Positions 1-64,000 of a stretch of 64,000 nt of DNA are shown one piece after another. The stretch lies in assembly GCF_900564155.1 (NCBI RefSeq), contig NZ_LS999839.1, positions 5,515,097 to 5,579,096 of the forward strand, written 5' to 3'. The stretch comes from Pedobacter schmidteae. Lineage in GTDB: Bacteria; Bacteroidota; Bacteroidia; Sphingobacteriales; Sphingobacteriaceae. Positions within the stretch are counted from its first letter, which is position 1, and each line of letters starts with the position of its first letter. The position numbers were made by a program, and so were the translations under genes. Under the pieces are notes generated by a model. The model saw nothing but the letters and a program-made list of their open reading frames with translations, did no database searches and was not told where the DNA came from.

Positions 1-1205
1 CCCTGAGGAAACTCAATATTCCTTATAAAATATACGGAGGATTGTCTTTCTATCAGCGTAAAGAGATTAAAGACTTAATTGCTTATTTCAGGCTTACCTT
101 TAATCCGGCAGATGAAGAGGCTATAAAAAGGGTGATCAATTATCCAAAAAGAGGGCTTGGCGATACTACTGTCGAAAAAATCAGTGTAGCTGCCGATCAA
201 CACAATATCACCATGTGGCAGGTTATCTGCAACCCGCAACAATACATACCTGGCCGTGTGGCCAATCAATTGAATGATTTTGCAGTAATGATACAAAGCT
301 TTGCAGCAGAATCTAAAAAACAGGATGCCTATGAAACCGCCTTATATATTGCGCAACATTCAGGTATTTTGAAAGAATTGCATGCCGATCAGTCTGAAGA
401 AGGTCGCGGTCGTCATGAAAACATTCAGGAATTGCTAAACGGGATCAAGGAATTTGGCGAAAGAGAAGACATTGAGGACCGTAGTCTTGCTGTTTTTATG
501 CAGGATATTGCCTTGCTGACCAATGACGATAAAGCTGACGATAAAAACAAGGATACGGTTTCATTAATGACCATCCACTCTTCTAAAGGACTGGAATTCA
601 AAAATGTTTTTGTTGTCGGACTGGAAGAAAACCTCTTCCCTTCTCAGATGTCGCTCAATTCAAGAACCGATCTGGAAGAAGAACGCAGGCTATTTTATGT
701 CGCCGTAACCCGCGCCGAAAAGAAATTAACCCTTACGTATTCCACTTCACGCTACAGATGGGGCACACTCACCAATTGCGAGCCAAGCCGGTTTATTGAC
801 GAAATCAATGCCCGTTTCCTTGAAATTGAAGTGGCAAAACCAGCCAAAAGCAGTCTTGGTGACAACAGTTTTAACGACGAGAGACGTACCTGGACGCAGC
901 AGCGTGATACTTTCAGCAAGCCTAAACTTAGTTCACCTGCCTCTACCGGAACCGTAAGTGCTTCGGCCCCGAGACCAAAAACAACCTCTTTATTACCTAA
1001 GGCACACGTACCTACACCGGGTTTTGCACCCGATGCAGCAGCCGACTTTCAAAATGGTATGGATGTAGAACACGAAAAATTTGGCTTTGGCAAGATCATT
1101 AGCCTGGAAGGCAGCCTACCCGACGTAAAAGCGACTGTATTTTTCCAGGGTTTGGGCAATAAACAGTTATTATTAAAATTTGCTAAGTTGCGAATTGTTA
1201 AATAA
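1..1205 (+). CDS. UvrD/PcrA-type DNA helicase, 3' portion (5' end outside window)
   Basis: C-terminal 400 codons of a superfamily 1 DNA helicase of the UvrD/PcrA group, which unwinds DNA 3' to 5' in repair and replication restart. The frame is open from base 3, and the first visible residues already match the family (YKIYGGLSFYQRKEIKD), so the TTG at 42 is internal. Helicase motif V (TIHSSKGLEF, about base 570) and motif VI (RRLFYVAVTRAEKKL, about base 684) are intact. A basic, Ser/Thr/Pro-rich linker follows, then a C-terminal Tudor-like domain (HEKFGFGKIISLEG to the end) as in PcrA, where it binds RNA polymerase. The ATPase motifs I to III lie outside the window. It could be called uvrD or pcrA; I cannot separate these from the fragment. 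Confidence 0.93.
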   Translation, partial: LRKLNIPYKIYGGLSFYQRKEIKDLIAYFRLTFNPADEEAIKRVINYPKRGLGDTTVEKISVAADQHNITMWQVICNPQQYIPGRVANQLNDFAVMIQSFAAESKKQDAYETALYIAQHSGILKELHADQSEEGRGRHENIQELLNGIKEFGEREDIEDRSLAVFMQDIALLTNDDKADDKNKDTVSLMTIHSSKGLEFKNVFVVGLEENLFPSQMSLNSRTDLEEERRLFYVAVTRAEKKLTLTYSTSRYRWGTLTNCEPSRFIDEINARFLEIEVAKPAKSSLGDNSFNDERRTWTQQRDTFSKPKLSSPASTGTVSASAPRPKTTSLLPKAHVPTPGFAPDAAADFQNGMDVEHEKFGFGKIISLEGSLPDVKATVFFQGLGNKQLLLKFAKLRIVK

Positions 1206-1460
1206 GCCTTATATTTACACCACTTACAGGTTGCCTGTGTAGTACTAAAACAAATAAAAAACTGATTGTAATACACAAAAAGCAGTATTTTGGCGTTATT
1301 TCTTAAATAACTATACCGCTGCAAATGGTTCTGAAAATGATTATAGCAACAGGCTGATCATAGATAACAGCACCATGATGAGTTGAAAATAAAACAAATA
1401 ATAAACTCAGCATAAATCTGAACAATTAAAGAAATTAAAATATTAACGAAAACATAGTAG
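1206..1460. other. Intergenic spacer with nothing recognised
   Basis: AT-rich gap between the helicase and the DUF4290 gene. I see no convincing hairpin terminator, no RNA gene and no ORF with family features. The DUF4290 promoter presumably lies here, but no clear TAnnTTTG box is visible. Confidence 0.4.
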
Positions 1461-2129
1461 ATGAATTTCGAATATAATACCACAAGAAGTGAGTTGATAT
1501 TGGCCGAATATGGCCGTAATGTACAAAACATGGTAAAGTACATTATTGAACTTCCCGATCTTGAAGAACGCAATAAATACGCCCAGGCTGTAATCGATCT
1601 GATGGGCTTTTTAAACCCACATTTACGTGATGTAGCTGATTTCAAACATAAATTATGGGATCACCTGCACATCATTTCGGGTTATAAAATTGATGTAGAC
1701 AGCCCCTACCCTAAACCAACTCCCGAAGATGCCATGGTAAAACCACAACATATCGGCTATCCTCAACAAAGAATTACCTATAAACACTATGGTAAAACAG
1801 TAGAGATGATGATCGAAAAAGCAAAGGAAGTGGAAGAACCGGAACGCAGGGCAGCAATGGTACAAGGTATAGCCAATTTTATGAAAATGGCCTATGTAAC
1901 CTGGAACAAAGACAGCGTTGCCGATGAAACCATTTTAAAAAACCTGCGCGAATTATCGGGCGGGCAACTGCAACTGGATGAAAATGTGAACCTGAATAAA
2001 GTTGAATTTAAACCTCAGGCAAACAGGCCATCCAACAATAACAACAACCGCGGAAGAAACAATAACAAAGGCAGACAAAACAATAACAACCGTGCTGCAC
2101 GCAATAACAATTCGAAACAACGTCATTAA
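1461..2129 (+). CDS. DUF4290 family protein
   Basis: 222-residue cytosolic protein of a Bacteroidota-specific family of unknown function. The family core spans residues 1 to about 185 and starts MNFEYNTTRSELILAEYGRN, with a conserved helix around DLMGFLNPHLRDVADFKHKLWDHL. From about residue 188 the protein becomes a low-complexity tail of Asn with Arg, Lys and Gln, which is positively charged and probably disordered. That tail could contact nucleic acid; this is inference. No signal peptide or membrane segment is visible. It ends 36 bp before murA on the same strand, so the two are probably cotranscribed; this family often sits beside murA in Bacteroidota. The start is an ATG preceded by an A-rich leader. 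Confidence 0.85.
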   Translation: MNFEYNTTRSELILAEYGRNVQNMVKYIIELPDLEERNKYAQAVIDLMGFLNPHLRDVADFKHKLWDHLHIISGYKIDVDSPYPKPTPEDAMVKPQHIGYPQQRITYKHYGKTVEMMIEKAKEVEEPERRAAMVQGIANFMKMAYVTWNKDSVADETILKNLRELSGGQLQLDENVNLNKVEFKPQANRPSNNNNNRGRNNNKGRQNNNNRAARNNNSKQRH

Positions 2130-2165
2130 TCTTTCCTCTTTTTAGCATATACCTTAAAAAATAAC

Positions 2166-3491
2166 ATGAACGCATTTGAAATCATTGGTGGAAAGAAACT
2201 AAAAGGCGAAATTCAGCCACAAGGTGCAAAAAACGAGGCCTTGCAAATCATTTCTGCAGTTTTATTAACAGATCAGAAAGTTACCATCAGTAATATCCCC
2301 GACATTAAAGATGTAAACAAGCTTATTGAGCTTTTGGGAGATATGGGCGTAAGCATTGAACGCCTGAATAAAGATACCTATACTTTTCAAGCCAAAAATA
2401 TCAACCTCGACTTTTTCCAGTCTGACATATTTAAAGCCAAAGGTGGTGGACTGAGAGGATCTATCATGATTGTAGGCCCACTTTTGGGACGTTTTGGAAA
2501 GGCCGCAATCCCTAAACCCGGGGGCGACAAAATAGGTCGCAGGAGACTGGACACTCATTTTATCGGATTTGAAAAATTGGGTGCAAAGTTTGTGTACGAC
2601 AACAAAAAAGAGTTTTTCAACGTAGATGCCACCAATTTAAAAGGTGCTTATATTTTACTGGACGAAGCATCCGTAACGGGTACAGCAAACATTGTAATGG
2701 CTGCAGTATTGGCCAAAGGCACTACTACCATTTACAATGCCGCTTGTGAACCTTACCTGCAGCAATTGTGTAAAATGCTAAACCGCATGGGGGCCAAAAT
2801 CTCTGGTGTTGGTTCTAACCTGCTCACTATTGAAGGTGTTAAAAAACTAGGTGGTACCGAACATCGGATGTTGCCGGATATGATAGAAATTGGTTCTTTT
2901 ATAGGTTTGGCGGCTATGACCGAGTCGGAAATTACCATTAAAAATGTTTGCTACTCCGAACTAGGCGTGATTCCTGACGTATTTAAAAAATTAGGTATCA
3001 AATTCGAATTAAAAGGAGATGATATTTTTATCCCTTCGCAGAAACATTACGTAATTGAATCATTTATAGATGGTTCTATGCTAACCATTGCCGATTCTCC
3101 ATGGCCGGGCTTTACCCCCGATCTGCTCAGTATTGTTCTTGTAGTAGCTACACAAGCCAGGGGAAATGTACTGATTCATCAAAAAATGTTTGAAAGCCGT
3201 TTGTTCTTTGTGGATAAACTGATAGATATGGGTGCACAGATCATTCTTTGCGATCCACACCGCGCTTCCGTAAACGGAATTGACAAAAAATATAAATTAA
3301 GAGGAATCAGTATGACCTCGCCAGATATTCGCGCAGGAGTTTCCTTGTTAATTGCCGCTTTATCTGCCGAAGGAAAATCGACAATTTTCAATATCGAACA
3401 AATTGAGCGTGGTTATCAGGATATTGACACCCGTCTGCGTGCCCTGGGCGCACAGATTAAACGTGTAGAAGCTTCGGCTCCAACGCATTAA
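2166..3491 (+). CDS. murA: UDP-N-acetylglucosamine 1-carboxyvinyltransferase
   Basis: First committed step of peptidoglycan synthesis: transfers enolpyruvate from phosphoenolpyruvate to UDP-GlcNAc in the cytosol. The 441 residues fit the family's two-domain EPSP-synthase fold. The N-terminal signature GEIQPQGAKNEAL supplies the catalytic-site Lys and Asn. The mobile loop reads PGGDKIGRRRLDTH, so position 121 (codon 2526 to 2528, GAC) is Asp where E. coli MurA has the catalytic Cys115. In other MurA enzymes Cys-to-Asp keeps activity and prevents covalent modification by fosfomycin, so low fosfomycin sensitivity is expected; that is inference from family knowledge. The gene follows DUF4290 by 36 bp and ends at a strong bidirectional terminator. 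Confidence 0.97.
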   Translation: MNAFEIIGGKKLKGEIQPQGAKNEALQIISAVLLTDQKVTISNIPDIKDVNKLIELLGDMGVSIERLNKDTYTFQAKNINLDFFQSDIFKAKGGGLRGSIMIVGPLLGRFGKAAIPKPGGDKIGRRRLDTHFIGFEKLGAKFVYDNKKEFFNVDATNLKGAYILLDEASVTGTANIVMAAVLAKGTTTIYNAACEPYLQQLCKMLNRMGAKISGVGSNLLTIEGVKKLGGTEHRMLPDMIEIGSFIGLAAMTESEITIKNVCYSELGVIPDVFKKLGIKFELKGDDIFIPSQKHYVIESFIDGSMLTIADSPWPGFTPDLLSIVLVVATQARGNVLIHQKMFESRLFFVDKLIDMGAQIILCDPHRASVNGIDKKYKLRGISMTSPDIRAGVSLLIAALSAEGKSTIFNIEQIERGYQDIDTRLRALGAQIKRVEASAPTH

Positions 3492-3520
3492 TTACATCAT
3501 TGATCGAGACCATCGAAATC

Positions 3521-3566
3521 ATATCCTATAAAAAAGGCCCCAATTGGGGCCTTTTTTATAGGATAT
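3521..3566. terminator. Bidirectional intrinsic terminator, murA / CBS-like gene
   Basis: Near-perfect inverted repeat: ATATCCTATAAAAAAGGCCC on the left and its complement on the right around a short CAATTG centre. A-tracts on one side and T-tracts on the other serve both convergent genes. Confidence 0.93.
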
Positions 3567-3621
3567 GAGCCTGTATATTCAGCTCGTCATATTATCACCC
3601 AACTATTCTATTCCCTCATTA

Positions 3622-4983
3622 TTACCCCGAAATCGCATTGATGATATCGTATTGGGTAATGATCTCAATTTTTCCTTGCTCATCTTCAACCAAAACCGCA
3701 CTATTTTCTTTATTGATTAAAGAGGAAATACGATCTATCGAGGTATTCATATCTACAAAAGGGAATCCCGCCGACATGATTTGCTCTACAGGGGCTGATT
3801 TTAAGGAAGGATTTTCCAGCAGGGCTTTCAGGATATCACCCTCGGCCAGTTTGCCCACCACCATACCTTTCTGCGTAACAGGTATTTGCGAAATATTTAA
3901 CGTATTCATGTTATTGATCGCTTCCAGAATTGTCTTTTCGCAATCAATTGTCACAATCTCTGTATCTTCTTTCTTTGCAATGATAGACCTTGCCGTTAGC
4001 TTTTCATCTTTCAAAAATCCACGCTCTCTTAACCAGTCTTCATTATACATTTTGCCCATATAACGGCTTCCGTGATCATGGAATATCACCACCACCACAT
4101 CCTCAGGCTTCAGTTTATCCTTTAACTGCAACAAACCGGCAATAGCCGAACCTGCAGAATTACCTACAAAAATACCTTCCTTTCGGGCAATATCACGGGT
4201 CATCAAGGCAGCATCCTTATCCGTAACCTTTTCAAAAAGATCTATGATGTCGAAATCTACATTTTTAGGCAGGAAATCTTCACCAATACCTTCGGTAATG
4301 TAAGGATAGATTTCATTCTTATCCAATATTCCGGTTTCCTTATATTTTTTAAACACTGAACCATAGGTATCTATACCCCATACCTTGATATCCGGGTTCT
4401 GTTCTTTTAAATATTTTCCGGTACCTGAAATTGTTCCACCGGTACCTACGCCAACCACAAGATGAGTGATTTTGCCCTCCGTCTGCGCCCATATTTCGGG
4501 ACCAGTCTGCTCATAATGTGCCAAAGAATTGGCCAGATTATCGTACTGATTAGGTTTCCATGAATTTGGAACCTCGCGTTCCAAACGCGAAGAAACAGAA
4601 TAATAGGAACGTGGATCTTCAGGCTCCACGTTAGTAGGACAAACAATCACTTCTGCACCAAAAGCACGCAGGGCATCTACTTTTTCCTTCGACTGTTTAT
4701 CAGTAGTAGTAAAAATACACTTGTATCCCTTTATAATGGCGGCCATAGCCAGTCCCATCCCTGTATTTCCAGATGTTCCCTCTATAATTGTGCCGCCTGG
4801 TTTTAACTTTCCGCTCTTTTCTGCTTCCTCTATCATCTTCACCGCCATACGGTCTTTAATTGAATTTCCCGGATTGGTCGTTTCAATTTTAGCCAGCACG
4901 GTTGCCGGAATTTCCTTAGTAATGTTATTCAATTTCACCAATGGCGTATTGCCGATGGTTTCTAAAATATTATTGTACCACAT
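3622..4983 (-). CDS. PLP-dependent cystathionine beta-synthase-like enzyme with C-terminal CBS pair
   Basis: 453-residue enzyme of the fold II PLP family (cysteine synthase / cystathionine beta-synthase). It joins a thiol or homocysteine to serine or an activated serine. The PLP lysine is K43 in NPGNSIKDRMAVK; the substrate loop is SGNTGMGLAMAA and the phosphate-binding loop GVGTGGTISGTGKYL. Residues after about 330 form two CBS motifs (ITQKGMVVGKLAEGDIL and the C-terminal repeat), as in eukaryotic and Bacteroidota cystathionine beta-synthases and unlike CysK/CysM, which end earlier. A metZ-like gene elsewhere in the window fits a transsulfuration and methionine network. The reverse-strand box TATTTTTG (4995 to 4988) lies only five bases before the ATG, so the mRNA may be nearly leaderless. 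Confidence 0.9.
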   Translation of the reverse strand: MWYNNILETIGNTPLVKLNNITKEIPATVLAKIETTNPGNSIKDRMAVKMIEEAEKSGKLKPGGTIIEGTSGNTGMGLAMAAIIKGYKCIFTTTDKQSKEKVDALRAFGAEVIVCPTNVEPEDPRSYYSVSSRLEREVPNSWKPNQYDNLANSLAHYEQTGPEIWAQTEGKITHLVVGVGTGGTISGTGKYLKEQNPDIKVWGIDTYGSVFKKYKETGILDKNEIYPYITEGIGEDFLPKNVDFDIIDLFEKVTDKDAALMTRDIARKEGIFVGNSAGSAIAGLLQLKDKLKPEDVVVVIFHDHGSRYMGKMYNEDWLRERGFLKDEKLTARSIIAKKEDTEIVTIDCEKTILEAINNMNTLNISQIPVTQKGMVVGKLAEGDILKALLENPSLKSAPVEQIMSAGFPFVDMNTSIDRISSLINKENSAVLVEDEQGKIEIITQYDIINAISG

Positions 4984-4987
4984 GATG

Positions 4988-4995
4988 CAAAAATA
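4988..4995 (-). promoter_or_regulatory. Candidate -7 box TATTTTTG for the CBS-like gene
   Basis: Read on the minus strand the bases are TATTTTTG, matching the Bacteroidota TAnnTTTG consensus. It ends about five bases before the start codon. No -33 TTTG is seen at the ideal spacing; the nearest is about 26 bp away. Confidence 0.45.
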
Positions 4996-5135
4996 CGGAT
5001 TGAAGACTAGAATTTTACATACAAATAAATATTCAAAATATAATATCCAAAAATTAAAAATAAAAGAATAATATTTTAATCTATCATTCCAGTAGACTTA
5101 AAAACAGACGTTAATACGGCGAACTGAAAAATATG

Positions 5136-6230
5136 TCAATTCAGTTGATACACTTTCCCGGGTAAGGCACATAAAACACCCTGCATTTCAAGGCTTAGTA
5201 AATGCATGGCCAGTTTGCTCTGACTGAAGCCCGAGCGTATGGCCAACTCATCAACCCTAAGGCTGGAAACCTGCAAAACTGCAACTATTTTCTTTTCCTC
5301 CTCAGAAAGATTCATGGCCAATTGCAACTGTGACACCCTTTTTTCAGGCGATACATGATCCCAGCCCATCTGATAAATCAGATCTTTTGCATCGTTAATT
5401 AATGCAGCCCTATGCGTTTTGATCAGAAAATTACAGCCTTCCGAACCCGGATCGTTTACCCTCCCGGGAAAAGCATACACATCTCTGTTATAAGAGTTCG
5501 CAATTTCTGCCGTAATCAGTGCTCCACCTTTGGCCGTAGCTTCCACCACAACCGTAGCATCAGCAAGCCCCGCTATAATGCGGTTTCTTTTTGGAAAGTT
5601 CTCCTTATCTGGCATGGTACCCGGCAAAAATTCGGTCAGCAAACCTCCGTTCAAAACCATTTTCTGCGCCACAGGCTTATGCAAAGGGGGATATAAGCGG
5701 TCTAACCCATGTGCCATTACGCCAATTGTAGGAATCTGATACACTAAACTCTCCCGATGTGCAGCCACATCTATACCGTAAGCCAGGCCACTTACAATCA
5801 TCACCCCATAAGGCGCAAGGGTTTCGGCCAATTGCCGGCACAACTGCTTGCCATAAGCAGTAGCCTTCCTTGTCCCTACCACACTAATTATCCGGGGATG
5901 ATTTAAATCAGCAGTACCTTTATAATATAGCAAAACCGGGGCATCATGGCAATGTTTCAGCCGTTGGGGATAATTTTCGTCTGCATAACACAAAGTCTGT
6001 ACTTTGTGTTTTTTAATAAATGAAAGCTGTTTTTCGGCTTCGGATAATGCCTGTTTATGGTTCAGGATTTGTCTGGCCGTTAATTCGCCAATCCCCTGAA
6101 CTTCCATTAATTGATGTTGATTTGCCTTAAAAATGGCTTCTGCACTGCCAAAATGGTCCAGCAGATTTCTTGCGGTTACATCCCCCACACTTTTAGTTAG
6201 TGTGAGGGCTATGTTGTAGGTTAAACTCAT
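5136..6230 (-). CDS. dprA: DNA-processing protein DprA (Smf)
   Basis: 364-residue cytosolic protein that loads RecA on incoming single-stranded DNA during transformation. An N-terminal helix-hairpin-helix region (DHFGSAEAIF, EVQGIGELTARQI) precedes the Rossmann-like DprA domain. That domain has VVGTRKATAYGKQ, IVSGLAYGIDVAAHRESL, FPKRNRIIAGLADATVVVE and KGGALITAEIA, the last being the most diagnostic. A small C-terminal winged-helix domain (about 305 to 364, SSLRVDELAIRSGFSQSKL) completes the usual three-part architecture. It lies upstream of no obvious operon partner; rsmG on its other side is on the same strand, 86 bp away. DprA alone does not prove natural competence. Confidence 0.96.
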   Translation of the reverse strand: MSLTYNIALTLTKSVGDVTARNLLDHFGSAEAIFKANQHQLMEVQGIGELTARQILNHKQALSEAEKQLSFIKKHKVQTLCYADENYPQRLKHCHDAPVLLYYKGTADLNHPRIISVVGTRKATAYGKQLCRQLAETLAPYGVMIVSGLAYGIDVAAHRESLVYQIPTIGVMAHGLDRLYPPLHKPVAQKMVLNGGLLTEFLPGTMPDKENFPKRNRIIAGLADATVVVEATAKGGALITAEIANSYNRDVYAFPGRVNDPGSEGCNFLIKTHRAALINDAKDLIYQMGWDHVSPEKRVSQLQLAMNLSEEEKKIVAVLQVSSLRVDELAIRSGFSQSKLAMHLLSLEMQGVLCALPGKVYQLN

Positions 6231-6316
6231 GGGCTAAATTAGGTCTTTCCCCATAAAGCCCCCGCAGCATCATCTTTTATTTTTTAATTTAAAGCAACTT
6301 TATAACAGCTGCTACA

Positions 6317-6943
6317 TTACTGTGGTATATAAACCACATATTTAGTCTCAAAAAACTCCTCTTCAAAATACGCCGAAAGCGGATGTAACTCTGCTTTTAG
6401 GTTCGATTCCTCAATTTCTTCAGCCAGATCGCCACCTTTCAGGTACAAAATTCCGTTCTGAATCGCATTTTTTGATTCCTTGTTAAATTTACCACGTACC
6501 CATGGATAAAAATCAATCAACCGGGTTACTGCTCTGGAAACCACAAAATCATATTTATCAATCACCTGCTCTGCCCGTAAATGACTGGCATCCACATTTT
6601 TCAGTCCCAATGCATGTGCTACTTCAGCAACAACTTTGATTTTCTTTCCAATAGAATCTACCAGATGAAACTCCGTTTCGGGAAACAAAATAGCCAGCGG
6701 AATTCCAGGAAAACCACCTCCCGTACCCACATCCAGTACCTTCTCGCCTGGTTTGAAAGTACAAAATTTAGCAATACCCAGGGAGTGCAAAATGTGGCGT
6801 TCATACAACTCATCAATATCTTTTCTCGAAACCACATTGATTTGAGCATTCCAAAAGTTGTATAAATCATATAGCTGATCAAACTGCTGGATCTGCTGCG
6901 CGGTAAGGTCTTTAAAATATTTCTGTATGAGTGTTGATTTCAT
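6317..6943 (-). CDS. rsmG: 16S rRNA (guanine527-N7)-methyltransferase
   Basis: SAM-dependent methyltransferase that makes m7G527 in 16S rRNA; loss typically gives low-level streptomycin resistance. SAM-binding motif I is VLDVGTGGGFPGIPLAILFP, followed by HLVDSIGKKIKVV; VSRAVTRLIDFYPW is also typical. A longer frame begins at a GTG (6949). I prefer the ATG at 6943 (MKSTLIQKYF) because it overlaps the TGA of the upstream glycosyltransferase gene as ATGA, a classic translational-coupling arrangement. Length is then 208 residues, normal for the family. Confidence 0.95.
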   Translation of the reverse strand: MKSTLIQKYFKDLTAQQIQQFDQLYDLYNFWNAQINVVSRKDIDELYERHILHSLGIAKFCTFKPGEKVLDVGTGGGFPGIPLAILFPETEFHLVDSIGKKIKVVAEVAHALGLKNVDASHLRAEQVIDKYDFVVSRAVTRLIDFYPWVRGKFNKESKNAIQNGILYLKGGDLAEEIEESNLKAELHPLSAYFEEEFFETKYVVYIPQ

Positions 6944-8085
6944 TTCCACTGTACTTTTTTAACAAATATAGAGAGAATGCCATTAAACACTAAAAAAATG
7001 AATAATAGCACATCTAAAACCGGGAACCACCATCTCAAATCGCCATAGTTCAACCGTTTCAGGATCCTCGGATAGATAAAACTTCTGATGACAATACTTA
7101 AACCCAACACCCCTAAAGCCGGATAAAGTGTTGATTTAAAGCACATCATAAGTCCTAATATAACATAAAATAAGAATTGTATAATGATTTGGGCCGACAA
7201 AATAAATTTATGCCTGGGCTTATATAATTTTCCCGCACCAAAATGACGTTTTTTTTGTCGTAAATAACTCCCAAAACTGGTATTAGGCTCGCTCCACACC
7301 TGCGCATCTTTATGGAAACAGATCGCTGTATTCCTTTCCGTTGCATGGGCATTTACAAAAAGATCATCATCGCCCGATGGAATATGCATATGAGCAGCAA
7401 ACCCTTTATTGTTAAAAAACAAGGATTTTTTGTAAGCCATATTCCGGCCTACTCCCATATAAGGCATGCCTTTGATGGCAAATGACAAATAATTTACGGC
7501 CGTAAAAAAAGTTTCAAAACGGATCAGCGCATTTAATAAACCTCTTTTTTTAAGATAAGGAGAATAGCCCAGCAATATTTCGGTATGCTCCTGCTCAGGC
7601 TGCTGCATGCCATGTAACCATTTCGGCGAAGCCGGTACACAATCGGCATCGGTAAATACCAGCCAATCATTTGCCGTGGCTTTTATCCCCATCGTTACAG
7701 CAAATTTTTTCCCGGCAATAAATTTACTTCCTTCATTTACCGTAACCACCTTAAGGTGCTTATATTGTTTGGCAAATGTCTCCAATACCTCCTTCGTTCC
7801 ATCCCAGGACCGGTCGTTGACCACCACAACCTCAAAATCAGGATAATCCTGTTCTAGTACTGCAGGCAAATATCTTTGCAGGTTTTCGGCCTCGTTCCGG
7901 GCGCAAATCACTACACTTAATGGCTTTTTAGCACTTTCGGGCAAGTCATCTATTTTTATGAGCGCCAGTTTAAGATGCACAAATAAGCTAAAATACAGCT
8001 GTACAATAAAGCAAAAAATCAATAGACCGAGCAGGCTATATTCAAGGTACACTAAAAAAGTACCGTTTAAAAAGGTTAATTCCAC
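6940..8085 (-). CDS. Family 2 glycosyltransferase, membrane-bound
   Basis: 381-residue inverting glycosyltransferase of the GT2 family. A membrane segment near residues 10 to 32 precedes a cytosolic GT-A domain with SVVICARNEAENL and VVVVNDRSWDGT (nucleotide-sugar binding), VFTDADC (DxD metal motif) and a QKKRH segment resembling the QxxRW acceptor motif. Two or three further hydrophobic segments fill the C-terminus (about 295 to 375). Such enzymes build lipid-linked or exported glycans; the sugar and acceptor are unknown. The start codon is GTG (8085). It shares an ATGA junction with rsmG, so the pair is cotranscribed although functionally unrelated. Confidence 0.88.
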   Translation of the reverse strand: MELTFLNGTFLVYLEYSLLGLLIFCFIVQLYFSLFVHLKLALIKIDDLPESAKKPLSVVICARNEAENLQRYLPAVLEQDYPDFEVVVVNDRSWDGTKEVLETFAKQYKHLKVVTVNEGSKFIAGKKFAVTMGIKATANDWLVFTDADCVPASPKWLHGMQQPEQEHTEILLGYSPYLKKRGLLNALIRFETFFTAVNYLSFAIKGMPYMGVGRNMAYKKSLFFNNKGFAAHMHIPSGDDDLFVNAHATERNTAICFHKDAQVWSEPNTSFGSYLRQKKRHFGAGKLYKPRHKFILSAQIIIQFLFYVILGLMMCFKSTLYPALGVLGLSIVIRSFIYPRILKRLNYGDLRWWFPVLDVLLFIFLVFNGILSIFVKKVQWK

Positions 8086-8180
8086 GATGTATTTTTGTAA
8101 CCGTCAAATTTCTGATTTTTAATCTGTAATGTTCCTTTATGTTGATAAAAAATTTAGCCTGTTAATAGCTTGTTTTTTGC

Positions 8181-8188
8181 TATTTTTG
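8181..8188 (+). promoter_or_regulatory. Candidate -7 box TATTTTTG for the tgt operon
   Basis: Matches TAnnTTTG, 73 bp before the tgt ATG. No clear -33 TTTG is seen at the usual distance, so the call rests on the -7 box and position alone. Confidence 0.45.
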
Positions 8189-8261
8189 CCGAGATTTTTT
8201 TGAAATCGGGCCGATCCGTTGTTTACACAGCAGCCTTTCAAAAAACAATAAAAAGATAAAG

Positions 8262-9392
8262 ATGAAATTTAATTTACAAGCGAAAGATACACATTCGAAA
8301 GCAAGAGCGGGAACAATTACTACTGACCATGGCGATATACAAACACCTATTTTTATGCCTGTTGGTACCGCAGGAACGGTAAAATCAGTCAACCAGCAAC
8401 AACTTAAAAATGATATCGACGCTAAAATCATCTTAGGAAATACCTATCATTTATACCTGCGACCAGGTCTCGATGTACTGGAACGTGCCGGAGGTTTACA
8501 TCAGTTTATTGGCTGGGACAGACCAATTTTGACCGACAGCGGTGGTTATCAGGTCTATTCTTTAAGCAAAGTGCGCAAAATTAAAGAGGAAGGCGTAACT
8601 TTTCATTCACATATAGATGGCTCCAAACACCTCTTTACGCCAGAATATGCCATGGACATACAGCGTACCATAGGTGCCGACATCATCATGGCATTTGACG
8701 AATGTACGCCATACCCATGCGATTATAAGTATGCGGCAAACTCTATCAACATGACGCACCGCTGGTTAAAACGCTGCTGCGCACGTTTTGATGCCACCGA
8801 ACCCAAATACGGCTTCAGCCAAACCCTGTTCCCTATTGTTCAGGGCTCTGTATATAAAGACCTCAGAATGAAATCTGCCGAATTTATCGCCTCCATGAAC
8901 CGTGAAGGAAATGCCATTGGCGGACTTTCTGTAGGCGAACCTGCCGAAGAAATGTACGGTATGACCGAAGTCGTATGCAATATACTGCCGGAAGAAAAAC
9001 CCCGTTACCTGATGGGTGTGGGTACACCTATCAACATCCTGGAAAACATTGCCTTAGGTGTAGATATGTTTGACTGCGTAATGCCAACCAGAAACGCCAG
9101 AAATGGTATGTTATTTACAAAAAATGGCATCATCAATATCAGCAACAAAAAATGGGCTGATGATTTCTCACCAATTGAGGCCGACAGTGATCTGATTGCC
9201 GACCAGGTTTATTCTAAAGCCTATTTAAGACACCTGATGCATTCAAAAGAAATGCTGGGCGCTCAAATAGCTACCTTACACAACCTGCATTTTTACCTTT
9301 GGCTGGTTAAACAAGCCAGAGAGAAAATCATAAGCGGCGAATTTTACGCCTGGAAAAACAAAATGGTTACTATCTTAGGTAATAAATTATAA
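8262..9392 (+). CDS. tgt: tRNA-guanine transglycosylase (queuosine pathway)
   Basis: Exchanges G34 in the anticodons of Asp, Asn, His and Tyr tRNAs for a queuosine precursor. 376 residues, matching bacterial Tgt. The acid catalyst is D92 in TDSGGYQVYSL and the nucleophile D271 in MFDCVMPTRNARNG. Oddity: residues 283 to 340, where most bacterial Tgt proteins carry the C-x-C-x2-C plus His zinc site, contain no cysteine (EADSDLIADQVYSKAYLRHL replaces the CxCxxC segment), while the flanking YSKAYLRHL and HNLHFYLWLV are conserved. I recall the same loss in flavobacterial homologs, so it is probably a lineage feature and not damage. The stop abuts the ATG of the LptF/G gene with no gap. Confidence 0.95.
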   Translation: MKFNLQAKDTHSKARAGTITTDHGDIQTPIFMPVGTAGTVKSVNQQQLKNDIDAKIILGNTYHLYLRPGLDVLERAGGLHQFIGWDRPILTDSGGYQVYSLSKVRKIKEEGVTFHSHIDGSKHLFTPEYAMDIQRTIGADIIMAFDECTPYPCDYKYAANSINMTHRWLKRCCARFDATEPKYGFSQTLFPIVQGSVYKDLRMKSAEFIASMNREGNAIGGLSVGEPAEEMYGMTEVVCNILPEEKPRYLMGVGTPINILENIALGVDMFDCVMPTRNARNGMLFTKNGIINISNKKWADDFSPIEADSDLIADQVYSKAYLRHLMHSKEMLGAQIATLHNLHFYLWLVKQAREKIISGEFYAWKNKMVTILGNKL

Positions 9393-10496
9393 ATGAACAT
9401 TATCAAAGACAGGATCAAAATTCTCGACTGGTACATCATCAGCAAATACCTGGGGACCTTTTTATATACCCTGACGTTGTTTGTTGTCATCATCATTATT
9501 TTTGACTTATCTGAGAAACTGGATGACTTTTTAAGTGCCAATCTAAGCTTCTGGCAGGTGATATCCTTATATTATGCAGGGTCTATTCCTTATTATGTAA
9601 ACATGTTATCCCCTTTGATCAATTTCATTGCGGTCATCTTTTTCACTGCAAAGATGGCCGATCAGACCGAAATTGTCCCTATTTTAAGTGGTGGAGTTAG
9701 CTTTAACCGCTTTTTAGTCCCCTATTTTATATCCGCATTTATCATATTTGCCGTCAATCTGGCATCCAATTTATACATCCTGCCCTATACCAATCAGCTT
9801 AAAAACAGCTTCGAAAATACCTATGTAAAGAAAAATGATCCGTCCAGCAAAAGTAATATCCACATGAAACTGGATAACCATACTTACATTTTCATGGACA
9901 ATTTTGACAACAAAACTAAGACAGGCACCAGGTTCTCACTCGATAATTTTAAGGGTGATTTACTTACCAAAAAGCTGGTGGCAGACGAAATTAAATGGGA
10001 CTCTTTGAAGCGTTCCTGGAAGCTGATCAACTACTCTGTAAGGGACATAAACGGACTGAAAGAAACCTTTACCAGCGGCTCATCCAAGACCAAAGACACG
10101 GTACTGGACATGCGTCCGGACGACTTTTCGGCCTATGATAATGTGTTCGAAAACCTCACAAACAAGGAGCTTTCCGAGAAGATCAGAAAAGAAAAAATAC
10201 GTGGATCGGGCATCTGGAACGACCTTTTATTTGAACAATATAAGCGCTATTTACACCCTTTATCGGCATTCGTTTTGACCCTTATCGGGGTCGCACTTTC
10301 GTCCAGAAAGGTGCGCGGCGGCGTTGGATTGCCATTGGGAATAGGCATTTTATTAAGCTTTGCCTATATTGTTTTTAACCAATTCGCAAAAATGTTTTCC
10401 ATAAAAGGAGGCATGCCACCGCTGCTGGCAGTGCTTGCACCCACCATTTGCTTCGGTTTACTGGGGTACTACCTGCTTAGAAAAGCACCAAAATAA
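9393..10496 (+). CDS. LptF/LptG family permease (YjgP/YjgQ)
   Basis: 367-residue inner-membrane component of the LptB2FG ABC machine that lifts lipopolysaccharide out of the inner membrane. Three transmembrane helices at the N-terminus (first at LGTFLYTLTLFVVIIIIFDL), a periplasmic beta-jellyroll-like domain in the middle, and three helices at the C-terminus (FVLTLIGVALSSRK, the glycine-rich GLPLGIGILLSFAYIVF, APTICFGLLGYYLL). Bacteroidota usually encode LptF and LptG separately as similar proteins; which one this is cannot be told. The ATG follows directly after the tgt stop and its stop overlaps the next ATG by one base, so the three genes form one operon. Confidence 0.9.
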   Translation: MNIIKDRIKILDWYIISKYLGTFLYTLTLFVVIIIIFDLSEKLDDFLSANLSFWQVISLYYAGSIPYYVNMLSPLINFIAVIFFTAKMADQTEIVPILSGGVSFNRFLVPYFISAFIIFAVNLASNLYILPYTNQLKNSFENTYVKKNDPSSKSNIHMKLDNHTYIFMDNFDNKTKTGTRFSLDNFKGDLLTKKLVADEIKWDSLKRSWKLINYSVRDINGLKETFTSGSSKTKDTVLDMRPDDFSAYDNVFENLTNKELSEKIRKEKIRGSGIWNDLLFEQYKRYLHPLSAFVLTLIGVALSSRKVRGGVGLPLGIGILLSFAYIVFNQFAKMFSIKGGMPPLLAVLAPTICFGLLGYYLLRKAPK

Positions 10497-11386
10497 TGAA
10501 AAACAAAGTCCCAAACTCCAATAAAAACCTGCTGATTCTTCATTTCACAGTATTTATATGGGGGTTTACGGGCATCCTGGGCGCATTAATCTCTATCGAT
10601 GCCGTACAAATGGTATGGTATAGGGTTTTAATTGCCACCCTAACCCTTTTTATCTACTTTAAACTGAGCAAAACCAGCCTTAAAATAACAAAAAAGCAGT
10701 TTTATCAGTTCTTTTTTACAGGCAGTATTGTAGCCTTGCACTGGATCCTTTTCTTCCATGCCATTAAAGTTTCAACGGTTTCTGTTACGCTCGTTTGCCT
10801 GTCTTCCTTTACGCTTTTTACCGCCATATTGGAACCGCTGATCAAAAAACAACGCGTCCAGATTGCCGATATCATCATTGGAATGGTCATCATTTTGGGC
10901 ATTTATCTCATCTTTAAATTCGAATCCAGGTATACCGCAGGCATCATTTTCGGCCTGTCGGCAGCACTCGCTTCCAGTCTTTTTGGCACCATAAATTCTG
11001 TGCTGGTACAAAAAAGTGACGCCCTTGTGATCAGTTTTTATGAGATTGCAGGTGCCTTTATATGGATCACTTTATACCGTTTGGCCGATCATTCTTTGCT
11101 TACAGAACGCTTCAATCTGAGCGCAACCGACTGGCTTTATCTTGGCCTTTTGGGAACAATTTGTACCGCACTTGCCTACGTTGCCGGAGTAGCTGTGATG
11201 CGTACCATCTCGGCTTTCAGGGTGGCACTCATCACCAATCTTGAGCCCGTATACGGCATCCTTCTGGCCTTCATTTTCTTCGGATCAAAGGAGAGCATGT
11301 CGGTCGGATTTTACCTTGGAGCAGTCATTATTCTGGCTGCTGTATTCCTATATCCGATCTACAAAAAACACAAAAATACCTACTAA
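10496..11386 (+). CDS. EamA/DMT-family transporter
   Basis: 296-residue inner-membrane protein of the drug/metabolite transporter superfamily with about ten hydrophobic helices arranged as two EamA repeats. Repeat 1 starts LLILHFTVFIWGFTGILGALI; repeat 2 starts about residue 150 with the IFGLSAALASSLFGTI segment. The second repeat ends with the typical NLEPVYGILLAFIFFG motif. Substrates in this family include amino acids, nucleotides and metabolites; none can be assigned here. It overlaps the LptF/G stop by one base and is the last gene of the tgt operon. Confidence 0.88.
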   Translation: MKNKVPNSNKNLLILHFTVFIWGFTGILGALISIDAVQMVWYRVLIATLTLFIYFKLSKTSLKITKKQFYQFFFTGSIVALHWILFFHAIKVSTVSVTLVCLSSFTLFTAILEPLIKKQRVQIADIIIGMVIILGIYLIFKFESRYTAGIIFGLSAALASSLFGTINSVLVQKSDALVISFYEIAGAFIWITLYRLADHSLLTERFNLSATDWLYLGLLGTICTALAYVAGVAVMRTISAFRVALITNLEPVYGILLAFIFFGSKESMSVGFYLGAVIILAAVFLYPIYKKHKNTY

Positions 11387-11843
11387 TTTTTATGCCCAAC
11401 CCATGGGGTAGGGGAGTAAAAAAACGCGGGTGCCAGGTGTCATTTTAAACGGCAAAAACAGGCGTATAAACCAGGCAAAAAAACAGGTAAAAACAGCAGC
11501 AAAAAAGCTCAGAAAAACATATTTTCAGCGCTCAAAAACAACCTGAAAAAATTGCGTTTCCGTATACAGCTTTAAAATCCGGAGCATAAATTTAATTTTA
11601 TTTACGAGGTAAATAGTGTACCTTAATGCCATAATTCAATTCAGCAAAGAGAAAGCAGCAAAACTTCCTGAAAACAGTCCAACTGCACTAAAAACAAAGC
11701 AAAAAAACTTAAAACACCACAAAACATAAAAACAAATAAACAACTGTATATCAATAAATAAAACAAACTCAATTAAAATAAAAAATCAATTAAAAACAGA
11801 CATAAAATTTCTAAAATACTAATATTTTTAGCACATCTGATAA
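11387..11843. other. 457-bp A-rich, strand-asymmetric intergenic region
   Basis: The plus strand from about 11430 to 11815 is dominated by A with interspersed C and very little G or T: runs such as CAAAAACAGGCG and GCAGCAAAACTTCC, with repeated AAAAC/AACAG words. No hairpin with a T-tract, no ORF with family similarity and no tRNA shape was seen. A box like TATTTTTA near 11824 lies close to the next ATG and could be a weak -7 element. Confidence 0.5.
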
Positions 11844-14654
11844 ATGAATCAAAATAAACTATATAAATCACTGATAATCAAAATAAAATCAACACTAATA
11901 TTAAGTTTAATTTCACATTCTGTTTTTTCGCAGATTTTTAACGAGGAACAAAACCCACTTAGTGTAAAATGGAGACAGATAAACAGCTCGGGCTTTAAAG
12001 TGATCTATCCGGCCGAACTGGAAAAAGAAGCGCAAAGAATGGCCAACACGCTACCCCATATTTACCCTCATGTAGGCGGCAGTCTGGGCATGAAAAAAAC
12101 GTCCATTCCTTTGCTCCTTCAGAACCAGGGCGTGATCGCAAATGGCTTCGTTCAACTGGGCCCAAAAAAGTCTGAATTTTACACCACCCCTCCGCAGCAA
12201 TTCGACAGTCAGGACTGGCTCAATAACCTGGCCGTTCACGAGCTTCGCCATGTGGCCCAGTTCGACAAACTGACCGGAGGAAAGGCACACCCATTTCCCG
12301 AATTGGTATACTTCGCCTGGTTCGGAGCAAGCCTCCCCATTTGGTTTTTTGAAGGCGATGCGGTAACCACCGAAACCGCCCTTACCAATGCCGGTCGCGG
12401 AAGGCAACCTTCCTGGATCATGCCCTTTCGTGCCAGCCTGCTGGAAGGAAAAAAAATCTCGTACAGCAAGGCCAGCTTCGGATCAAACAAAGACATCACC
12501 CCGGGGTATTATCAGCTCGGCTACCTGATGTCTTCCAACATCAGAACTCAGCATGGGAAAAATATATTCGACGATGTACTGACCGATATCCGCAAGCGCC
12601 CCCTTCGCCTCTACCCTTTTTCAAACAGTCTGAAAAAACTGACCGGCAAAGGAAGTCACGAATGGTTCAGACAAACCACTGCTCTTCTGGAAAAAAAATG
12701 GAGCGAACAAGCACAAGCCGATCCCGCCGAAAATTACATCTCGCTAACCAGGCCCGCAAAATACGCCACCAATTATTTTTTACCGGTCCGCCTGAACAGC
12801 AACAGCATTTTAACTTTAAAGCAAAGTAAAGCCGAGATCTCCCACCTCATACTGCTGGACAGCAACAAACAGGAAAAACACTTGCTGAACATCGGCTACC
12901 AGGAGCAACCCTGGTTTAGCTACGCCAATGGAAAAATAGTTTGGGACGAAGTAAGATACGATCCGCGATACAGACAACGCAGCTACAATGTAATTTGCAG
13001 TTACCAGCTAGAAACAAAAAAAGTTAAAAAGCTCAGTTCAAAATCCAGGCTCTTCGCTCCCTCACTTTCGGCCGACGGAAAAAAAATTATTGCTGTAAAA
13101 ATTGAACTCAACAACCAGTGCAATCTGGTTGAGCTGGACGCGCAAACCGGAGCCATCCTGTACACCTATCCAAATCCAAAAAATCAGATACTGCAAACAC
13201 CGGCCTTCAGCGAAAGCGGAAACCAGGTAGTGTACATCGGCGTAACTGAAAAAGGCAAGGCCATGTACATCACCAACAGAGCAGGCCAAACCGAGGAACT
13301 AATAGCTCCAGGTCAACAGCAATTGACAAGGCCCACCTTCATTAACCAGCAAATCGCATTTAACGCGCATTACAGCGGAGTTGACAACATTTACAACATA
13401 GATATCAAAACAAAAAAGATAAGCGCTCTGAGCCACGCAAAATACGGCGGATTTAATGCATCATTTTCCAAAGCGGCAAATTCCCTCATTTTTAACAATT
13501 ACAGAGAAACCGGATACGACATTGCCGAAATCCCGATAAATCCCGAACAGCCGGCAAAAAACAATTTCGTTTATTTTGGAGCTGCCGCCGAGCAACAGGA
13601 ACATACCGGAAATGTATTTCGTAAAATTCCCGACAGCGTGTACACCTCCAAACCCTACCACGCATCAGGCAACCTGATTGACGTACATAGCATCACACCG
13701 GTGATTGAAGACGAATACCGGTTTGGCCTGCAACTCAACTCCGACAACCTGCTCAATACCTTCAGCACTTTTGCCGGCGCAGAATATTATCGCGATCTGA
13801 ACAGATTTGAATACAACGCCGGTTTTGTACTGAAAAGTTTTTACCCGGTTATCAGTGCCACCTATCGCAACAGACCGCGCCGAACCTTTTACAACACCAA
13901 CAAGGGAATAGCGCAGGGCGATTGGCGGGAAAACAATTTTCAACTTCAGGCATTGTTGCCCATCAACCTGAATAGCCTGGGCGACACCTACAGCTTCTCG
14001 TTAAAAGCTGCAACCAGCTATACGCACAGGTACATGGGAGAAAACATGCCGGCCAACTACATCACCAGTCTAAAATTTCCAATGGAATATGGATTTGGCT
14101 TCGCCCACGGCATGCGTCAGGCCGATCGCGACATTGCCCCAAAATGGGCGCAAACCTTACGTTTTACCTACCTGCATCAACCGTTTGACAATAGACTGGA
14201 TGGCGAGCTTTTTGCAGCAGAAGCATTTTTCTATTTCCCCGGCCTGTTAAGAAACCACTCTTTCACAGCCAATTTTAACTATCAACACGCCAGTGGTGTA
14301 AGAAGATTTGACAACGAAGTAAATGCTGTATACGGATACAACAACATCAGGGCCCGTAATTTTCTAAAAAATACGCTCCTGTTCAACTATAGATTTCCCT
14401 TCGCCTTCCCCGACGCCGAACTGGGACCTTTGGCCTACATCAGAAACTTAAGGGGCGGATTGTTTTGCCATTATGAAAACCTGGGAATAGACACCAACCT
14501 GGGCGAACCCAAAACCTATGGCTTTGAACTACGCAGCAGCCTGAACGTTTTACGTTACCAGCCTGTAGTCGATTTTGGAACAAGATTTGTCTTCGTCAAC
14601 AAAATTTACAACCAAAACCCTATATTAGAATTAATTTTAAACTACAGCTTTTAA
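11844..14654 (+). CDS. Outer-membrane protein with gluzincin (HExxH...E) domain, beta-propeller-like middle and barrel-like end
   Basis: 936-residue exported protein with a signal peptide (hydrophobic STLILSLISHSVFSQ). Residues 40 to 290 look like a gluzincin metallopeptidase: the zinc motif HELRH is H132 to H136, and the third ligand is probably E170 in WFFEGDAVTTET, 34 residues later, the spacing seen in peptidase MA-like families. Residues about 300 to 600 carry TolB/WD-like repeats (SRLFAPSLSADGKKI, TPAFSESGNQVVY). The last 300 or so residues alternate short amphipathic strands with aromatic ends and finish in a C-terminal Phe, as in outer-membrane barrels. Proteins of this kind are recurrent but poorly described in Bacteroidota. 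The substrate is unknown and proteolysis is inference from the motif. The AATTTTCACC leader before LapA suggests a shared transcript. Confidence 0.75.
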   Translation: MNQNKLYKSLIIKIKSTLILSLISHSVFSQIFNEEQNPLSVKWRQINSSGFKVIYPAELEKEAQRMANTLPHIYPHVGGSLGMKKTSIPLLLQNQGVIANGFVQLGPKKSEFYTTPPQQFDSQDWLNNLAVHELRHVAQFDKLTGGKAHPFPELVYFAWFGASLPIWFFEGDAVTTETALTNAGRGRQPSWIMPFRASLLEGKKISYSKASFGSNKDITPGYYQLGYLMSSNIRTQHGKNIFDDVLTDIRKRPLRLYPFSNSLKKLTGKGSHEWFRQTTALLEKKWSEQAQADPAENYISLTRPAKYATNYFLPVRLNSNSILTLKQSKAEISHLILLDSNKQEKHLLNIGYQEQPWFSYANGKIVWDEVRYDPRYRQRSYNVICSYQLETKKVKKLSSKSRLFAPSLSADGKKIIAVKIELNNQCNLVELDAQTGAILYTYPNPKNQILQTPAFSESGNQVVYIGVTEKGKAMYITNRAGQTEELIAPGQQQLTRPTFINQQIAFNAHYSGVDNIYNIDIKTKKISALSHAKYGGFNASFSKAANSLIFNNYRETGYDIAEIPINPEQPAKNNFVYFGAAAEQQEHTGNVFRKIPDSVYTSKPYHASGNLIDVHSITPVIEDEYRFGLQLNSDNLLNTFSTFAGAEYYRDLNRFEYNAGFVLKSFYPVISATYRNRPRRTFYNTNKGIAQGDWRENNFQLQALLPINLNSLGDTYSFSLKAATSYTHRYMGENMPANYITSLKFPMEYGFGFAHGMRQADRDIAPKWAQTLRFTYLHQPFDNRLDGELFAAEAFFYFPGLLRNHSFTANFNYQHASGVRRFDNEVNAVYGYNNIRARNFLKNTLLFNYRFPFAFPDAELGPLAYIRNLRGGLFCHYENLGIDTNLGEPKTYGFELRSSLNVLRYQPVVDFGTRFVFVNKIYNQNPILELILNYSF

Positions 14655-14677
14655 TTTTCACCTCAGCCCTTCAAATT

Positions 14678-14950
14678 ATGCGCACCAAAACCATCTTCAT
14701 CATCATTTTTACTGTACTGATCACCGTGTTTCTAATGATCAATACCGATGCTGTGGAATTTGATTTCATTTTCGTCAAAATGAACATCTCCAAACTCCTG
14801 GTAGTTGGTGTATGTACTTTTATAGGATTTATATTGGGCTATTGGGCCGGACGTCCTAAAACAACCGTAAGCACATACGACCGGGAAATAGATGGCCACG
14901 ACAGCAACAAAAGCAACCTGAGCGACGAAGACCGCGATTACATCAGATAA
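14678..14950 (+). CDS. Small two-helix membrane protein, LapA/DUF1049-like
   Basis: 90 residues with two transmembrane helices (about 4 to 22 and 38 to 58) separated by the segment NTDAVEFDFIFVKMNISKLLVV. That pattern, an Asn before an FxF-rich loop and then a Gly-rich helix, is typical of the LapA (DUF1049) family. In enterobacteria LapA works with LapB to control LPS synthesis; here no lapB lies adjacent, so the role is unknown. The tail is acidic and polar (DGHDSNKSNLSDEDRD). It lies 23 bp after the gluzincin gene and ends at a strong terminator. Confidence 0.72.
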   Translation: MRTKTIFIIIFTVLITVFLMINTDAVEFDFIFVKMNISKLLVVGVCTFIGFILGYWAGRPKTTVSTYDREIDGHDSNKSNLSDEDRDYIR

Positions 14951-14990
14951 TTTGCTTACACCTCATGGCATCTCAAACGAATTGCATAAA

Positions 14991-15024
14991 AAAGGCCTGC
15001 ATAAAAAAAATGCAGGCCTTTTTC
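14991..15024. terminator. Bidirectional intrinsic terminator, LapA-like / metZ
   Basis: Arms AAAGGCCTGCA and TGCAGGCCTTT (11 bp, perfect) around a nine-base A-rich loop, followed by T residues. It serves the two convergent transcripts. Confidence 0.9.
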
Positions 15025-15045
15025 ATATCATCAGAAAAACAATGG

Positions 15046-16212
15046 CTATGCTAAAGCTTGTTTAATGTCACCAAGAATATCGTCAATATGCTCTAAACCG
15101 ATAGACAAGCGAACAGTCCCTTGCTCTATCCCTACCTCGAGGCGCTCCTCTTCGGTCAGTTTTGAATGCGTACTCGTAGCCGGATGCGTAGCAATAGAAC
15201 GGGTATCCCCCAGATTGGCAGAAATAGAGAACATTTTCAGCTTGTTCATAAAGTCGCTTGCAGCAGCCACTCCACCATCAATTACCAAGGTCACAATCCC
15301 TCCACCCTGCTTCATTTGTTTTTTAGCAATTTCATATTGTGGATGAGACGATAAAAAAGGATACATCACTTTTTTAATACGGGCATGACTTTCTAAAAAT
15401 TCAGCAACTTTCAACGCATTCTCACAATGCCTGTCCATACGCACTGCCAGGGTTTCCAAACTTTTGGACAACAACCAGGCATTAAATGGCGACATTGCAG
15501 GGCCGCTATGTCTGGCAAAACCTTCAATTTCTTTAATCAATTTTTCAGAACCCAGAATAACCCCACCTAAGGTACGTCCCTGTCCATCGATAAATTTAGT
15601 GGCCGAATGAATAGAGATATCAGCGCCCAATTTTATGGGCTGCTGCAAATAAGGTGTGGCAAAACAATTGTCTACCACCAGCAAAAGATTGTGTTGTTTG
15701 GCCAGTTTTGCCAACCATTCCAGGTCAATGATATCGATCCCCGGATTAGAAGGCGTCTCCACAAAAATCATTTTTGTGTTGGGCTGAATCCCCTGCTCCC
15801 ATTGCTCCGGCTTATCCAGGTCGGCATAGGTATAAGTAATTCCCCATTTCGAAAATACATTATTCAGCAGCTGGTGGGTAGACCCAAAAACAGAGCGGCT
15901 AGACAATACATGATCGCCCGATTTTAAAAAAGTTGCAAAGGTGGTAAATATTGCCGCCATCCCCGACGCTGTAACCCAACCCGTTTCCGAGCCCTCCAAT
16001 CTGGACATTTTATCAATCAGTTCGGTCGTATTTGGATTGGCATAACGGCTGTAAACATTACCTTCCTTTTCATTGGCAAAAAGCGCACGCATATCCTCTG
16101 CATCATCAAATTTATAACTTGAGGTCAGGTACAATGGTACTGAATGTTCTTTAAACTGTGTTCTGTCGGCTTGCAAACGTATAGCCAGGGTTTCAAAATT
16201 CTCTTCTTGCAT
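15046..16212 (-). CDS. metZ: O-succinylhomoserine sulfhydrylase-type PLP enzyme
   Basis: 388-residue fold I PLP enzyme of the Cys/Met metabolism family (MetB/MetC/MetZ/MGL). The PLP lysine is K206 in SIHSATKFIDGQGR, and YSRYANPN plus SGMAAIFT are the usual phosphate and substrate motifs. The KFIDGQGRTLGGV segment resembles O-succinylhomoserine sulfhydrylases (MetZ) more than cystathionine gamma-synthases. Such an enzyme makes homocysteine directly from sulfide. It could also be a methionine gamma-lyase or cystathionine gamma-lyase; sequence alone does not settle this. The OsmC gene ends six bases upstream on the same strand, so the two share a transcript. Confidence 0.85.
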   Translation of the reverse strand: MQEENFETLAIRLQADRTQFKEHSVPLYLTSSYKFDDAEDMRALFANEKEGNVYSRYANPNTTELIDKMSRLEGSETGWVTASGMAAIFTTFATFLKSGDHVLSSRSVFGSTHQLLNNVFSKWGITYTYADLDKPEQWEQGIQPNTKMIFVETPSNPGIDIIDLEWLAKLAKQHNLLLVVDNCFATPYLQQPIKLGADISIHSATKFIDGQGRTLGGVILGSEKLIKEIEGFARHSGPAMSPFNAWLLSKSLETLAVRMDRHCENALKVAEFLESHARIKKVMYPFLSSHPQYEIAKKQMKQGGGIVTLVIDGGVAAASDFMNKLKMFSISANLGDTRSIATHPATSTHSKLTEEERLEVGIEQGTVRLSIGLEHIDDILGDIKQALA

Positions 16213-16217
16213 TTTAG

Positions 16218-16634
16218 TTATGAATGAATGGTATAGGTAAAATTAATGGTGGCCGAACGGCCCAGAATATTCGACACCGAACAATACTTATCGAAAGTCA
16301 TGGCCAGTGCACGTTCCACTTTTGGTACGCTCAAAGCGCCAAAAAGATCAAAATGAATATCAATTACATCAAATATCGGCGGCATCTCCTCATCTTTCCT
16401 GGTCGCCTTAATGGCTATTTTAACATCATCAAGTGGCTCCTTTTGTTTGGTCAGCACATTAACCATATCTATACCACTGCAACCTCCCAAACCAACTAAA
16501 AGCATTTCCATTGGCCTGAACCCTTTGCCTTCGCCCCCAATAGCTGGTTTGGCATCCAGTTCAACAGTAAAACCACTCGAATTTTCTGCTTCAAAATTAA
16601 ATTTACCGCTTTTACGTATTAAATTAATCTCCAT
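16218..16634 (-). CDS. OsmC-family peroxiredoxin-like protein
   Basis: 138-residue OsmC/Ohr-fold protein; members reduce organic hydroperoxides using two cysteines. Both are present: C52 in GLGGCSGIDMV and C118 in FDKYCSVSNIL. The motif FRPMEMLLVGLGGC is characteristic. A longer frame would begin at a TTG (16652); I chose the ATG at 16634 (MEINLIRKSGKF) because family alignment begins there. It is first in an operon with metZ, which would link thiol chemistry and sulfur assimilation, though the link is only positional. Confidence 0.9.
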   Translation of the reverse strand: MEINLIRKSGKFNFEAENSSGFTVELDAKPAIGGEGKGFRPMEMLLVGLGGCSGIDMVNVLTKQKEPLDDVKIAIKATRKDEEMPPIFDVIDIHFDLFGALSVPKVERALAMTFDKYCSVSNILGRSATINFTYTIHS

Positions 16635-16671
16635 ATGATGTTCTATTTGCAAATATCCGGCCCCGGGAGAC

Positions 16672-17475
16672 TCAGACGTGATAAAAAACTTTATTCTTTT
16701 TTTCCAGCTCCGGTAAATTCACCTGCTGATCAAAAATGGCAAAAACACTTGACCCGCTGCCGCTCATTAAAGCAAACAATGCGCCCGACTGGTAAAGCTG
16801 TGATTTGACCTGCTCAATCTCCGGATATTTTGAAAAAACAGAAGTTTCAAAATCATTTTCCAGATTCGATCTCCATTCTTTCACAGGCAAATGTATTAAA
16901 TCTTTTACCGATCTACTAGGAATTATAGGCTTTATTCCGGCATAAGCATCGGCCGTAGATACGTGTACAGGCGGTTTTACCAAAACCAACTCATATTTTG
17001 ACAAATCTATTGCGATTGAATTGAACTCATCGCCCCTACCAAAAGCATAAACCGGTTTATTTTCGATGAAGAAAGCGCAATCGGCCCCCAGCGGCTTTAC
17101 AACATCCTGCATCGCTTTTACCGACAGGCCCAGCTTAAACTTATCATTAACCAATTTAACCAGGTGTGCGGCATCGGAAGAGCCCCCACCCAGCCCGGCA
17201 CCTACCGGAATATTCTTGAGCAGGGTAATTTGCTGAGGCGGTAAGTCAAAATCTTTTTGCAGCGCATTAAAGGCTTTCAGGCAAATGTTATCAGCTGTAC
17301 CTCCAGGTACATCAATTCCTTTTACCACACAAGTGGTTTCCGAAGCATCTGTAATTTCAACAACATCGTTGATCCTGATGGGATAAAAAACCGTTTCGAT
17401 GTCGTGATAACCATCCGATCTTTTTTGGGTAACGTTTAAACCAAGGTTGATCTTGGCATTGGCAAAAGCAAGCAT
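16672..17475 (-). CDS. ispE: 4-diphosphocytidyl-2-C-methyl-D-erythritol kinase
   Basis: GHMP-family kinase of the MEP route to isoprenoid precursors; phosphorylates CDP-methylerythritol. The ATP-binding glycine loop PVGAGLGGGSSDAAH lies at residues 90 to 104, the N-terminal substrate lysine in ANAKINLGLNV, and the third GHMP motif LMSGSGSSVFAIF near the C-terminus. At 267 residues it is slightly shorter than the E. coli enzyme (283), which is normal for Bacteroidota. It is transcribed leftward from its own candidate promoter at 17502 to 17531. Confidence 0.95.
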   Translation of the reverse strand: MLAFANAKINLGLNVTQKRSDGYHDIETVFYPIRINDVVEITDASETTCVVKGIDVPGGTADNICLKAFNALQKDFDLPPQQITLLKNIPVGAGLGGGSSDAAHLVKLVNDKFKLGLSVKAMQDVVKPLGADCAFFIENKPVYAFGRGDEFNSIAIDLSKYELVLVKPPVHVSTADAYAGIKPIIPSRSVKDLIHLPVKEWRSNLENDFETSVFSKYPEIEQVKSQLYQSGALFALMSGSGSSVFAIFDQQVNLPELEKKNKVFYHV

Positions 17476-17501
17476 TTATGTTGCGTTTAATGTTTCTGCC
17501 A

Positions 17502-17531
17502 CAAACTTAATAAAAAGAGAACAGACCCAAA
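17502..17531 (-). promoter_or_regulatory. Candidate ispE promoter (TTTG, 18 bp, TAAGTTTG)
   Basis: On the minus strand TTTG (17531 to 17528) is followed after 18 bp by TAAGTTTG (17509 to 17502), matching both Bacteroidota promoter boxes, 27 bases before the ATG. Confidence 0.55.
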
Positions 17532-17535
17532 ATCA

Positions 17536-18231
17536 TTACTGATCATCTACCATTACACCAAATACCTCGTCAATATTTAAACGAAAGCCAGGCAAAATAT
17601 CGGAAACAAACTCGGCACCCCCCTCATATGGCCTTCCGGCCACAAAAACCCCATCCTTATTTAACACATACTTTAAAAAACACCGCTCTTCAGGTTGCAC
17701 AATCCAGTATTCCCGAACCCCATAGCTTTCGTAAATTTCAAACTTATTTTCCAATTCCTTACGACTATTGCCCGGCGACAATACTTCGACAACAATATCA
17801 GGCGCACCAATACAACCCCGCTTATCCAGTTTTTTTCGATCGCAGATGACACAAATATCAGGTTGCAACACCGTATAAACATTTTTGTCTGCCTTCGACT
17901 GATCAGAAAAACGAACATCAAACGGCGCAACAAATGCCTCACACGATTGTCGTTTTAAATAAAAGTGTATATCCGCATGAATCTGGCCTACTAGTCGCTG
18001 GTGGTTTACCGATGGTGCCCCCATCTCAAAAATCTTCCCTTTGATCAGTTCTACCCGTTCCTCAAATTTCCAACACAAATAATTCGCATACGAATAAGTA
18101 CCCGAAACATCTACCTCCGCTACTTTACTAATCACGGGTTCTTTTTCGACATACGGTTTCACCTTACCAGCCACCTTAGGCTCCTTTTGTTTACGACCTT
18201 TTGTCTGTGTATTCTTTTTTATAATTACCAT
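17536..18231 (-). CDS. Uma2-family (DUF820) putative nuclease, copy 1
   Basis: 231 residues. A basic N-terminal tail of about 30 residues (Lys-rich) precedes a Uma2/DUF820 domain, a PD-(D/E)xK nuclease-like fold. Motifs visible: QPDICVICDRKKLD, GAPDIVVEVLSPGN (acidic active-site residues) and YESYGVREYWIVQPEE. These genes are abundant in cyanobacteria and some Bacteroidota and no biological role is firmly established. It is the downstream member of a tandem pair with the neighbour at 18296 to 18964, with clear similarity over the whole length, including the shared EPVISKVAE.DVSGTYSYANYL segment. Confidence 0.85.
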   Translation of the reverse strand: MVIIKKNTQTKGRKQKEPKVAGKVKPYVEKEPVISKVAEVDVSGTYSYANYLCWKFEERVELIKGKIFEMGAPSVNHQRLVGQIHADIHFYLKRQSCEAFVAPFDVRFSDQSKADKNVYTVLQPDICVICDRKKLDKRGCIGAPDIVVEVLSPGNSRKELENKFEIYESYGVREYWIVQPEERCFLKYVLNKDGVFVAGRPYEGGAEFVSDILPGFRLNIDEVFGVMVDDQ

Positions 18232-18295
18232 GTCTATTCTTAAAAATTTCCTAAAAACTATTTATGCCAATAAAATTTACACCTCCCGAATTTTA

Positions 18296-18964
18296 TCAAT
18301 CCTCAAACAGGTCGCCCACATTTAACCTAAAGCCCGGCAAAACATCCGATACAAATTCGGTCCCGCCATCATAGGGTTTTCCCGCTACAAAGACCCCTTC
18401 AATGTTGCGCACATATTTCAGCAAATACTGGAGTTCAGGATCAACAATCCAGTACTCCCGTACACCGTAAGCTTCATAAGTAGCAAATTTGTATTCCAGC
18501 TCTTTCTTTTGATTACCCGGTGACAAAATCTCGACAACAATATCTGGCGGTCCTACACAGCCCCTGCTGTCAATTTTTGCCTGGTCGCAAACCACACTGA
18601 TATCAGGCTGTAAAACCGTATAAATCGAATCGTACCGTTTAGATGCATCCGGGAAACGCACATCAAAGGGTGCCGGATAGACTTTACAACGCTGGTGCTT
18701 CAGAAAAAAACACAGTTCGCCAGCAAGTCGGCCTGAAACCAGCTGATGAAATGGAGCAGGTGCAGCCATCTCAAAAATCTTCCCTTTGATTAGCTCCAAT
18801 CTCTCTGCAAACTCCCAACGCAAATAATTCGCATACGAATAAGTACCCGAAACATCAATCTCAGCCACTTTGCTGATCACAGGCTCCTTTTTAACATACG
18901 GCTTATACCGCTTCTTCGGCCGTCCCTTTGTCAAGTAATCCTTTTGCTTTTCGCCAACAACCAT
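18296..18964 (-). CDS. Uma2-family (DUF820) putative nuclease, copy 2
   Basis: About 222 residues from the chosen ATG (18964, MVVGEKQKDYL); the longer frame to 19024 adds an unlikely leader. Same domain as copy 1: QPDISVVCDQAKID, GPPDIVVEILSPGN, YEAYGVREYWIVDPE, and the same basic N-terminal tail followed by VSGTYSYANYL. The two genes are tandem and codirectional, 64 bp apart, so they arose by duplication and probably share the promoter upstream of this copy. Function unknown; nuclease activity is inferred from the fold. Confidence 0.84.
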   Translation of the reverse strand: MVVGEKQKDYLTKGRPKKRYKPYVKKEPVISKVAEIDVSGTYSYANYLRWEFAERLELIKGKIFEMAAPAPFHQLVSGRLAGELCFFLKHQRCKVYPAPFDVRFPDASKRYDSIYTVLQPDISVVCDQAKIDSRGCVGPPDIVVEILSPGNQKKELEYKFATYEAYGVREYWIVDPELQYLLKYVRNIEGVFVAGKPYDGGTEFVSDVLPGFRLNVGDLFED

Positions 18965-19345
18965 ATTGATTAATTTATTTTCACAAACAGAAACACAATT
19001 AACCAAAAATATTATTTTATACAATTAATAAAAATAATTTATTATGTATTAATAATAAAAATTTTGAGGAAATAAACCAAAAATTAGTTGCAGCCTATAT
19101 CCGAACGATGCGCCCTATAGGGTTTTTCTTCACAATGTGAGCGATTCTTCACGCCTTATTCACACCTCCTTCACACAAAACCCACAAAAGGGTACTTTTT
19201 TGTGAAGGATATGTGTAGCATGTGTGAACCATGTGAGGAAAAGTCCTTAGCAACAACAAATTCTTTACATGCTTACTCAGTTTTCAGTCTTCACTTCTCA
19301 AAAAAAACAGCTATATTGCTGTTATCTAACTTAATACTCTAAAAA
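18965..19345. other. 381-bp divergent spacer with TTCACA/TGTGAA words and a hairpin
   Basis: Separates Uma2 copy 2 (minus) from the DUF6266 gene (plus). A TATTTTTG box on the minus strand (19011 to 19004) may drive the Uma2 pair. Between 19128 and 19240 the words TTCACA and TGTGAA recur in both orientations: an 11-bp palindrome TCACAATGTGA at 19130 to 19140, TTCACAC at 19159 and 19170, TGTGAAGG at 19201, GTGTGAA at 19222. The copies at 19168 to 19180 and 19196 to 19208 can pair as a stem. I do not recognise the element. Confidence 0.6.
19004..19011 (-). promoter_or_regulatory. Candidate -7 box TATTTTTG for the Uma2 pair
   Basis: TAnnTTTG match on the minus strand, 40 bp before the ATG of Uma2 copy 2. 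Confidence 0.4.
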
Positions 19346-19984
19346 ATGGGAAGAATTAAAAAAGGAATCCTTGGAGGATTCTCCGGAAAGGTGGGTACCG
19401 TAATTGGTGCCAGCTGGCGCGGCATCGATTATATGCGCGCACTGCCAAAAAAAAGCAATAAACCTGCAACAGCAAAGCAACTGAGCCAGCAAAACAAAAT
19501 GACACTATTGAGGGGATTTTTACTGGCCCTGGATGAAATTATTGAACCCTGCTTTCAGAACAATAAAAAGCATACGCCAATGAATGATGCCCTTTCTTAT
19601 AATCTGAAAAATAGTATCGCAGGAAATTACCCAACGCAAAGTATTAACTTTCCTCAGTTTCTATACAGCAAAGGAGATTTGATGAGCTGCTGGGCACCCA
19701 AAGCAATCTCGACAACAGCACATACGGTCGATTTCAGTTGGGAAAATGGAAGTTTTACTCCCCTTCGGGCGGCAGGTGATCAGGTAACTCTGGTGGTGTA
19801 TAGTCCGGCGACAAATAATTTTTGCCATCTGACGAATGCAGCACTAAGGGCTGATCAACAAGCTCGATTGATTATTCCTGAAGATTTTAGCGGACATGTA
19901 TTGCATTGCTACATCAGTTTCTATTCGGCAGACCGGAATTTGGCTTCTACCAATGAATATTTAGGCGAAATTGAGGCGCTGTAG
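19346..19984 (+). CDS. DUF6266 family protein
   Basis: 212 residues of a Bacteroidota-restricted family of unknown function. The conserved N-terminus is Gly-rich and basic (KKGILGGFSGKVGTVIGASW, then RGIDYMRALPKK), followed by KPATAKQLSQQNKMTLLRGF, which is the strongest family signature. The remainder (about 100 to 212) looks beta-rich, with WENGSFTPLRAAGDQVTLVVY and a final strand pair. No signal peptide or membrane helix is visible. It is monocistronic, preceded by the repeat-bearing spacer described for 18965 to 19345. Relatives are common in Pedobacter and Mucilaginibacter. Confidence 0.8.
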   Translation: MGRIKKGILGGFSGKVGTVIGASWRGIDYMRALPKKSNKPATAKQLSQQNKMTLLRGFLLALDEIIEPCFQNNKKHTPMNDALSYNLKNSIAGNYPTQSINFPQFLYSKGDLMSCWAPKAISTTAHTVDFSWENGSFTPLRAAGDQVTLVVYSPATNNFCHLTNAALRADQQARLIIPEDFSGHVLHCYISFYSADRNLASTNEYLGEIEAL

Positions 19985-20041
19985 CAGCAAATTACCTGAT
20001 GTAAATTTGTAGGGCCGGCTATTGGGCTACCTGTTTTTTAT

Positions 20042-20065
20042 GTACACTTTTAATGTGTACTTTTG
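20042..20065 (+). promoter_or_regulatory. thyA promoter region: palindrome overlapping -7 box
   Basis: GTACAC (20042 to 20047) and GTGTAC (20055 to 20060) form a 6-bp inverted repeat whose right arm overlaps TACTTTTG (20058 to 20065), a TAnnTTTG-type -7 box 18 bp before the thyA ATG. The overlap suggests an operator, but this is unproven. Confidence 0.45.
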
Positions 20066-20083
20066 CCGCTATAAGTATCCTTT

Positions 20084-20878
20084 ATGAAGCAATATTTAGA
20101 CTTAATGCAGCATGTGCTGGATCATGGCACGCAAAAGCACGACCGTACAGGCACCGGAACCATTAGCGTATTTGGCTACCAGATGCGTTTTAACCTTCAG
20201 GAAGGCTTTCCTATGGTGACGACCAAAAAACTGCACTTAAAATCCATCATTCACGAACTGATCTGGTTTTTGAGCGGGGATACCAATATCAAATATTTAA
20301 AAGACAATGGTGTAAAAATATGGGACGAATGGGCAGATGAAAATGGCGACCTCGGGCCTGTGTACGGCTCGCAATGGCGCTCCTGGCCTAAGCCTGATGG
20401 TAGCCATATCGATCAGATTGCGCAAATCGTAAACACCATCAAAAACAATCCCGATTCCAGAAGGATCATCGTTTCGGCGTGGAATGTAGCCGAGGTAGAA
20501 AATATGGCGCTCCCACCTTGTCACGCCTTTTTCCAGTTTTATGTAGCCGATGGCAAATTGAGCTGCCAGCTGTATCAGCGCAGTGCAGATATATTTTTAG
20601 GCGTACCATTTAACATTGCCTCTTATGCCCTGCTCACTATGATGGTAGCACAGGTATGCGGCCTGCAGTATGGCGATTTTATCCATACCCTTGGCGATGC
20701 CCATTTATACAACAACCATATTGAACAGGCTAAACTGCAACTGAGCCGCGATCCTAAAAAACTACCGGTGATGCACCTCAACCCGGAGGTAAAGGATATT
20801 TTGAACTTTAAGTTTGAAGATTTTACCCTGACCGGTTATGATGCCCATCCGCATATTAAAGGAGCTGTAGCCGTATGA
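20084..20878 (+). CDS. thyA: Thymidylate synthase
   Basis: Makes dTMP from dUMP using methylenetetrahydrofolate, giving dihydrofolate. 264 residues, the same length as E. coli ThyA. The catalytic cysteine is C146 in [12 protein letters not shown]; other motifs are [40 protein letters not shown] and the C-terminal IKGAVAV. Its stop overlaps the folA ATG (ATGA), so the product dihydrofolate is made by one gene and recycled by the other from a single transcript. Confidence 0.98.
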
Positions 20879-21360
20879 TCGTATCCTTAGTAGTGGCCAT
20901 TGCCGAAAACAATGCCATAGGAAAAGACAACCAACTGCTGTGGCACCTGCCGGCCGACCTGAAACATTTTAAACAAATCACTACTGGTCATACCATTATT
21001 ATGGGCCGTAAAACCTACGATTCCATTGGACGGCCCCTACCCAACAGGCGCAATATAGTGATCAGCAGAACTGCGGGACTACAGATACCTGGCGTTGAAG
21101 TAACGGGAAGTATAGCGGATGCCCTGGCACTTTGTGCAGAAGAAACTGAGGTGTTTATTATTGGCGGCGCCGAAATCTACAAATCAAGTATGGCACTTAC
21201 TGATCGGATTTACCTGACCAGGGTACATCAATCTTATGCCGCCGATGCTTTTTTCCCCGAAATAGATGCAAACCTATGGGAAGAAACTGATATCGAAAAG
21301 CATCTTCCGGATGAAAAAAATAAGGTAGCTTACACTTTTTCGACACTTTTGCGCAAATAG
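20875..21360 (+). CDS. folA: Dihydrofolate reductase
   Basis: NADPH-dependent reduction of dihydrofolate to tetrahydrofolate, the target of trimethoprim. 161 residues, typical of chromosomal DHFR. Motifs: [19 protein letters not shown], catalytic acid D28 in [25 protein letters not shown], and FIIGGAEIY. The four-base overlap with thyA shows translational coupling. Confidence 0.97.
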
Positions 21361-21414
21361 TTGAGGCCCTATAATAAAAAATCAATAAGGTAGCCTATTA
21401 ATTAAAAAAATAAT

Positions 21415-21422
21415 TAGATTTG
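21415..21422 (+). promoter_or_regulatory. Candidate -7 box TAGATTTG for secDF
   Basis: Matches TAnnTTTG, 52 bp before the secDF ATG in an AT-rich spacer. No obvious -33 box. Confidence 0.45.
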
Positions 21423-21473
21423 CCGACTTGTTAAAAAAATATATAGCATATATAGACTAATAATTACAAACAA

Positions 21474-24446
21474 ATGCAGGGTAAAGGTTTTATTAAATTT
21501 ATGGCAATACTATTAGGTATTGTCTGTGTGTATTCTCTCTCATTCAACTTTGTCACCTCAAAAGTTGAAAAAGACGCAAAAGCTTATGCTAAAGGAGACG
21601 TAGAAAAGGAAAAAGCTTATTTAGACTCGATGGCCACTGTGCCGGTTTATCCGCTTTTCGGTTTTAATTATCAGTTCTGTAAAGCAAAAGAAATTAACCT
21701 TGGGTTAGACCTTAAGGGTGGTATGAACGTAACGATGGAAATTTCGTTAGGTGAACTGGTTAAATCTTTGGCCGGAAATACCGACGATGCCAACTTTAAC
21801 AAGGCTTTATCTACTGCGCAACAGCAATTGAACGCCGGCGGTAAAGATTACATCGCTTTATTTGTTAATGAATACGAAAAATTAGAACCAAACAAAAAAC
21901 TGGCCGACTTTTTCTCTAATCAGGACAATGCAAAACTGTTAAAACCTAATGCAAGTAATTCGGAAGTAAAAAGCTTTTTATCAAAAGAAGCAACCAGTGC
22001 TATCGATCGCTCGTTCATTATCATCAGAAGCCGTATTGATGGTTTCGGTGTAGTGAGCCCGAACATGCAGAAACAAGAAGGTACCAACCGTATCCTGATT
22101 GAGATGCCAGGTGTGCAGGACAAAGAGCGTGTACATAAATTATTACAAGGTTCGGCCGAATTACAGTTCTGGCAAGTATATCAGAACGAGGAGGTATATC
22201 CTGTTCTTGAAAACATCAACAAAACACTGGCTTCAACTTTAAAAGATACTACAAGTGTTGCAGCTGCTGCAAAAGATACTTCAGCTAAAGCAGGAAGTAA
22301 ATTAGCCGGTTTAGCTAAAAAGACAGATGCTAAAGATTCTACCAGCCTGAAAAATCAGGAGCTGTCAAAATCTAACCCTCTGTTTGCTGTATTAAACATT
22401 CCTACTTATCAAACAGAAAACGGTCAGCCTGCTTTACGCCCGGGACCAGTTGTGGGTTGGGTAGCACAAAAAGATACTGCTAAAGTAAATGCATTCTTCA
22501 AAAGACCAGAAATTGCAGCTATCGTTCCTCAGACTTACAAGTTTATGTGGAGTGTTAAACCTGCAGATTTAGGTCAGCAAACTCCAAGCAAAATTTTTGA
22601 ACTGTATGCCATTAAAGTTACTTCTTTAGATGGCAAACCAGATTTAGGTGGTGAGGCAATCAGCGATGCACGTCATGATTTCGATCAGAAAGGACATCCT
22701 GAAGTAACCATGTACATGACTGGTGATGGCGCAGCAAAATGGAAAAAAATTACTGCAGAAGCTTCGGCTGATGTGAACAATAAAAAAGCAATTGCTATTG
22801 TTTTAGATAACACAGTATATTCTGCTCCTACGGTACAGAACGAAATCCCTAACGGTATTTCTTCTATCACCGGTAACTTTACACAAAACGACACCCAGGA
22901 TTTAGCAAACATTTTAAAGGCCGGTAAATTACCTGCTCCGGCGCGTATTGTTGGTGAGTTTGTGGTAGGTCCTTCTTTAGGTGAAGTGGCTATTCACAAC
23001 GGTTTGTTATCTTTCGTACTGGCCTTTGTAGTGATCCTGATCTTTATGGCGATGTATTACAACAAAGCCGGATGGGTAGCTAACCTTGCATTGGTGATCA
23101 ACCTGTTCTTCATTATGGGTATATTGGTTTCACTGGGCGCGGTATTAACCTTACCTGGTATTGCCGGTATCGTATTGGTAATTGGTTTATCGGTGGATGC
23201 GAACATCCTGATTTTTGAGCGTGTACGGGAAGAGCTTAATTTAGGCAAATCTACTCCTGTTGCGATAAAAGAAGGTTTCAAACATGCGATGTCTTCTATC
23301 ATCGACTCGAACGTTACCGTATTGGTTTTAGGTGTTATCCTTTATATCTTCGGTAGCGGTCCGGTTCAAGGTTTTGCTACTACACTTTGTATTGGTATCT
23401 TATCTTCATTATTCTGTGCAGTACTAATCTCACGTTTGGTATTCGACAGCTTACTGGATAAAAAAGCCAACATTTCATTTGGTAACAAATACACCATCCA
23501 CGCATTTAAAAACATTGCCTTTAACTTCGTTGGACACAGGAAATTATATTATGCCATTTCTTCGGCCATCATTGTTTTAGGTTTCATCTTCTACTTTAAA
23601 AATGGAGGCTTAAACTTAGGTATCGACTTTAAAGGTGGTAGAACTTACATTGTACATTTCGATAAAGGAATGCACACTGAGGATGTGAAAGCCAAACTTT
23701 CTGAGGTTTTCCCAGAGTCGGAAACGATTGTAAAAACTGCTGGTGGAGATAATGAGTTAAAAATTACAACTACTTTCCATATCACTGATTCGGATATCCA
23801 GGCGGATAAAATTGTAGAAAATGCTTTAAAAGCAGGCCTTACCAAAACAGGTGTAAACTACAACATTGTAAGTAACGAAAAAGTTGGTCCTATTATCGCC
23901 AGCGACATTTTGTACAGTGCTTATGGCGCCATCCTGTTCTCTTGCTTAGTGATGTTTATTTACATCGTAGTGAGGTTTAAAAAATTGAATTATGGTTTAG
24001 GTGCGGTAATCGCGTTGTTCCACGACGTATTGCTGGTACTTTCTTTCTATACTATTTTAGATGGTGTACTTCCGTTCTCATTAGAAATTGGTCAGGATTT
24101 TATCGCAGCCATTCTAACGGTAATGGGTTATACCATGACAGAAACCGTAGTTGTATTCGACAGGATCCGTGAGAAGCTGGCCGAGTCGGGCAAAGAGGAC
24201 CTGCATGGAAAAGAAAGAGAAAATCTGATCAACTTTGCATTAAACAGTACATTGAGCCGTACCATCCTGACTTCATTAACGGTATTCTTCGTATTGTTGG
24301 TGATCTTTATCTTCGGTGGCGCAAGTATCCGTGGATTTATTTTCGCCCTGTTAATTGGTCGTATCATTGGTACATACTCATCATTATGTATCTCTACTCC
24401 AATTGTATTGGACTTAGGTGAAGCCAAAGTAAAAGACAAAAAATAA
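21474..24446 (+). CDS. secDF: Protein translocase SecDF (fused SecD-SecF)
   Basis: 990-residue RND-type membrane protein that uses the proton gradient to pull exported proteins away from SecYEG. The SecD half has the first helix (FMAILLGIVCVYSLSF), the conserved LGLDLKGGMNVTMEI, the large periplasmic P1 domain and a six-helix bundle (about 500 to 665). The SecF half begins near 680, with LGIDFKGGRTYIVHF and the SecF signature GYTMTETVVVFDRIRE. Fusion of SecD and SecF is usual in Bacteroidota. A low-complexity Ala/Lys/Asp/Ser/Thr stretch (about 255 to 298) sits within the periplasmic part of SecD. A terminator follows. Confidence 0.97.
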   Translation: MQGKGFIKFMAILLGIVCVYSLSFNFVTSKVEKDAKAYAKGDVEKEKAYLDSMATVPVYPLFGFNYQFCKAKEINLGLDLKGGMNVTMEISLGELVKSLAGNTDDANFNKALSTAQQQLNAGGKDYIALFVNEYEKLEPNKKLADFFSNQDNAKLLKPNASNSEVKSFLSKEATSAIDRSFIIIRSRIDGFGVVSPNMQKQEGTNRILIEMPGVQDKERVHKLLQGSAELQFWQVYQNEEVYPVLENINKTLASTLKDTTSVAAAAKDTSAKAGSKLAGLAKKTDAKDSTSLKNQELSKSNPLFAVLNIPTYQTENGQPALRPGPVVGWVAQKDTAKVNAFFKRPEIAAIVPQTYKFMWSVKPADLGQQTPSKIFELYAIKVTSLDGKPDLGGEAISDARHDFDQKGHPEVTMYMTGDGAAKWKKITAEASADVNNKKAIAIVLDNTVYSAPTVQNEIPNGISSITGNFTQNDTQDLANILKAGKLPAPARIVGEFVVGPSLGEVAIHNGLLSFVLAFVVILIFMAMYYNKAGWVANLALVINLFFIMGILVSLGAVLTLPGIAGIVLVIGLSVDANILIFERVREELNLGKSTPVAIKEGFKHAMSSIIDSNVTVLVLGVILYIFGSGPVQGFATTLCIGILSSLFCAVLISRLVFDSLLDKKANISFGNKYTIHAFKNIAFNFVGHRKLYYAISSAIIVLGFIFYFKNGGLNLGIDFKGGRTYIVHFDKGMHTEDVKAKLSEVFPESETIVKTAGGDNELKITTTFHITDSDIQADKIVENALKAGLTKTGVNYNIVSNEKVGPIIASDILYSAYGAILFSCLVMFIYIVVRFKKLNYGLGAVIALFHDVLLVLSFYTILDGVLPFSLEIGQDFIAAILTVMGYTMTETVVVFDRIREKLAESGKEDLHGKERENLINFALNSTLSRTILTSLTVFFVLLVIFIFGGASIRGFIFALLIGRIIGTYSSLCISTPIVLDLGEAKVKDKK

Positions 24447-24478
24447 ATACATTTTAAGTATTACATACTTATGATAAT

Positions 24479-24508
24479 TAAAGGCATCCTTTTTGGGATG
24501 CCTTTTGT
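24479..24508 (+). terminator. Intrinsic terminator after secDF
   Basis: Arms AAGGCATCC (24481 to 24489) and GGATGCCTT (24496 to 24504), six-base loop, T-run after. It overlaps the extended upstream reading frame of the next gene, which supports the later start at 24541. Confidence 0.9.
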
Positions 24509-24540
24509 TGTTATTTATATATTTACTGAAACCCAATATT

Positions 24541-25866
24541 ATGGATCAATATTTTCCAAAAGGCAGCAAACCAAGAATTGTAATTGTAGGTGGTGGATTT
24601 GGGGGGATTGAATTGGCCAAAAAACTACGTAATGCACCAGTGGAGGTGATGATGCTGGATAAGCACAATTACCATACCTTCCAGCCTTTACTGTACCAGG
24701 TGGCCACAGGTGGACTGGAAGCCGATTCTATTGCCTTTCCCCTACGCAAAATTTTTAAAGGACAAAAAAACCTGACCTTCAGGGTGACTGAAGTACGTGG
24801 CGTAAAGCCAACGGAAAATACCATTGAAACCTCGATAGGTATTATTGAATATGATCATCTGGTGCTGGCTACCGGATCAACAAGTAATTTTTTCGGACAG
24901 GCTGAAATTGAACACCATGCCATGCCTATGAAGTCGATCCCCGAGGCATTGAACCTGCGTAGCTTAATTTTGCAGAATCTTGAAGCTGCACAAATTGCTG
25001 CAGATCCTTTGCAGCGGGCAAGGCTCCTGAATTTTGTGGTGGTAGGTGGCGGACCAACGGGTGTGGAAACCGCCGGTGCCCTGGCCGAGCTAAAAAAACA
25101 TGTGCTTAAAAATGACTATCCTGACCTGAACATTGATGATGTAAACATCTATCTGATAGAGGGGTCGCCAGAACTACTGGGCGCCATGTCGGTACAGGCC
25201 CAGCAAAAATCGGCCGACTTTTTACAGGAATTGGGTGTGGTTATCATGAACAATGCCCGGGTTTCGGGTTATGACGGCGCGACTTTAAGTCTGCTGGATG
25301 GCCAACAGATCCCTTCGGCTACAGTAATCTGGTCGGCCGGCGTAAAAGGTGCGGTATTAGACGGATTGAATACAGAAAATTTGGTGAGGGGAAATCGCTT
25401 AAAAGTAAACGAAATTAACTTGGTGGACGGCTATTCAAATATTTATGCCATTGGGGATGTAGCTGCCATGATTACCGCCGAATTTCCAAATGGGCACCCG
25501 GGTGTAGCCCCTGCCGCCATACAACAGGGTAAACTGCTGGCTGCAAACCTGATCAACATCATAGAAAAGAGACCTGTTGTACCTTTTAAATATTTTGATA
25601 AGGGTGCGATGGCTACCGTGGGTAGAAACCGGGCGGTGGTTGACCTTCATAAAATCAGATTTCAGGGCGTATTTGCCTGGTTTACCTGGATGTTTGTACA
25701 TTTGATGACACTGGTAGGCTTTAGAAATAAGCTGGTGGTATTTGTGAACTGGGTATGGAGCTATTTTAGCTACGACCGGGGCACAAGACTAATTATCCGC
25801 CCGTTTTTTAAAGAGAAAAGTATTGATGATGAACTAGAGTTAAATGATACAGCAAAAACCCATTAA
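24541..25866 (+). CDS. ndh: Type II NADH:quinone oxidoreductase (NDH-2)
   Basis: 441-residue non-proton-pumping, FAD-containing enzyme that passes electrons from NADH to menaquinone at the inner membrane face. FAD-binding GGGFGG (residues 17 to 22) follows the IVIVGGGFGG strand; HNYHTFQPLLYQVATG is the typical NDH-2 motif; the NADH site is VVVGGGPTGVETAGAL; the second FAD segment is IYAIGDVAAM. The C-terminal amphipathic stretch (FRNKLVVFVNWVWSYFSYDR) probably anchors it to the membrane. The ORF extends upstream into the secDF terminator, so the start is set at ATG 24541 (MDQYFPKG). A TATATTTA box at 24518 to 24525 may be the promoter. Confidence 0.93.
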   Translation: MDQYFPKGSKPRIVIVGGGFGGIELAKKLRNAPVEVMMLDKHNYHTFQPLLYQVATGGLEADSIAFPLRKIFKGQKNLTFRVTEVRGVKPTENTIETSIGIIEYDHLVLATGSTSNFFGQAEIEHHAMPMKSIPEALNLRSLILQNLEAAQIAADPLQRARLLNFVVVGGGPTGVETAGALAELKKHVLKNDYPDLNIDDVNIYLIEGSPELLGAMSVQAQQKSADFLQELGVVIMNNARVSGYDGATLSLLDGQQIPSATVIWSAGVKGAVLDGLNTENLVRGNRLKVNEINLVDGYSNIYAIGDVAAMITAEFPNGHPGVAPAAIQQGKLLAANLINIIEKRPVVPFKYFDKGAMATVGRNRAVVDLHKIRFQGVFAWFTWMFVHLMTLVGFRNKLVVFVNWVWSYFSYDRGTRLIIRPFFKEKSIDDELELNDTAKTH

Positions 25867-26707
25867 ACTGATCGAATGTCCGCGAGATGCGATGCAGGGC
25901 ATTCACCATTTTATTGATACAGATTTGAAAGCAGCTTACCTGAACCTGTTGTTGCAGGTAGGCTTTGACACCATAGATTTTGGCAGCTTTGTTTCACCAA
26001 AGGCCATTCCGCAGTTGCGGGATACGGCCGAAGTATTGTCGAAGCTCGACCTTAGCCATACAAAGTCAAAATTACTGGCTATTGTAGCCAATTTAAGGGG
26101 TGCTCAGGAAGCCGCTACACACGCAGAGATCAATTACCTTGGCTTTCCTTTTTCCATTTCTGAAACATTCCAGCAACGCAATACCAATTCCAGCATTGCC
26201 CAGTCTGTTGATACGGTAAAAGAATTGCTGGAACTGTGCGATTCGCACAATAAAATTGCCGTAATTTATTTGTCAATGGGCTTTGGCAATCCTTATGGCG
26301 ATGAATGGAATGCAGAAATTGTGGAACAGTGGGCCGACAAGCTGGCAGGACATGGTGCAAAAATCCTGGCTTTATCAGATACAACCGGGGTATCCTCGCC
26401 GGAAAAGATAAAAGCCATATTACCTGGCTTACTAAATCGTTTTGAGGATGTAGAAATTGGCGTACACCTGCACAGTACCCCCGGTACCCGTTTGGAAAAG
26501 ATAGCTGCAGCCTATGAATGTGGCTGCAGGCGGTTTGACAGTGCTTTGAAAGGCTTTGGTGGCTGCCCAATGGCTACTGATGACCTGACCGGCAATATGG
26601 CTACAGAAGACCTGATGGCCTATTTAAACAGTAAAGGAGAGACTTTAGGTTTAAATATGGACAAATGGCAGGAAGCCGTACAGCTTTCTGCCCGGATATT
26701 TCTTTAA
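25844..26707 (+). CDS. Hydroxymethylglutaryl-CoA lyase
   Basis: 287-residue TIM-barrel lyase that cleaves HMG-CoA to acetoacetate and acetyl-CoA, the last step of leucine breakdown. Active-site pieces fit human HMGCL: R14-D15 in ECPRDAMQG, metal ligands H208 and H210 in GVHLHSTPG, and the catalytic cysteine C241 in GFGGCPMATDD. The first strand reads ECPRD instead of the usual EVGPRD. Its ATG lies 23 bp inside the end of ndh, so the two are translationally linked, and the lyase probably has no promoter of its own. A related carboxylase (accD) is elsewhere in the window but is not a partner. Confidence 0.9.
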   Translation: MIQQKPIKLIECPRDAMQGIHHFIDTDLKAAYLNLLLQVGFDTIDFGSFVSPKAIPQLRDTAEVLSKLDLSHTKSKLLAIVANLRGAQEAATHAEINYLGFPFSISETFQQRNTNSSIAQSVDTVKELLELCDSHNKIAVIYLSMGFGNPYGDEWNAEIVEQWADKLAGHGAKILALSDTTGVSSPEKIKAILPGLLNRFEDVEIGVHLHSTPGTRLEKIAAAYECGCRRFDSALKGFGGCPMATDDLTGNMATEDLMAYLNSKGETLGLNMDKWQEAVQLSARIFL

Positions 26708-27129
26708 GCCTTTTTTACCATTTTCATATGTTGGATGCCGGCTTCTTCAAATTGCTCACCTTCGGCAATAAAACCAAAACGGGCGTACAAAGGCAAGGCA
26801 TGCAATTGTGCATTGAGGTAAATGTAATGTGCAGTTTCGGGTAAATCGGCCAATGCCGCAGCCACCAGGGCCTGCCCTATTCTTTTCCCTCTAAATTCCT
26901 TTAATACCGCAAAACGCTCCAGTTTATAGCCTTGCTCTGTTTTACGCCAGCGACAGGCGCCACAGGCTGCTCCGTTCATTTCGGCCAGGAAATGGACAGA
27001 CTCTTCTTCGTTTTCCCACTCCAGCTCTGGCGGGCAGTTTTGTTCGACCACAAATACCTGTTTTCTGACTGCAAATACTTTTTCCAGCTCTTCTTTATTT
27101 TTTACTTTATTTACCAGCAGTGCTTCCAT
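26704..27129 (-). CDS. GNAT-family N-acetyltransferase
   Basis: 141-residue cytosolic acetyltransferase with the acetyl-CoA-binding motif A FAVLKEFRGKRIGQALVAAAL (about residues 73 to 93) and a preceding strand ACGACRWRKTEQGYKLERF. It resembles small ElaA-like enzymes (EQNCPPELEWENEEE near residue 33), but the acceptor is unknown. It converges on the HMG-CoA lyase gene with a four-base overlap and follows the iron-permease-like gene, whose stop lies 23 bp inside its start. Confidence 0.85.
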   Translation of the reverse strand: MEALLVNKVKNKEELEKVFAVRKQVFVVEQNCPPELEWENEEESVHFLAEMNGAACGACRWRKTEQGYKLERFAVLKEFRGKRIGQALVAAALADLPETAHYIYLNAQLHALPLYARFGFIAEGEQFEEAGIQHMKMVKKA

Positions 27130-27595
27130 GATCTTTATTTAGGGTTTGTTTTATCTTCTTTTTAATTTTGTTCAGTTCCTCTGCAGCATCAATAGAATGT
27201 GAAGTATGGATATCAACTTCTTCTTTTGCCAGAACTGCCAGGGTTACATAAAACTTATGGAGCTGGTCTAGCTCGGCCTCTGTCAGGTCTTCGATATCCA
27301 CCATTCTGTTGCTCGCCCTTTCATGTGCGGCAATCAGCTCATTCAATTTCAGCTGAATTGCTTTACCATCTTTGTTTTGCGCCTTTTGAATTAAAAAAAC
27401 CATCAGGAAGGTAATGATGGTGGTACCTGTGTTAATGACCAATTGCCAGGTTTCTGAATAATTGAATATGGGGCCACTTAATGCCCAGATGACCACAATG
27501 GCCATGGCGATAAGGAAAGCAGAAGAACTTCCTGTAAAGGAAGTTGCCGCATTGGCAAAACGTTCAAATAAGCTGTTGCTTTTTTTCTTTTTCAT
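27107..27595 (-). CDS. Low-affinity iron permease family protein
   Basis: 162-residue inner-membrane protein of the family annotated as low-affinity iron permease (named after yeast Fet4). Two hydrophobic helices (about 20 to 42 and 50 to 72: SSAFLIAMAIVVIWALSGPI and LVINTGTTIITFLMVFLIQ) are followed by IQLKLNELIAAHERASNRMVDIEDL, which is the family's conserved stretch. The C-terminal helical region is charged and cytosolic. Iron transport by bacterial members is not established. The ATG is 118 bp before the fbaA terminator, and the gene overlaps the GNAT gene, with which it is cotranscribed. Confidence 0.82.
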   Translation of the reverse strand: MKKKKSNSLFERFANAATSFTGSSSAFLIAMAIVVIWALSGPIFNYSETWQLVINTGTTIITFLMVFLIQKAQNKDGKAIQLKLNELIAAHERASNRMVDIEDLTEAELDQLHKFYVTLAVLAKEEVDIHTSHSIDAAEELNKIKKKIKQTLNKDHGSTAGK

Positions 27596-27653
27596 AAAAC
27601 GCAGATCATTTTTTTTAAGTTCATCGTTAGGTGTTCAAGTACTTAATGAGGAC

Positions 27654-27697
27654 AAAAAAAGCGCCATAAGGTTTGACCTCATGGCGCTTTTTTTTTT
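27654..27697 (-). terminator. Intrinsic terminator after fbaA
   Basis: Arms AGCGCCAT..AGGT and ACCT..ATGGCGCT around TTG, with one mismatched position. A-run on the left gives the T-tract in the leftward transcript. Confidence 0.9.
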
Positions 27698-27713
27698 AAA
27701 ATTACGCGGTTAC

Positions 27714-28793
27714 TTACAGTTTGTCGCTTGCGTTTTTACAGTTCAGATCTTCAAATGCCTGCGTTAAACGTTTCACAAATTGCTCCTCACCTTTGCGCAA
27801 CCAAACGCGTGGGTCGTAATATTTTTTGTTTGGTTTATCTTCACCATCCGGATTACCGATCTGGCCCTGAAGATAAGCTTCGTTAGCTTTGTAATAATCC
27901 AGGATACCTTCCCACATCGCCCATTGCATATCAGTATCGATATTCATTTTGATGGCTCCGTAAGAAATGGCTTCTCTGATTTCTTCCTGTGAAGAACCTG
28001 ATCCGCCGTGGAACACAAAATTGATTGGTTTTTCGGCAGTTAGGTTAAACTTCTCTTTGATATAATCCTGAGAATTTTTAAGGATTACGGGCTGCAATTT
28101 TACGTTACCCGGTTTATATACACCATGTACGTTACCGAATGCCGCAGCAACAGTAAATTTATCACTTACTTTGCTCAGTTCCTCGTAAGCATAAGCCACC
28201 TCAGAAGGTTGTGTATACAGTTTAGAACTGTCTACATCGCTATTGTCAACACCATCTTCTTCTCCACCGGTTACACCCAGTTCAATTTCGATGGTCATAC
28301 CCATTTTTGCCATACGGGCCAGATATTTGGCCGATATCTCCATGTTTTCTTCGATTGGTTCTTCCGAAAGATCAAGCATGTGAGATGAAAATAGTGGCTT
28401 ACCATGTTCTGCAAAGAATTTTTCGCCGTGGTCTAGCAATCCATCAATCCATGGTAATAATTTTTTAGCGGCGTGGTCGGTATGTAAAACCACAGCAACA
28501 CCATAATGTTCGGCAAGTAAATGAACATGTTTGGCCGCCGAAACAGCACCTAACACACATGCATTTAAATTGTCATTGTTTAATGTTTTTCCTGCATAAA
28601 ACTGCGCACCTCCGTTAGATAACTGGATCATAACAGGTGAATTAACCGCTTTTGCAGTTTCCATCACTGCATTAATGGTATTGGTGCCTGTAACGTTTAC
28701 CGCCGGTAAAGCAAATTGATGTTTTTTAGCCTGTTCAAACAATTCCTGAACAGCATCTCCGTAAATTACGCCTTTATAGCCTTTTAAACTCAT
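27714..28793 (-). CDS. fbaA: Class II fructose-1,6-bisphosphate aldolase
   Basis: Zinc-dependent aldolase of glycolysis and gluconeogenesis: splits fructose-1,6-bisphosphate to dihydroxyacetone phosphate and glyceraldehyde-3-phosphate. From the chosen ATG at 28793 (MSLKGYKGV) it has 359 residues, the same as E. coli FbaA; the longer frame to 28844 adds a spurious leader. Key residues: VVLHTDHAAKKLL (catalytic Asp and zinc His), FGNVHGVYKPG (zinc His), VFHGGSGS (zinc His, phosphate loop) and MNIDTDMQWA. It ends at its own terminator and faces accD across a divergent spacer. Confidence 0.97.
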   Translation of the reverse strand: MSLKGYKGVIYGDAVQELFEQAKKHQFALPAVNVTGTNTINAVMETAKAVNSPVMIQLSNGGAQFYAGKTLNNDNLNACVLGAVSAAKHVHLLAEHYGVAVVLHTDHAAKKLLPWIDGLLDHGEKFFAEHGKPLFSSHMLDLSEEPIEENMEISAKYLARMAKMGMTIEIELGVTGGEEDGVDNSDVDSSKLYTQPSEVAYAYEELSKVSDKFTVAAAFGNVHGVYKPGNVKLQPVILKNSQDYIKEKFNLTAEKPINFVFHGGSGSSQEEIREAISYGAIKMNIDTDMQWAMWEGILDYYKANEAYLQGQIGNPDGEDKPNKKYYDPRVWLRKGEEQFVKRLTQAFEDLNCKNASDKL

Positions 28794-28922
28794 TATTTTT
28801 AATTTTAGATATGCCGAAGTTATGAAAATTATGGCTTTAGGCAAATTAAAGTTATGCTAAACTTGCACAAGGTGTTCTGATTTTTTTTTGTTTCTTTGTA
28901 CTCGCATTTTTCAACAAATAAC

Positions 28923-29768
28923 ATGGCTTGGTTTAAGAGAGAAAAAAAAGGTATCAGTACGTCAACAGAAGAAAAGAAAGAGGCACCCGATGGTTTATGG
29001 AACAAGTGCCCCAACTGTAAAAAAGCGTTACACAGTGCCGATCTGGTAGAAAATAAATATGTTTGCCAATACTGCAATTATCATTTGCGGGTTGGATCTA
29101 AAGAATACTTTGAAGTATTGTTTGACAACAATCAGTTTACAGAACTGTTTGCAAACCTGACCTCGGGTGATCCATTAAACTTTACAGACAGCAAACCCTA
29201 TACGGAAAGACTGGTAGAAAGCCAGAATAAAACCGGTTTAAAGGATGCCATCAGGGCTGCTCATGGTAAAATAGAAGGTGAAGACCTGGTAGTTGCCTGT
29301 ATGGATTTCAACTTCATTGGCGGATCTATGGGTTCGGTAGTAGGCGAAAAAATTGCCCGCTCCATTGATTATAGTATCAAACACAAAATCCCCTTCCTGA
29401 TGATTTCAAAATCAGGTGGCGCAAGGATGATGGAAGCTGCATTCTCATTAATGCAGATGGCTAAAACATCGGCCAAGCTGGCCTTATTGAGCGAGGCTAA
29501 AATTCCGTACATCTCTTTATTAACAGATCCTACTACAGGTGGTGTAACGGCTTCGTATGCCATGCTGGGAGATATCAATATTGCTGAACCGGGTTCGTTA
29601 ATCGGTTTTGCAGGCCCAAGGGTAATTAAAGAAACGATTAAAAAAGATTTGCCTAAAGGTTTCCAGACTGCCGAGTTTGTACTGGAACATGGCTTTTTAG
29701 ACTTTATTGTCGACCGCAGGGCAATGAAAGCCAAACTGGCTGCATTCATCAAAATGATGAAGAATTAA
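28923..29768 (+). CDS. accD: Acetyl-CoA carboxylase carboxyltransferase, beta subunit
   Basis: 281-residue subunit that, with AccA, moves the carboxyl group from biotin-AccB to acetyl-CoA, the first step of fatty acid synthesis. The N-terminal zinc ribbon has C29, C32, C48 and C51 (CPNCKKAL and CQYC). The crotonase-type core has [13 protein letters not shown] and [17 protein letters not shown]. The start is ATG 28923 ([10 protein letters not shown]), the family's usual N-terminus; the upstream codons to 28896 begin with TTG and do not fit. It ends at a strong bidirectional terminator. Confidence 0.97.
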
Positions 29769-29779
29769 AAATTAAGATA

Positions 29780-29824
29780 AAAAAAGAGAGGGGTTTGTAT
29801 GATACAAACCCCTCTCTTTTTTTA
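29780..29824. terminator. Bidirectional intrinsic terminator, accD / cysteine desulfurase
   Basis: Arms AAAAAGAGAGGGGTTTGTA (29781 to 29799) and TACAAACCCCTCTCTTTTT (29803 to 29821), 19 bp, perfect, three-base loop. Confidence 0.94.
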
Positions 29825-29866
29825 CACTTTGTCTTTAAGCATCCCGTCATCATGACAGGATTGCGC

Positions 29867-31015
29867 TTAAGCACTTACATTTTGCGCTACAATCTGCTTT
29901 ACTTTTTCTACCACAAAATCAAGTTCGGCTTTGGTATTGTATTTACTGAAGGAGAAACGTACAGATGGTCTGTTCGGATCGGCCCCAATACCGGTAAGCA
30001 CATGAGAACCAATGTTGGAACCCGATGAGCAGGCACTACCACCGGAAGCCGAAATACCGTTAATATCCAGGTTAAACAATAACATATCTGCCATGTCCAT
30101 TGCCGGGAAAGAAACATTCAGTACCGTATACAAACTCTTATCTGCGTCGGTTTCGCCATTAAAACAAATATCAGGAATGGCCTCGATAAGCTGCTCTTTC
30201 AGGTAATCTTTCAATCCCTGGATGTGTTGCTGGTGACTATCCATCTCTGCATAAGCAATTTCCAACGCCTTAGCCAATCCTACAATTCCATATACGTTTT
30301 CGGTTCCGCCGCGCATGTTGCGCTCCTGCGCACCACCAAAAATCATCGGACTGATTTTAATGTTGTGGTTTACAAACAGGAAGCCTACCCCTTTAGGGCC
30401 ATGCAATTTATGTGCTGCACACACAATAAAGTGTGCTTTCAGCTTTCTTACATCGTGCACATAATGCCCCATCGTTTGAACGGTATCACAATGATAAATG
30501 GCATTGTACGTTTCGCAAAGCTCTCCTATACTTTCAATATCGTTTAAAGTACCCAATTCATTATTGGCATGCATTAAGGATACAAAAGAACGTTCATTAT
30601 TTTTTAGCAATTCTTCCAGGTGATTGAGGTCGACATTCCCTTTTTCGTCGATATCCACAAAACTCAGCTTTTCAATTACCCCTTGCTTCAGCAGCATACC
30701 CAAAGTATGTTCAACAGCGTGGTGTTCTATTTTTGAAGTGATTGCATGTTTAATATTAAACGCAGCAATACCACAACGAATAGCTGTATTATCGGCCTCA
30801 GTGCCACCGGATGTAAAAAATATTTCGGCGGGGCTGGCATTCAAAAGTCCTGATACCGTTTTCCTCGCTTTTTCAATTAATGTACGTACTTCCCGGCCCT
30901 GAGCATGAATTGATGATGGGTTTCCGTAATAATTGTCCATTACGTTTACCATCTCCGCCATCACTTCCTTGTCCAAAGGAGTAGTGGCGGCGTTATCTAA
31001 ATAAACCCGTTCCAT
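29867..31015 (-). CDS. Cysteine desulfurase (NifS/IscS-like)
   Basis: 382-residue PLP enzyme that takes sulfur from cysteine for Fe-S clusters, thiolated tRNA and other uses. The PLP lysine is K203 in CAAHKLHGPKGVGF; the stacking histidine is H99 in KIEHHAVEHT; the persulfide cysteine is C329 in SASGGSACSSGSN on its mobile loop, of the type I (NifS/IscS) length. No iscU, iscA or sufE lies alongside, so its acceptor cannot be assigned and a symbol is withheld. It follows glmM by 30 bp on the same strand and shares its transcript. Confidence 0.93.
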   Translation of the reverse strand: MERVYLDNAATTPLDKEVMAEMVNVMDNYYGNPSSIHAQGREVRTLIEKARKTVSGLLNASPAEIFFTSGGTEADNTAIRCGIAAFNIKHAITSKIEHHAVEHTLGMLLKQGVIEKLSFVDIDEKGNVDLNHLEELLKNNERSFVSLMHANNELGTLNDIESIGELCETYNAIYHCDTVQTMGHYVHDVRKLKAHFIVCAAHKLHGPKGVGFLFVNHNIKISPMIFGGAQERNMRGGTENVYGIVGLAKALEIAYAEMDSHQQHIQGLKDYLKEQLIEAIPDICFNGETDADKSLYTVLNVSFPAMDMADMLLFNLDINGISASGGSACSSGSNIGSHVLTGIGADPNRPSVRFSFSKYNTKAELDFVVEKVKQIVAQNVSA

Positions 31016-31045
31016 TTTAATTTAATAAGTTAGTTAGTTTTTTTA

Positions 31046-32434
31046 TTAGTTCAGTTTTAATATTTCTTTGATATCCGATATAATTTTTGCAGCCAGGTTT
31101 TCGGCAACAGTTTCTGTGCCGGCCTCGCTATAAATACGGATAATCGGTTCGGTGTTTGATCTGCGCAGGTGTACCCACTCCTTATCAAACTCTATCTTTA
31201 ACCCATCAATAGTGCTGTTTGGCTGATCTTTGTATTTCTCCTGCACTTTGATCATCAAAGCATCAATATCCATCTCTGGTGTTAAAGTAATTTTATTTTT
31301 TGAGATGTGGTATTCCGGATAACTTTTGCGCAGCAGGGAAATAGATTTACCAAATTTGGCCAGATGCGTTAAAAACAAAGCAATACCCACCAGGGCATCA
31401 CGGCCATAGTGTAGTTCAGGATAAATAATACCTCCGTTGCCTTCGCCACCAATAACAGCATTGGTTGCCTTCATTTGGTTCACTACGTTGACCTCTCCTA
31501 CTGCTGATGCATGATAAACACCACCTGCTTTTTCGGTTACATCTCTTAACGCCCTGGTAGAGGATAAATTAGAAACTGCATTACCAGGCGTATTTTTAAG
31601 AATATAGTCGGCCACAGCAACCAGGGTATATTCCTCGCCAAACATTTCCCCATCTTCACAAACGAAGCACAAACGATCCACATCCGGGTCAACAACAATT
31701 CCCAGGTCGGCCTTTTTGTTTTGTACCACCTTGGCAATTTCAGTTAAATTTTCGGGTAACGGTTCGGGGTTATGTGGGAAATGACCATCCGGCTCACAAT
31801 ACAGTTCATGTATGGTTTCTACACCCAAGGCTTTCAACAAGGCAGGTACAAATATCCCTCCTGTTGAGTTGACACAGTCGATAGCAATTTTAAAATTGGC
31901 TTTTTTAATGGCAGCAACATCCACCAATGGCAAAGCCAAAATAATATCAATATGTTTTTGCAGGTAAGTATCATTGCTGATCACTTTACCCAGGCTATCT
32001 ACATCTGCGAATTCAAATTCGGACTTTTCAGCGATCTCCAACACTTCTTTTCCATCTGCATCACTAATAAACTCACCTTTATCATTTAACAATTTCAGCG
32101 CATTCCATTGTTTCGGATTATGACTTGCTGTCAAAATGATACCGCCGCCTGCCTGTTCCATTGGAACTGCAATTTCTACCGTTGGTGTAGTAGATAAACC
32201 AAGGTCTATCACTTCAATTCCCAGTCCCTGCAAGGTTCCGATAACGAGGTTGTTTACCATTTCGCCTGAAATCCGCGCATCGCGGCCAAGAACAATCTTT
32301 TTAATGTTGGTTCTGCTGATTACCCAGGAGCCATAAGCTGCTGTAAATTTTACAATGTCGATGGGGGTTAGTCCGTTGCCGGCAACGCCGCCAATAGTCC
32401 CCCTGATGCCGGAGATAGATTTTATTAGTGTCAA
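31046..32434 (-). CDS. glmM: Phosphoglucosamine mutase (phosphohexomutase family)
   Basis: 462-residue enzyme of the alpha-D-phosphohexomutase family. The phosphoserine is S104 in ILTASHNPKQWNALK; the magnesium loop is VDPDVDRLCFV; the sugar loop is GEGNGGIIYPELHYGRDA and the phosphate loop LRRSNTEPIIRIYSEA. The sequence at TASHNPKQWNA and the length fit GlmM, which makes GlcN-1-P for UDP-GlcNAc, the substrate of the MurA in this window. A phosphomannomutase role cannot be excluded. A TATTTTTG box (32458 to 32451) lies 16 bp before the ATG. Confidence 0.88.
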   Translation of the reverse strand: MTLIKSISGIRGTIGGVAGNGLTPIDIVKFTAAYGSWVISRTNIKKIVLGRDARISGEMVNNLVIGTLQGLGIEVIDLGLSTTPTVEIAVPMEQAGGGIILTASHNPKQWNALKLLNDKGEFISDADGKEVLEIAEKSEFEFADVDSLGKVISNDTYLQKHIDIILALPLVDVAAIKKANFKIAIDCVNSTGGIFVPALLKALGVETIHELYCEPDGHFPHNPEPLPENLTEIAKVVQNKKADLGIVVDPDVDRLCFVCEDGEMFGEEYTLVAVADYILKNTPGNAVSNLSSTRALRDVTEKAGGVYHASAVGEVNVVNQMKATNAVIGGEGNGGIIYPELHYGRDALVGIALFLTHLAKFGKSISLLRKSYPEYHISKNKITLTPEMDIDALMIKVQEKYKDQPNSTIDGLKIEFDKEWVHLRRSNTEPIIRIYSEAGTETVAENLAAKIISDIKEILKLN

Positions 32435-32450
32435 TTTGTTGAGTTTTCAC

Positions 32451-32478
32451 CAAAAATAAGAAAAATTCAGGTAACCAA
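32451..32478 (-). promoter_or_regulatory. Candidate glmM promoter
   Basis: Minus strand: TTG (32478 to 32476), 17 bp, then TATTTTTG (32458 to 32451), 16 bases before the glmM ATG. Confidence 0.5.
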
Positions 32479-32504
32479 TTATTTAACTTATATCATTATT
32501 ATAA

Positions 32505-32527
32505 CAAATGCAGTTAAATTGCATTTG
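32505..32527. promoter_or_regulatory. Perfect 8-bp inverted repeat in the glmM / methyltransferase divergent spacer
   Basis: CAAATGCA (32505 to 32512), seven bases, TGCATTTG (32520 to 32527). Located between two divergent promoters; it has no T-tract, so a protein-binding operator is more likely than a terminator. Confidence 0.5.
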
Positions 32528-32564
32528 CTGTACAAATAATCTTACCTGTTGCAGACCAAAACAC

Positions 32565-32572
32565 TATATTTG
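32565..32572 (+). promoter_or_regulatory. Candidate -7 box TATATTTG for the methyltransferase operon
   Basis: Perfect TAnnTTTG match 21 bp before the chosen ATG (32594). A longer reading frame from 32549 would place the promoter inside the coding region, which supports the later start. Confidence 0.55.
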
Positions 32573-32593
32573 TATCTTTCAAAATGTTTCAAT

Positions 32594-33325
32594 ATGCAGC
32601 GTAAATGGTTTCAATACTGGTTTAATTCCCCTTATTATCATATACTTTACAGTCAACGTAATGATGCCGAGGCCGAATTTTTAATTGACAATTTATCGGC
32701 TTATTTAAAACCTGCACTGGAATCAAGAATTCTGGATATTGCCTGTGGACGCGGACGTCATGCCATTTATCTGAACAAAAAGGGATATGATGTAACTGGC
32801 ATCGACCTTTCAGAGCAGAGCATTAAGTATGCTCAGCAATTTGAACAAAAGCACCTGCACTTTTTTGTACACGATATGCGCAAATTGTGTTTTATCAATT
32901 ACTTTGACATTGCTTTGAACCTGTTTACCAGTTTTGGATATTTTGAAACAGAAAAAGACCATGTAAATGCATTGAAGTCTTTTAGAAAGAGTTTAAAGCC
33001 CGATGGGACTTTGGTGATAGACTATTTCAACACCCAAAAAATCATTAAAAACCTGGCGCATAAGGAAATAAAAACAGTTGAAGGGATAGAGTTTCACCTG
33101 AGTAAGTTTGTAGCAAACGGAAAAATCATTAAACACATCAACTTTGAGCACCGCGATAAGCCTTTTGCTTTTGAAGAACGTGTGCAAGCTTTTGAACTGG
33201 CCGATTTTGAAAGAATGTTTGCCAAAAGTGGTTTGCAGATTACAGCCACCTTTGGAAGTTATGGCCTGGAGGAATTTGATGAGACGAAATCAGACCGTTT
33301 GATTTTAATCTGTAAAAAAGTATGA
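32594..33325 (+). CDS. SAM-dependent methyltransferase
   Basis: 243-residue class I methyltransferase of unknown substrate. Motif I is ILDIACGRGRHAIYL, followed by the acidic end of strand 2 in GYDVTGIDLSEQSI and motif IV around FDIALNLFTSFGYF. The start is ATG 32594 (MQRKWFQYWFNSPYYH), just after the candidate promoter. The stop overlaps the PAP2 gene's ATG (ATGA), and the ZIP gene follows with a one-base overlap, so the three are a tight operon. The partners give no common pathway. Confidence 0.87.
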   Translation: MQRKWFQYWFNSPYYHILYSQRNDAEAEFLIDNLSAYLKPALESRILDIACGRGRHAIYLNKKGYDVTGIDLSEQSIKYAQQFEQKHLHFFVHDMRKLCFINYFDIALNLFTSFGYFETEKDHVNALKSFRKSLKPDGTLVIDYFNTQKIIKNLAHKEIKTVEGIEFHLSKFVANGKIIKHINFEHRDKPFAFEERVQAFELADFERMFAKSGLQITATFGSYGLEEFDETKSDRLILICKKV

Positions 33326-33885
33326 TAGAGAGCTTACAGCAATTTGATGTCGAGCTTTTTTTAAAGATCCATCGGGGAATGGCCAATCCATTTTTCGACT
33401 GGCTCCTGCCCTTGATGCGCAACCGGTATTTCTGGGCACCACTTTATTTGTTTATCCTGATTTTTTGTATGATTGAATACAAAAAAAAAGGGGCATACAT
33501 TATTGGTATGTTGCTGGCTACTTTTGCTATGGGCGATATCATTGCCTCGCGCCTGATTAAGCCACTTGTAGGGCGGATCAGGCCATGTAATGAAGTAAGC
33601 CTTGCCGATCTGATTATCCACAGGGTACCTTGTGGCAGCGGACAGAGTTTCCCATCGGCACATGCCACCAATCATTTTGCCATTGCCATATTCCTGATTT
33701 TTGTTTTTTACGATAAATGGAAGCCTATTTTGCCTATAGGCCTGGCCTGGGCTTTTATCATTTCTTTTTCGCAGATCTACGTTGGGGTACATTACCCTAT
33801 CGATACCATGGTAGGCGCTGTGCTGGGCACAACAATAGGCATTTTTACTGCATCAATTTATAGAAAAATACAACCGCAATTATAA
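33322..33885 (+). CDS. PAP2-family membrane phosphatase
   Basis: 187-residue integral membrane protein of the type 2 phosphatidic acid phosphatase superfamily. All three catalytic motifs are visible: KPLVGRIRPC (KxxxxxxRP), PSAHATNHF (PSxH) and SQIYVGVHYPIDTMVG (SxxxxxxHxxxD). Family members dephosphorylate phosphatidic acid, undecaprenyl pyrophosphate or lipid A; which applies is not clear, though BacA-like undecaprenyl-PP recycling is plausible. It overlaps the genes on both sides. Confidence 0.9.
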   Translation: MIESLQQFDVELFLKIHRGMANPFFDWLLPLMRNRYFWAPLYLFILIFCMIEYKKKGAYIIGMLLATFAMGDIIASRLIKPLVGRIRPCNEVSLADLIIHRVPCGSGQSFPSAHATNHFAIAIFLIFVFYDKWKPILPIGLAWAFIISFSQIYVGVHYPIDTMVGAVLGTTIGIFTASIYRKIQPQL

Positions 33886-34622
33886 TGGAAATCTGGAAAC
33901 TGGTCATTTTATTTTTCAGCGCCTTTTTAGGAGGTACAGCAATATTTTTAGTGAAGAGCGACAAGTCGCAATTGCTAAAACTAATCCTTTCCTTTAGCGG
34001 TGCCTATTTATTTTCGATTACAGTATTGCACCTGATACCGGAGGCTTACAGTGGTGCCGACCATGAAAGTATTGGTGTATTTATCTTAATTGGTTTTTTA
34101 CTACAGGTATTACTGGAGCAATTTTCGGAAGGTGTGGAGCATGGACACATTCATAAGCACAATGATAGCAAGGCTTTTCCATATGGTATTATGATCAGTT
34201 TATGCCTGCATGCTTTTCTGGAAGGGATGCCTTTGGCAAAAGATCAGCACAATGCTTTGATTTATGGCATAGCCCTGCATCACATACCGGCAGCGTTTGC
34301 ACTGGCCAGCATTCTGCTTCAAAGTCATTTTAACCGCAATAGCGTCATATTTTACATCAGTATTTTTGCCATTATGGCCCCGCTTGGTTTTTATGTAAGC
34401 TATGGTTTGAGTACTGGCAGTATTGGCGGCGTTGAAGCCTACTTTAACAAGATCATGGGCATTGTGATTGGTATATTTTTACACATATCTACCACCATCC
34501 TGTTTGAATCGAGTGTTGATCATAAGGTGAGTAAACGCAAAATGATTGCGGTATTGTGCGGAGTAGCGATAGCACTGATTGGTTTTTATACCTCAGGCCA
34601 TAGTCATCATCACGTCCACTAG
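33885..34622 (+). CDS. ZIP-family metal transporter
   Basis: 245-residue inner-membrane protein with about eight helices. Metal-binding signatures of the ZIP family are present in helix IV (LHAFLEGMPLA) and helix V (LHHIPAAFALA). A His-rich loop (EHGHIHKHND) precedes helix IV and the C-terminus ends SGHSHHHVH, both typical of zinc or iron handling. The likely role is uptake of Zn2+ or another divalent metal. Last gene of the methyltransferase-PAP2-ZIP operon; it converges with the marR gene, overlapping its last four bases. Confidence 0.9.
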   Translation: MEIWKLVILFFSAFLGGTAIFLVKSDKSQLLKLILSFSGAYLFSITVLHLIPEAYSGADHESIGVFILIGFLLQVLLEQFSEGVEHGHIHKHNDSKAFPYGIMISLCLHAFLEGMPLAKDQHNALIYGIALHHIPAAFALASILLQSHFNRNSVIFYISIFAIMAPLGFYVSYGLSTGSIGGVEAYFNKIMGIVIGIFLHISTTILFESSVDHKVSKRKMIAVLCGVAIALIGFYTSGHSHHHVH

Positions 34623-35068
34623 CCCCGCATCTTATCCAGCAGGTTATTCAGCTGAATGGCTTCTTCTTCTGTTAAATTGTCTGATACAAAAGCCCAAAGG
34701 TTCACTTCAGTTCCGATCTGTTTTAAGAGTGTCAAACCTTTTTCTGTGATCAATATATCCACTGCCCGTTTATCATTCGGGCTGGTGGCTTTTAACACAT
34801 ATCCTTTTTGAACCAGGCGGTCAACAATTCTGGAAGCATCGCACATTTTATCCAGCATCCTTGATTTCAACAGACTAATAGTAGAAGGATTTGGATACTG
34901 TCCCCTTAAAATCCTCAATATATTAAACTGCTGGGTAGTAATATCGTAGGCCTCAATCTCCTTTTTTAAATTGTCAATGCACCATCCATAAGTAAACAGT
35001 ACATTGACTATTGCCTGCTGGTATTCACTCTCAAACTTTGAAGTTTTTGTTTCTTTCTGCAACTGCAT
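34619..35068 (-). CDS. MarR-family transcriptional regulator
   Basis: 149-residue winged-helix regulator. Helix-turn-helix core: TTQQFNILRILRG, STISLLKSRMLDKMCDASRIVDRLVQKGYV, then the wing NDKRAVDILITEKG. It closes a compact leftward operon behind DUF5522 (11 bp gap), an MBL-fold gene, coaE and ybbR. Ligand and target genes are unknown; the neighbouring ZIP gene converges and is not in the same transcript, so regulation of it is not implied. Confidence 0.9.
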   Translation of the reverse strand: MQLQKETKTSKFESEYQQAIVNVLFTYGWCIDNLKKEIEAYDITTQQFNILRILRGQYPNPSTISLLKSRMLDKMCDASRIVDRLVQKGYVLKATSPNDKRAVDILITEKGLTLLKQIGTEVNLWAFVSDNLTEEEAIQLNNLLDKMRG

Positions 35069-35079
35069 CTTTTGTTTCT

Positions 35080-35238
35080 TTATTTGTCTGCTTCGGGTTT
35101 TTCATTCTTTTTTTTCCCAAAGCCCCAGGGACAGCGCTTACATTTATTTTTACAACAATATCCCCGTTTAAGGTGATAAGCTGTGGTAAACACCATCAAA
35201 CCATCATCGTTAAAATAATAGTCCTCTCCTTCTTTCAT
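35080..35238 (-). CDS. Small cysteine-rich DUF5522-like protein
   Basis: A 52-codon gene found by reading the gap on the minus strand. The ATG (35238 to 35236) overlaps the TGA of the MBL-fold gene by one base (TGATG) and the stop is TAA at 35082 to 35080. The product has the DUF5522 signature: GEDYYFNDDGLMVFTTAYHL followed by RGYCCKNKCKRCPWGFG. The four cysteines (C28, C29, C33, C36) with an adjacent Trp/Pro suggest a small metal site. The C-terminal tail is lysine-rich. Function unknown. The family is typical of Bacteroidota and proteobacterial genomes and easily missed because of its size. Confidence 0.82.
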   Translation of the reverse strand: MKEGEDYYFNDDGLMVFTTAYHLKRGYCCKNKCKRCPWGFGKKKNEKPEADK

Positions 35239-36179
35239 CAGTTAAGCAATTTAACGACCAAATTTCCTTCGAAGTGCTTTTTAAGTGCAATGCCACTGCC
35301 ATGGTTGGTCCATATTTGTGATGGTTTTACCTCTTTTGTGGTTAAAAGAATATCCTTCCAGTCGGCATGATCGGAAATATACAGTTGAATTTCGTTGTTA
35401 TTTTGCAGGTGTTTCCAACCTGTTGCAAACACCCTGACCACGTTAATTGCCCTAAAATAGCTCTTAAACACCATTGGTGGTACCACATATACCATATTGC
35501 TATGGTTATTTTTCATCACCTTACGGTCGTACACCTCGTAACGGCCAAGATTGACGCCCAGCTGCTCGTATATCTTCACAAAAGGCACCATACTGTGGTG
35601 GAGCAATATCCTTTTTTCTATACAATGATCATTCATTAAACTAATCAGTCGCTGACATTTGCCCAAAGCATAAGCTCCCAACATGATATTGGTTATGGTA
35701 CTGTTCAGCTTCAAAATTTCTTCTTCAGCGGTGGGGTGTTGCGTTCCCGGATCGGCAAAGGTAGTTTCTGTAATCAGTACATCTGCCTCTACAAATTCAA
35801 TGGGCTCACAGGTTTTATCCGGCTGCAGTTTATAATCGCCGGTATACAGGTATTTGATCCCCTTATACTCCATCAAAACCTGGGCAGAGCCCAATATATG
35901 TCCCGCAGGAATAAAACTGATCTGCACGCCATTCAACTCGAATGTTTCATGGTAAGGCTTCAGGTAAAACTCTCCTCCGGCAAACTTCCGGTACCTGTGT
36001 TTCATAAACAAGGCTGTAGCTTCGGTACAATATACATGCAGGTTACCACCTATAGCGTGGTCGGCATGGGCATGAGAAATTACTGCATTTTTTACAATTT
36101 CTTTGGGGTCTAAATAAAAATCTCCGTAACTGCAAAACAGGCCGGTTTTGGTTACGACTATAAAATCATCAAGTATCAT
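35238..36179 (-). CDS. MBL-fold hydrolase (Ysh1-like exonuclease group)
   Basis: 313-residue metallo-beta-lactamase-fold protein. Motifs: SHAHADHAIGGN (HxHxDH), PAGHILGSAQVLMEYKG, YTGDYK and ADVLITETTFAD. These, with WTNHGSG near the end, are the pattern of RNA/DNA-processing enzymes related to Ysh1, CPSF73 and the ligase-associated repair exonucleases, but no ligase or helicase gene lies beside it here. Hydrolysis of nucleic acid is inferred. It overlaps coaE by four bases and is followed directly by DUF5522. Confidence 0.85.
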   Translation of the reverse strand: MILDDFIVVTKTGLFCSYGDFYLDPKEIVKNAVISHAHADHAIGGNLHVYCTEATALFMKHRYRKFAGGEFYLKPYHETFELNGVQISFIPAGHILGSAQVLMEYKGIKYLYTGDYKLQPDKTCEPIEFVEADVLITETTFADPGTQHPTAEEEILKLNSTITNIMLGAYALGKCQRLISLMNDHCIEKRILLHHSMVPFVKIYEQLGVNLGRYEVYDRKVMKNNHSNMVYVVPPMVFKSYFRAINVVRVFATGWKHLQNNNEIQLYISDHADWKDILLTTKEVKPSQIWTNHGSGIALKKHFEGNLVVKLLN

Positions 36180-36772
36180 TCAGCATTTTTTAGAAACAGT
36201 TGATGTAATCTGGTCACCTGAATGATCAGGGATTCTGTTTCATTGTTATTAATTATATGATCGGCCAGTTTTATTTTTTCTTCATCAGACAACTGTTTGT
36301 CCATCCTGGCTTTAACCTGCCCGGCAGTTACGCCGTCACGGTCCATCACCCGCTGCAATCTGATTTCCTGGGCTGCAACCACCAGAATATTCTGATCGCA
36401 CATTTTATAAGATCCGCTTTCAAACAATAAAGCCGCTTCTTTTAAAATATAGGGTGCATTTTGCGGCACCTGCTTTACCCAATTATCGAAGCCCCTGAAA
36501 ACCGCAGGATGCACCAGTTCATTTAATCTGGCCAGTTGTTCGGCATTGTTAAATACAATGCCGGCAATGTGCTTATTGTTCAATGTACCATCCTGATGAT
36601 AGCTTTCGGCTCCAAAAGCTTCTTTTACACCATTTACCAAAATCTCATCACTCACCATGATCTGTTTGGCAACTGTATCTGCATAAAAAACAGGAATCCC
36701 TAACGTTTCAAACACCTTGCATATAGTGGTCTTACCACTTCCTATACCGCCTGTAATCCCTATCTTTAACAT
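36176..36772 (-). CDS. coaE: Dephospho-CoA kinase
   Basis: 198-residue P-loop kinase that makes coenzyme A in the final step of the pathway. Walker A is GGIGSGKTT (residues 8 to 16); the substrate-binding YADTVAKQIM and the lid RVMDRDGVTAGQVKARMDKQLSDEEK are typical. It begins one base inside the stop of ybbR and ends four bases inside the MBL gene. Confidence 0.96.
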   Translation of the reverse strand: MLKIGITGGIGSGKTTICKVFETLGIPVFYADTVAKQIMVSDEILVNGVKEAFGAESYHQDGTLNNKHIAGIVFNNAEQLARLNELVHPAVFRGFDNWVKQVPQNAPYILKEAALLFESGSYKMCDQNILVVAAQEIRLQRVMDRDGVTAGQVKARMDKQLSDEEKIKLADHIINNNETESLIIQVTRLHQLFLKNAE

Positions 36773-37719
36773 TATTTTTCGATGATAAAATCAACTTTAC
36801 CGGGGTTAACCTGTATCATTTTACAAAAATCAGGAAAACGCATAATCCTGACCCTTAATTTATTATGATTTAAATTCTTCCATTCGTTCATATCCACCAC
36901 AGCCTCGATAAATTCTTCATTCACCTGATGGTATTTTGACAGTGCTACCAAAAAGGTGATCTTCACTTTTCTTGGATACAGTTTAACACTGTAATATTCA
37001 CGGTTATTGATCACCTTAAGCGGAACTTCCAGCACCTTTTCGGTAAACTCGTCAACCGGTACTTTCACTTCTACACTGGCCGGAAAAATGCTGACATTTT
37101 TCATCTTGCTTTGCGTCATGGCTACGATGCTTTTAGAAGTGTATTGTACATCATCCAATTTCAACGAGTCCGTTTTCCATTCTTTGATTCTTTCCAACTC
37201 CTGTTCGGGCCCCGAAATAGTGACATAATCAGGCGTAATATCTATGGGACCTGATGCATTGTATTGTCGCAGAAAACTCAATTCAGATACCAGCTTCACA
37301 GGAACTCTTTTCACCGTTTTTTCAGAAAAATCGAAATACAAGGTATCGGGTTTTACTGAAATGATTTTCTGAGAGGTTTCGAGCTGATTGTTTACATTAT
37401 ACAGCTGTTCAGAAAAAAGGATAAAGTTTCTGTTGTTCAGTTTTTCCAGGCTAATGGAAATAGATTGCGGCTTGATCCGTAACCTTGCAAACAACAATTG
37501 CCAGCCACTTCCTTCTACCTGGAGATCGACAGTATCGGACTGCAGGGGATGAAAAGCCTTTTTCTGAGGGATGCTGTTGTATTTTAAAACTGTTTTTACC
37601 GTATACGGATATTTATTGTTCAATGCCATAAACAACCAAGCTGCAATTGCGATGAGCAGACAGGTGACCAGCACCAGGAAGCGTTTTCGCTCTATTTTTG
37701 TGAGTTTAATAAATGGCAT
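36772..37719 (-). CDS. YbbR-domain protein (CdaR-like), single-pass membrane
   Basis: 315 residues: short cytosolic N-terminus (MPFIKLTKIERKR), one membrane helix (FLVLVTCLLIAIAAWLFMAL) and an extracytoplasmic region with YbbR-like repeats, including the ITPDYVTISGPEQELERIK segment. In Firmicutes YbbR (CdaR) controls the diadenylate cyclase CdaA; here cdaA is not adjacent. The longer frame to 37779 runs through the terminator hairpin, so I placed the start at ATG 37719, directly after a strong promoter. It leads the ybbR-coaE-MBL-DUF5522-marR operon. Confidence 0.83.
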   Translation of the reverse strand: MPFIKLTKIERKRFLVLVTCLLIAIAAWLFMALNNKYPYTVKTVLKYNSIPQKKAFHPLQSDTVDLQVEGSGWQLLFARLRIKPQSISISLEKLNNRNFILFSEQLYNVNNQLETSQKIISVKPDTLYFDFSEKTVKRVPVKLVSELSFLRQYNASGPIDITPDYVTISGPEQELERIKEWKTDSLKLDDVQYTSKSIVAMTQSKMKNVSIFPASVEVKVPVDEFTEKVLEVPLKVINNREYYSVKLYPRKVKITFLVALSKYHQVNEEFIEAVVDMNEWKNLNHNKLRVRIMRFPDFCKMIQVNPGKVDFIIEK

Positions 37720-37727
37720 ATCTTGAA

Positions 37728-37759
37728 CAAATATACTTAAATGCAAAAGCCGCACCAAA
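37728..37759 (-). promoter_or_regulatory. ybbR operon promoter, TTTG-20 bp-TATATTTG
   Basis: Minus strand: TTTG (37759 to 37756), 20 bp, TATATTTG (37735 to 37728), both consensus, ending 8 bases before the ATG. Its -33 box sits inside the loop of the yajC terminator and the left arm lies between the boxes. Confidence 0.7.
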
Positions 37760-37779
37760 CAAGGATGCGGCTTTTGCAT
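37741..37779 (-). terminator. Intrinsic terminator after yajC
   Basis: Arms ATGCAAAAGCCGCA (37741 to 37754) and TGCGGCTTTTGCAT (37766 to 37779), 14 bp, perfect. It separates yajC from the ybbR operon. Confidence 0.88.
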
Positions 37780-37794
37780 TTATGGCTTAATCCA

Positions 37795-38124
37795 TTAAGC
37801 TTTAGGCGTTTCTTCGGCTTTAGGCGCAACTGCTTTAGTCGCATCTAAAGAAACTGCAGATTTATCGAAACGGATTTTGGTTCCGCCTTCTACTTCAATT
37901 AAGAAAGTGGTTTCGTTCATATCAGCAATACGGCCATGAATACCCGCAGTAGTTACTATTTTATCGCCCTTTTTTAAGCCTTCAACCATTTTTTTCAGGT
38001 CTTTTGCTTTTTTAACCTGTGGTCTGATCATAAAAAAGTAGAAAACGACCATGATTAAAACCATTGGTACCAATGTACTCAACATGCTGTTTCCCTGGGC
38101 TTGCAAAATTATTGTTGCTATCAT
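37795..38124 (-). CDS. yajC: Preprotein translocase subunit YajC
   Basis: 109 residues with one membrane helix (STLVPMVLIMVVFYFFMIRP) and the YajC signature RPQVKKAKDLKKMVEGLKKGDKIVTTAGIHGRI. It associates with SecDF in the holo-translocon; secDF is elsewhere in this window. The acidic Ala-rich C-terminal tail (about 95 to 109) is typical. It follows DUF1573 by 20 bp and ends at the terminator. Confidence 0.96.
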   Translation of the reverse strand: MIATIILQAQGNSMLSTLVPMVLIMVVFYFFMIRPQVKKAKDLKKMVEGLKKGDKIVTTAGIHGRIADMNETTFLIEVEGGTKIRFDKSAVSLDATKAVAPKAEETPKA

Positions 38125-38144
38125 ATGCTATTGTATAAATGTTG

Positions 38145-38603
38145 TTAATTTGATTGTTCTTTAACTTCGCCTGTTAAATGTAAACTGGCGATATGTGGTT
38201 GTGCATTAGTGGTAACGGTAATCACTTTATCCTGCATACCTGATTTTCCCTGACTATTAAATACCACTTTGATTTCACCTTCCGCTCCGGGTTTGATGGG
38301 CTCTTTTGGTACTTCAGGAATAGTACATCCACAAGTTGCTGTTGCATTCAAAATAATGAGCGGGCTTTTGCCGGTATTTTTGAATTTGTAAGCATAAGAA
38401 ACTTTTTCGCCCTGGGTAATTTTACCAAAGTCATAGTTTCCATTTTCAAAGCTGATTACCGCAGCATCTGCAGCGGCCGGTACCGCAGCGGCTTCTGCTG
38501 ATGTAGCTTCTGTTGTATTGCCAGTAGTATCAGAGGTTTTTGCTGTGTTTTGGCAAGCTGCAAACGACATTGCTGCCAATGCCAGTACAAAGATTTTCTT
38601 CAT
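38145..38603 (-). CDS. DUF1573 lipoprotein
   Basis: 152-residue exported protein. Lipobox FAACQ places the lipidated cysteine at C17. After an Ala/Thr-rich linker (about 20 to 50) comes an immunoglobulin-like DUF1573 domain: YDFGKITQGEKVSYAYKFKNTGKSPLII, TCGCTIPEVPKEPIKPGAEGEIKVVFNS. The domain resembles ASPM/SPD2/Hydin-type beta sandwiches. Function unknown; the CGC motif is conserved in the family. It lies five bases from nusB and 20 bp from yajC. Confidence 0.9.
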   Translation of the reverse strand: MKKIFVLALAAMSFAACQNTAKTSDTTGNTTEATSAEAAAVPAAADAAVISFENGNYDFGKITQGEKVSYAYKFKNTGKSPLIILNATATCGCTIPEVPKEPIKPGAEGEIKVVFNSQGKSGMQDKVITVTTNAQPHIASLHLTGEVKEQSN

Positions 38604-38607
38604 ATTG

Positions 38608-39558
38608 CTATTCTTCTATTAATCCGCGACCTACTTTATGAATGCTATTTGTTCTTTTCAGGTCGCCTAAAATTTTGTCCAAGATACCGTTAATAAATGA
38701 ATTACTTTTCGGAGTACTGTAATCTTTTGATAGATCCAGATACTCATTGATGGTAACTTTAACCGGTATGGAAGGAAAGTTGAGTAGCTCGCAGATGGCC
38801 ATTTTCATTAAAATAGTATCCATTAATGCAATACGCTCCGACTCCCAGTTTTTTGTTCTTTCGGCAATCAGATCCTGATATTCCTTATTGTTTTTAAGCG
38901 TATACAGAAATAGGTCCTGTACAAATTTGCTGTCTTCGGCCCAATCCTGACTAATTGGTGTAAGTGTATTTTTGAAAGGGTCTTCGGAAGTAAAGTTTTT
39001 GATGGTTTTGGCTACCATTCCCTGCATCACTTCTTTATCTACCGACCAGTTGATAAATTTATCTTCAAAGGCCTGAATGATGTTGTGACTTTTCAGGATG
39101 ATTTTTCTGAAAATGAATTTAATGATCGTTTTTGACTCCTCCAGATCGTTGTTGTCATCGGCCAGGTAGGCAGCGTATTCAGGAGTCACCTTAAGGGTAT
39201 TAAAAATAGCCTTTACAAATTCGGGGTCAGACATCCAGTTGATTCTGTATTTGTGAACAGCAGCAATATAGTCCGGATTTTGTTTCAGGGTAACTGCAAA
39301 CTTATTGTTCAGCAACTTCATATTCGGATTCAGATCTTCAGCTGTAGGCAAGTGCTTATTGGCACGCTCTGTAGCATCAATTTCTGTGTATTCCGTAGTT
39401 TCGACCAATAGAGATAGCATGCCAACGTACATTTCGTATACGTCGTCAATACTCTGCATTAATGCTTTCTTTGAGGATGCAAGATCCCTTTTGTCTGTCA
39501 TTTGCCATGCAAAAATGTTTTGCAAAGCTTTAATTCTTAAGTGCCTTCTGTTTAACAT
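38608..39558 (-). CDS. nusB: NusB-type antitermination factor (long Bacteroidota form)
   Basis: 316 residues, over twice the length of E. coli NusB (139). The N-terminal signature LNRRHLRIKALQNIFAWQM is typical of the long form, and the canonical NusB helical domain occupies the C-terminal third (about 180 to 310: LFLYTLKNNKEYQDLIAERTKNWE, LMDTILMKMAICELL, VTINEYLDLSKDYSTPKSNSFINGILDKI). NusB with NusE binds boxA RNA and supports rRNA antitermination. The role of the extra N-terminal region is unknown. Upstream member of the nusB-DUF1573-yajC operon. Confidence 0.9.
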   Translation of the reverse strand: MLNRRHLRIKALQNIFAWQMTDKRDLASSKKALMQSIDDVYEMYVGMLSLLVETTEYTEIDATERANKHLPTAEDLNPNMKLLNNKFAVTLKQNPDYIAAVHKYRINWMSDPEFVKAIFNTLKVTPEYAAYLADDNNDLEESKTIIKFIFRKIILKSHNIIQAFEDKFINWSVDKEVMQGMVAKTIKNFTSEDPFKNTLTPISQDWAEDSKFVQDLFLYTLKNNKEYQDLIAERTKNWESERIALMDTILMKMAICELLNFPSIPVKVTINEYLDLSKDYSTPKSNSFINGILDKILGDLKRTNSIHKVGRGLIEE

Positions 39559-39591
39559 GAATGTAAGAACGAGTGGTAAATTACCAGGTGA

Positions 39592-40680
39592 TTAAAATGA
39601 TGATTTTATTTTTTTGATATCGATGATCCTTTGTTCGGCAATGCGGTTGGCCGCACGTATTGTTGGTATATTATCCGCCTTAGACATTTTTATAACGTCT
39701 CTTGTAGCGTTGTATATATTTTCTGTTAGCTGCATGGTGCGTTTTTTGCCAAAACCTGTCAACTCCGAATAGCAGCTGATGAGACCGCCGGCGTTAATTA
39801 AATAATCAGGCGCAAACAGAATGCCTTTATCCAGTAACAGTTGTCCATGTACGTTTTCATCAGCAAGCTGGTTATTTGCAGAACCGGCAATGATGGCAAA
39901 CTTCATTTTATGGATGGTTTTGTCATTTACGGTAGCCCCTAATGCACAAGGTGCATAAATATCGGCATCCAATCCGAATATTTTATCGGCACTAATTGGT
40001 TTTGCCTTATAAGTACGTGCTACATGTTGCAGACGGTCTTCGTTGATATCGCTGATGTAGACTTCTACATTTTCGGCTCTAAGCAAGGCGACCAGGTGTT
40101 CACCTACATTGCCTATTCCTTGTACTACAACCGATCGTCCGGCCAGCATATCTGTTCCAAAAACCTCTTTAACGCAGGCTTTTATTCCTAAAAACACACC
40201 TTTTGCTGTTGTTGGCGCCGGGTTACCTGCACCTCCCAATGATTCGGGCACACCGGTTACATGACTGGTTTCCATACGGATATACTCCATATCTTTGGTG
40301 GTTGTACCTAAATCTTCGGCTGTAATAAATTCGCCATTCAGATTTTTAATAAACCTACCGTAGCTGCGCATCATGGCTTCCGATTTTCCTTTTCTGGAGT
40401 CGCCGATAATTACGGCTTTACCACCACCTAAATTTAAGCCTGTAATAGATGCTTTATAGGTCATGGCGCTCGATAGGCGTAATACATCTTCCAGTGCCTC
40501 TGATTCTGTAGCGTATGTCCACATGCGGGTTCCCCCTAATGCAGGGCCTAAAGTAGTATCGTGAACGGCTATAATTGCTTTTAATCCGGTATCGGGATCA
40601 TTGCAAAATACAACCTTCTTGTGCCCCGATGCACTTAACTGATCTAAAACTGAATTCACAATAGAACTATTACCAGACAT
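39592..40680 (-). CDS. Leucine dehydrogenase-type Glu/Leu/Phe/Val dehydrogenase
   Basis: 362-residue NAD-dependent amino-acid dehydrogenase that deaminates branched-chain amino acids. Catalytic lysines K76 (AMTYKASITG) and K88 (LNLGGGKAVI) match K68 and K80 of leucine dehydrogenases. The substrate glycine motif LGPALGGTRMW and the Rossmann motif VVVQGIGNVGEHLVALL are present. Leucine is more likely than valine given the similarity, but specificity is not proven. A minus-strand TAGTTTTG box (40713 to 40706) lies 26 bp before the ATG. Confidence 0.92.
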   Translation of the reverse strand: MSGNSSIVNSVLDQLSASGHKKVVFCNDPDTGLKAIIAVHDTTLGPALGGTRMWTYATESEALEDVLRLSSAMTYKASITGLNLGGGKAVIIGDSRKGKSEAMMRSYGRFIKNLNGEFITAEDLGTTTKDMEYIRMETSHVTGVPESLGGAGNPAPTTAKGVFLGIKACVKEVFGTDMLAGRSVVVQGIGNVGEHLVALLRAENVEVYISDINEDRLQHVARTYKAKPISADKIFGLDADIYAPCALGATVNDKTIHKMKFAIIAGSANNQLADENVHGQLLLDKGILFAPDYLINAGGLISCYSELTGFGKKRTMQLTENIYNATRDVIKMSKADNIPTIRAANRIAEQRIIDIKKIKSSF

Positions 40681-40705
40681 ATAATTTCGTTTATCAGATA
40701 TGTCG

Positions 40706-40713
40706 CAAAACTA
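40706..40713 (-). promoter_or_regulatory. Candidate -7 box TAGTTTTG for leucine dehydrogenase
   Basis: Perfect TAnnTTTG match on the minus strand, 26 bp before the ATG; no clear -33 box. Confidence 0.45.
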
Positions 40714-40792
40714 GCATAAAAAAACATTATTTACATTGTTTTAACCAAAGAGTTTAAAAAAAATAGGTTGATTTGGATAACTTTACGTCCTG

Positions 40793-42583
40793 ATGAAACA
40801 CCTGCGTTTTTTAAATAAATACTTCTATAAATATAAATGGTGGATAATCCCCGGGATTTTCTTTGTCATTATTTCCAATATTTTCGGGGTGGTACCCGCA
40901 CAGGTAATCGGGCATGCCTTTAACCTGATTACAGAAAATATAGAAATATATCGTCTATTTAACGGGTTTGAGCGTGCATCTGTTGTATATGACATCTTTA
41001 GTGTCAGCCTTTTCTATTTCGGGGTGCTGGTCCTTGTGTTGTACCTGTTGAGGGGACTATTTCTATTCTTTATGCGGCAAACCATCATTTTGATGTCGAG
41101 ACATATTGAGTTCGACATGAAGAATGAGATTTATGCCCATTATCAGCGATTGAGCCTTGGTTTTTACCGGCGTAACAATACCGGCGATCTGATGAACCGG
41201 GCTACTGAGGATGTAAACCGGGTGCGGATGTACGTTGGTCCGGCCATTATGTATACCATCAATACCGCTGTTTTGTTTATGTTGGTTATTTACGCTATGT
41301 TCTCTGTAAACGCCACATTAGCCATATGGTGTCTGGTACCGCTTCCTATACTGGTATTGATTATTTATTTTGTAAATACATTGATCAACCAGAAAAGTGA
41401 ACAGATACAGGTACAGCTGTCCAGGTTATCCAGCTTTGTACAAGAGCGGTTTTCGGGCATAAGGGTTATCAAATCATACGTAAGGGAAGATTATACGCAA
41501 AAGATATTCGCGGCCGAGAGTCAGGGTTACAAAGACAATGCAATGGGCCTGGTCAAAGTACAGGCCCTCTTCTACCCTACCATGTTGTTGCTGGTGGGTT
41601 TAAGTACCATACTTACTATATATATTGGAGGTATACAGGTGATAGATGGTTCTATTACTCCTGGAAACATCGCCGAATTTATAGTTTATGTCAATCAACT
41701 TACTTTTCCGGTCTCTATGCTAGGCTGGGTTACCACTTTAATTCAACGTGCATCAGCCTCTCAAAAACGCATTAATGAGTTTTTACAGTTAAAACCAGAT
41801 ATTACTTCCGGCAATACGCAAACCCCGTTATTAAATGGAAACATTAAATTTGAGGGGGTGAGTTTTACTTATCCGGATACAGGTATACAGGCGATTAAAG
41901 ATGTCAATTTTGAGATTGAACAGGGGCAGTTTGTAGCTATTATAGGTCGTACTGGCTCTGGAAAATCGACCCTGGCCAATTTAATTATGCGGATGTATGA
42001 TGTAGACAGTGGGCAGATTAGTGTGGATGGAACTCCACTAAAATCACTTAACCTTAACAATTACCGCAATCAGATTGGTTTTGTACCTCAAGAGGTTTTT
42101 CTGTTTTCGGACACCATTAAAAACAACATTGCTTTTGGGTTGGACAAAGTTACCGATGCCGAAGTGGATACCGCAGCAAAAAATGCGGCGGTATATCAGA
42201 ATATCATCGATTTTGATCAGAAATTTGAGACAATGCTGGGAGAAAGAGGGATTACGCTATCGGGCGGACAAAAACAACGGGTTTCTATTGCCCGTGCCCT
42301 GATTAAAGAGCCCCGTTTGCTTATTTTTGACGATTGCCTTTCGGCAGTAGATACCAGAACTGAAGAGGAGATTTTGACGAATCTGAGCAGAATTATGAAA
42401 AACAGGACAAGTATTTTAATAGCTCACCGGATTTCTACAATAAAAAATGCCGATAAAATTATCGTTCTGGAAGAAGGCAAAATCATTGAGCAGGGTACTC
42501 ATACACAGCTTTTAGCCCATGAAGGGGCCTATGCAGAGATGTACCAGAATCAATTGTTGGAAGAAGAGCGACAAACTATTTAA
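40793..42583 (+). CDS. ABC exporter half-transporter (permease and ATPase fused)
   Basis: 596 residues: six membrane helices in the first 330 and a nucleotide-binding domain after. Walker A is GRTGSGKST (about 384 to 392), the Q-loop GFVPQEVFLFSD, the signature LSGGQKQRVSIARAL, and the H-loop LIAHRISTI. Walker B reads LLIFDDCLSAVD: D513 is normal, but position 514 (GAT, 42332), which is usually the catalytic Glu, is Asp. Such sites are usually half of a heterodimer, yet no partner gene is nearby. It resembles MsbA/MdlB-type lipid or drug exporters. Substrate unknown. Confidence 0.92.
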   Translation: MKHLRFLNKYFYKYKWWIIPGIFFVIISNIFGVVPAQVIGHAFNLITENIEIYRLFNGFERASVVYDIFSVSLFYFGVLVLVLYLLRGLFLFFMRQTIILMSRHIEFDMKNEIYAHYQRLSLGFYRRNNTGDLMNRATEDVNRVRMYVGPAIMYTINTAVLFMLVIYAMFSVNATLAIWCLVPLPILVLIIYFVNTLINQKSEQIQVQLSRLSSFVQERFSGIRVIKSYVREDYTQKIFAAESQGYKDNAMGLVKVQALFYPTMLLLVGLSTILTIYIGGIQVIDGSITPGNIAEFIVYVNQLTFPVSMLGWVTTLIQRASASQKRINEFLQLKPDITSGNTQTPLLNGNIKFEGVSFTYPDTGIQAIKDVNFEIEQGQFVAIIGRTGSGKSTLANLIMRMYDVDSGQISVDGTPLKSLNLNNYRNQIGFVPQEVFLFSDTIKNNIAFGLDKVTDAEVDTAAKNAAVYQNIIDFDQKFETMLGERGITLSGGQKQRVSIARALIKEPRLLIFDDCLSAVDTRTEEEILTNLSRIMKNRTSILIAHRISTIKNADKIIVLEEGKIIEQGTHTQLLAHEGAYAEMYQNQLLEEERQTI

Positions 42584-42588
42584 TTTCA

Positions 42589-42621
42589 TTTTGAACTTTA
42601 GTAATTAATAGTTTATATTTA
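42589..42621 (+). promoter_or_regulatory. Candidate promoter for DUF3276 gene
   Basis: TTTTG (42589 to 42593), 20 bp, TATATTTA (42614 to 42621). The spacing fits the Bacteroidota promoter; the last -7 base is A instead of G. Confidence 0.5.
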
Positions 42622-42651
42622 CCCGAACCAAAACCAAGATCAATACCAACC

Positions 42652-42981
42652 ATGGGAGAATTTGACAACAAAGAGAGAGAAGAGGTTTTTTCTAAGAAAG
42701 TAAGGGCAGGTAAAAGAACTTATTTTTTTGACGTAAAAGCTACCAGATCAGGAGATTATTACCTAACCCTAACAGAAAGTAAGAAAAGACTGGAGGACGG
42801 CGTTTTTGTAAAACACAAGATCTTTTTATACAAAGAGGATTTTGAGAAATTTACAGAGGGGTTAAACGAAACGGTTGACTACATCAAGAACCATCAGGAT
42901 GTTGTAGAAAAACGTTATGAATATTCGGAGAATCATGAAGGAGTGGGAAGCAAGGGTCATCATGATGACTTTTCATTCTAA
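42652..42981 (+). CDS. PUR-like DUF3276 nucleic-acid-binding protein
   Basis: 109 residues with the DUF3276 fold, related to the PUR-alpha repeat, which binds single-stranded DNA or RNA. The signature segments are FSKKVRAGKRTYFFDVKATR and YYLTLTESKKRLEDG, then the helix LYKEDFEKFTEGLNETVDYI. The tail is polar and His/Gly-rich. Family members occur across Bacteroidota and are abundant, but target sequences are unknown. It is monocistronic and ends at a bidirectional terminator. Confidence 0.88.
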   Translation: MGEFDNKEREEVFSKKVRAGKRTYFFDVKATRSGDYYLTLTESKKRLEDGVFVKHKIFLYKEDFEKFTEGLNETVDYIKNHQDVVEKRYEYSENHEGVGSKGHHDDFSF

Positions 42982-42999
42982 AAAGATACAACAATATTA

Positions 43000-43034
43000 A
43001 AAAAGCCCTGCTGAATTATTCAGCAGGGCTTTTT
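43000..43034. terminator. Bidirectional intrinsic terminator, DUF3276 / module B
   Basis: Arms AAAAAGCCCTGCTGAAT (43000 to 43016) and ATTCAGCAGGGCTTTTT (from 43018) with a one-base centre: 17-bp perfect arms. Confidence 0.93.
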
Positions 43035-43051
43035 TAATGGCATAAAGGAGT

Positions 43052-44248
43052 CTATAGCGCTTCTACTTTATCCAATAGCTCCTGAGCTAGTTTCTGAATT
43101 TTGGAAGTTTCTGCATCGGCCAGCAATCTTGTCTTTTTAGCCGCCACGAGTCCCTCTGCTTTCTTTTTCATGACCAGGCAAACCTGTGCAAAAGTGGACT
43201 GTATGCTATACTCTTCCGGTTCAAGTTCTACAGCACGTTTGGCCATCAGGTAGGCTTGCTGCATAACTGCAGGCGAAACCTGGTCTTTGGGGCTTTTACC
43301 GCCAGAAGCTCTCCTGGCCAGAAAGCTCAGCTTTTCGGCTTCGTCCTTTAACTCATTTATTAAAGCCGAACTGGTTAACTTTACATAGTCGTCCGTTCTT
43401 CCTACGCCCAGGTAATAATCGGCCTCCAGCATTACCCCCTGTTTTTTGCGTTCAATCTTATCTGATTTCTTGAAATAGGCGAGTTTCTCCATAAAAGCCT
43501 GTTCGTTATTGCCCCGCATCAAACCGTACAAGGTGTACGTAATCAGACGGTCTTTCAGCTGATCACGTTCTTCGGCTTTGCTCCATTTGTTATAGGCATT
43601 TTCATTGGCCATAAAATATGCACCCAGCTTATCATTTTCATTTCTGGCCAAAGTTCTGATCACTTTCCAGCCAAGTTCAGTATTCAACTCCGCTACCGGG
43701 ATTCTGTCCACAATTTCCTTTGCTATCTTGTCAGCATTCGACCTGTCAGATTTATTCAAGACCAGGTAGTAATCTAATAGAAAAGGAAGGTCACGTGCCC
43801 CCTCTTCGTATTTTTTGTTTAGATAGGAAAGGTTCTTCTTCGGATCCGCCGCCTTTCTTCCTTCTTCCAAAAACTCATCAATAGGCATCCTTGACCCGGT
43901 TCTGTGTACAACTACTCCATTACCGTTAATAAATAAAAAGGTAGGGAACGATTGTACGCTGTACTTTTTACGTAGCTCTATTCCTTCGCCTTTTTCCATA
44001 TCAATTTTAGCATTGATAAAGTTTTTGTTGTAGAACTCGGCAACTTTTGCATCTTTAAACGCATTCTGGTCCATCCATTTGCATGGACCACACCAGTCGG
44101 TGTAGCAATCAACAAATATCAGTTTACCTGATTTTGCAGCAGCTTCGGTGGTTTCTTTCCAGGTACCGGTCTGGTTAAATTTGATTCCTTCCTGCGCACT
44201 TACATTAAGTGCAACAAGGATGAATAGTAATGAACTTAATTTTCTCAT
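43052..44248 (-). CDS. Exported thioredoxin-like protein with helical C-terminal region, paralog B
   Basis: 398 residues from the chosen ATG (44248, MRKLSSLLFILVALNVSAQ), which gives a clean signal peptide; the frame continues to 44260. A thioredoxin domain (about 20 to 140) holds the active site C53-G-P-C56 in YTDWCGPCKWMDQNAF and the cis-Pro segment SFPTFLFINGNG. The rest (about 145 to 398) is helical, TPR-like, with no named domain. Such periplasmic proteins oxidise or reduce disulfides. It closes module B, 15 bp after the esterase gene, and is very similar to 55563 to 56768 along the whole length, so both came from one ancestor. Confidence 0.87.
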   Translation of the reverse strand: MRKLSSLLFILVALNVSAQEGIKFNQTGTWKETTEAAAKSGKLIFVDCYTDWCGPCKWMDQNAFKDAKVAEFYNKNFINAKIDMEKGEGIELRKKYSVQSFPTFLFINGNGVVVHRTGSRMPIDEFLEEGRKAADPKKNLSYLNKKYEEGARDLPFLLDYYLVLNKSDRSNADKIAKEIVDRIPVAELNTELGWKVIRTLARNENDKLGAYFMANENAYNKWSKAEERDQLKDRLITYTLYGLMRGNNEQAFMEKLAYFKKSDKIERKKQGVMLEADYYLGVGRTDDYVKLTSSALINELKDEAEKLSFLARRASGGKSPKDQVSPAVMQQAYLMAKRAVELEPEEYSIQSTFAQVCLVMKKKAEGLVAAKKTRLLADAETSKIQKLAQELLDKVEAL

Positions 44249-44275
44249 ATGTAATTGCATTAAAAATCTTTGTCT

Positions 44276-46051
44276 TTATGGCTTGGTTACTTTTTTAACT
44301 GGTCTTGTCGAAACTAAAGCCGCATCATCTGCCTTCGCAGTCAGAACATAGTAACCATGATAACTTGGGTTAGTATGGAAGTCGTAAGTATAAAACTTTT
44401 TACCACTTTGGTCCAACATTGTGGAAGATAGATGGTAGGAACTTGCTGAATTTACTGTTTCTAAAACGGTACCGTATTTAGCTAAAGCTGCGTTCACAAC
44501 TGCTAAATTTGCATCCGCCAGCTTCAATTCGTCTACAGCAGGTAAATACCAGCCCGCTGTTGTACCCGGACTTGCCTTGTATTCATAGGCATACATAAAT
44601 GCACTGGTAGATGAAGTCAGTCCCAAATTCAGCGTTTTATTCCGTGCTACTAAGGCAAGTGTATTTCCGTAACCATCATTATAGTCAGGCGTATAAAAAG
44701 TACCAACAGGTCCGAATTTTCTGCTCACATTTTCTAAAGCGATGATTTTCGCTTCTTTGATGTTGGCAGGATTTACCCAGAACACAATACCTGTTGGATT
44801 ATATGTAGCATCGTAAACCAGATCACCTACTTCATAATAAGTTTTAGGTGCGCTTAAACTATAGGGAAGAACAATTTCGGCAGAAGTACCGCTTCGCTCT
44901 ACCTTTAATTTAATGTTTCCCTTCCTGTTGACGGTGGTGGATCCGAAGAAATCATTGGGTGCTTTTACCGTGAGGATTTTATTACTAAAAGTAACAGTCC
45001 AATCTGAAGGTGCTGAGACAACGCTAACAATTGCGCCTTCGGTATGTCTGATCTCAGAACTAAAAGTCTGGCCTTCCTGCGCATCAAATCTTTTTAGCTG
45101 GGATGATAAATACAAACTTGATGAAACCTTATTTTTGGGATGGGTATTCATGAATTCCCACATCAAAGGCATGATATAAAACCAACTCACACCATGTCCT
45201 TCATCCAATATGGAATAGAATTCAATATCGGTTTTGCCACCTGCCCATTTTGCAGTTAGATAACGTTTATAGTTATCGATCTTTAAGGTATCACTATTCA
45301 TCGCATCCGTAGGGAAATATCCGCCAATGGTATTGGCCCAGGCTTTTATATTATCTAAAGCTGCAGCATAGACAACCGTAGCATCTGTAACCCCATTAAA
45401 AGCTCTGATCGGTACGGCTCTTGACGGAACATCTGAAGCCGATAATTTCATTTGTCCAGAAACCGGTACCGCTGCTGCAAATACTTCAGAACGATAAGAA
45501 GCCAGGACAAAGGAAAAAATTGCCCCGCTGGAATGTCCGCAAGTATAAATCCTATTTATATCGGCTACAGGCGTATGTGTTTTGAAATAGTCGATCATGG
45601 CATCCACAAAAGGCAAATGGTAATCTGAATTCTGCCAGTTCACAGCTGAACCTGTATCCTCTCCGGCAGGAAAAACAACGATACAGTTTTCTCTAATCGC
45701 CAATTGTGAAAGCGGATGATTCATTGATACATCCTGCAAAGGATCTACCCCTGTACCATAACTCCCATGAAAGTTAAAAATCAAAGAAATAGGCTTCGTT
45801 TTATTAATCGAAACCGGCATAAAATAGGTGAACCTTCTATTTGATTCTACACCATTAGTGGTTAATTTTAATTTGATCTGGTGAAGCCCTGGCATTAATG
45901 TTCCTTCAGCCTCGCCAGGTGGGTTGCCCTCAACTTCATAACTGTCTACCTTCACTTCCTTCTTCTCCTGAGTAAGGTAGCTACTTTTATCCTTTTCACA
46001 GGAGCAAAAGACAACAAGCAACAGCAATATGAATGAAATATATTTTTTCAT
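44276..46051 (-). CDS. Lipoprotein with PHB-depolymerase-like esterase domain and C-terminal extra domains
   Basis: 591 residues, lipobox in FCSCEK. Residues about 45 to 320 form an alpha/beta-hydrolase related to polyhydroxybutyrate depolymerases and feruloyl esterases: FNFHGSYGTGVDPL (oxyanion loop), nucleophile S174 in CGHSSGAIF, acid D223 in NGVTDATVVY and H286 in DEGHGVSW. A BACON-like sandwich (about 330 to 415) is followed by a DUF1566-like domain (about 420 to 590) with GWYLPAVDEL. Substrate unknown; polysaccharide ester side groups are plausible because it sits in a SusCD locus. Gene order: PKD-like upstream (18 bp), thioredoxin downstream. Confidence 0.78.
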   Translation of the reverse strand: MKKYISFILLLLVVFCSCEKDKSSYLTQEKKEVKVDSYEVEGNPPGEAEGTLMPGLHQIKLKLTTNGVESNRRFTYFMPVSINKTKPISLIFNFHGSYGTGVDPLQDVSMNHPLSQLAIRENCIVVFPAGEDTGSAVNWQNSDYHLPFVDAMIDYFKTHTPVADINRIYTCGHSSGAIFSFVLASYRSEVFAAAVPVSGQMKLSASDVPSRAVPIRAFNGVTDATVVYAAALDNIKAWANTIGGYFPTDAMNSDTLKIDNYKRYLTAKWAGGKTDIEFYSILDEGHGVSWFYIMPLMWEFMNTHPKNKVSSSLYLSSQLKRFDAQEGQTFSSEIRHTEGAIVSVVSAPSDWTVTFSNKILTVKAPNDFFGSTTVNRKGNIKLKVERSGTSAEIVLPYSLSAPKTYYEVGDLVYDATYNPTGIVFWVNPANIKEAKIIALENVSRKFGPVGTFYTPDYNDGYGNTLALVARNKTLNLGLTSSTSAFMYAYEYKASPGTTAGWYLPAVDELKLADANLAVVNAALAKYGTVLETVNSASSYHLSSTMLDQSGKKFYTYDFHTNPSYHGYYVLTAKADDAALVSTRPVKKVTKP

Positions 46052-46069
46052 AGCCTTTTTATTTTTTAA

Positions 46070-47731
46070 TTAAATATTATCCAATTCTACCAATCCACCG
46101 TTGGCTTTACCGTCTCTCCAATGCGTCTGATACTTGATTTTAACATCAACAGGTATTCCGGATACGCCCACATACTTGTTCTTCAATGTCAATCCCAATC
46201 CCGCTTTGTCCAAACTAAACACCAACACATCGCCTTTATTCTCTTCACCATTACCTTCCTTATCTGTCCCATATCGAGACACGCCAAGGATTAAGCTTTT
46301 TTCGGTCCTGGAAACGGTCATACTGGTAATTACGGCGTCAGCCGCATAGCCCAAAGCCGTTAGCGATAGAACAGCATGACTTTCATTAGGCACACTATTG
46401 GACGTGATATCCAAGATATTGTATTTGTACAATTTATTACCGGCCGTAAAAAACAGGTAAGGAGAAGTTTTCAAATTGTAAAACTTACTGTTATCAGTAG
46501 CCACTCCACCGGCTACTTCGCCAGAAAGTGAATATTTATTGCCCACTTTCCCCAATAGTAAAAAACGAAGTGCGTTGGAAGAAGTTTTTAATACAGCGAA
46601 AGATGCTCCGGACTGACTGGTAGCTGATCCATAAACCAACTCATGTCCAGGGAATGCTTTTACATCTGTAGTCGGAATAGAATAACTAACCCCATAGCTC
46701 GAATAGGTAAACCTTCCAAAGGTTCGGTCAAACACCATAAAATTACCTAGTGTATACCCATGATTAAAAAGTGTAGTATTAGGTGTCGGAATCATATCAT
46801 CATAATAACCAAAAGCAGAAAAATAACCAGTCTGTCCGTAAACGCTCTTACGGTTATAAACAAACGAGCTACTAAATGGAGGTAATTCTAAGCTTGCGAA
46901 ATAAAGTGCGCCACCTGAAATCAACTGAAATTGAACCATTTGATGAAAGTTGCTTCCATACGGATTATTTCTCCAAAGATTAATGCCCTGGGCCATAAAT
47001 TCAGGCTTGTACCCTTCGATATTAGGTGGTGGATAAGATGCTGCCCCTGTAAAGGCTTCACCTTCCAGATACGGAACAGTATTGGGCATCAGGGTTCCCT
47101 TATCAATCAGGGTGATTTTGTTATCTACCAATACCATCACTCGTCCATATCTATTCGCAAAAGGTTCAACTTTAGCTAATGCGGTACCTGTTGGCTCAAC
47201 CATTAGCATCTCCAGTCGTTCAGGATTTATGCCCAGAGGAGTTCCAGATCGGGATTCATAATAATTGATTGCCCAATTGGCTGGTTTATCCAGACGAAGG
47301 TAGGATAACTCTGCCTTTCCTTTGAATTTACTCAATACCATAATCAGGTTTCCAGCTGTAGATGAGGAAACATTCAGGTCAAATCTGAAATACTTTTTGA
47401 CCTTTGTTTCTTTATCTTCCACAATAAACCGGGAAATCTTATTACCCGGTAACATATCCACCCGGATATTCAAATTTAAACTATTGGAAACGATTGTGTT
47501 ATTAATATCCCAGCTATAGTTGAACTTGCTGGTATCACTATACATTGTACCGATAACTTTAGGCTTAATCTTTAAGCTATCGTCCATATCACGTGCGTAA
47601 TTCTTCTCTATTCCTTCAATGCTGACTTCATTTATATCCCGATAGTCCGCCAGGTCAGTTCCTAAATCTTTGGAACACGAGCTTAGGAAAAATATCACAA
47701 GCGCTACTAGTACTATATTACATTTTTTCAT
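46070..47731 (-). CDS. PKD-like family lipoprotein
   Basis: 553 residues with lipobox FLSSCSKDLG (C19), then an Ig/PKD-like region (about 30 to 125) starting EVSIEGIEKNYARDMDDSLKIKP, and a larger beta-rich second half that could form a propeller. In Bacteroidota this family is encoded beside SusC/SusD and DUF4843 genes and is thought to be a surface-exposed accessory protein; direct function is unknown. It ends 18 bp before the esterase gene and starts 22 bp after the DUF4843 gene, so it is part of module B. Confidence 0.8.
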   Translation of the reverse strand: MKKCNIVLVALVIFFLSSCSKDLGTDLADYRDINEVSIEGIEKNYARDMDDSLKIKPKVIGTMYSDTSKFNYSWDINNTIVSNSLNLNIRVDMLPGNKISRFIVEDKETKVKKYFRFDLNVSSSTAGNLIMVLSKFKGKAELSYLRLDKPANWAINYYESRSGTPLGINPERLEMLMVEPTGTALAKVEPFANRYGRVMVLVDNKITLIDKGTLMPNTVPYLEGEAFTGAASYPPPNIEGYKPEFMAQGINLWRNNPYGSNFHQMVQFQLISGGALYFASLELPPFSSSFVYNRKSVYGQTGYFSAFGYYDDMIPTPNTTLFNHGYTLGNFMVFDRTFGRFTYSSYGVSYSIPTTDVKAFPGHELVYGSATSQSGASFAVLKTSSNALRFLLLGKVGNKYSLSGEVAGGVATDNSKFYNLKTSPYLFFTAGNKLYKYNILDITSNSVPNESHAVLSLTALGYAADAVITSMTVSRTEKSLILGVSRYGTDKEGNGEENKGDVLVFSLDKAGLGLTLKNKYVGVSGIPVDVKIKYQTHWRDGKANGGLVELDNI

Positions 47732-47753
47732 CTGTATATAATTTATTTAATAA

Positions 47754-48521
47754 TTAAGGTTTGGGAACTATTCTGTCGATGTATATCCGACCTCCGGTTT
47801 CATCGTCAAATGTTGGCACAGCACTCAGGTAACTAGCTAGCCCCTGAAAATAAGACCTCCCTTCGTTATTGGTATCAAAACGACATTTATTCGGATCTGA
47901 AAAATCCTTATTAAAAGAGATCAGAATCTTCCATTTTTTGGGGTGATAAAAACGGAGACTACTACGACCGGGATCTTTCCACCAAATGGGCTCCGACAGA
48001 TAGTTATTAATGTATAATCTAGTTCTCAAACCATCTTTCATACCCAGATTAAAATCCGCTGTTGACACCATTTCCAGCGTCAATCGCTTATCCTCCGGAT
48101 TTGAAAAACTGCTACTCAGGGCCTTTCTTTTCACCACTATCTTCAAGGTATCTCTCATTCTGCCTGCTTTAAATATTTGTGTGGTTGAAATAGGCTCATA
48201 ATGCAACCCTTCCACTGCTGTGGTAGAATCAGATACAATGCGTACCTGATAGTTCCGATCCTGATTTGAAATGTTACCTAAAAACTCAACAGGAATTCTT
48301 GCAGTATCACGTTCAACAGCTTCATCCATCATACCAAAAGAAAAAGTAGTTTGGTTAAAATAGGTCCGTCTGGTTACTTTATCACTCCCCGTAACTTCAT
48401 TAAAGTACGTAAACTGAACTCTGGCTTTCTCATCATAAAAATTATCAATATCCTGATTACAGGAAGTTAATATTGCCAGTAATACTAATATTGACTTTAA
48501 CTTAAATATATCTTTCATCAT
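47754..48521 (-). CDS. DUF4843 lipoprotein
   Basis: 255 residues, lipobox ILTSCNQDIDNFY (C21). The DUF4843 region is recognisable: a first strand ARVQFTYFNEV, then RDTARIPVEFLGNISNQDRNYQVRIV and the GLHYEPISTTQIFKAGR segment. It is a small surface lipoprotein found in SusCD loci with a PKD-like gene, as here. Biochemical role unknown. It follows susD by nine bases. Confidence 0.83.
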   Translation of the reverse strand: MMKDIFKLKSILVLLAILTSCNQDIDNFYDEKARVQFTYFNEVTGSDKVTRRTYFNQTTFSFGMMDEAVERDTARIPVEFLGNISNQDRNYQVRIVSDSTTAVEGLHYEPISTTQIFKAGRMRDTLKIVVKRKALSSSFSNPEDKRLTLEMVSTADFNLGMKDGLRTRLYINNYLSEPIWWKDPGRSSLRFYHPKKWKILISFNKDFSDPNKCRFDTNNEGRSYFQGLASYLSAVPTFDDETGGRIYIDRIVPKP

Positions 48522-48530
48522 ACCTTTATT

Positions 48531-49946
48531 TTAATTACGATTACCTGTTTCAATTTCTTTTAATGGCATCGGGAAGACAAACGTTTTATCACTTGGCGGT
48601 ATAACACCAACTGTTCCGCTACTGGTCTGGATACCCAGGTTTAATCTTTTATAGGCGTACCATAATTGTCCCTCGCCTACAAACTCTCTTTTAAGCTCTT
48701 GCATGATGTACTCCATTGTCAGATAAGTCCAGTGAGAATTGTTTCTGATTCGATGATCTCTCAATGTGTTGATATACGTTTGGGCAGCCTGATCATCTTT
48801 CCCCAGATAACATTCCGCCAGAATTAAATACATTTCAGAAAGTTTCATCATTGGCATCTTTGGGAAGAATTTGTCTGTATTGGCGACATTGTATTTTACA
48901 AAGTTGCCGTTCACGGTAGAGAACCACTTAATGTTGCGGATATCATCATTATTGCCTTCATACATCGTTGAAACATTTACAAAAGGTAAATAAGCAAAGC
49001 GGGTAGAGTTTCCGATTATTTCCGGATAATGCAAGCCAATCGTATAGTCAGATAGATTTTTATTCCTTAGTGAAAAAATATGTTCGTCGGAAAAAAGCAT
49101 ATCAATTTCCGCATCCGGCTTATCTGCACTGGCAAAATCCAATAGTCTGAAGCGCCCGGATTCAATCACTTCTTTTGCATATTTTATGGCGTTTGTTTTA
49201 TCACCACGCATTAAGGCCACACGCGCTAATAAAGCTTTGACCCCATACAGGTTTATTCGTGCAACGTACTTATCGGCCATATTTTTACTCGCCATTTCGT
49301 AAGGCTTTGCCATTGTAATAGGATCTTTGGCCAGCAAGCGCTCTGCTTCTCTGAGATCATCAACTACCAGCTGAACATTTTCTTCCACGGTATACACCGG
49401 CGGAAGCGATACCCCGAACTGCAGATTGTAAGGTATACCAGAAGCCTTGGGTGACCTCTTTACATCCGGGCAAAACATGCGGATCAAATCGAAATGCAGG
49501 TAGGCACGCAAAGCATAGGCTTCGCCTAAAACCTGATTTTTAGTTGATGCATCAAGGACTTTATTATCTTTCCCTGCCCACTTGATAATATTGTTGGTAC
49601 CACTTATGGCTCCATACATTCCTTTCCAGATCGCCAAAATCCGGCTTTGAGATCCAGCGTCCTCGTAATCGTATTTTTTCAACTTTTCATAAGCAGAAGC
49701 TATGCCATCGTAGCTATAATACTGAGCCAATACGTCGATATCTTCCATGGTCAACTTTTGCCCATAAAGTGCCGAAGATGCCATTGCACTATAAATACCC
49801 GCAAGTGCCTCCTGATAACCTTGAGGGGTACTGAAAAGCTTCTCTTCAGTCACTTTATCTGCCAGATCTACATCCAGCCACTTGTTACAAGAGCTGAATA
49901 GGAAAATCGAGCATATCATCATAAAAAACTTTATTTTCATATCCAT
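48531..49946 (-). CDS. SusD/RagB-family nutrient-binding lipoprotein, module B
   Basis: 471 residues, lipobox FSSCNKWLDVDLADKVTE (C20), the usual SusD start. The helical TPR-rich core (AYALRAYLHFDLIRMF is the signature), then the C-terminal SusD-like domain with YLILAECYLG and LNTLRDHRIRNN. SusD proteins cap the SusC barrel at the cell surface and bind the ligand. It begins five bases after its SusC. Ligand not predictable from sequence. Confidence 0.93.
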   Translation of the reverse strand: MDMKIKFFMMICSIFLFSSCNKWLDVDLADKVTEEKLFSTPQGYQEALAGIYSAMASSALYGQKLTMEDIDVLAQYYSYDGIASAYEKLKKYDYEDAGSQSRILAIWKGMYGAISGTNNIIKWAGKDNKVLDASTKNQVLGEAYALRAYLHFDLIRMFCPDVKRSPKASGIPYNLQFGVSLPPVYTVEENVQLVVDDLREAERLLAKDPITMAKPYEMASKNMADKYVARINLYGVKALLARVALMRGDKTNAIKYAKEVIESGRFRLLDFASADKPDAEIDMLFSDEHIFSLRNKNLSDYTIGLHYPEIIGNSTRFAYLPFVNVSTMYEGNNDDIRNIKWFSTVNGNFVKYNVANTDKFFPKMPMMKLSEMYLILAECYLGKDDQAAQTYINTLRDHRIRNNSHWTYLTMEYIMQELKREFVGEGQLWYAYKRLNLGIQTSSGTVGVIPPSDKTFVFPMPLKEIETGNRN

Positions 49947-49950
49947 ATTT

Positions 49951-52900
49951 TTAAAATGTCACATTAAGTCCGACTGTAAATGTCTGCGCATAAGGGAAAG
50001 TTGTACCTCTTTCCATTTTTACGGTAGAAAACCTAAATAAATCATTGGTTGACAACATAATCCTGGCCCGCTCAAGCTTCAGGCGCTCCAGTGTACCTTT
50101 TGGCAAATCGTACGATAAAGACAAGGTTTGAAGTCGCAGAAAATCATTTTTTTGAACCAGCCGTGTGGTTTGATAAGGTGGTGTGGTGTCGTCAATTTTC
50201 TTGAACAGCACATTATCTCCTGGTTGTTTCCATCTGTCGTACAAAACACGTCTGTCTGCATTAAACCGAGGGTCTGAGCCTTCAACTTTCTGTGCTAATG
50301 TCGAGTTGTAAATCTTCGCACCGTATTCATAAGCGAAAATAAAATACAAATTAAGTCCTTTATAAAACAGATTGGATTGGAAGGTTCCCATCCAGGTAGG
50401 GTTCACATCACCTACGATGATTTTGTCCTTCGGATCGTATACAAAGGTCAGATCTCCGTTTAATTTTCTATAAATTTCATAACCTGTCATCGGATCAATA
50501 CCCAATGACTCTACCACCATCAAAGCACTTTGCGACCTGCCCGCCTGATAAGAACGCAACGGCTTGGGTCCTGTTACATTATCTTTTGAATTTGCTTCCT
50601 CATTCATTGCTTCCAATGCATTAGACAGCTTTTTAATTTTGTTCGTATTGGTCGCTGCACCTAATGTGAAATTCCAGTTTAAAGAATTATTCTGACCGCG
50701 AAGTACATTGAAGCGCAAACGCATATCCAAGCCTTTGTTCTCCATCGATCCCAGGTTTTCGGTATAGCTTGAGAACCCTGTGGAAGGAGCCACATCTATA
50801 GGCAACAATAAATTTTGGGTTTGTTTGATGTAAGCATCAACATTCCAGACCAGGAAATTATTAAACATAGCCAGATCGGCACCTATATTATGCTGTATCG
50901 TATTTTGCCATTTCAAGGCTGGATTACCATAACCCAACAATTGTGCGCCATAATACCCATTGTATTCATATTCAGAATTGTAGTTGTATTTGGTGATCGC
51001 CTGGTCGGCAGAGAAATTAACTGAGCCTGTACTTCCTGTAGAAGCCCGCAATTTTAAAGTCATATTTCCCTTCCACCAAGCTTCCCTATCCACATTCCAG
51101 GCAGCCCCAACGGACCAGAATGGAGCAAAACGTGACTCTTTACCAAAGCGGCTGGAACCATCGGTACGGAAGGAAAGATCCAAATAATAACGGCTATCGT
51201 AGCCAATATTGGCGTTAGCAAAAAAACCAATCATTCTGGATTTATCAAAATAGCCTGTAGGCTTCGAATTCTCCTTAAATTGCTGGGCATATTGGATAAA
51301 GTTCATGTTATCACTTAAAAATCCGGTAGCCGTATAACCTTCGCTAATCCCGGAAGTAGTAACCACATTTGCACCTAAACCAATATTGGTTGACACTTTT
51401 TCCCAAAACACATTATTATAGGCCCCCGTAATAGTTCCATCAAAATTCAGATCATCACGATCAGAAATCGTATAACTGCCTTTTTTATTCATTTCTGTCT
51501 CCTTATCAAATGCAGAAGAAAGTGGAGAGAGGTATTGTTCGGCTTTAGTTATCTTTTTGCTTAGAGACGCTCTGCCGGTCACCCTAAAATTAGAATTGAT
51601 GCGCCAATCTATATTAAAGTTGTCCTGAATCTCGGTATAACGATTGTAATCGGTATTGGGTAACGTGGCATTAACCATTGGGTTAACCGCATTATTGAAT
51701 TCGTAGGAACGAATTAATGCCCCTGTTTCACGGTCATACATCCGTTCAATAGGATTTTGACGCGCATAGGTAGAAAATGAACCATAAGGAGAATTGAAAC
51801 CTTTTACGCCATTGACTGTCAAATCATTCCTGATCAGAAAATCAGGTCTCACATAATAGTTGAGGCTCACATTGATTCCATAACGATCGCGGCCAGATCC
51901 CTTCATCACCCCCCTATCCTTGTCATAATTCAGATTTACACCATACCGGATGCTTCTATCTCCTCCCTCCACAAAAGCGGTATAACGCTGATTCACACTC
52001 GTGGTTACAGGTTTCGATAACCAATAGGTATTGACGCCGCGAGCTACCTCGGCCAAACGGTCGCTGTAAGCCATGTCCAATGTAATCTGTTCCTCACGGC
52101 TATTGGTTCGGCTTGTAAATAAGCCTGCTAAACGCTCATATTCTAATTTCTCACGAGAATTCATCAGGTTATAATCCCGAAGATCTGGTATAGAAAAAGT
52201 GGTGTTGGAGTTGAAAGAAATCCGGACATCTCCCGCCTTAGGGGGAATAGTCGTAATCAAAATTACTCCGTTGGCACCACGCGACCCATATAAGGAGGTC
52301 GCAGAGGCATCACGTAGAATCACGAAAGATTCAATACGGTTCATGTCCAGGTCATAGATCCGGGTTGCCGATACTTCAATACCGTCTAACAGATATAGCG
52401 GTGCGTTGGGATTACTTCTTGAATCGTCGGCACTTGACCTCAGGTCAAAGCCATTTTCACCTCGAACAGTAATCTCAGGTACACGGTTTGGGTCGGAGCC
52501 AAATTCTAAATTCGGCGCCATTCTGATGGAGGGATCAAATGCATTAAGCGCTTGCATAAGGTTCAGGGATCCCACTTTTCTCAATTCGTCGCCCTGTACT
52601 ACCACCTGGGAGCCGGTGACACTTTGTTTTGTTCTCTTGAAGTAACCTGTGACTACTACATCGTTTAACCCGGCAGCTTTGGAGAGCAATTTGATTAGCA
52701 TATTTCTTTTTGGCAAAAGCTCCTGCTTTTCGTAGCCGATATAGCTAACCTCAAGAATACGGGTTGAATCGGGAATGCTCAATTCAAAACTCCCCTTATC
52801 GCCTGTTTTTGTGCCGATCTTAGTGTTTTTCACCTGCACGGTAGCACCAACTAAGGGTTCCCCTTTTTCATTGGTAACCCTTCCTTTTATGACAAAGGGA

Positions 52901-53340
52901 GCACCCCTGTCGATAATATCGGATGATGTTCCCGCAGCAACAGGACTAAGTAAAATAGTTTTATCTACAATGGAGTAATTTAATGCCTGTCCCTCCAGAC
53001 ATTCCTCCAACGCTTCTTTCAAGGGAACATTTTTCAGGTTTACATGAAGTCTTATATTTGAATTGAGCAGTTTCGGATTGTATAAAAATCCATACCCAGT
53101 TTGCTCTCCCATTTCCTTGAATACCTGTTTAAGGGGCATATTATTCCCTTTAATGGTTACATTCTGCGAAAAAGAACTGGCACTTACATGTAAAAAAGTA
53201 ACGAGTATAAAAATAGAAGTCAGTTTCATTATCAATATCGTTCTGTGGAAACGTTTCCAAAGCGTTTCATTTCCAAATTCCAGTCTACTAGGGGGCTGGT
53301 GTTGCAGAAAACCTTGTTTGCACAGGGTTTTGCAATACAT
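49951..53340 (-). CDS. SusC/RagA TonB-dependent outer-membrane transporter with STN domain, module B
   Basis: About 1129 residues from the chosen ATG at 53340 (MYCKTLCKQGF); the frame continues to 53352. Order: signal region (SIFILVTFLHVSASSFSQ), STN domain (KQVFKEMGEQTGYGFLYNPK to about residue 120), carboxypeptidase D-like sandwich (FVIKGRVTNEKGEPLVGATV), plug (ASATSLYGSRGANGVILITT) and a 22-strand barrel ending in Phe. The STN domain means it can signal to a FecR anti-sigma, which lies directly upstream. Imports a ligand held by SusD, energised by TonB. Substrate unknown. Confidence 0.95.
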   Translation of the reverse strand: MYCKTLCKQGFLQHQPPSRLEFGNETLWKRFHRTILIMKLTSIFILVTFLHVSASSFSQNVTIKGNNMPLKQVFKEMGEQTGYGFLYNPKLLNSNIRLHVNLKNVPLKEALEECLEGQALNYSIVDKTILLSPVAAGTSSDIIDRGAPFVIKGRVTNEKGEPLVGATVQVKNTKIGTKTGDKGSFELSIPDSTRILEVSYIGYEKQELLPKRNMLIKLLSKAAGLNDVVVTGYFKRTKQSVTGSQVVVQGDELRKVGSLNLMQALNAFDPSIRMAPNLEFGSDPNRVPEITVRGENGFDLRSSADDSRSNPNAPLYLLDGIEVSATRIYDLDMNRIESFVILRDASATSLYGSRGANGVILITTIPPKAGDVRISFNSNTTFSIPDLRDYNLMNSREKLEYERLAGLFTSRTNSREEQITLDMAYSDRLAEVARGVNTYWLSKPVTTSVNQRYTAFVEGGDRSIRYGVNLNYDKDRGVMKGSGRDRYGINVSLNYYVRPDFLIRNDLTVNGVKGFNSPYGSFSTYARQNPIERMYDRETGALIRSYEFNNAVNPMVNATLPNTDYNRYTEIQDNFNIDWRINSNFRVTGRASLSKKITKAEQYLSPLSSAFDKETEMNKKGSYTISDRDDLNFDGTITGAYNNVFWEKVSTNIGLGANVVTTSGISEGYTATGFLSDNMNFIQYAQQFKENSKPTGYFDKSRMIGFFANANIGYDSRYYLDLSFRTDGSSRFGKESRFAPFWSVGAAWNVDREAWWKGNMTLKLRASTGSTGSVNFSADQAITKYNYNSEYEYNGYYGAQLLGYGNPALKWQNTIQHNIGADLAMFNNFLVWNVDAYIKQTQNLLLPIDVAPSTGFSSYTENLGSMENKGLDMRLRFNVLRGQNNSLNWNFTLGAATNTNKIKKLSNALEAMNEEANSKDNVTGPKPLRSYQAGRSQSALMVVESLGIDPMTGYEIYRKLNGDLTFVYDPKDKIIVGDVNPTWMGTFQSNLFYKGLNLYFIFAYEYGAKIYNSTLAQKVEGSDPRFNADRRVLYDRWKQPGDNVLFKKIDDTTPPYQTTRLVQKNDFLRLQTLSLSYDLPKGTLERLKLERARIMLSTNDLFRFSTVKMERGTTFPYAQTFTVGLNVTF

Positions 53341-53540
53341 AATAAGTTGCATACTTTTGTATTGGTTGAGGTTTAGTGTAAAAAAAGATATTAAACGTGT
53401 CGTAATTTTGTGGTGAACCTTAACTATTTAGCGGATTCTGATGGCGATCGGGATCCGTTTTTTTGTCAATAGTTACCAAGGGTGGTTTTAGTTTAGGTTT
53501 TGGTCATAGGTTGGCTGGTTTTAGGTTATTGAATTTTAGT
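53341..53540. other. SusC/FecR spacer of module B, G-poor in the transcribed sense
   Basis: From about 53460 to 53540 the plus strand is T/G-rich with few C, so the leftward transcript is A/C-rich and G-poor; words like TTTTAG and GGTT recur on the plus strand. No long hairpin or ORF was recognised. It presumably holds the sigma-dependent promoter of the SusC operon. Confidence 0.45.
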
Positions 53541-54743
53541 TTATGGTCGTTTGTAAGGGATTATGGTGATTGATCTCCCCTTTATGATATAGTCTATCTG
53601 ATGCATCCCTTTAAATAATTTAAGTACCTGTTCGGCATTCGTTCCCCTCGATATTACCCCTGTCAGTTCAACATTTGAGAAATCACCGTCGTAAACAATA
53701 TCAACATCATACCATCTGGCTATCTGCTGCATTGCATCTTTGATATTGGTTTCATCAAAACTAAAACGGCCGTCTTTCCAGGCTATAGCGGCATCGGTAT
53801 CCACATTTTTAAGTATCGCTATTTTATTGTTTCCGTTATTTAAGTAAGCTGCTTCGCCAGGCGCAAGCAAGCAATTAGAATTACCTTTACTTATCCTTAC
53901 CGCCCCTTCCAATAAGGTAGTTTTGATGGTATTGCTTTCCTGATAGGCATTGATGTTAAAATGTGTCCCCAAAACAGTAACTTCCTGTCCACTGGCCGTT
54001 ACAACAAAAGGTTGTGTGGCATTCTTTTTCACTTCAAAATAGCCTTCACCTCGCAACTCTACACGTCGTTCCTTTCCTGCAAAATAAGTTGGGAAACGCA
54101 ATGAGGAAGCCGCATTAAGCCATGCTGCCGATCCATCAGGTAAAATTATTTTATACTGACCTCCACGTGGGGTAACCAGTGTATGATAAGCTACCCGATC
54201 GTTCTCATTTTTTCCAGTCTTGGTATCATACACCAATCTACCATCTGCAGTCTTGGTTACTGTCGTTCCTTCCTTATTGCTGAGTTTCCCATTTGCAGCT
54301 TGTTCCAGGTCAATGACCGTACCATCAGCCAAAGTCAACCGCGCTCTGTCTGCACCGGGCTTCAATTCACTGTGATGAACCAGCTGTATATTCTTTTCTG
54401 GTGACTTGATAAAATGAAAAAGGGCCATTCCAACCACTAAAAATAAAGAAGCTGCTATCGCCCATTTTGTATACTGTAACCTTAGTTGGCTGACTTGCTT
54501 TTTTGCAGCTTCGTTTCTTTTCGTCAAAATCTGCTGAAAGCCAATATCCAGTTTTTCCTGTATAGCTAATTCAGCTGCGTCATCCAGCTGTTCGTCTAAT
54601 ATTTTCTCTATAGCCAATTCCAACCATTCCTGATCTGCCTGGGCAGTTCCAAAATAATCCAGCAACTGCTTCACCTCCTCAGGACTGCAGTTTTGGATCA
54701 GGTATTTTTGAAATAGAATATTCAGTTCTGCGGTATTTTTCAA
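53541..54743 (-). CDS. FecR-family anti-sigma factor, module B
   Basis: 400 residues: cytosolic sigma-binding domain (about 1 to 88), one membrane helix (WAIAASLFLVVGMALFHFI), then the periplasmic FecR domain with LVTPRGGQYKIILPDGSAAWLNAASSLRFP, and a C-terminal DUF4974 ending near KGRSITIIPY. It receives the signal from the STN domain of SusC and frees or activates its sigma factor. The FecR motif ERRVELRGEGYFEV is present. It lies 69 bp downstream of its sigma gene and 201 bp before susC. Confidence 0.93.
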   Translation of the reverse strand: MKNTAELNILFQKYLIQNCSPEEVKQLLDYFGTAQADQEWLELAIEKILDEQLDDAAELAIQEKLDIGFQQILTKRNEAAKKQVSQLRLQYTKWAIAASLFLVVGMALFHFIKSPEKNIQLVHHSELKPGADRARLTLADGTVIDLEQAANGKLSNKEGTTVTKTADGRLVYDTKTGKNENDRVAYHTLVTPRGGQYKIILPDGSAAWLNAASSLRFPTYFAGKERRVELRGEGYFEVKKNATQPFVVTASGQEVTVLGTHFNINAYQESNTIKTTLLEGAVRISKGNSNCLLAPGEAAYLNNGNNKIAILKNVDTDAAIAWKDGRFSFDETNIKDAMQQIARWYDVDIVYDGDFSNVELTGVISRGTNAEQVLKLFKGMHQIDYIIKGRSITIIPYKRP

Positions 54744-54811
54744 AAGCTCTTTTTATTGTATTACGACCGGAATAAGAAATCATACTACTGCATAATGAAA
54801 AAAAAGTAAAA

Positions 54812-55471
54812 TTATTTTAATCCCTTGATGAGCATCAAAGAAACAAGGATAATCATCGCGTCTTGCGAATTAATCATTGTGGTACGCACGGTCCGTAGTG
54901 CCCGCACCAGTTGGTTTCCAACCGTTGCAGGCGAGATGCCTAAAATGGAAGCAGCTTCTTCATAGCTCCGGCCTTCCATTTTACAAAGATTAAAGATTTT
55001 TTGTTGCTGGGGTGGAAGTGCCTGAATGACCTTATTTAAAATGGCGGAAGTTTCTTTATGATGAAACACTTCATCCACATGATTATAAAGTTCGGTACCG
55101 ACAGTAATGAGGTGATTTTGCAAATTTGACTCTCTGGCCGCCCGACGGAAAAAATCAATGGCCAGATTTTTAGCGATGCTAAACAGGTATGCACCGATAC
55201 TTTTATCCACATCTATAGCGGAACGGTTATTCCATAGCTTGATATAAAGATCCTGAAGGAGGTCCATTGACAGCTCTTCAGACTTCACCAGTCTTAACAA
55301 ATTAGCATATAATTTACCGCTGTGCATATGATAAATTTCTTCAAATGCAGCATCATTCCCCTGCTTTAACAGCATCAGCAATTCTCTTTCCGTTAATACT
55401 GTTGGTGAAATCATCTCAAAGCCAATTGTGGGTTTGACAAATGTATAAATTTTCAGCAATTCCGTATTCAT
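54812..55471 (-). CDS. ECF RNA polymerase sigma factor, module B
   Basis: 219-residue sigma-70 family factor of the extracytoplasmic-function type. Region 2 (about 35 to 110): LYANLLRLVKSEELSMDLLQDLYIKLWNNR and SIGAYLFSIAKNLAIDFFRR; region 4 (about 140 to 200): LPPQQQKIFNLCKMEGRSYEEAASILGISPATVGNQLVRAL. The C-terminus is a hydrophobic tail (AMIILVSLMLIKGLK) beyond region 4, as in related factors beside FecR/SusC genes. It drives the downstream FecR-SusC operon, by analogy. Confidence 0.92.
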   Translation of the reverse strand: MNTELLKIYTFVKPTIGFEMISPTVLTERELLMLLKQGNDAAFEEIYHMHSGKLYANLLRLVKSEELSMDLLQDLYIKLWNNRSAIDVDKSIGAYLFSIAKNLAIDFFRRAARESNLQNHLITVGTELYNHVDEVFHHKETSAILNKVIQALPPQQQKIFNLCKMEGRSYEEAASILGISPATVGNQLVRALRTVRTTMINSQDAMIILVSLMLIKGLK

Positions 55472-55494
55472 CTAAAGCGTAGGGTTGTTTAACA

Positions 55495-55533
55495 CAAATA
55501 GCCTGTATTCATATTAATGATACAGGCTATTTG
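55495..55533 (-). terminator. Hairpin between module A and module B
   Basis: Perfect 14-bp inverted repeat: CAAATAGCCTGTAT (55495 to 55508) and ATACAGGCTATTTG (55520 to 55533), 11-base loop, 29 bp after the thioredoxin-like gene stop. The flanking T-tract in the leftward transcript is weak. Confidence 0.75.
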
Positions 55534-55562
55534 TTATTATTCATTTATAATTTTGCTTTTGC

Positions 55563-56768
55563 TTAGAGTGCCTCTATTTTATCCAGCAGTTCCTGAGCTA
55601 GTTTCTGAATTTTAGAAGTTTCTGCATCGGCCAACTTTCTGGTTTTCTTAGCAGCAACAAGCCCTTCCGCTTTCTTTTTCATCACCAGGCAAACCTGTGC
55701 AAAAGTGGACTGTATGCTATACTCTTCCGGTTCAAGTTCTACAGCACGTTTGGCCATCAGATAAGCTTGTTGCTGTATTTCGGGTGCAGCTACTTCTGCT
55801 CCAGTTCTACCTGATGCCGCTCTTCTGGCCAGGAAACTAAGTTTTTCAGCTTCGTCTTTCAGCTCATTTTTTAAAGCCGCAGCGGTTAGCTTTACATATT
55901 CAGCCGTTTTTCCAGCACCCAGATAATAATCGGCTTCCAACATCACGCCTTGTTTTCTACGGTCAAGTTTATCTGACTTTTTATAATAGGCCAGTTTATC
56001 CATAAAAGCCTGCTCATTATTTCCTCTCATCAAACCATACAAGGTACTGGTGATTAAACGATCTTTCAACTGGTCGCGTTCTTCAGCTTTACTCCAGCTG
56101 TTATACGCATCCTGATTGGCCATAAAATGGGCTCCCAGTTTATCGTTTTCGCTTCTGACCAGGGTTTTGATCACTTTCCACCCGAATTCAGTATTTAACT
56201 CCTGCGCAGAAATCCCACTTACAATGTCCTTTGCGATTTTATCCGCATTAGACCTATCTGATTTGTTCAAAGCATGGTAATAATCCAACAGAAAAGAGAG
56301 GTCACGTGTACCATCCTCATACTTTTTATTTAAATAAGAAAGGTTTTTCGTTGGATCTGCGGCCTTCTTTCCTTCTTCCAGAAACTCTTCTATAGGCATT
56401 CTTGAGCCGGTACGATGTACCACCTCACCTTTGCCATTTATAAAAAGAAAGGTTGGGAAAGAACTAACGCCATATTTTTTACGGAGTTCCGGACCTTCGC
56501 CTTTTTCCATATCAATTTTAGCATTAATAAAATTCTTGTTATAGAATTCGGCAACTTTTGCATCTTTAAATGCATTCTGGTCCATCCATTTGCATGGACC
56601 ACACCAATCGGTATAGCAGTCTACAAATATCAGTTTGCCTGCTTTAGCAGCTGCTTCAGTTGTTTCTTTCCAGGTACCAGTTTGGTTAAATTTGATTTCT
56701 TCCTGTGCCTGTAAACCTATAGCTACAAACAGGGAAAGACAGATGAGTATTAATTTTAATCTATTCAT
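55563..56768 (-). CDS. Exported thioredoxin-like protein with helical C-terminal region, paralog A
   Basis: 401 residues. Signal peptide MNRLKLILICLSLFVAIGLQ, thioredoxin domain with C56-G-P-C59 (CYTDWCGPCKWMDQNAF) and FPTFLFINGKG, then about 250 helical residues. Residues align with paralog B almost without gaps and differ mainly in scattered positions; the last 56 residues differ at only two. It starts eight bases inside the end of susD (ATGAATAG), so it belongs to module A's transcript. Redox partner unknown; disulfide repair of the SusCD proteins is a reasonable inference. Confidence 0.88.
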   Translation of the reverse strand: MNRLKLILICLSLFVAIGLQAQEEIKFNQTGTWKETTEAAAKAGKLIFVDCYTDWCGPCKWMDQNAFKDAKVAEFYNKNFINAKIDMEKGEGPELRKKYGVSSFPTFLFINGKGEVVHRTGSRMPIEEFLEEGKKAADPTKNLSYLNKKYEDGTRDLSFLLDYYHALNKSDRSNADKIAKDIVSGISAQELNTEFGWKVIKTLVRSENDKLGAHFMANQDAYNSWSKAEERDQLKDRLITSTLYGLMRGNNEQAFMDKLAYYKKSDKLDRRKQGVMLEADYYLGAGKTAEYVKLTAAALKNELKDEAEKLSFLARRAASGRTGAEVAAPEIQQQAYLMAKRAVELEPEEYSIQSTFAQVCLVMKKKAEGLVAAKKTRKLADAETSKIQKLAQELLDKIEAL

Positions 56769-58161
56769 AACCTGGATTTTGTTTAACTAGATTGTTTCCA
56801 GCTTTTATGCTCGCAATTGGAATAGGTATAATATATTTGTTTTTGTTGGTTACGTTCGGCTTATAGGTTGCGATATTGATATCTCCTTCAACTGTAAACC
56901 GAACCAAATCATACCAATCTTCTCCACTCTCAATACCTAATTCCAATTGCTTTTCTTTCAAAACAGCTTGTAATAATTCAGCTTTTGTCTGAACAGTAGG
57001 CTGAATTAGAGTTGCACCGGCGCGACCGCGAATTACATTGATCATGTCCCTGCCCTTAGCTAAATCAGCAGGGTTTCCACTTCTGATTAAAGCTTCAGCT
57101 AAAATTAGATAGGCCTCAGATAGTCTCAAAAAATACTCCGTATTGGCAGTTAAGGTCTGACCACTAGCTGACGAGGTATTAGCAAACTTACCATTTCTGA
57201 TAGCAGGCGGTATAGTTGTCGTAAAAGTAACTGCAATATTTTGTCTTGGATCTCCTGCTAACAAATCGTAGTAAGACCTTTTTGGCAGTACATAAGACCG
57301 GAAAGCAAAAGCTTTATTGTTACGTTCGCTTTTATCATCAAACGGAGGTGCCAGTAAAGCTTCTTTTGAATTGAAGTTTTTTATAAATACATCCGCAAAT
57401 TTATCTTCCAATTTTGCATTCCCTCTCTGATCAACAGCTGCAGCAGCATATAAGGCCGCCTGAGTATAATCTCTCTTATACAGATATACCTTAGCCAACA
57501 ACATATTGGCTGCTTGCTTGGATGCATATCTACCTGAAGTATATTGAGGAGCATTTGCAACAGCAAACTTTAAATCCTTCTCAATCAATGCATAAGTTTC
57601 ACTCACTGTAGAACGAGGTTTTGCGACTATATCTCCATTCGGAGTATCCCAGGTTACAATCCCATATTCAGAAGAGGTATCGAAAAATCGTCCGTATAAC
57701 CTCAACAATGAAAAATGGCCTAAAGCTCGTAAAAAACTAGCTTCCGCAACAATTTCATTCTTCCTTGGGTCATTTGTTTCCAAAAGAGCAGTTTTTTGAA
57801 TGATATGACTGCTGATATTAATCATATAGTACCATGTTGTGTAAATCCCAGATGATGTTGAGTTGTCTGGCTTTACATCGGCGTCTGCGAATTGCTGATA
57901 ACTGGGTCCACCCGACGTACTAACATCAAAACTTATTCCCATACAACCTGTAACACCAGGCTCATCAACAATCAGACTAAATGAATGCAACTGCGCATAG
58001 GTTCCAATTAAAAGCCTGTTCGCAGATGGAACATCGGTAATTACGTTTTCCTCGCTTAATCTGAAAGGTGGTTCAATGTCGGTTACGTCTACCAGGCTAC
58101 AAGCTTGTAGCGATAAGGCAAAAAGGCCTGTCACAACGTAGGATAAAAATCTCGTTTTCAT
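56761..58161 (-). CDS. SusD/RagB-family nutrient-binding lipoprotein, module A
   Basis: 466 residues from ATG 58161 (MKTRFLSYVV), lipobox LQACSLVD (C21). The frame extends upstream to 58263 but that part overlaps the end of susC and is not a leader. SusD signatures: AEASFLRALGHFSLLRLYG, then LRLSEAYLILAEALIRSGN and DMINVIRGRAGA with a C-terminal NPGYE. Binds the ligand for the SusC barrel at the surface. It follows susC by one base and overlaps the thioredoxin start. Confidence 0.93.
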   Translation of the reverse strand: MKTRFLSYVVTGLFALSLQACSLVDVTDIEPPFRLSEENVITDVPSANRLLIGTYAQLHSFSLIVDEPGVTGCMGISFDVSTSGGPSYQQFADADVKPDNSTSSGIYTTWYYMINISSHIIQKTALLETNDPRKNEIVAEASFLRALGHFSLLRLYGRFFDTSSEYGIVTWDTPNGDIVAKPRSTVSETYALIEKDLKFAVANAPQYTSGRYASKQAANMLLAKVYLYKRDYTQAALYAAAAVDQRGNAKLEDKFADVFIKNFNSKEALLAPPFDDKSERNNKAFAFRSYVLPKRSYYDLLAGDPRQNIAVTFTTTIPPAIRNGKFANTSSASGQTLTANTEYFLRLSEAYLILAEALIRSGNPADLAKGRDMINVIRGRAGATLIQPTVQTKAELLQAVLKEKQLELGIESGEDWYDLVRFTVEGDINIATYKPNVTNKNKYIIPIPIASIKAGNNLVKQNPGYE

Positions 58162-58162
58162 A

Positions 58163-61100
58163 TTAGAAAATAATGTTAAAACCAAAATTAAATGTTCTTG
58201 TGGATGGGTAAATTCCCGAATCATATCCTCCTGCCAAAAGGCCTGATCCTGTAGATGTACCATTTTCCGGATCCGGGCCGTCGTACTTCGTCAAAATAAA
58301 CAAATTGGTTACCCCGGCATATACTTTGATTTGATTGACCTGCTGCTTCATCCATTTAGCAGGATTAATGTAATAAGCTACCTGAACGTTTTTCAGTTTC
58401 AGGAATGAACCGTCCTGGATGAAATAATCAGATGCTCGTCCATTTTGAGTTGGATCGTTGAACACATTCCTCGGTTGATCTGTATTTTTATTCTCCTCAG
58501 ACCATCCATTCAAAACTGATCGGTAATAGTTTTTATTAGATGAATAAATTCCTAAACTAGACTTCGCTCCATTTTGCAGTTTTTGGCCATAAGAAAAATA
58601 GAATAAAAAGGAACCTTCCAGCCCGGCATAACGAAGGACATGATTCCATCCTCCAAAGAACTTCGGTTCTGCACTACCCAGCTTCACAAAATCTTTATCC
58701 GAAATATATCCATCCCCATTTACATCCACAAATTTGAAATCACCAGGTGCTGTTTTAGCATTCTGATAGGTATTATTATTGGGTGAGGCCTGATTCAATG
58801 CATTGATTTCAGCTTGACTCTGGAAAATTCCGGCTACTTTGTAACCTTTAACAGTACCTAATAGGTCACCTTCCTTGAAATCTCTCAAGGAATTGGCTAC
58901 ACCTCCATTTAGTTTTTCTAAACGACCGACATTTTTATTAAAATTGATGTCAGTGGTATATTTAAATTTACCTCGGGTAACGATATCAGCCCCAATTACA
59001 AATTCAAAGCCTTTGTTGGACATATCTCCGACATTGTAGTCAACCTTAGGAAAACCCGTTTCAAATGGGATAGGAACACTCAGTAACAAATCCTTGGTGT
59101 ATTTGCGATACACATCCACGGATCCACGGATTTTATTGTTCAAAAATGCAAAATCTAGGCCGATATCTGTTTGAGTTGTCGTTTCCCAGCGGATACTAGG
59201 ATTAGGCACAGTACTTAATACCACACCATTTTGACCATTATGGAATGTATAGTTACTGCCTGCAGTGCCAAAGTATGTGCGAAAATAAAAATCATTCAAA
59301 TTCGCCGAACCTGTTCTGCCTGTTGAGGCTCTAAGTTTCAAATCAGATATCCATGTGTATTTTTTCAGGAATGACTCCTCTGAAGCCCTCCAGGCAACAG
59401 CAGCCGAAGGAAAAGAAGCCCATCGGTTGTTCGGCCCAAATTTGGGAGACTTATCCATACGCGCCGTAAAAGTCAGATAGTATCTGCCATTATAATTATA
59501 GTTGGCCCTGGCGAAATAAGATTCCAGACCATTCAGGGTTCCGTCAGACTTATAGCTTTGCATCGATTGGGCAGAGCCCAGGTTATTCAATATATTATCA
59601 TCCGGAAAACCAGTTGTTTCGAAGCTCGAGGTATTAACCCTGTCGGCGGTAAAGGCCGCACCTACCATTGCGTTCAGATAATGCTTTCCAAAGAATTTAT
59701 CCACTGTTGCCGTATTGTCAAAAATCATGGAGCTGAATTTGTAATTGATATCTTTACGGGTTCCTGTTCTTTTGTTTTTGATTTCGAATGGATCAAAACT
59801 AGGTGTATAACTTAAGGTGATATTATCTGTCTGGTTATAAGAAAGTGTAGATCTTATCCGTAAAAACTCGAACGGCCTGGCTTCAGCAAACATAGAGGCC
59901 ATCAGATTATCTCCGGTAAGTTTATCGGTATAAAGTGTTTTGGCAACCGGATTAGCCTGTACACTATCAATGTATACCGCATACCTCCCATTTTGGTCAA
60001 ATACAGGAATGTCAGGCCTGTAACTTGCTATGTTAGTATAAAAGGTACTAGATGCGCCTTTTGAGATATTTTTGGTGAAATTGATATTTGCGCCTGCTTT
60101 AACTGACTTTACAACTTCCGACTCTATGTTACCACGAATATTGTAGCGATCAACACTACTTGCTTTGATAACGCCTGCCTGGTTATTCATACTGGCTGAA
60201 AATGAATAGTTGGTCTGGCCATTGCCCAAACCACCACGCAAACCCAGGTTCAGCATATTGGAATAACTGTTTCGTGTAACCAATTTACGCCAGTCTGTGC
60301 TCACCCCTTTATACTTTATAAAATCAGCTGGAAAAGCAGTTCCGGCATTCTTGTAAGCCTGAGTAGCCACTTGAAACAACTCATCTGAACTCAACATATC
60401 AAAATCTTTAATAAAGCGGTCAGTCATCCCCTGGTAACTGAGTGTTAAGGTCGGCTTACCTTTTCCCCTCTTTGTAGTCACTAAAATAACCCCGTTGGCA
60501 CCCCTTGAACCGTATATTGCGGTTCCTGAAGCATCTTTAAGGATATCAATGCGTTCGATATCTTCCGGATTGATGGATGCTAAAGGAGAGATCTGAAATG
60601 ATTTCGTACTTCTGTAGGCTTCTGATCCATTTCCCAGCCCAAGTTGAATTGGAACACCGTCAATCACATATAATGGCTCATTTACACCAAATACTGAAGA
60701 TGCTCCACGAATCCTGATAGAAGCATCAGCACCCGGAGCCCCCGACGATTTTACAACCATCACACCTGGTGCACGACCAGCCAATGCAACATCAAGGCTA
60801 AATGCAGGTTGTTTTTGCATCTCATCTACGTTCACTAAAGAAACAGCTCCGGTCAAATCACGTTTCTTAACTACGCCATAGCCCACGGCAACCTGAACTT
60901 CAGCCAATTCGGACGGATTAGGCTGTAAACGGATCAACATTGTAGAGGCTCCATTTACGGCAACCTCCTTTGAAGTATACCCTACAAAGGAGACTACCAG
61001 AATAGCTTTCCCATCTATCCCTTTCAATGTAAATTGCCCATTTTCGTCTGTAAGCAATGTTTTTGTGGTATTTTTGACATGAACAGTAGCCCCTGGAAGC

Positions 61101-61534
61101 GGCAGACCATTTTCGTCCAACACCTTCCCGCGAACATCTATTGCAGTCAGATAATTAACAATCCTATCCATAAACCCGGCTTCCTTCTTTTTAACCAATA
61201 CAGTCTTTTCAACGATCTTGAAAGTAAGGTCCTGGTTTTCGAAACAAGCTTTTAAAGCTTCTTCTAAGGTCGCTTTATCTAAATTAAGGCTAACAGGTTT
61301 TGCCCCCTTTAACAACTTACTGTTGTAAAGAAAGGTATAATTGGTTTGGTTCCTGATTGTTTTAAGTACCTCATTAAGGTCTGCATCTCTTTTATGCAGG
61401 GTAACGTACTGACCAAAGCTACTGGCTGCAGCCTGCATCAGGGTCATGGTGATCAGAATAGCAATTAGATTAATTCGCATAATAATCCGTCTTCTGGTTG
61501 TGGGGTTCAAAAGGGCAAACCAAGGCTTGTCCAT
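58163..61534 (-). CDS. SusC/RagA TonB-dependent outer-membrane transporter with STN domain, module A
   Basis: About 1123 residues from ATG 61534 (MDKPWFALLN); the frame reaches 61561. Order: signal region (INLIAILITMTLMQAAASSF), STN domain (LNEVLKTIRNQTNYTFLYNS), peptidase-regulatory sandwich (VRGKVLDENGLPLPGATVHV), plug (SGTAIYGSRGANGVILVTTK) and the barrel ending TRTFNFGFNIIF. The last residues match the usual SusC end. Paired with SusD directly downstream; regulated, by analogy, through FecR and the ECF sigma upstream. Substrate unknown. Confidence 0.95.
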   Translation of the reverse strand: MDKPWFALLNPTTRRRIIMRINLIAILITMTLMQAAASSFGQYVTLHKRDADLNEVLKTIRNQTNYTFLYNSKLLKGAKPVSLNLDKATLEEALKACFENQDLTFKIVEKTVLVKKKEAGFMDRIVNYLTAIDVRGKVLDENGLPLPGATVHVKNTTKTLLTDENGQFTLKGIDGKAILVVSFVGYTSKEVAVNGASTMLIRLQPNPSELAEVQVAVGYGVVKKRDLTGAVSLVNVDEMQKQPAFSLDVALAGRAPGVMVVKSSGAPGADASIRIRGASSVFGVNEPLYVIDGVPIQLGLGNGSEAYRSTKSFQISPLASINPEDIERIDILKDASGTAIYGSRGANGVILVTTKRGKGKPTLTLSYQGMTDRFIKDFDMLSSDELFQVATQAYKNAGTAFPADFIKYKGVSTDWRKLVTRNSYSNMLNLGLRGGLGNGQTNYSFSASMNNQAGVIKASSVDRYNIRGNIESEVVKSVKAGANINFTKNISKGASSTFYTNIASYRPDIPVFDQNGRYAVYIDSVQANPVAKTLYTDKLTGDNLMASMFAEARPFEFLRIRSTLSYNQTDNITLSYTPSFDPFEIKNKRTGTRKDINYKFSSMIFDNTATVDKFFGKHYLNAMVGAAFTADRVNTSSFETTGFPDDNILNNLGSAQSMQSYKSDGTLNGLESYFARANYNYNGRYYLTFTARMDKSPKFGPNNRWASFPSAAVAWRASEESFLKKYTWISDLKLRASTGRTGSANLNDFYFRTYFGTAGSNYTFHNGQNGVVLSTVPNPSIRWETTTQTDIGLDFAFLNNKIRGSVDVYRKYTKDLLLSVPIPFETGFPKVDYNVGDMSNKGFEFVIGADIVTRGKFKYTTDINFNKNVGRLEKLNGGVANSLRDFKEGDLLGTVKGYKVAGIFQSQAEINALNQASPNNNTYQNAKTAPGDFKFVDVNGDGYISDKDFVKLGSAEPKFFGGWNHVLRYAGLEGSFLFYFSYGQKLQNGAKSSLGIYSSNKNYYRSVLNGWSEENKNTDQPRNVFNDPTQNGRASDYFIQDGSFLKLKNVQVAYYINPAKWMKQQVNQIKVYAGVTNLFILTKYDGPDPENGTSTGSGLLAGGYDSGIYPSTRTFNFGFNIIF

Positions 61535-61604
61535 ACCCCTTGAAGTATTAATAAAATACATACATTTGTAAGGTTTGGTTGATAATTAAAAGTGCTACAT
61601 GCTT

Positions 61605-61630
61605 TTCATCCTGATCTTTATCAGGATGAA
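61605..61630 (-). repeat. Perfect 11-bp hairpin in the module A susC leader
   Basis: TTCATCCTGAT (61605 to 61615), loop CTTT, ATCAGGATGAA (61620 to 61630). It lies between fecR and susC, about 75 bp before the chosen susC ATG. No T-tract follows in the leftward direction, so it is not a classical terminator; it may end the fecR transcript, protect the 5' end or bind a regulator. Confidence 0.6.
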
Positions 61631-61803
61631 CTAAAATGGTTAACTGAACGGTGACAAGGACTGCAATCCGAGTCGATGCCGGGTAAGGTGCAACGAACAC
61701 TTTTCCCGGTTTTTTTATTCAATTAACTTAACGTTGTTTTTAATTTGGTGGTAAGTTTATCTTCATTCGCTATTGTTTTAAGTTTAATTGATTAATTTCT
61801 GGT

Positions 61804-62973
61804 TCATTTGGAAACAATAATCCTCCTTCTGTTTCCCTCAAGGCTTTCTATTTTAAATTTAACATCCAGGTATTTTAACATATCCAGAAAAGTAGCTGCA
61901 TTTACATTTCTGGAAACCTCTCCTGTAAACGTGATTAAAGGAATTTGATTTTCATAAACCACATCTACGTCATACCACCTGGATGCCTGACGCATAATAC
62001 TACTCAACTCGGTATCATTAAACTGGAACACTCCGTTCTTCCAGCTCATAACTTCCGAAATGTCAGCCTTTTTAACATTGAGTTCATCTTTATCCAAAAC
62101 TACTTGCTGCCCTGGTTTTAACAGAACGCTACCAGGAATTTTTGAGCTCCTATTTGAGTTAACCGGGACAATTTTCACTGAGCCTTCCAGCAAAGTCGTT
62201 TTGGTCTCCTGCTCATCAGCAAAAGCATTTATATTAAAATGCGTGCCCAGTACTTCCAGGTCCTGATTTATCGTTTTTACATGAAAGGGACTGGTCTTAT
62301 TTTTAGACACCTCGAAATAAGCTTCCCCCTTCAACTCCACCCTCCGTTCATTTGAAGCAAAAATCACCGGATATTTTAGTTCAGAAGCTGAATTAAGCCA
62401 AACTTTAGTGCCATCTGGCAAATTGATCTGGTATTTGCCACCTCTCGGTGTAGCAATCGTATTATATTGCAGTTTACTGTCTTTAGCCTTCATCATTTCA
62501 GGAGAGAGACTATTGTTATAAACAATTGTGCCGTCTGCAGCTTTGGTGATGGACAAGCCCGACTCCTGAGCAATTTCTCCAGCCGCAGTTTCATTAAGTA
62601 TCACCTTCTTCCCGTTTGAAAGGGTAAGTACCGCATCATTTTTTCCGGGAAGCAAACTCGCAGCCAATTTGAACTGTTCTCTTTCTGCTGCTTTTTTTTG
62701 TTGGTAGAAAAACAAACCTATCCCCCCCACAAATATTACTGCAGCAGCTATGGCTAGCCTGGGCCAAAGGCGGGTTCTTTTCACAACCGGAACAGGTTGT
62801 TGTAATAAAGTCCACACCTTATCCAGATCTTTTTTCTGTTCTTCGGCAGAAAGATCCTCAGCTCCATCCAATGCATAGTTCAGGTGCCAGCTTTCCAACA
62901 GCGCCTTTTCCTCTGCTGTAGATTTACCTTCAAGGTATTTTGTTAATATGTCTCTTGCGTCAATTTTTTCCAT
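61804..62973 (-). CDS. FecR-family anti-sigma factor, module A
   Basis: 389 residues: cytosolic N-terminal sigma-binding part (about 1 to 70), membrane helix (LAIAAAVIFVGGIGLFFYQ), FecR domain with IATPRGGKYQINLPDGTKVWLNSASELKYP and ERRVELKGEAYFEV, and a C-terminal DUF4974 (SRWYDVDVVYENQIPLITFTG). Pairs with the sigma factor directly upstream (69 bp) and the STN-bearing SusC downstream. Confidence 0.93.
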   Translation of the reverse strand: MEKIDARDILTKYLEGKSTAEEKALLESWHLNYALDGAEDLSAEEQKKDLDKVWTLLQQPVPVVKRTRLWPRLAIAAAVIFVGGIGLFFYQQKKAAEREQFKLAASLLPGKNDAVLTLSNGKKVILNETAAGEIAQESGLSITKAADGTIVYNNSLSPEMMKAKDSKLQYNTIATPRGGKYQINLPDGTKVWLNSASELKYPVIFASNERRVELKGEAYFEVSKNKTSPFHVKTINQDLEVLGTHFNINAFADEQETKTTLLEGSVKIVPVNSNRSSKIPGSVLLKPGQQVVLDKDELNVKKADISEVMSWKNGVFQFNDTELSSIMRQASRWYDVDVVYENQIPLITFTGEVSRNVNAATFLDMLKYLDVKFKIESLEGNRRRIIVSK

Positions 62974-63042
62974 TTTAATGAGCTTCTTATCAGGCTTATT
63001 AAACGGAAGACAAATGAAAACGGGCTATGGGGTAAATAAAAA

Positions 63043-63612
63043 TTAAAAAAATAAAAAGAACAGCAATCCTAGCTTCGATTTTAGGATACGGAGTGCATGC
63101 TGTATGTGTTTTCGTACCGTTTGTTCCGAGATCTGCAGCTGTTCCGCAATTTCTTTATGGCTCAAATTAGATTTGCGACTCAGTTCAAAAACTTCACGCA
63201 TTTTGTGTGGAAGCGCTGTGATTTCTTTTTCGATAAGTGCTGTCAATTGTTTTTCCCGAACCAGATGATCGGTAACACAGTCGCCTTTATCTATAAATTC
63301 CTGAAGGGAATCAATGTATTGAGATTCAAATTTCCGCTTTGAAACGCGATTGAAGATTTTATTTCTTAGGGATACATATAAATAACCGGAAAGACTGGAG
63401 TCGAACTGGACGCTCTCACGCTTATCCCAAAGCACCGCAAACAGTTCATGAATGATGTCCATCGCCTCTTCCCTGTCGCGCATCCATTTGTAAGCATGCG
63501 TATGCAGTACTATTTTATACCTGCTGTAAATTTCAGTAAAAGCCAAACGGTCTCCATGCTTAAGCAAGCTGACCAGTTCAACATCTGATATAGATTTGTA
63601 ATCGGGCTTCAT
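63043..63612 (-). CDS. ECF RNA polymerase sigma factor, module A
   Basis: 189-residue ECF sigma factor. Region 2: YSRYKIVLHTHAYKWMRDREEAMDIIHELFAVLW and SGYLYVSLRNKIFNRVSKR; region 4: LPHKMREVFELSRKSNLSHKEIAEQLQISEQTVRKHIQHALRIL. It ends with a short hydrophobic tail (SKLGLLFFLFF). A candidate promoter box TATCTTTG lies 14 bp upstream of the ATG on the minus strand, which would place the sigma gene under the housekeeping sigma factor. Confidence 0.92.
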   Translation of the reverse strand: MKPDYKSISDVELVSLLKHGDRLAFTEIYSRYKIVLHTHAYKWMRDREEAMDIIHELFAVLWDKRESVQFDSSLSGYLYVSLRNKIFNRVSKRKFESQYIDSLQEFIDKGDCVTDHLVREKQLTALIEKEITALPHKMREVFELSRKSNLSHKEIAEQLQISEQTVRKHIQHALRILKSKLGLLFFLFF

Positions 63613-63626
63613 TCTGTAAATCTTTA

Positions 63627-63634
63627 CAAAGATA
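63627..63634 (-). promoter_or_regulatory. Candidate -7 box TATCTTTG for the module A sigma gene
   Basis: Perfect TAnnTTTG on the minus strand, 14 bp before the ATG. A TTG at 63654 to 63652, 17 bp upstream, could be the -33 box. Confidence 0.5.
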
Positions 63635-63661
63635 GCAATATGAAGCGACTACAAGGAAAAT

Positions 63662-63693
63662 GATCACCTTATCCTAAAACGGACAAGGTGATC
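63662..63693 (-). terminator. Hairpin after the partial redoxin gene
   Basis: GATCACCTT (63662 to 63670) and AAGGTGATC (63685 to 63693) form a 9-bp stem with a 14-base loop, extended by a partial ATCC/GGAC pairing. T-tract weak. Confidence 0.6.
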
Positions 63694-63719
63694 TGAGCGC
63701 ATATAAAGAAAATATTGTA

Positions 63720-64000
63720 TTAGTTTAAAAGCTCTTCCAGCTTTTTATGCAAAGCTTCGGCTCTTAAATTTGAAGCGATAATTTTTCCATCAGGACCAAC
63801 TAAATAGTTCTGAGGAATTCCTTTTACACCATATAGCTGCGAAGCTGCATTGGCCCATCCTTTTAAATCGCTTACCTGCGTCCAGGTTAAACCGTCTGTT
63901 TTGATGGCGTTTAACCAGTTGTCTTTTTTACCCGGCATATCCAAAGAAACACCCAACACCGTAAAGTTTTTGTCTTTAAACTTGTTGTAAGCAGCCACTA
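63720..64000 (-). CDS. TlpA/AhpC-like redoxin, C-terminal fragment (cut by right edge)
   Basis: About 93 codons of the C-terminal half of a thioredoxin-fold protein. The strand NFTVLGVSLDMPGKKDNW, then TWTQVSDLKGWANAASQLYGVKGIPQNYLVGPDGKIIASNL, shows the cis-Pro of the TlpA/ResA family; the CxxC motif would lie upstream, outside the window. The first in-frame Val (GTG) at 63998 is internal, not a start. It is separate from the two helical thioredoxin-like paralogs and probably ends another locus to the right. Confidence 0.8.
   Translation of the reverse strand, partial: VAAYNKFKDKNFTVLGVSLDMPGKKDNWLNAIKTDGLTWTQVSDLKGWANAASQLYGVKGIPQNYLVGPDGKIIASNLRAEALHKKLEELLN

Follow-up and report, generated by a model that had tools for sequence, protein, structure and literature searches.

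One gene in a 64,000-nucleotide stretch of the Pedobacter schmidteae genome (hereafter the window, meaning the whole of the DNA that was analysed) appears to place a zinc peptidase on an outer-membrane barrel of its own. The gene (11844..14654, + strand) encodes 936 residues; the open reading frame and a structural model together delineate in them a signal peptide followed by a peptidase domain of gluzincin type, a propeller resembling that of TolB and a 16-strand barrel. We regard the product as a real, conserved and apparently uncharacterised outer-membrane peptidase candidate, and its family, in which zinc-peptidase-like domain, TolB-like propeller and 16-strand barrel share one chain, as widespread and apparently unstudied. 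The explanation that best accounts for the whole, held here with middling confidence, is an outer-membrane-anchored zinc peptidase engaged in envelope protein quality control or processing, in which zinc, proteolysis, topology, substrate and role are all presumed. A first-pass annotation of the same DNA had claimed just such a three-part chain, and its gluzincin-type domain, TolB-like propeller and C-terminal barrel are all borne out by the model and its fold neighbours. The surface location that it proposed for the protease stays putative, a periplasmic face being the simpler guess. Its further statement, that the architecture matches nothing characterised, does not stand: related proteins combining Peptidase_MA_2 and PD40, part of them with Omp85, exist in other Bacteroidota, and the 'WD40-Omp85' and 'Metallo' Omp85 subfamilies have been in print since 2014 (PMC4104836).

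Distribution of the family

Searches with the whole protein found one match each in 35 of 36 sampled genomes of the genus, its own included; the genome without a match is 78% complete, and one match within the genus spans residues 573-936 only. Elsewhere in the class, 2 of 23 genomes were matched. At the level of the phylum, 159 of 395 genomes have a match with E <= 0.001; 38 of these matches are strong (E <= 8.8e-51), and the weaker ones include distant propeller-bearing relatives. Distribution across Bacteroidota outside the genus is patchy. A motif-based scan of named genomes yielded at least 572 confirmed places, in Pedobacter, Sphingobacterium, Adhaeribacter, Larkinella and others, as well as in MAGs labelled Calditrichaceae, Ignavibacteriales, Neomarinimicrobiota and Chlorobiota; 80 loci were kept. 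A plasmid collection held no match to the family.

Conservation is read from alignments assembled in different ways. Alignment A1 (36 rows) comprises the window gene and 35 of the other 63 loci L002-L064, found by whole-protein search and not by motif, after exclusion of near-duplicates, one double and open reading frames shortened by the first-ATG rule. A2 (62 rows) comprises the window gene and 61 of the 80 scan loci, with 5 truncated or shortened sequences and 14 near-duplicates excluded. The rows of A2 to A4 were picked by motif patterns, and invariance of motifs is therefore quoted from A1. The other alignments hold 24/30 (A5), 19/33 (A6), 20 plus a paralogue (A7), 20 (A8), 22/24 (A9) and 16/18 (A10 and A11) sequences.

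Anatomy of the chain

The AlphaFold2 model of the 936-residue protein, built from an input of 62 sequences, has a mean pLDDT of 90.7 and a pTM of 0.87, and resolves into a signal helix (residues 8-26), an alpha/beta domain (about 43-292), a propeller (about 309-564), a confidently predicted linker and 16 long strands between 614 and 935. The signal peptide (residues 1-29; 11844..11930, + strand) contains the helix 8-26 and would be cleaved before Q30, because of the Bacteroidetes Q-rule for signal peptide cleavage (PMC10653852); Q fills this column in 35/36 rows of A1, with a gap in the remaining one, and in 55/62 rows of A2. The linker (residues 569-613; 13548..13682, + strand) is predicted to be ordered, with pLDDT of 90-92 in the blocks covering 571-610.

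With E up to 1, Pfam returned for this protein just Gmad1 and VID27_PH, and NCBIfam just TolB and Dpp5, all below cut-off and the latter two both within the propeller, while the peptidase and barrel parts matched no model from either library. Among 36 family members (Pfam, E up to 0.1) there was likewise no peptidase or barrel family except propeller-type matches such as DPPIV_N. The matches listed by a full-length fold search were all taken up by propellers. Most of the 50 listed from a viral library were proteins of propeller, kelch or BTB type, or else had no characterisation or no name, and none of the 50 covered the chain convincingly.

The peptidase domain and its proposed zinc site

Residues 36-300 (11949..12743, + strand) are supported as a gluzincin-type peptidase domain by sequence motifs, the protein's own model, its fold neighbours and a profile match to Peptidase_MA_2 proteins. 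HEXXH together with EXXA has been given as the sign of a gluzincin (PMC8134430). Here, HELRH (residues 132-136; 12237..12251, + strand) lies in helix 125-144 of the model and would supply zinc ligands H132 and H136 and the general base E133, and WFFEGDAV (residues 167-174; 12342..12365, + strand) would supply the proposed third ligand, E170 (codon 12351-12353), which opens the EXXA motif E170-G-D-A173 within helix 166-180. The spacing of 34 from H136 to E170, already read from the sequence in the first-pass annotation, was confirmed by a position check. Chance alone rarely produces such a pattern: in 20,000 composition-preserving shuffles of the protein, HExxH alone arose in 2.0%, and HExxH followed by EGxA 28-38 residues later in 0/20,000.

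Invariance in A1 extends to H132, E133, R135, H136, Q139, P165, E170, G171, D172, A173, V174, E177, T178, G184-G186 and Y223. It thereby takes in E177, T178, G184, R185 and G186 of a family signature, E177-T178 ... GRGR 184-187 (12372..12404, + strand), and Y223 (12510..12512, + strand), a candidate for the transition-state tyrosine. When read from the first ATG, 63 of the 64 open reading frames at loci L001-L064 (among the best-scoring places; 63 are distinct, and one is the window gene) contain HExxH, and the remaining one has it when read from upstream of that ATG. Mean column identity is 52% in the peptidase part against 33% in the barrel, in rows selected by motif and thus favouring the former.

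Modelled alone, the peptidase part reaches a pLDDT of 89.9; in the full model, pLDDT drops to 73-76 over residues 141-160, the stretch that separates the histidines from E170. Absence of a peptidase fold from the model had been set beforehand as a possible refutation, and the model shows such a fold. Foldseek returned M9, M1, M61 and similar enzymes, the best being collagenase T (E 5.1e-5). VIA, applied to residues 36-300, placed lugdulysin (M30) first (Z 14.1, rmsd 5.3, 233 residues aligned), followed by M1 and M9 enzymes at Z of about 12; for a mostly helical domain such as this, the tool advises caution with Z values of 12-14. Its alignments cover 210-238 of the 265 residues. The best 50 of 474 chains with Z >= 2 are gluzincins of families M30, M1 or M9, apart from a chain of TFIID, presumably its inactive, M1-like subunit TAF2. 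Profile comparison with Peptidase_MA_2 proteins gave E 1.6e-7 and put the HExxH and EG motifs of the two in register. A sequence search of the PDB with the peptidase profile found no match beyond chance, a zinc-finger protein at E 0.88 being discarded as such, and the best match to the Peptidase_MA_2 profile (E 0.11) was discarded too. No M48 model was among the Pfam or NCBIfam matches of the protein (E up to 1); its single peptidase-named match, Dpp5 (E 0.0023), falls in the propeller (residues 384-532), and when two relatives were scanned with NCBIfam, the one HExxH peptidase to come up, in one of them, was a weak flagellinolysin match (E 0.0094). On our reading, the 936-residue protein would bind zinc and cleave proteins.

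The propeller, the barrel and a possible tie to Omp85

Fold and profile matches identify residues 301-568 (12744..13547, + strand) as a TolB-like beta-propeller: in VIA, model residues 318-568 match TolB structures with Z 21.4 and rmsd 2.9 over 238 residues, bearing out the TolB-like repeats claimed at first pass, and the TolB profile matches the protein at E 7e-12 and 45 bits, against a curated cut-off that is far higher, at 343.

The C-terminal barrel (residues 614-936; 13683..14651, + strand) had been foreseen as a barrel-like end, and the model supplies 16 long strands between 614 and 935 (counted on the DSSP line, with one 3-residue strand excluded). The chain ends on F, as do 25/36 rows of A1. 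A long loop between strands 11 and 12 (residues 817-842; 14292..14369, + strand) occupies what we take to be the place of Omp85 loop L6; it carries YGY at 830-832 (14331-14339), where 18/36 rows of A1 have RG. Strand 13 carries F874-x-H876 (14463..14471, + strand), which is F-x-D in many relatives. In Omp85 proteins a lid lock is formed at these sites, the loop 6 tip (V/I)RG(Y/F) being salt-bridged to (F/G)xDxG of strand 13 (PMC4490367). Both the Arg and the Asp of the lock are absent from the 936-residue protein, which has Y830 and H876 instead. Among the 62 rows of A2, R occurs in 29, with D in 29/29 of these, D occurs without R in 13, and Y with H occurs in 17, the 936-residue protein included; what is counted here is sequences, and a single event may underlie the Y/H change.

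Whether this barrel descends from Omp85 was approached through profiles. The Pfam Omp85 model matches neither the protein (E up to 1) nor any of 36 members (E up to 0.1), and a PDB search with the barrel profile found nothing. In hhalign, the barrel scored 33.5% (E 4.4e-4) against the Omp85 profile and 0.9% (E 0.064) against a TonB-barrel control; with barrels of a third type, EGIAV, added, these became 49.3% (E 1.7e-4) and 1.7% (E 0.029). Comparison with Peptidase_MA_2-type barrels, which themselves match Omp85 at E 4.3e-20, gave 3.3% (E 0.013). The EGIAV-type barrel is close to that of the window type (E 1.2e-14) and was ruled out as a bridge because it is weak both to Omp85 (E 0.034) and to the Peptidase_MA_2 type (E 0.51). 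The pattern RG[YFDE] was found in 12/19 Omp85, 15/20 Peptidase_MA_2-type and 2/16 EGIAV-type barrels, and FxDxG (or FxEAG) in 14/19, 20/20 and 1/16, respectively. The profile evidence for an Omp85-like barrel is suggestive, no more. We read the lid-lock counts as those of a barrel of probable Omp85 descent whose lock was lost in this lineage, but the protein is left outside the Omp85 proteins because the lid-lock residues are missing.

Relatives and the closest described systems

Matches to Peptidase_MA_2 and Omp85 in one frame were found in 12 open reading frames from 6/13 genomes, some of them below cut-off. Among 20 frames chosen for Peptidase_MA_2 plus a paralogue that lies near 5.017 Mb in the window's own genome, 21/21 match Peptidase_MA_2 and PD40 (E <= 0.001) and 8/21 match Omp85. 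These proteins share with the 936-residue protein an HExxH ... EG site and a propeller, but mostly read HELVH and EGxAEY, as opposed to HExRH and EGDAVxxET...GRGR. Profile comparison with the family aligned the Peptidase_MA_2 type over 819 columns (E 1.3e-33) and the EGIAV type over 906 columns (E 1.1e-63), so that the three types would seem to branch from a single peptidase-propeller-barrel superfamily. The tie to the Peptidase_MA_2 type comes from the peptidase and the propeller and is weak in the barrel. It was made by profile comparison only: the Pfam model (PF13485) has no match to the 936-residue protein (E up to 1) or in 36 members (E up to 0.1), and a search of its own genome with that model misses it. 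The search does reach a second gene of that genome, at 36.2 bits (over cut-off) or 32.3 (cut-off 32.4) in two scans; this gene has PD40 repeats, and no Omp85 match was found in it.

Enzyme domains carried on Omp85 barrels are nothing new. PF00149, which we take to be a calcineurin-like phosphoesterase and not a gluzincin, is absent among the Pfam matches of the 936-residue protein (E up to 1). It is the enzyme domain, there named a metalloprotease, of the 'Metallo' Omp85 subfamily, for which section 10 of that paper mentions no propeller (PMC4104836). Two roles have been proposed for that subfamily: quality control by proteolysis in the periplasm or, should the domain be exported, action as a virulence factor (PMC4104836); the same two faces are weighed below. 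The idea of an Omp85-borne protease is thus already in print, for another domain (PMC4104836). The WD40-Omp85 subfamily of the same paper has a TolB-like propeller N-terminal to its Omp85-type barrel, in an arrangement described as reminiscent of a BamA-BamB fusion (PMC4104836). It differs in that the present family carries a gluzincin domain, whereas the main text of PMC4104836 names no peptidase (neither 'peptidase', 'HEXXH' nor 'zinc' occurs there), and in that the present barrel lacks a Pfam Omp85 match and the lid-lock Arg and Asp. These two subfamilies are the closest printed kinds, although the accessible text describes no protein with both gluzincin and propeller (PMC4104836). PlpD, a patatin-like Omp85 protein, also has an enzyme domain N-terminal to its barrel, but that domain is lipolytic and is accompanied by one POTRA domain (PMC4104836). 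The Peptidase_MA_2 and PD40 proteins of Bacteroidota, 8/21 of them with Omp85, may or may not be WD40-Omp85 members.

BepA of E. coli lacks both propeller and barrel, and TolB has neither peptidase nor barrel. The nearest working analogy is BepA, an M48 zinc metallopeptidase by which LptD is either promoted or degraded, probably on BAM (PMC8423444); it is periplasmic, whereas the chain here would be barrel-anchored. TolB, the periplasmic Tol-Pal component (PMC4104836), has its propeller fold in common with the 936-residue protein (Z 21.4). One paper in which gluzincin, WD40 and Omp85 all occur was rejected as a precedent, since the gluzincin Gcp16 and the WD40 proteins are there separate proteins (PMC8134430). 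No description of a gluzincin-propeller-barrel protein was found among the titles and abstracts listed from the open-licence literature.

Gene neighbourhood

Immediately downstream lies a gene for a 90-residue LapA-like membrane protein (14678..14950, + strand; Pfam LapA_dom, E 2.8e-4, below cut-off), which is possibly co-transcribed with the peptidase gene; a similar frame occurs at 33 of the 80 kept loci, all Pedobacter-like. Pfam matches for the 14 open reading frames between 6940 and 25866, the gene itself excluded, include LptF/LptG, EamA, TGT, Cys/Met metabolism, GHMP kinase, OsmC, thymidylate synthase and SecDF. The LptF/LptG-like neighbour recurs at 35 of 80 related loci, which fits a resident gene. 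The neighbourhood of the window is shared mainly among Pedobacter-like loci. At the 45 non-Pedobacter loci the commonest neighbours listed were MgtE (11), a PGK-like protein named by eye (9) and pseudouridine synthase (7), while an S49-peptidase-like gene lies near 6/45, all in Sphingobacterium or Parapedobacter. Because no functional neighbour common beyond Pedobacter-like genomes was found, a role in quality control draws no support from context, the S49-like gene at 6/45 loci excepted.

How the protein may work

As we picture it, the chain would be exported by Sec via its signal peptide, with cleavage by the Q-rule, and would be anchored in the outer membrane by a 16-strand barrel, probably of Omp85-like descent. 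The propeller would dock on or beside the barrel, where its probable task is to assist in choosing or retaining clients, while the gluzincin domain would bind zinc by H132, H136 and E170 and cut peptide bonds with E133 as general base. The enzyme would act on outer-membrane proteins or lipoproteins that are misassembled or still immature, trimming or removing them in the manner of BepA at BAM, yet tied to its own barrel. Our simpler guess is that the soluble part faces the periplasm, because an even strand count and an N-terminal soluble part would put it there without an export step. The opposite arrangement, with the soluble part outside the cell, seems rather unlikely, although it has the precedent of PlpD, a surface virulence factor is the printed alternative for 'Metallo' Omp85 proteins (PMC4104836), and the bulk of the Bacteroidota BAM, including its six-bladed propeller subunit BamI, is extracellular (PMC12578637). 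BamI, however, is a separate subunit and not an N-terminal extension of a barrel; and while a linker of 45 residues could perhaps span the pore, the model has no long pore helix within 569-613, where its one helix, at 580-586, is short.

Alternatively, the chain might dispense with catalysis, serving as a BamA-BamB-like assembly factor whose gluzincin fold just binds clients. In favour stand the TFIID chain among the structural neighbours, presumably the inactive, M1-like TAF2, and the likening of WD40-Omp85 proteins to a BamA-BamB fusion (PMC4104836). If the fold did no more than bind, however, some members should have lost E133 or a ligand, and the gluzincin-site residues and several nearby are invariant in A1, which makes this reading decidedly improbable. 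We think it more doubtful still that the protein is a nutritional enzyme of the outer membrane, trimming peptides or proteins for uptake: its genome has 64 TonB-barrel matches, and aminopeptidases and collagenases are among the nearest folds, but none of the 14 open reading frames between 6940 and 25866 matches a TonB-dependent receptor or SusD-like family, and none of the 13 neighbour clusters listed for non-Pedobacter loci is, by eye, a TonB receptor. An outer-membrane-anchored peptidase of quality control or processing remains our preferred reading, and it may be taken further, if as something of a long shot: one chain would unite a barrel like BamA, a propeller like BamB or TolB and a gluzincin like BepA into a self-contained machine in which a client of the barrel is passed by the propeller to the peptidase, assembly or destruction being decided within one molecule, and all 'WD40-Omp85' proteins would be peptidases as well as assembly platforms.

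Significance

Members of this family, spread across Bacteroidota and MAGs labelled as neighbouring phyla, bear on their outer-membrane barrel a peptidase site that is invariant and that drew no match from Pfam or NCBIfam models in this analysis. Bacteroidota have a distinct outer-membrane assembly machinery, described in 2025 (PMC12578637, PMC12611786), and, if active, the protein would be a resident outer-membrane peptidase of that phylum. Activity would also give propeller-Omp85 proteins a testable chemistry, and the family could let bacteria cut proteins right at the outer membrane.

Relatives within and beyond the genome

The window's genome encodes a second peptidase-propeller protein, of 1065 aa (G000:C1, about 5016384-5019578; L149:67-3261), which is distant from the window protein, carries the motifs HELVH...WMIEG and matches Pfam Peptidase_MA_2 above the cut-off (E 1.6e-8), with no Omp85 match listed for it. 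In one relative from another genome (L240, G061:C1:2964400-2969800), the open frame holding the Peptidase_MA_2 and Omp85 matches extends over 1530 aa, whereas the longest reading frame from an ATG within that stretch is 1078 aa. A family member (L137) sits on a metagenome-assembled genome labelled Wenzhouxiangella, a proteobacterial name, and its placement there is possibly a binning error.

PF00149 is a calcineurin-like phosphoesterase family. It is on this family that the metalloprotease label of the 'Metallo' Omp85 subfamily is based in section 10 of the paper that named it (PMC4104836).

Gene neighbourhood

Downstream in the window, a gene for a LapA-like small membrane protein (14678-14950) starts 23 bases past the stop of the family gene, and counterparts of this ORF occur in 33 of the 80 related loci, every one of them Pedobacter-like. 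Further along lie two adjoining Uma2-type ORFs for putative endonucleases (17536-18231 and 18296-19024), apparently a tandem pair, followed by a gene for a DUF6266 protein (19346-19984; Pfam E 2.4e-37). Among the 45 non-Pedobacter loci, six, all from Sphingobacterium or Parapedobacter, have a gene for an S49-like peptidase close to the family gene; that of L101 lies at 10154-11920 (Pfam E 2.8e-83), and ORFs resembling it are also found in L095, L100, L102, L105 and L107.
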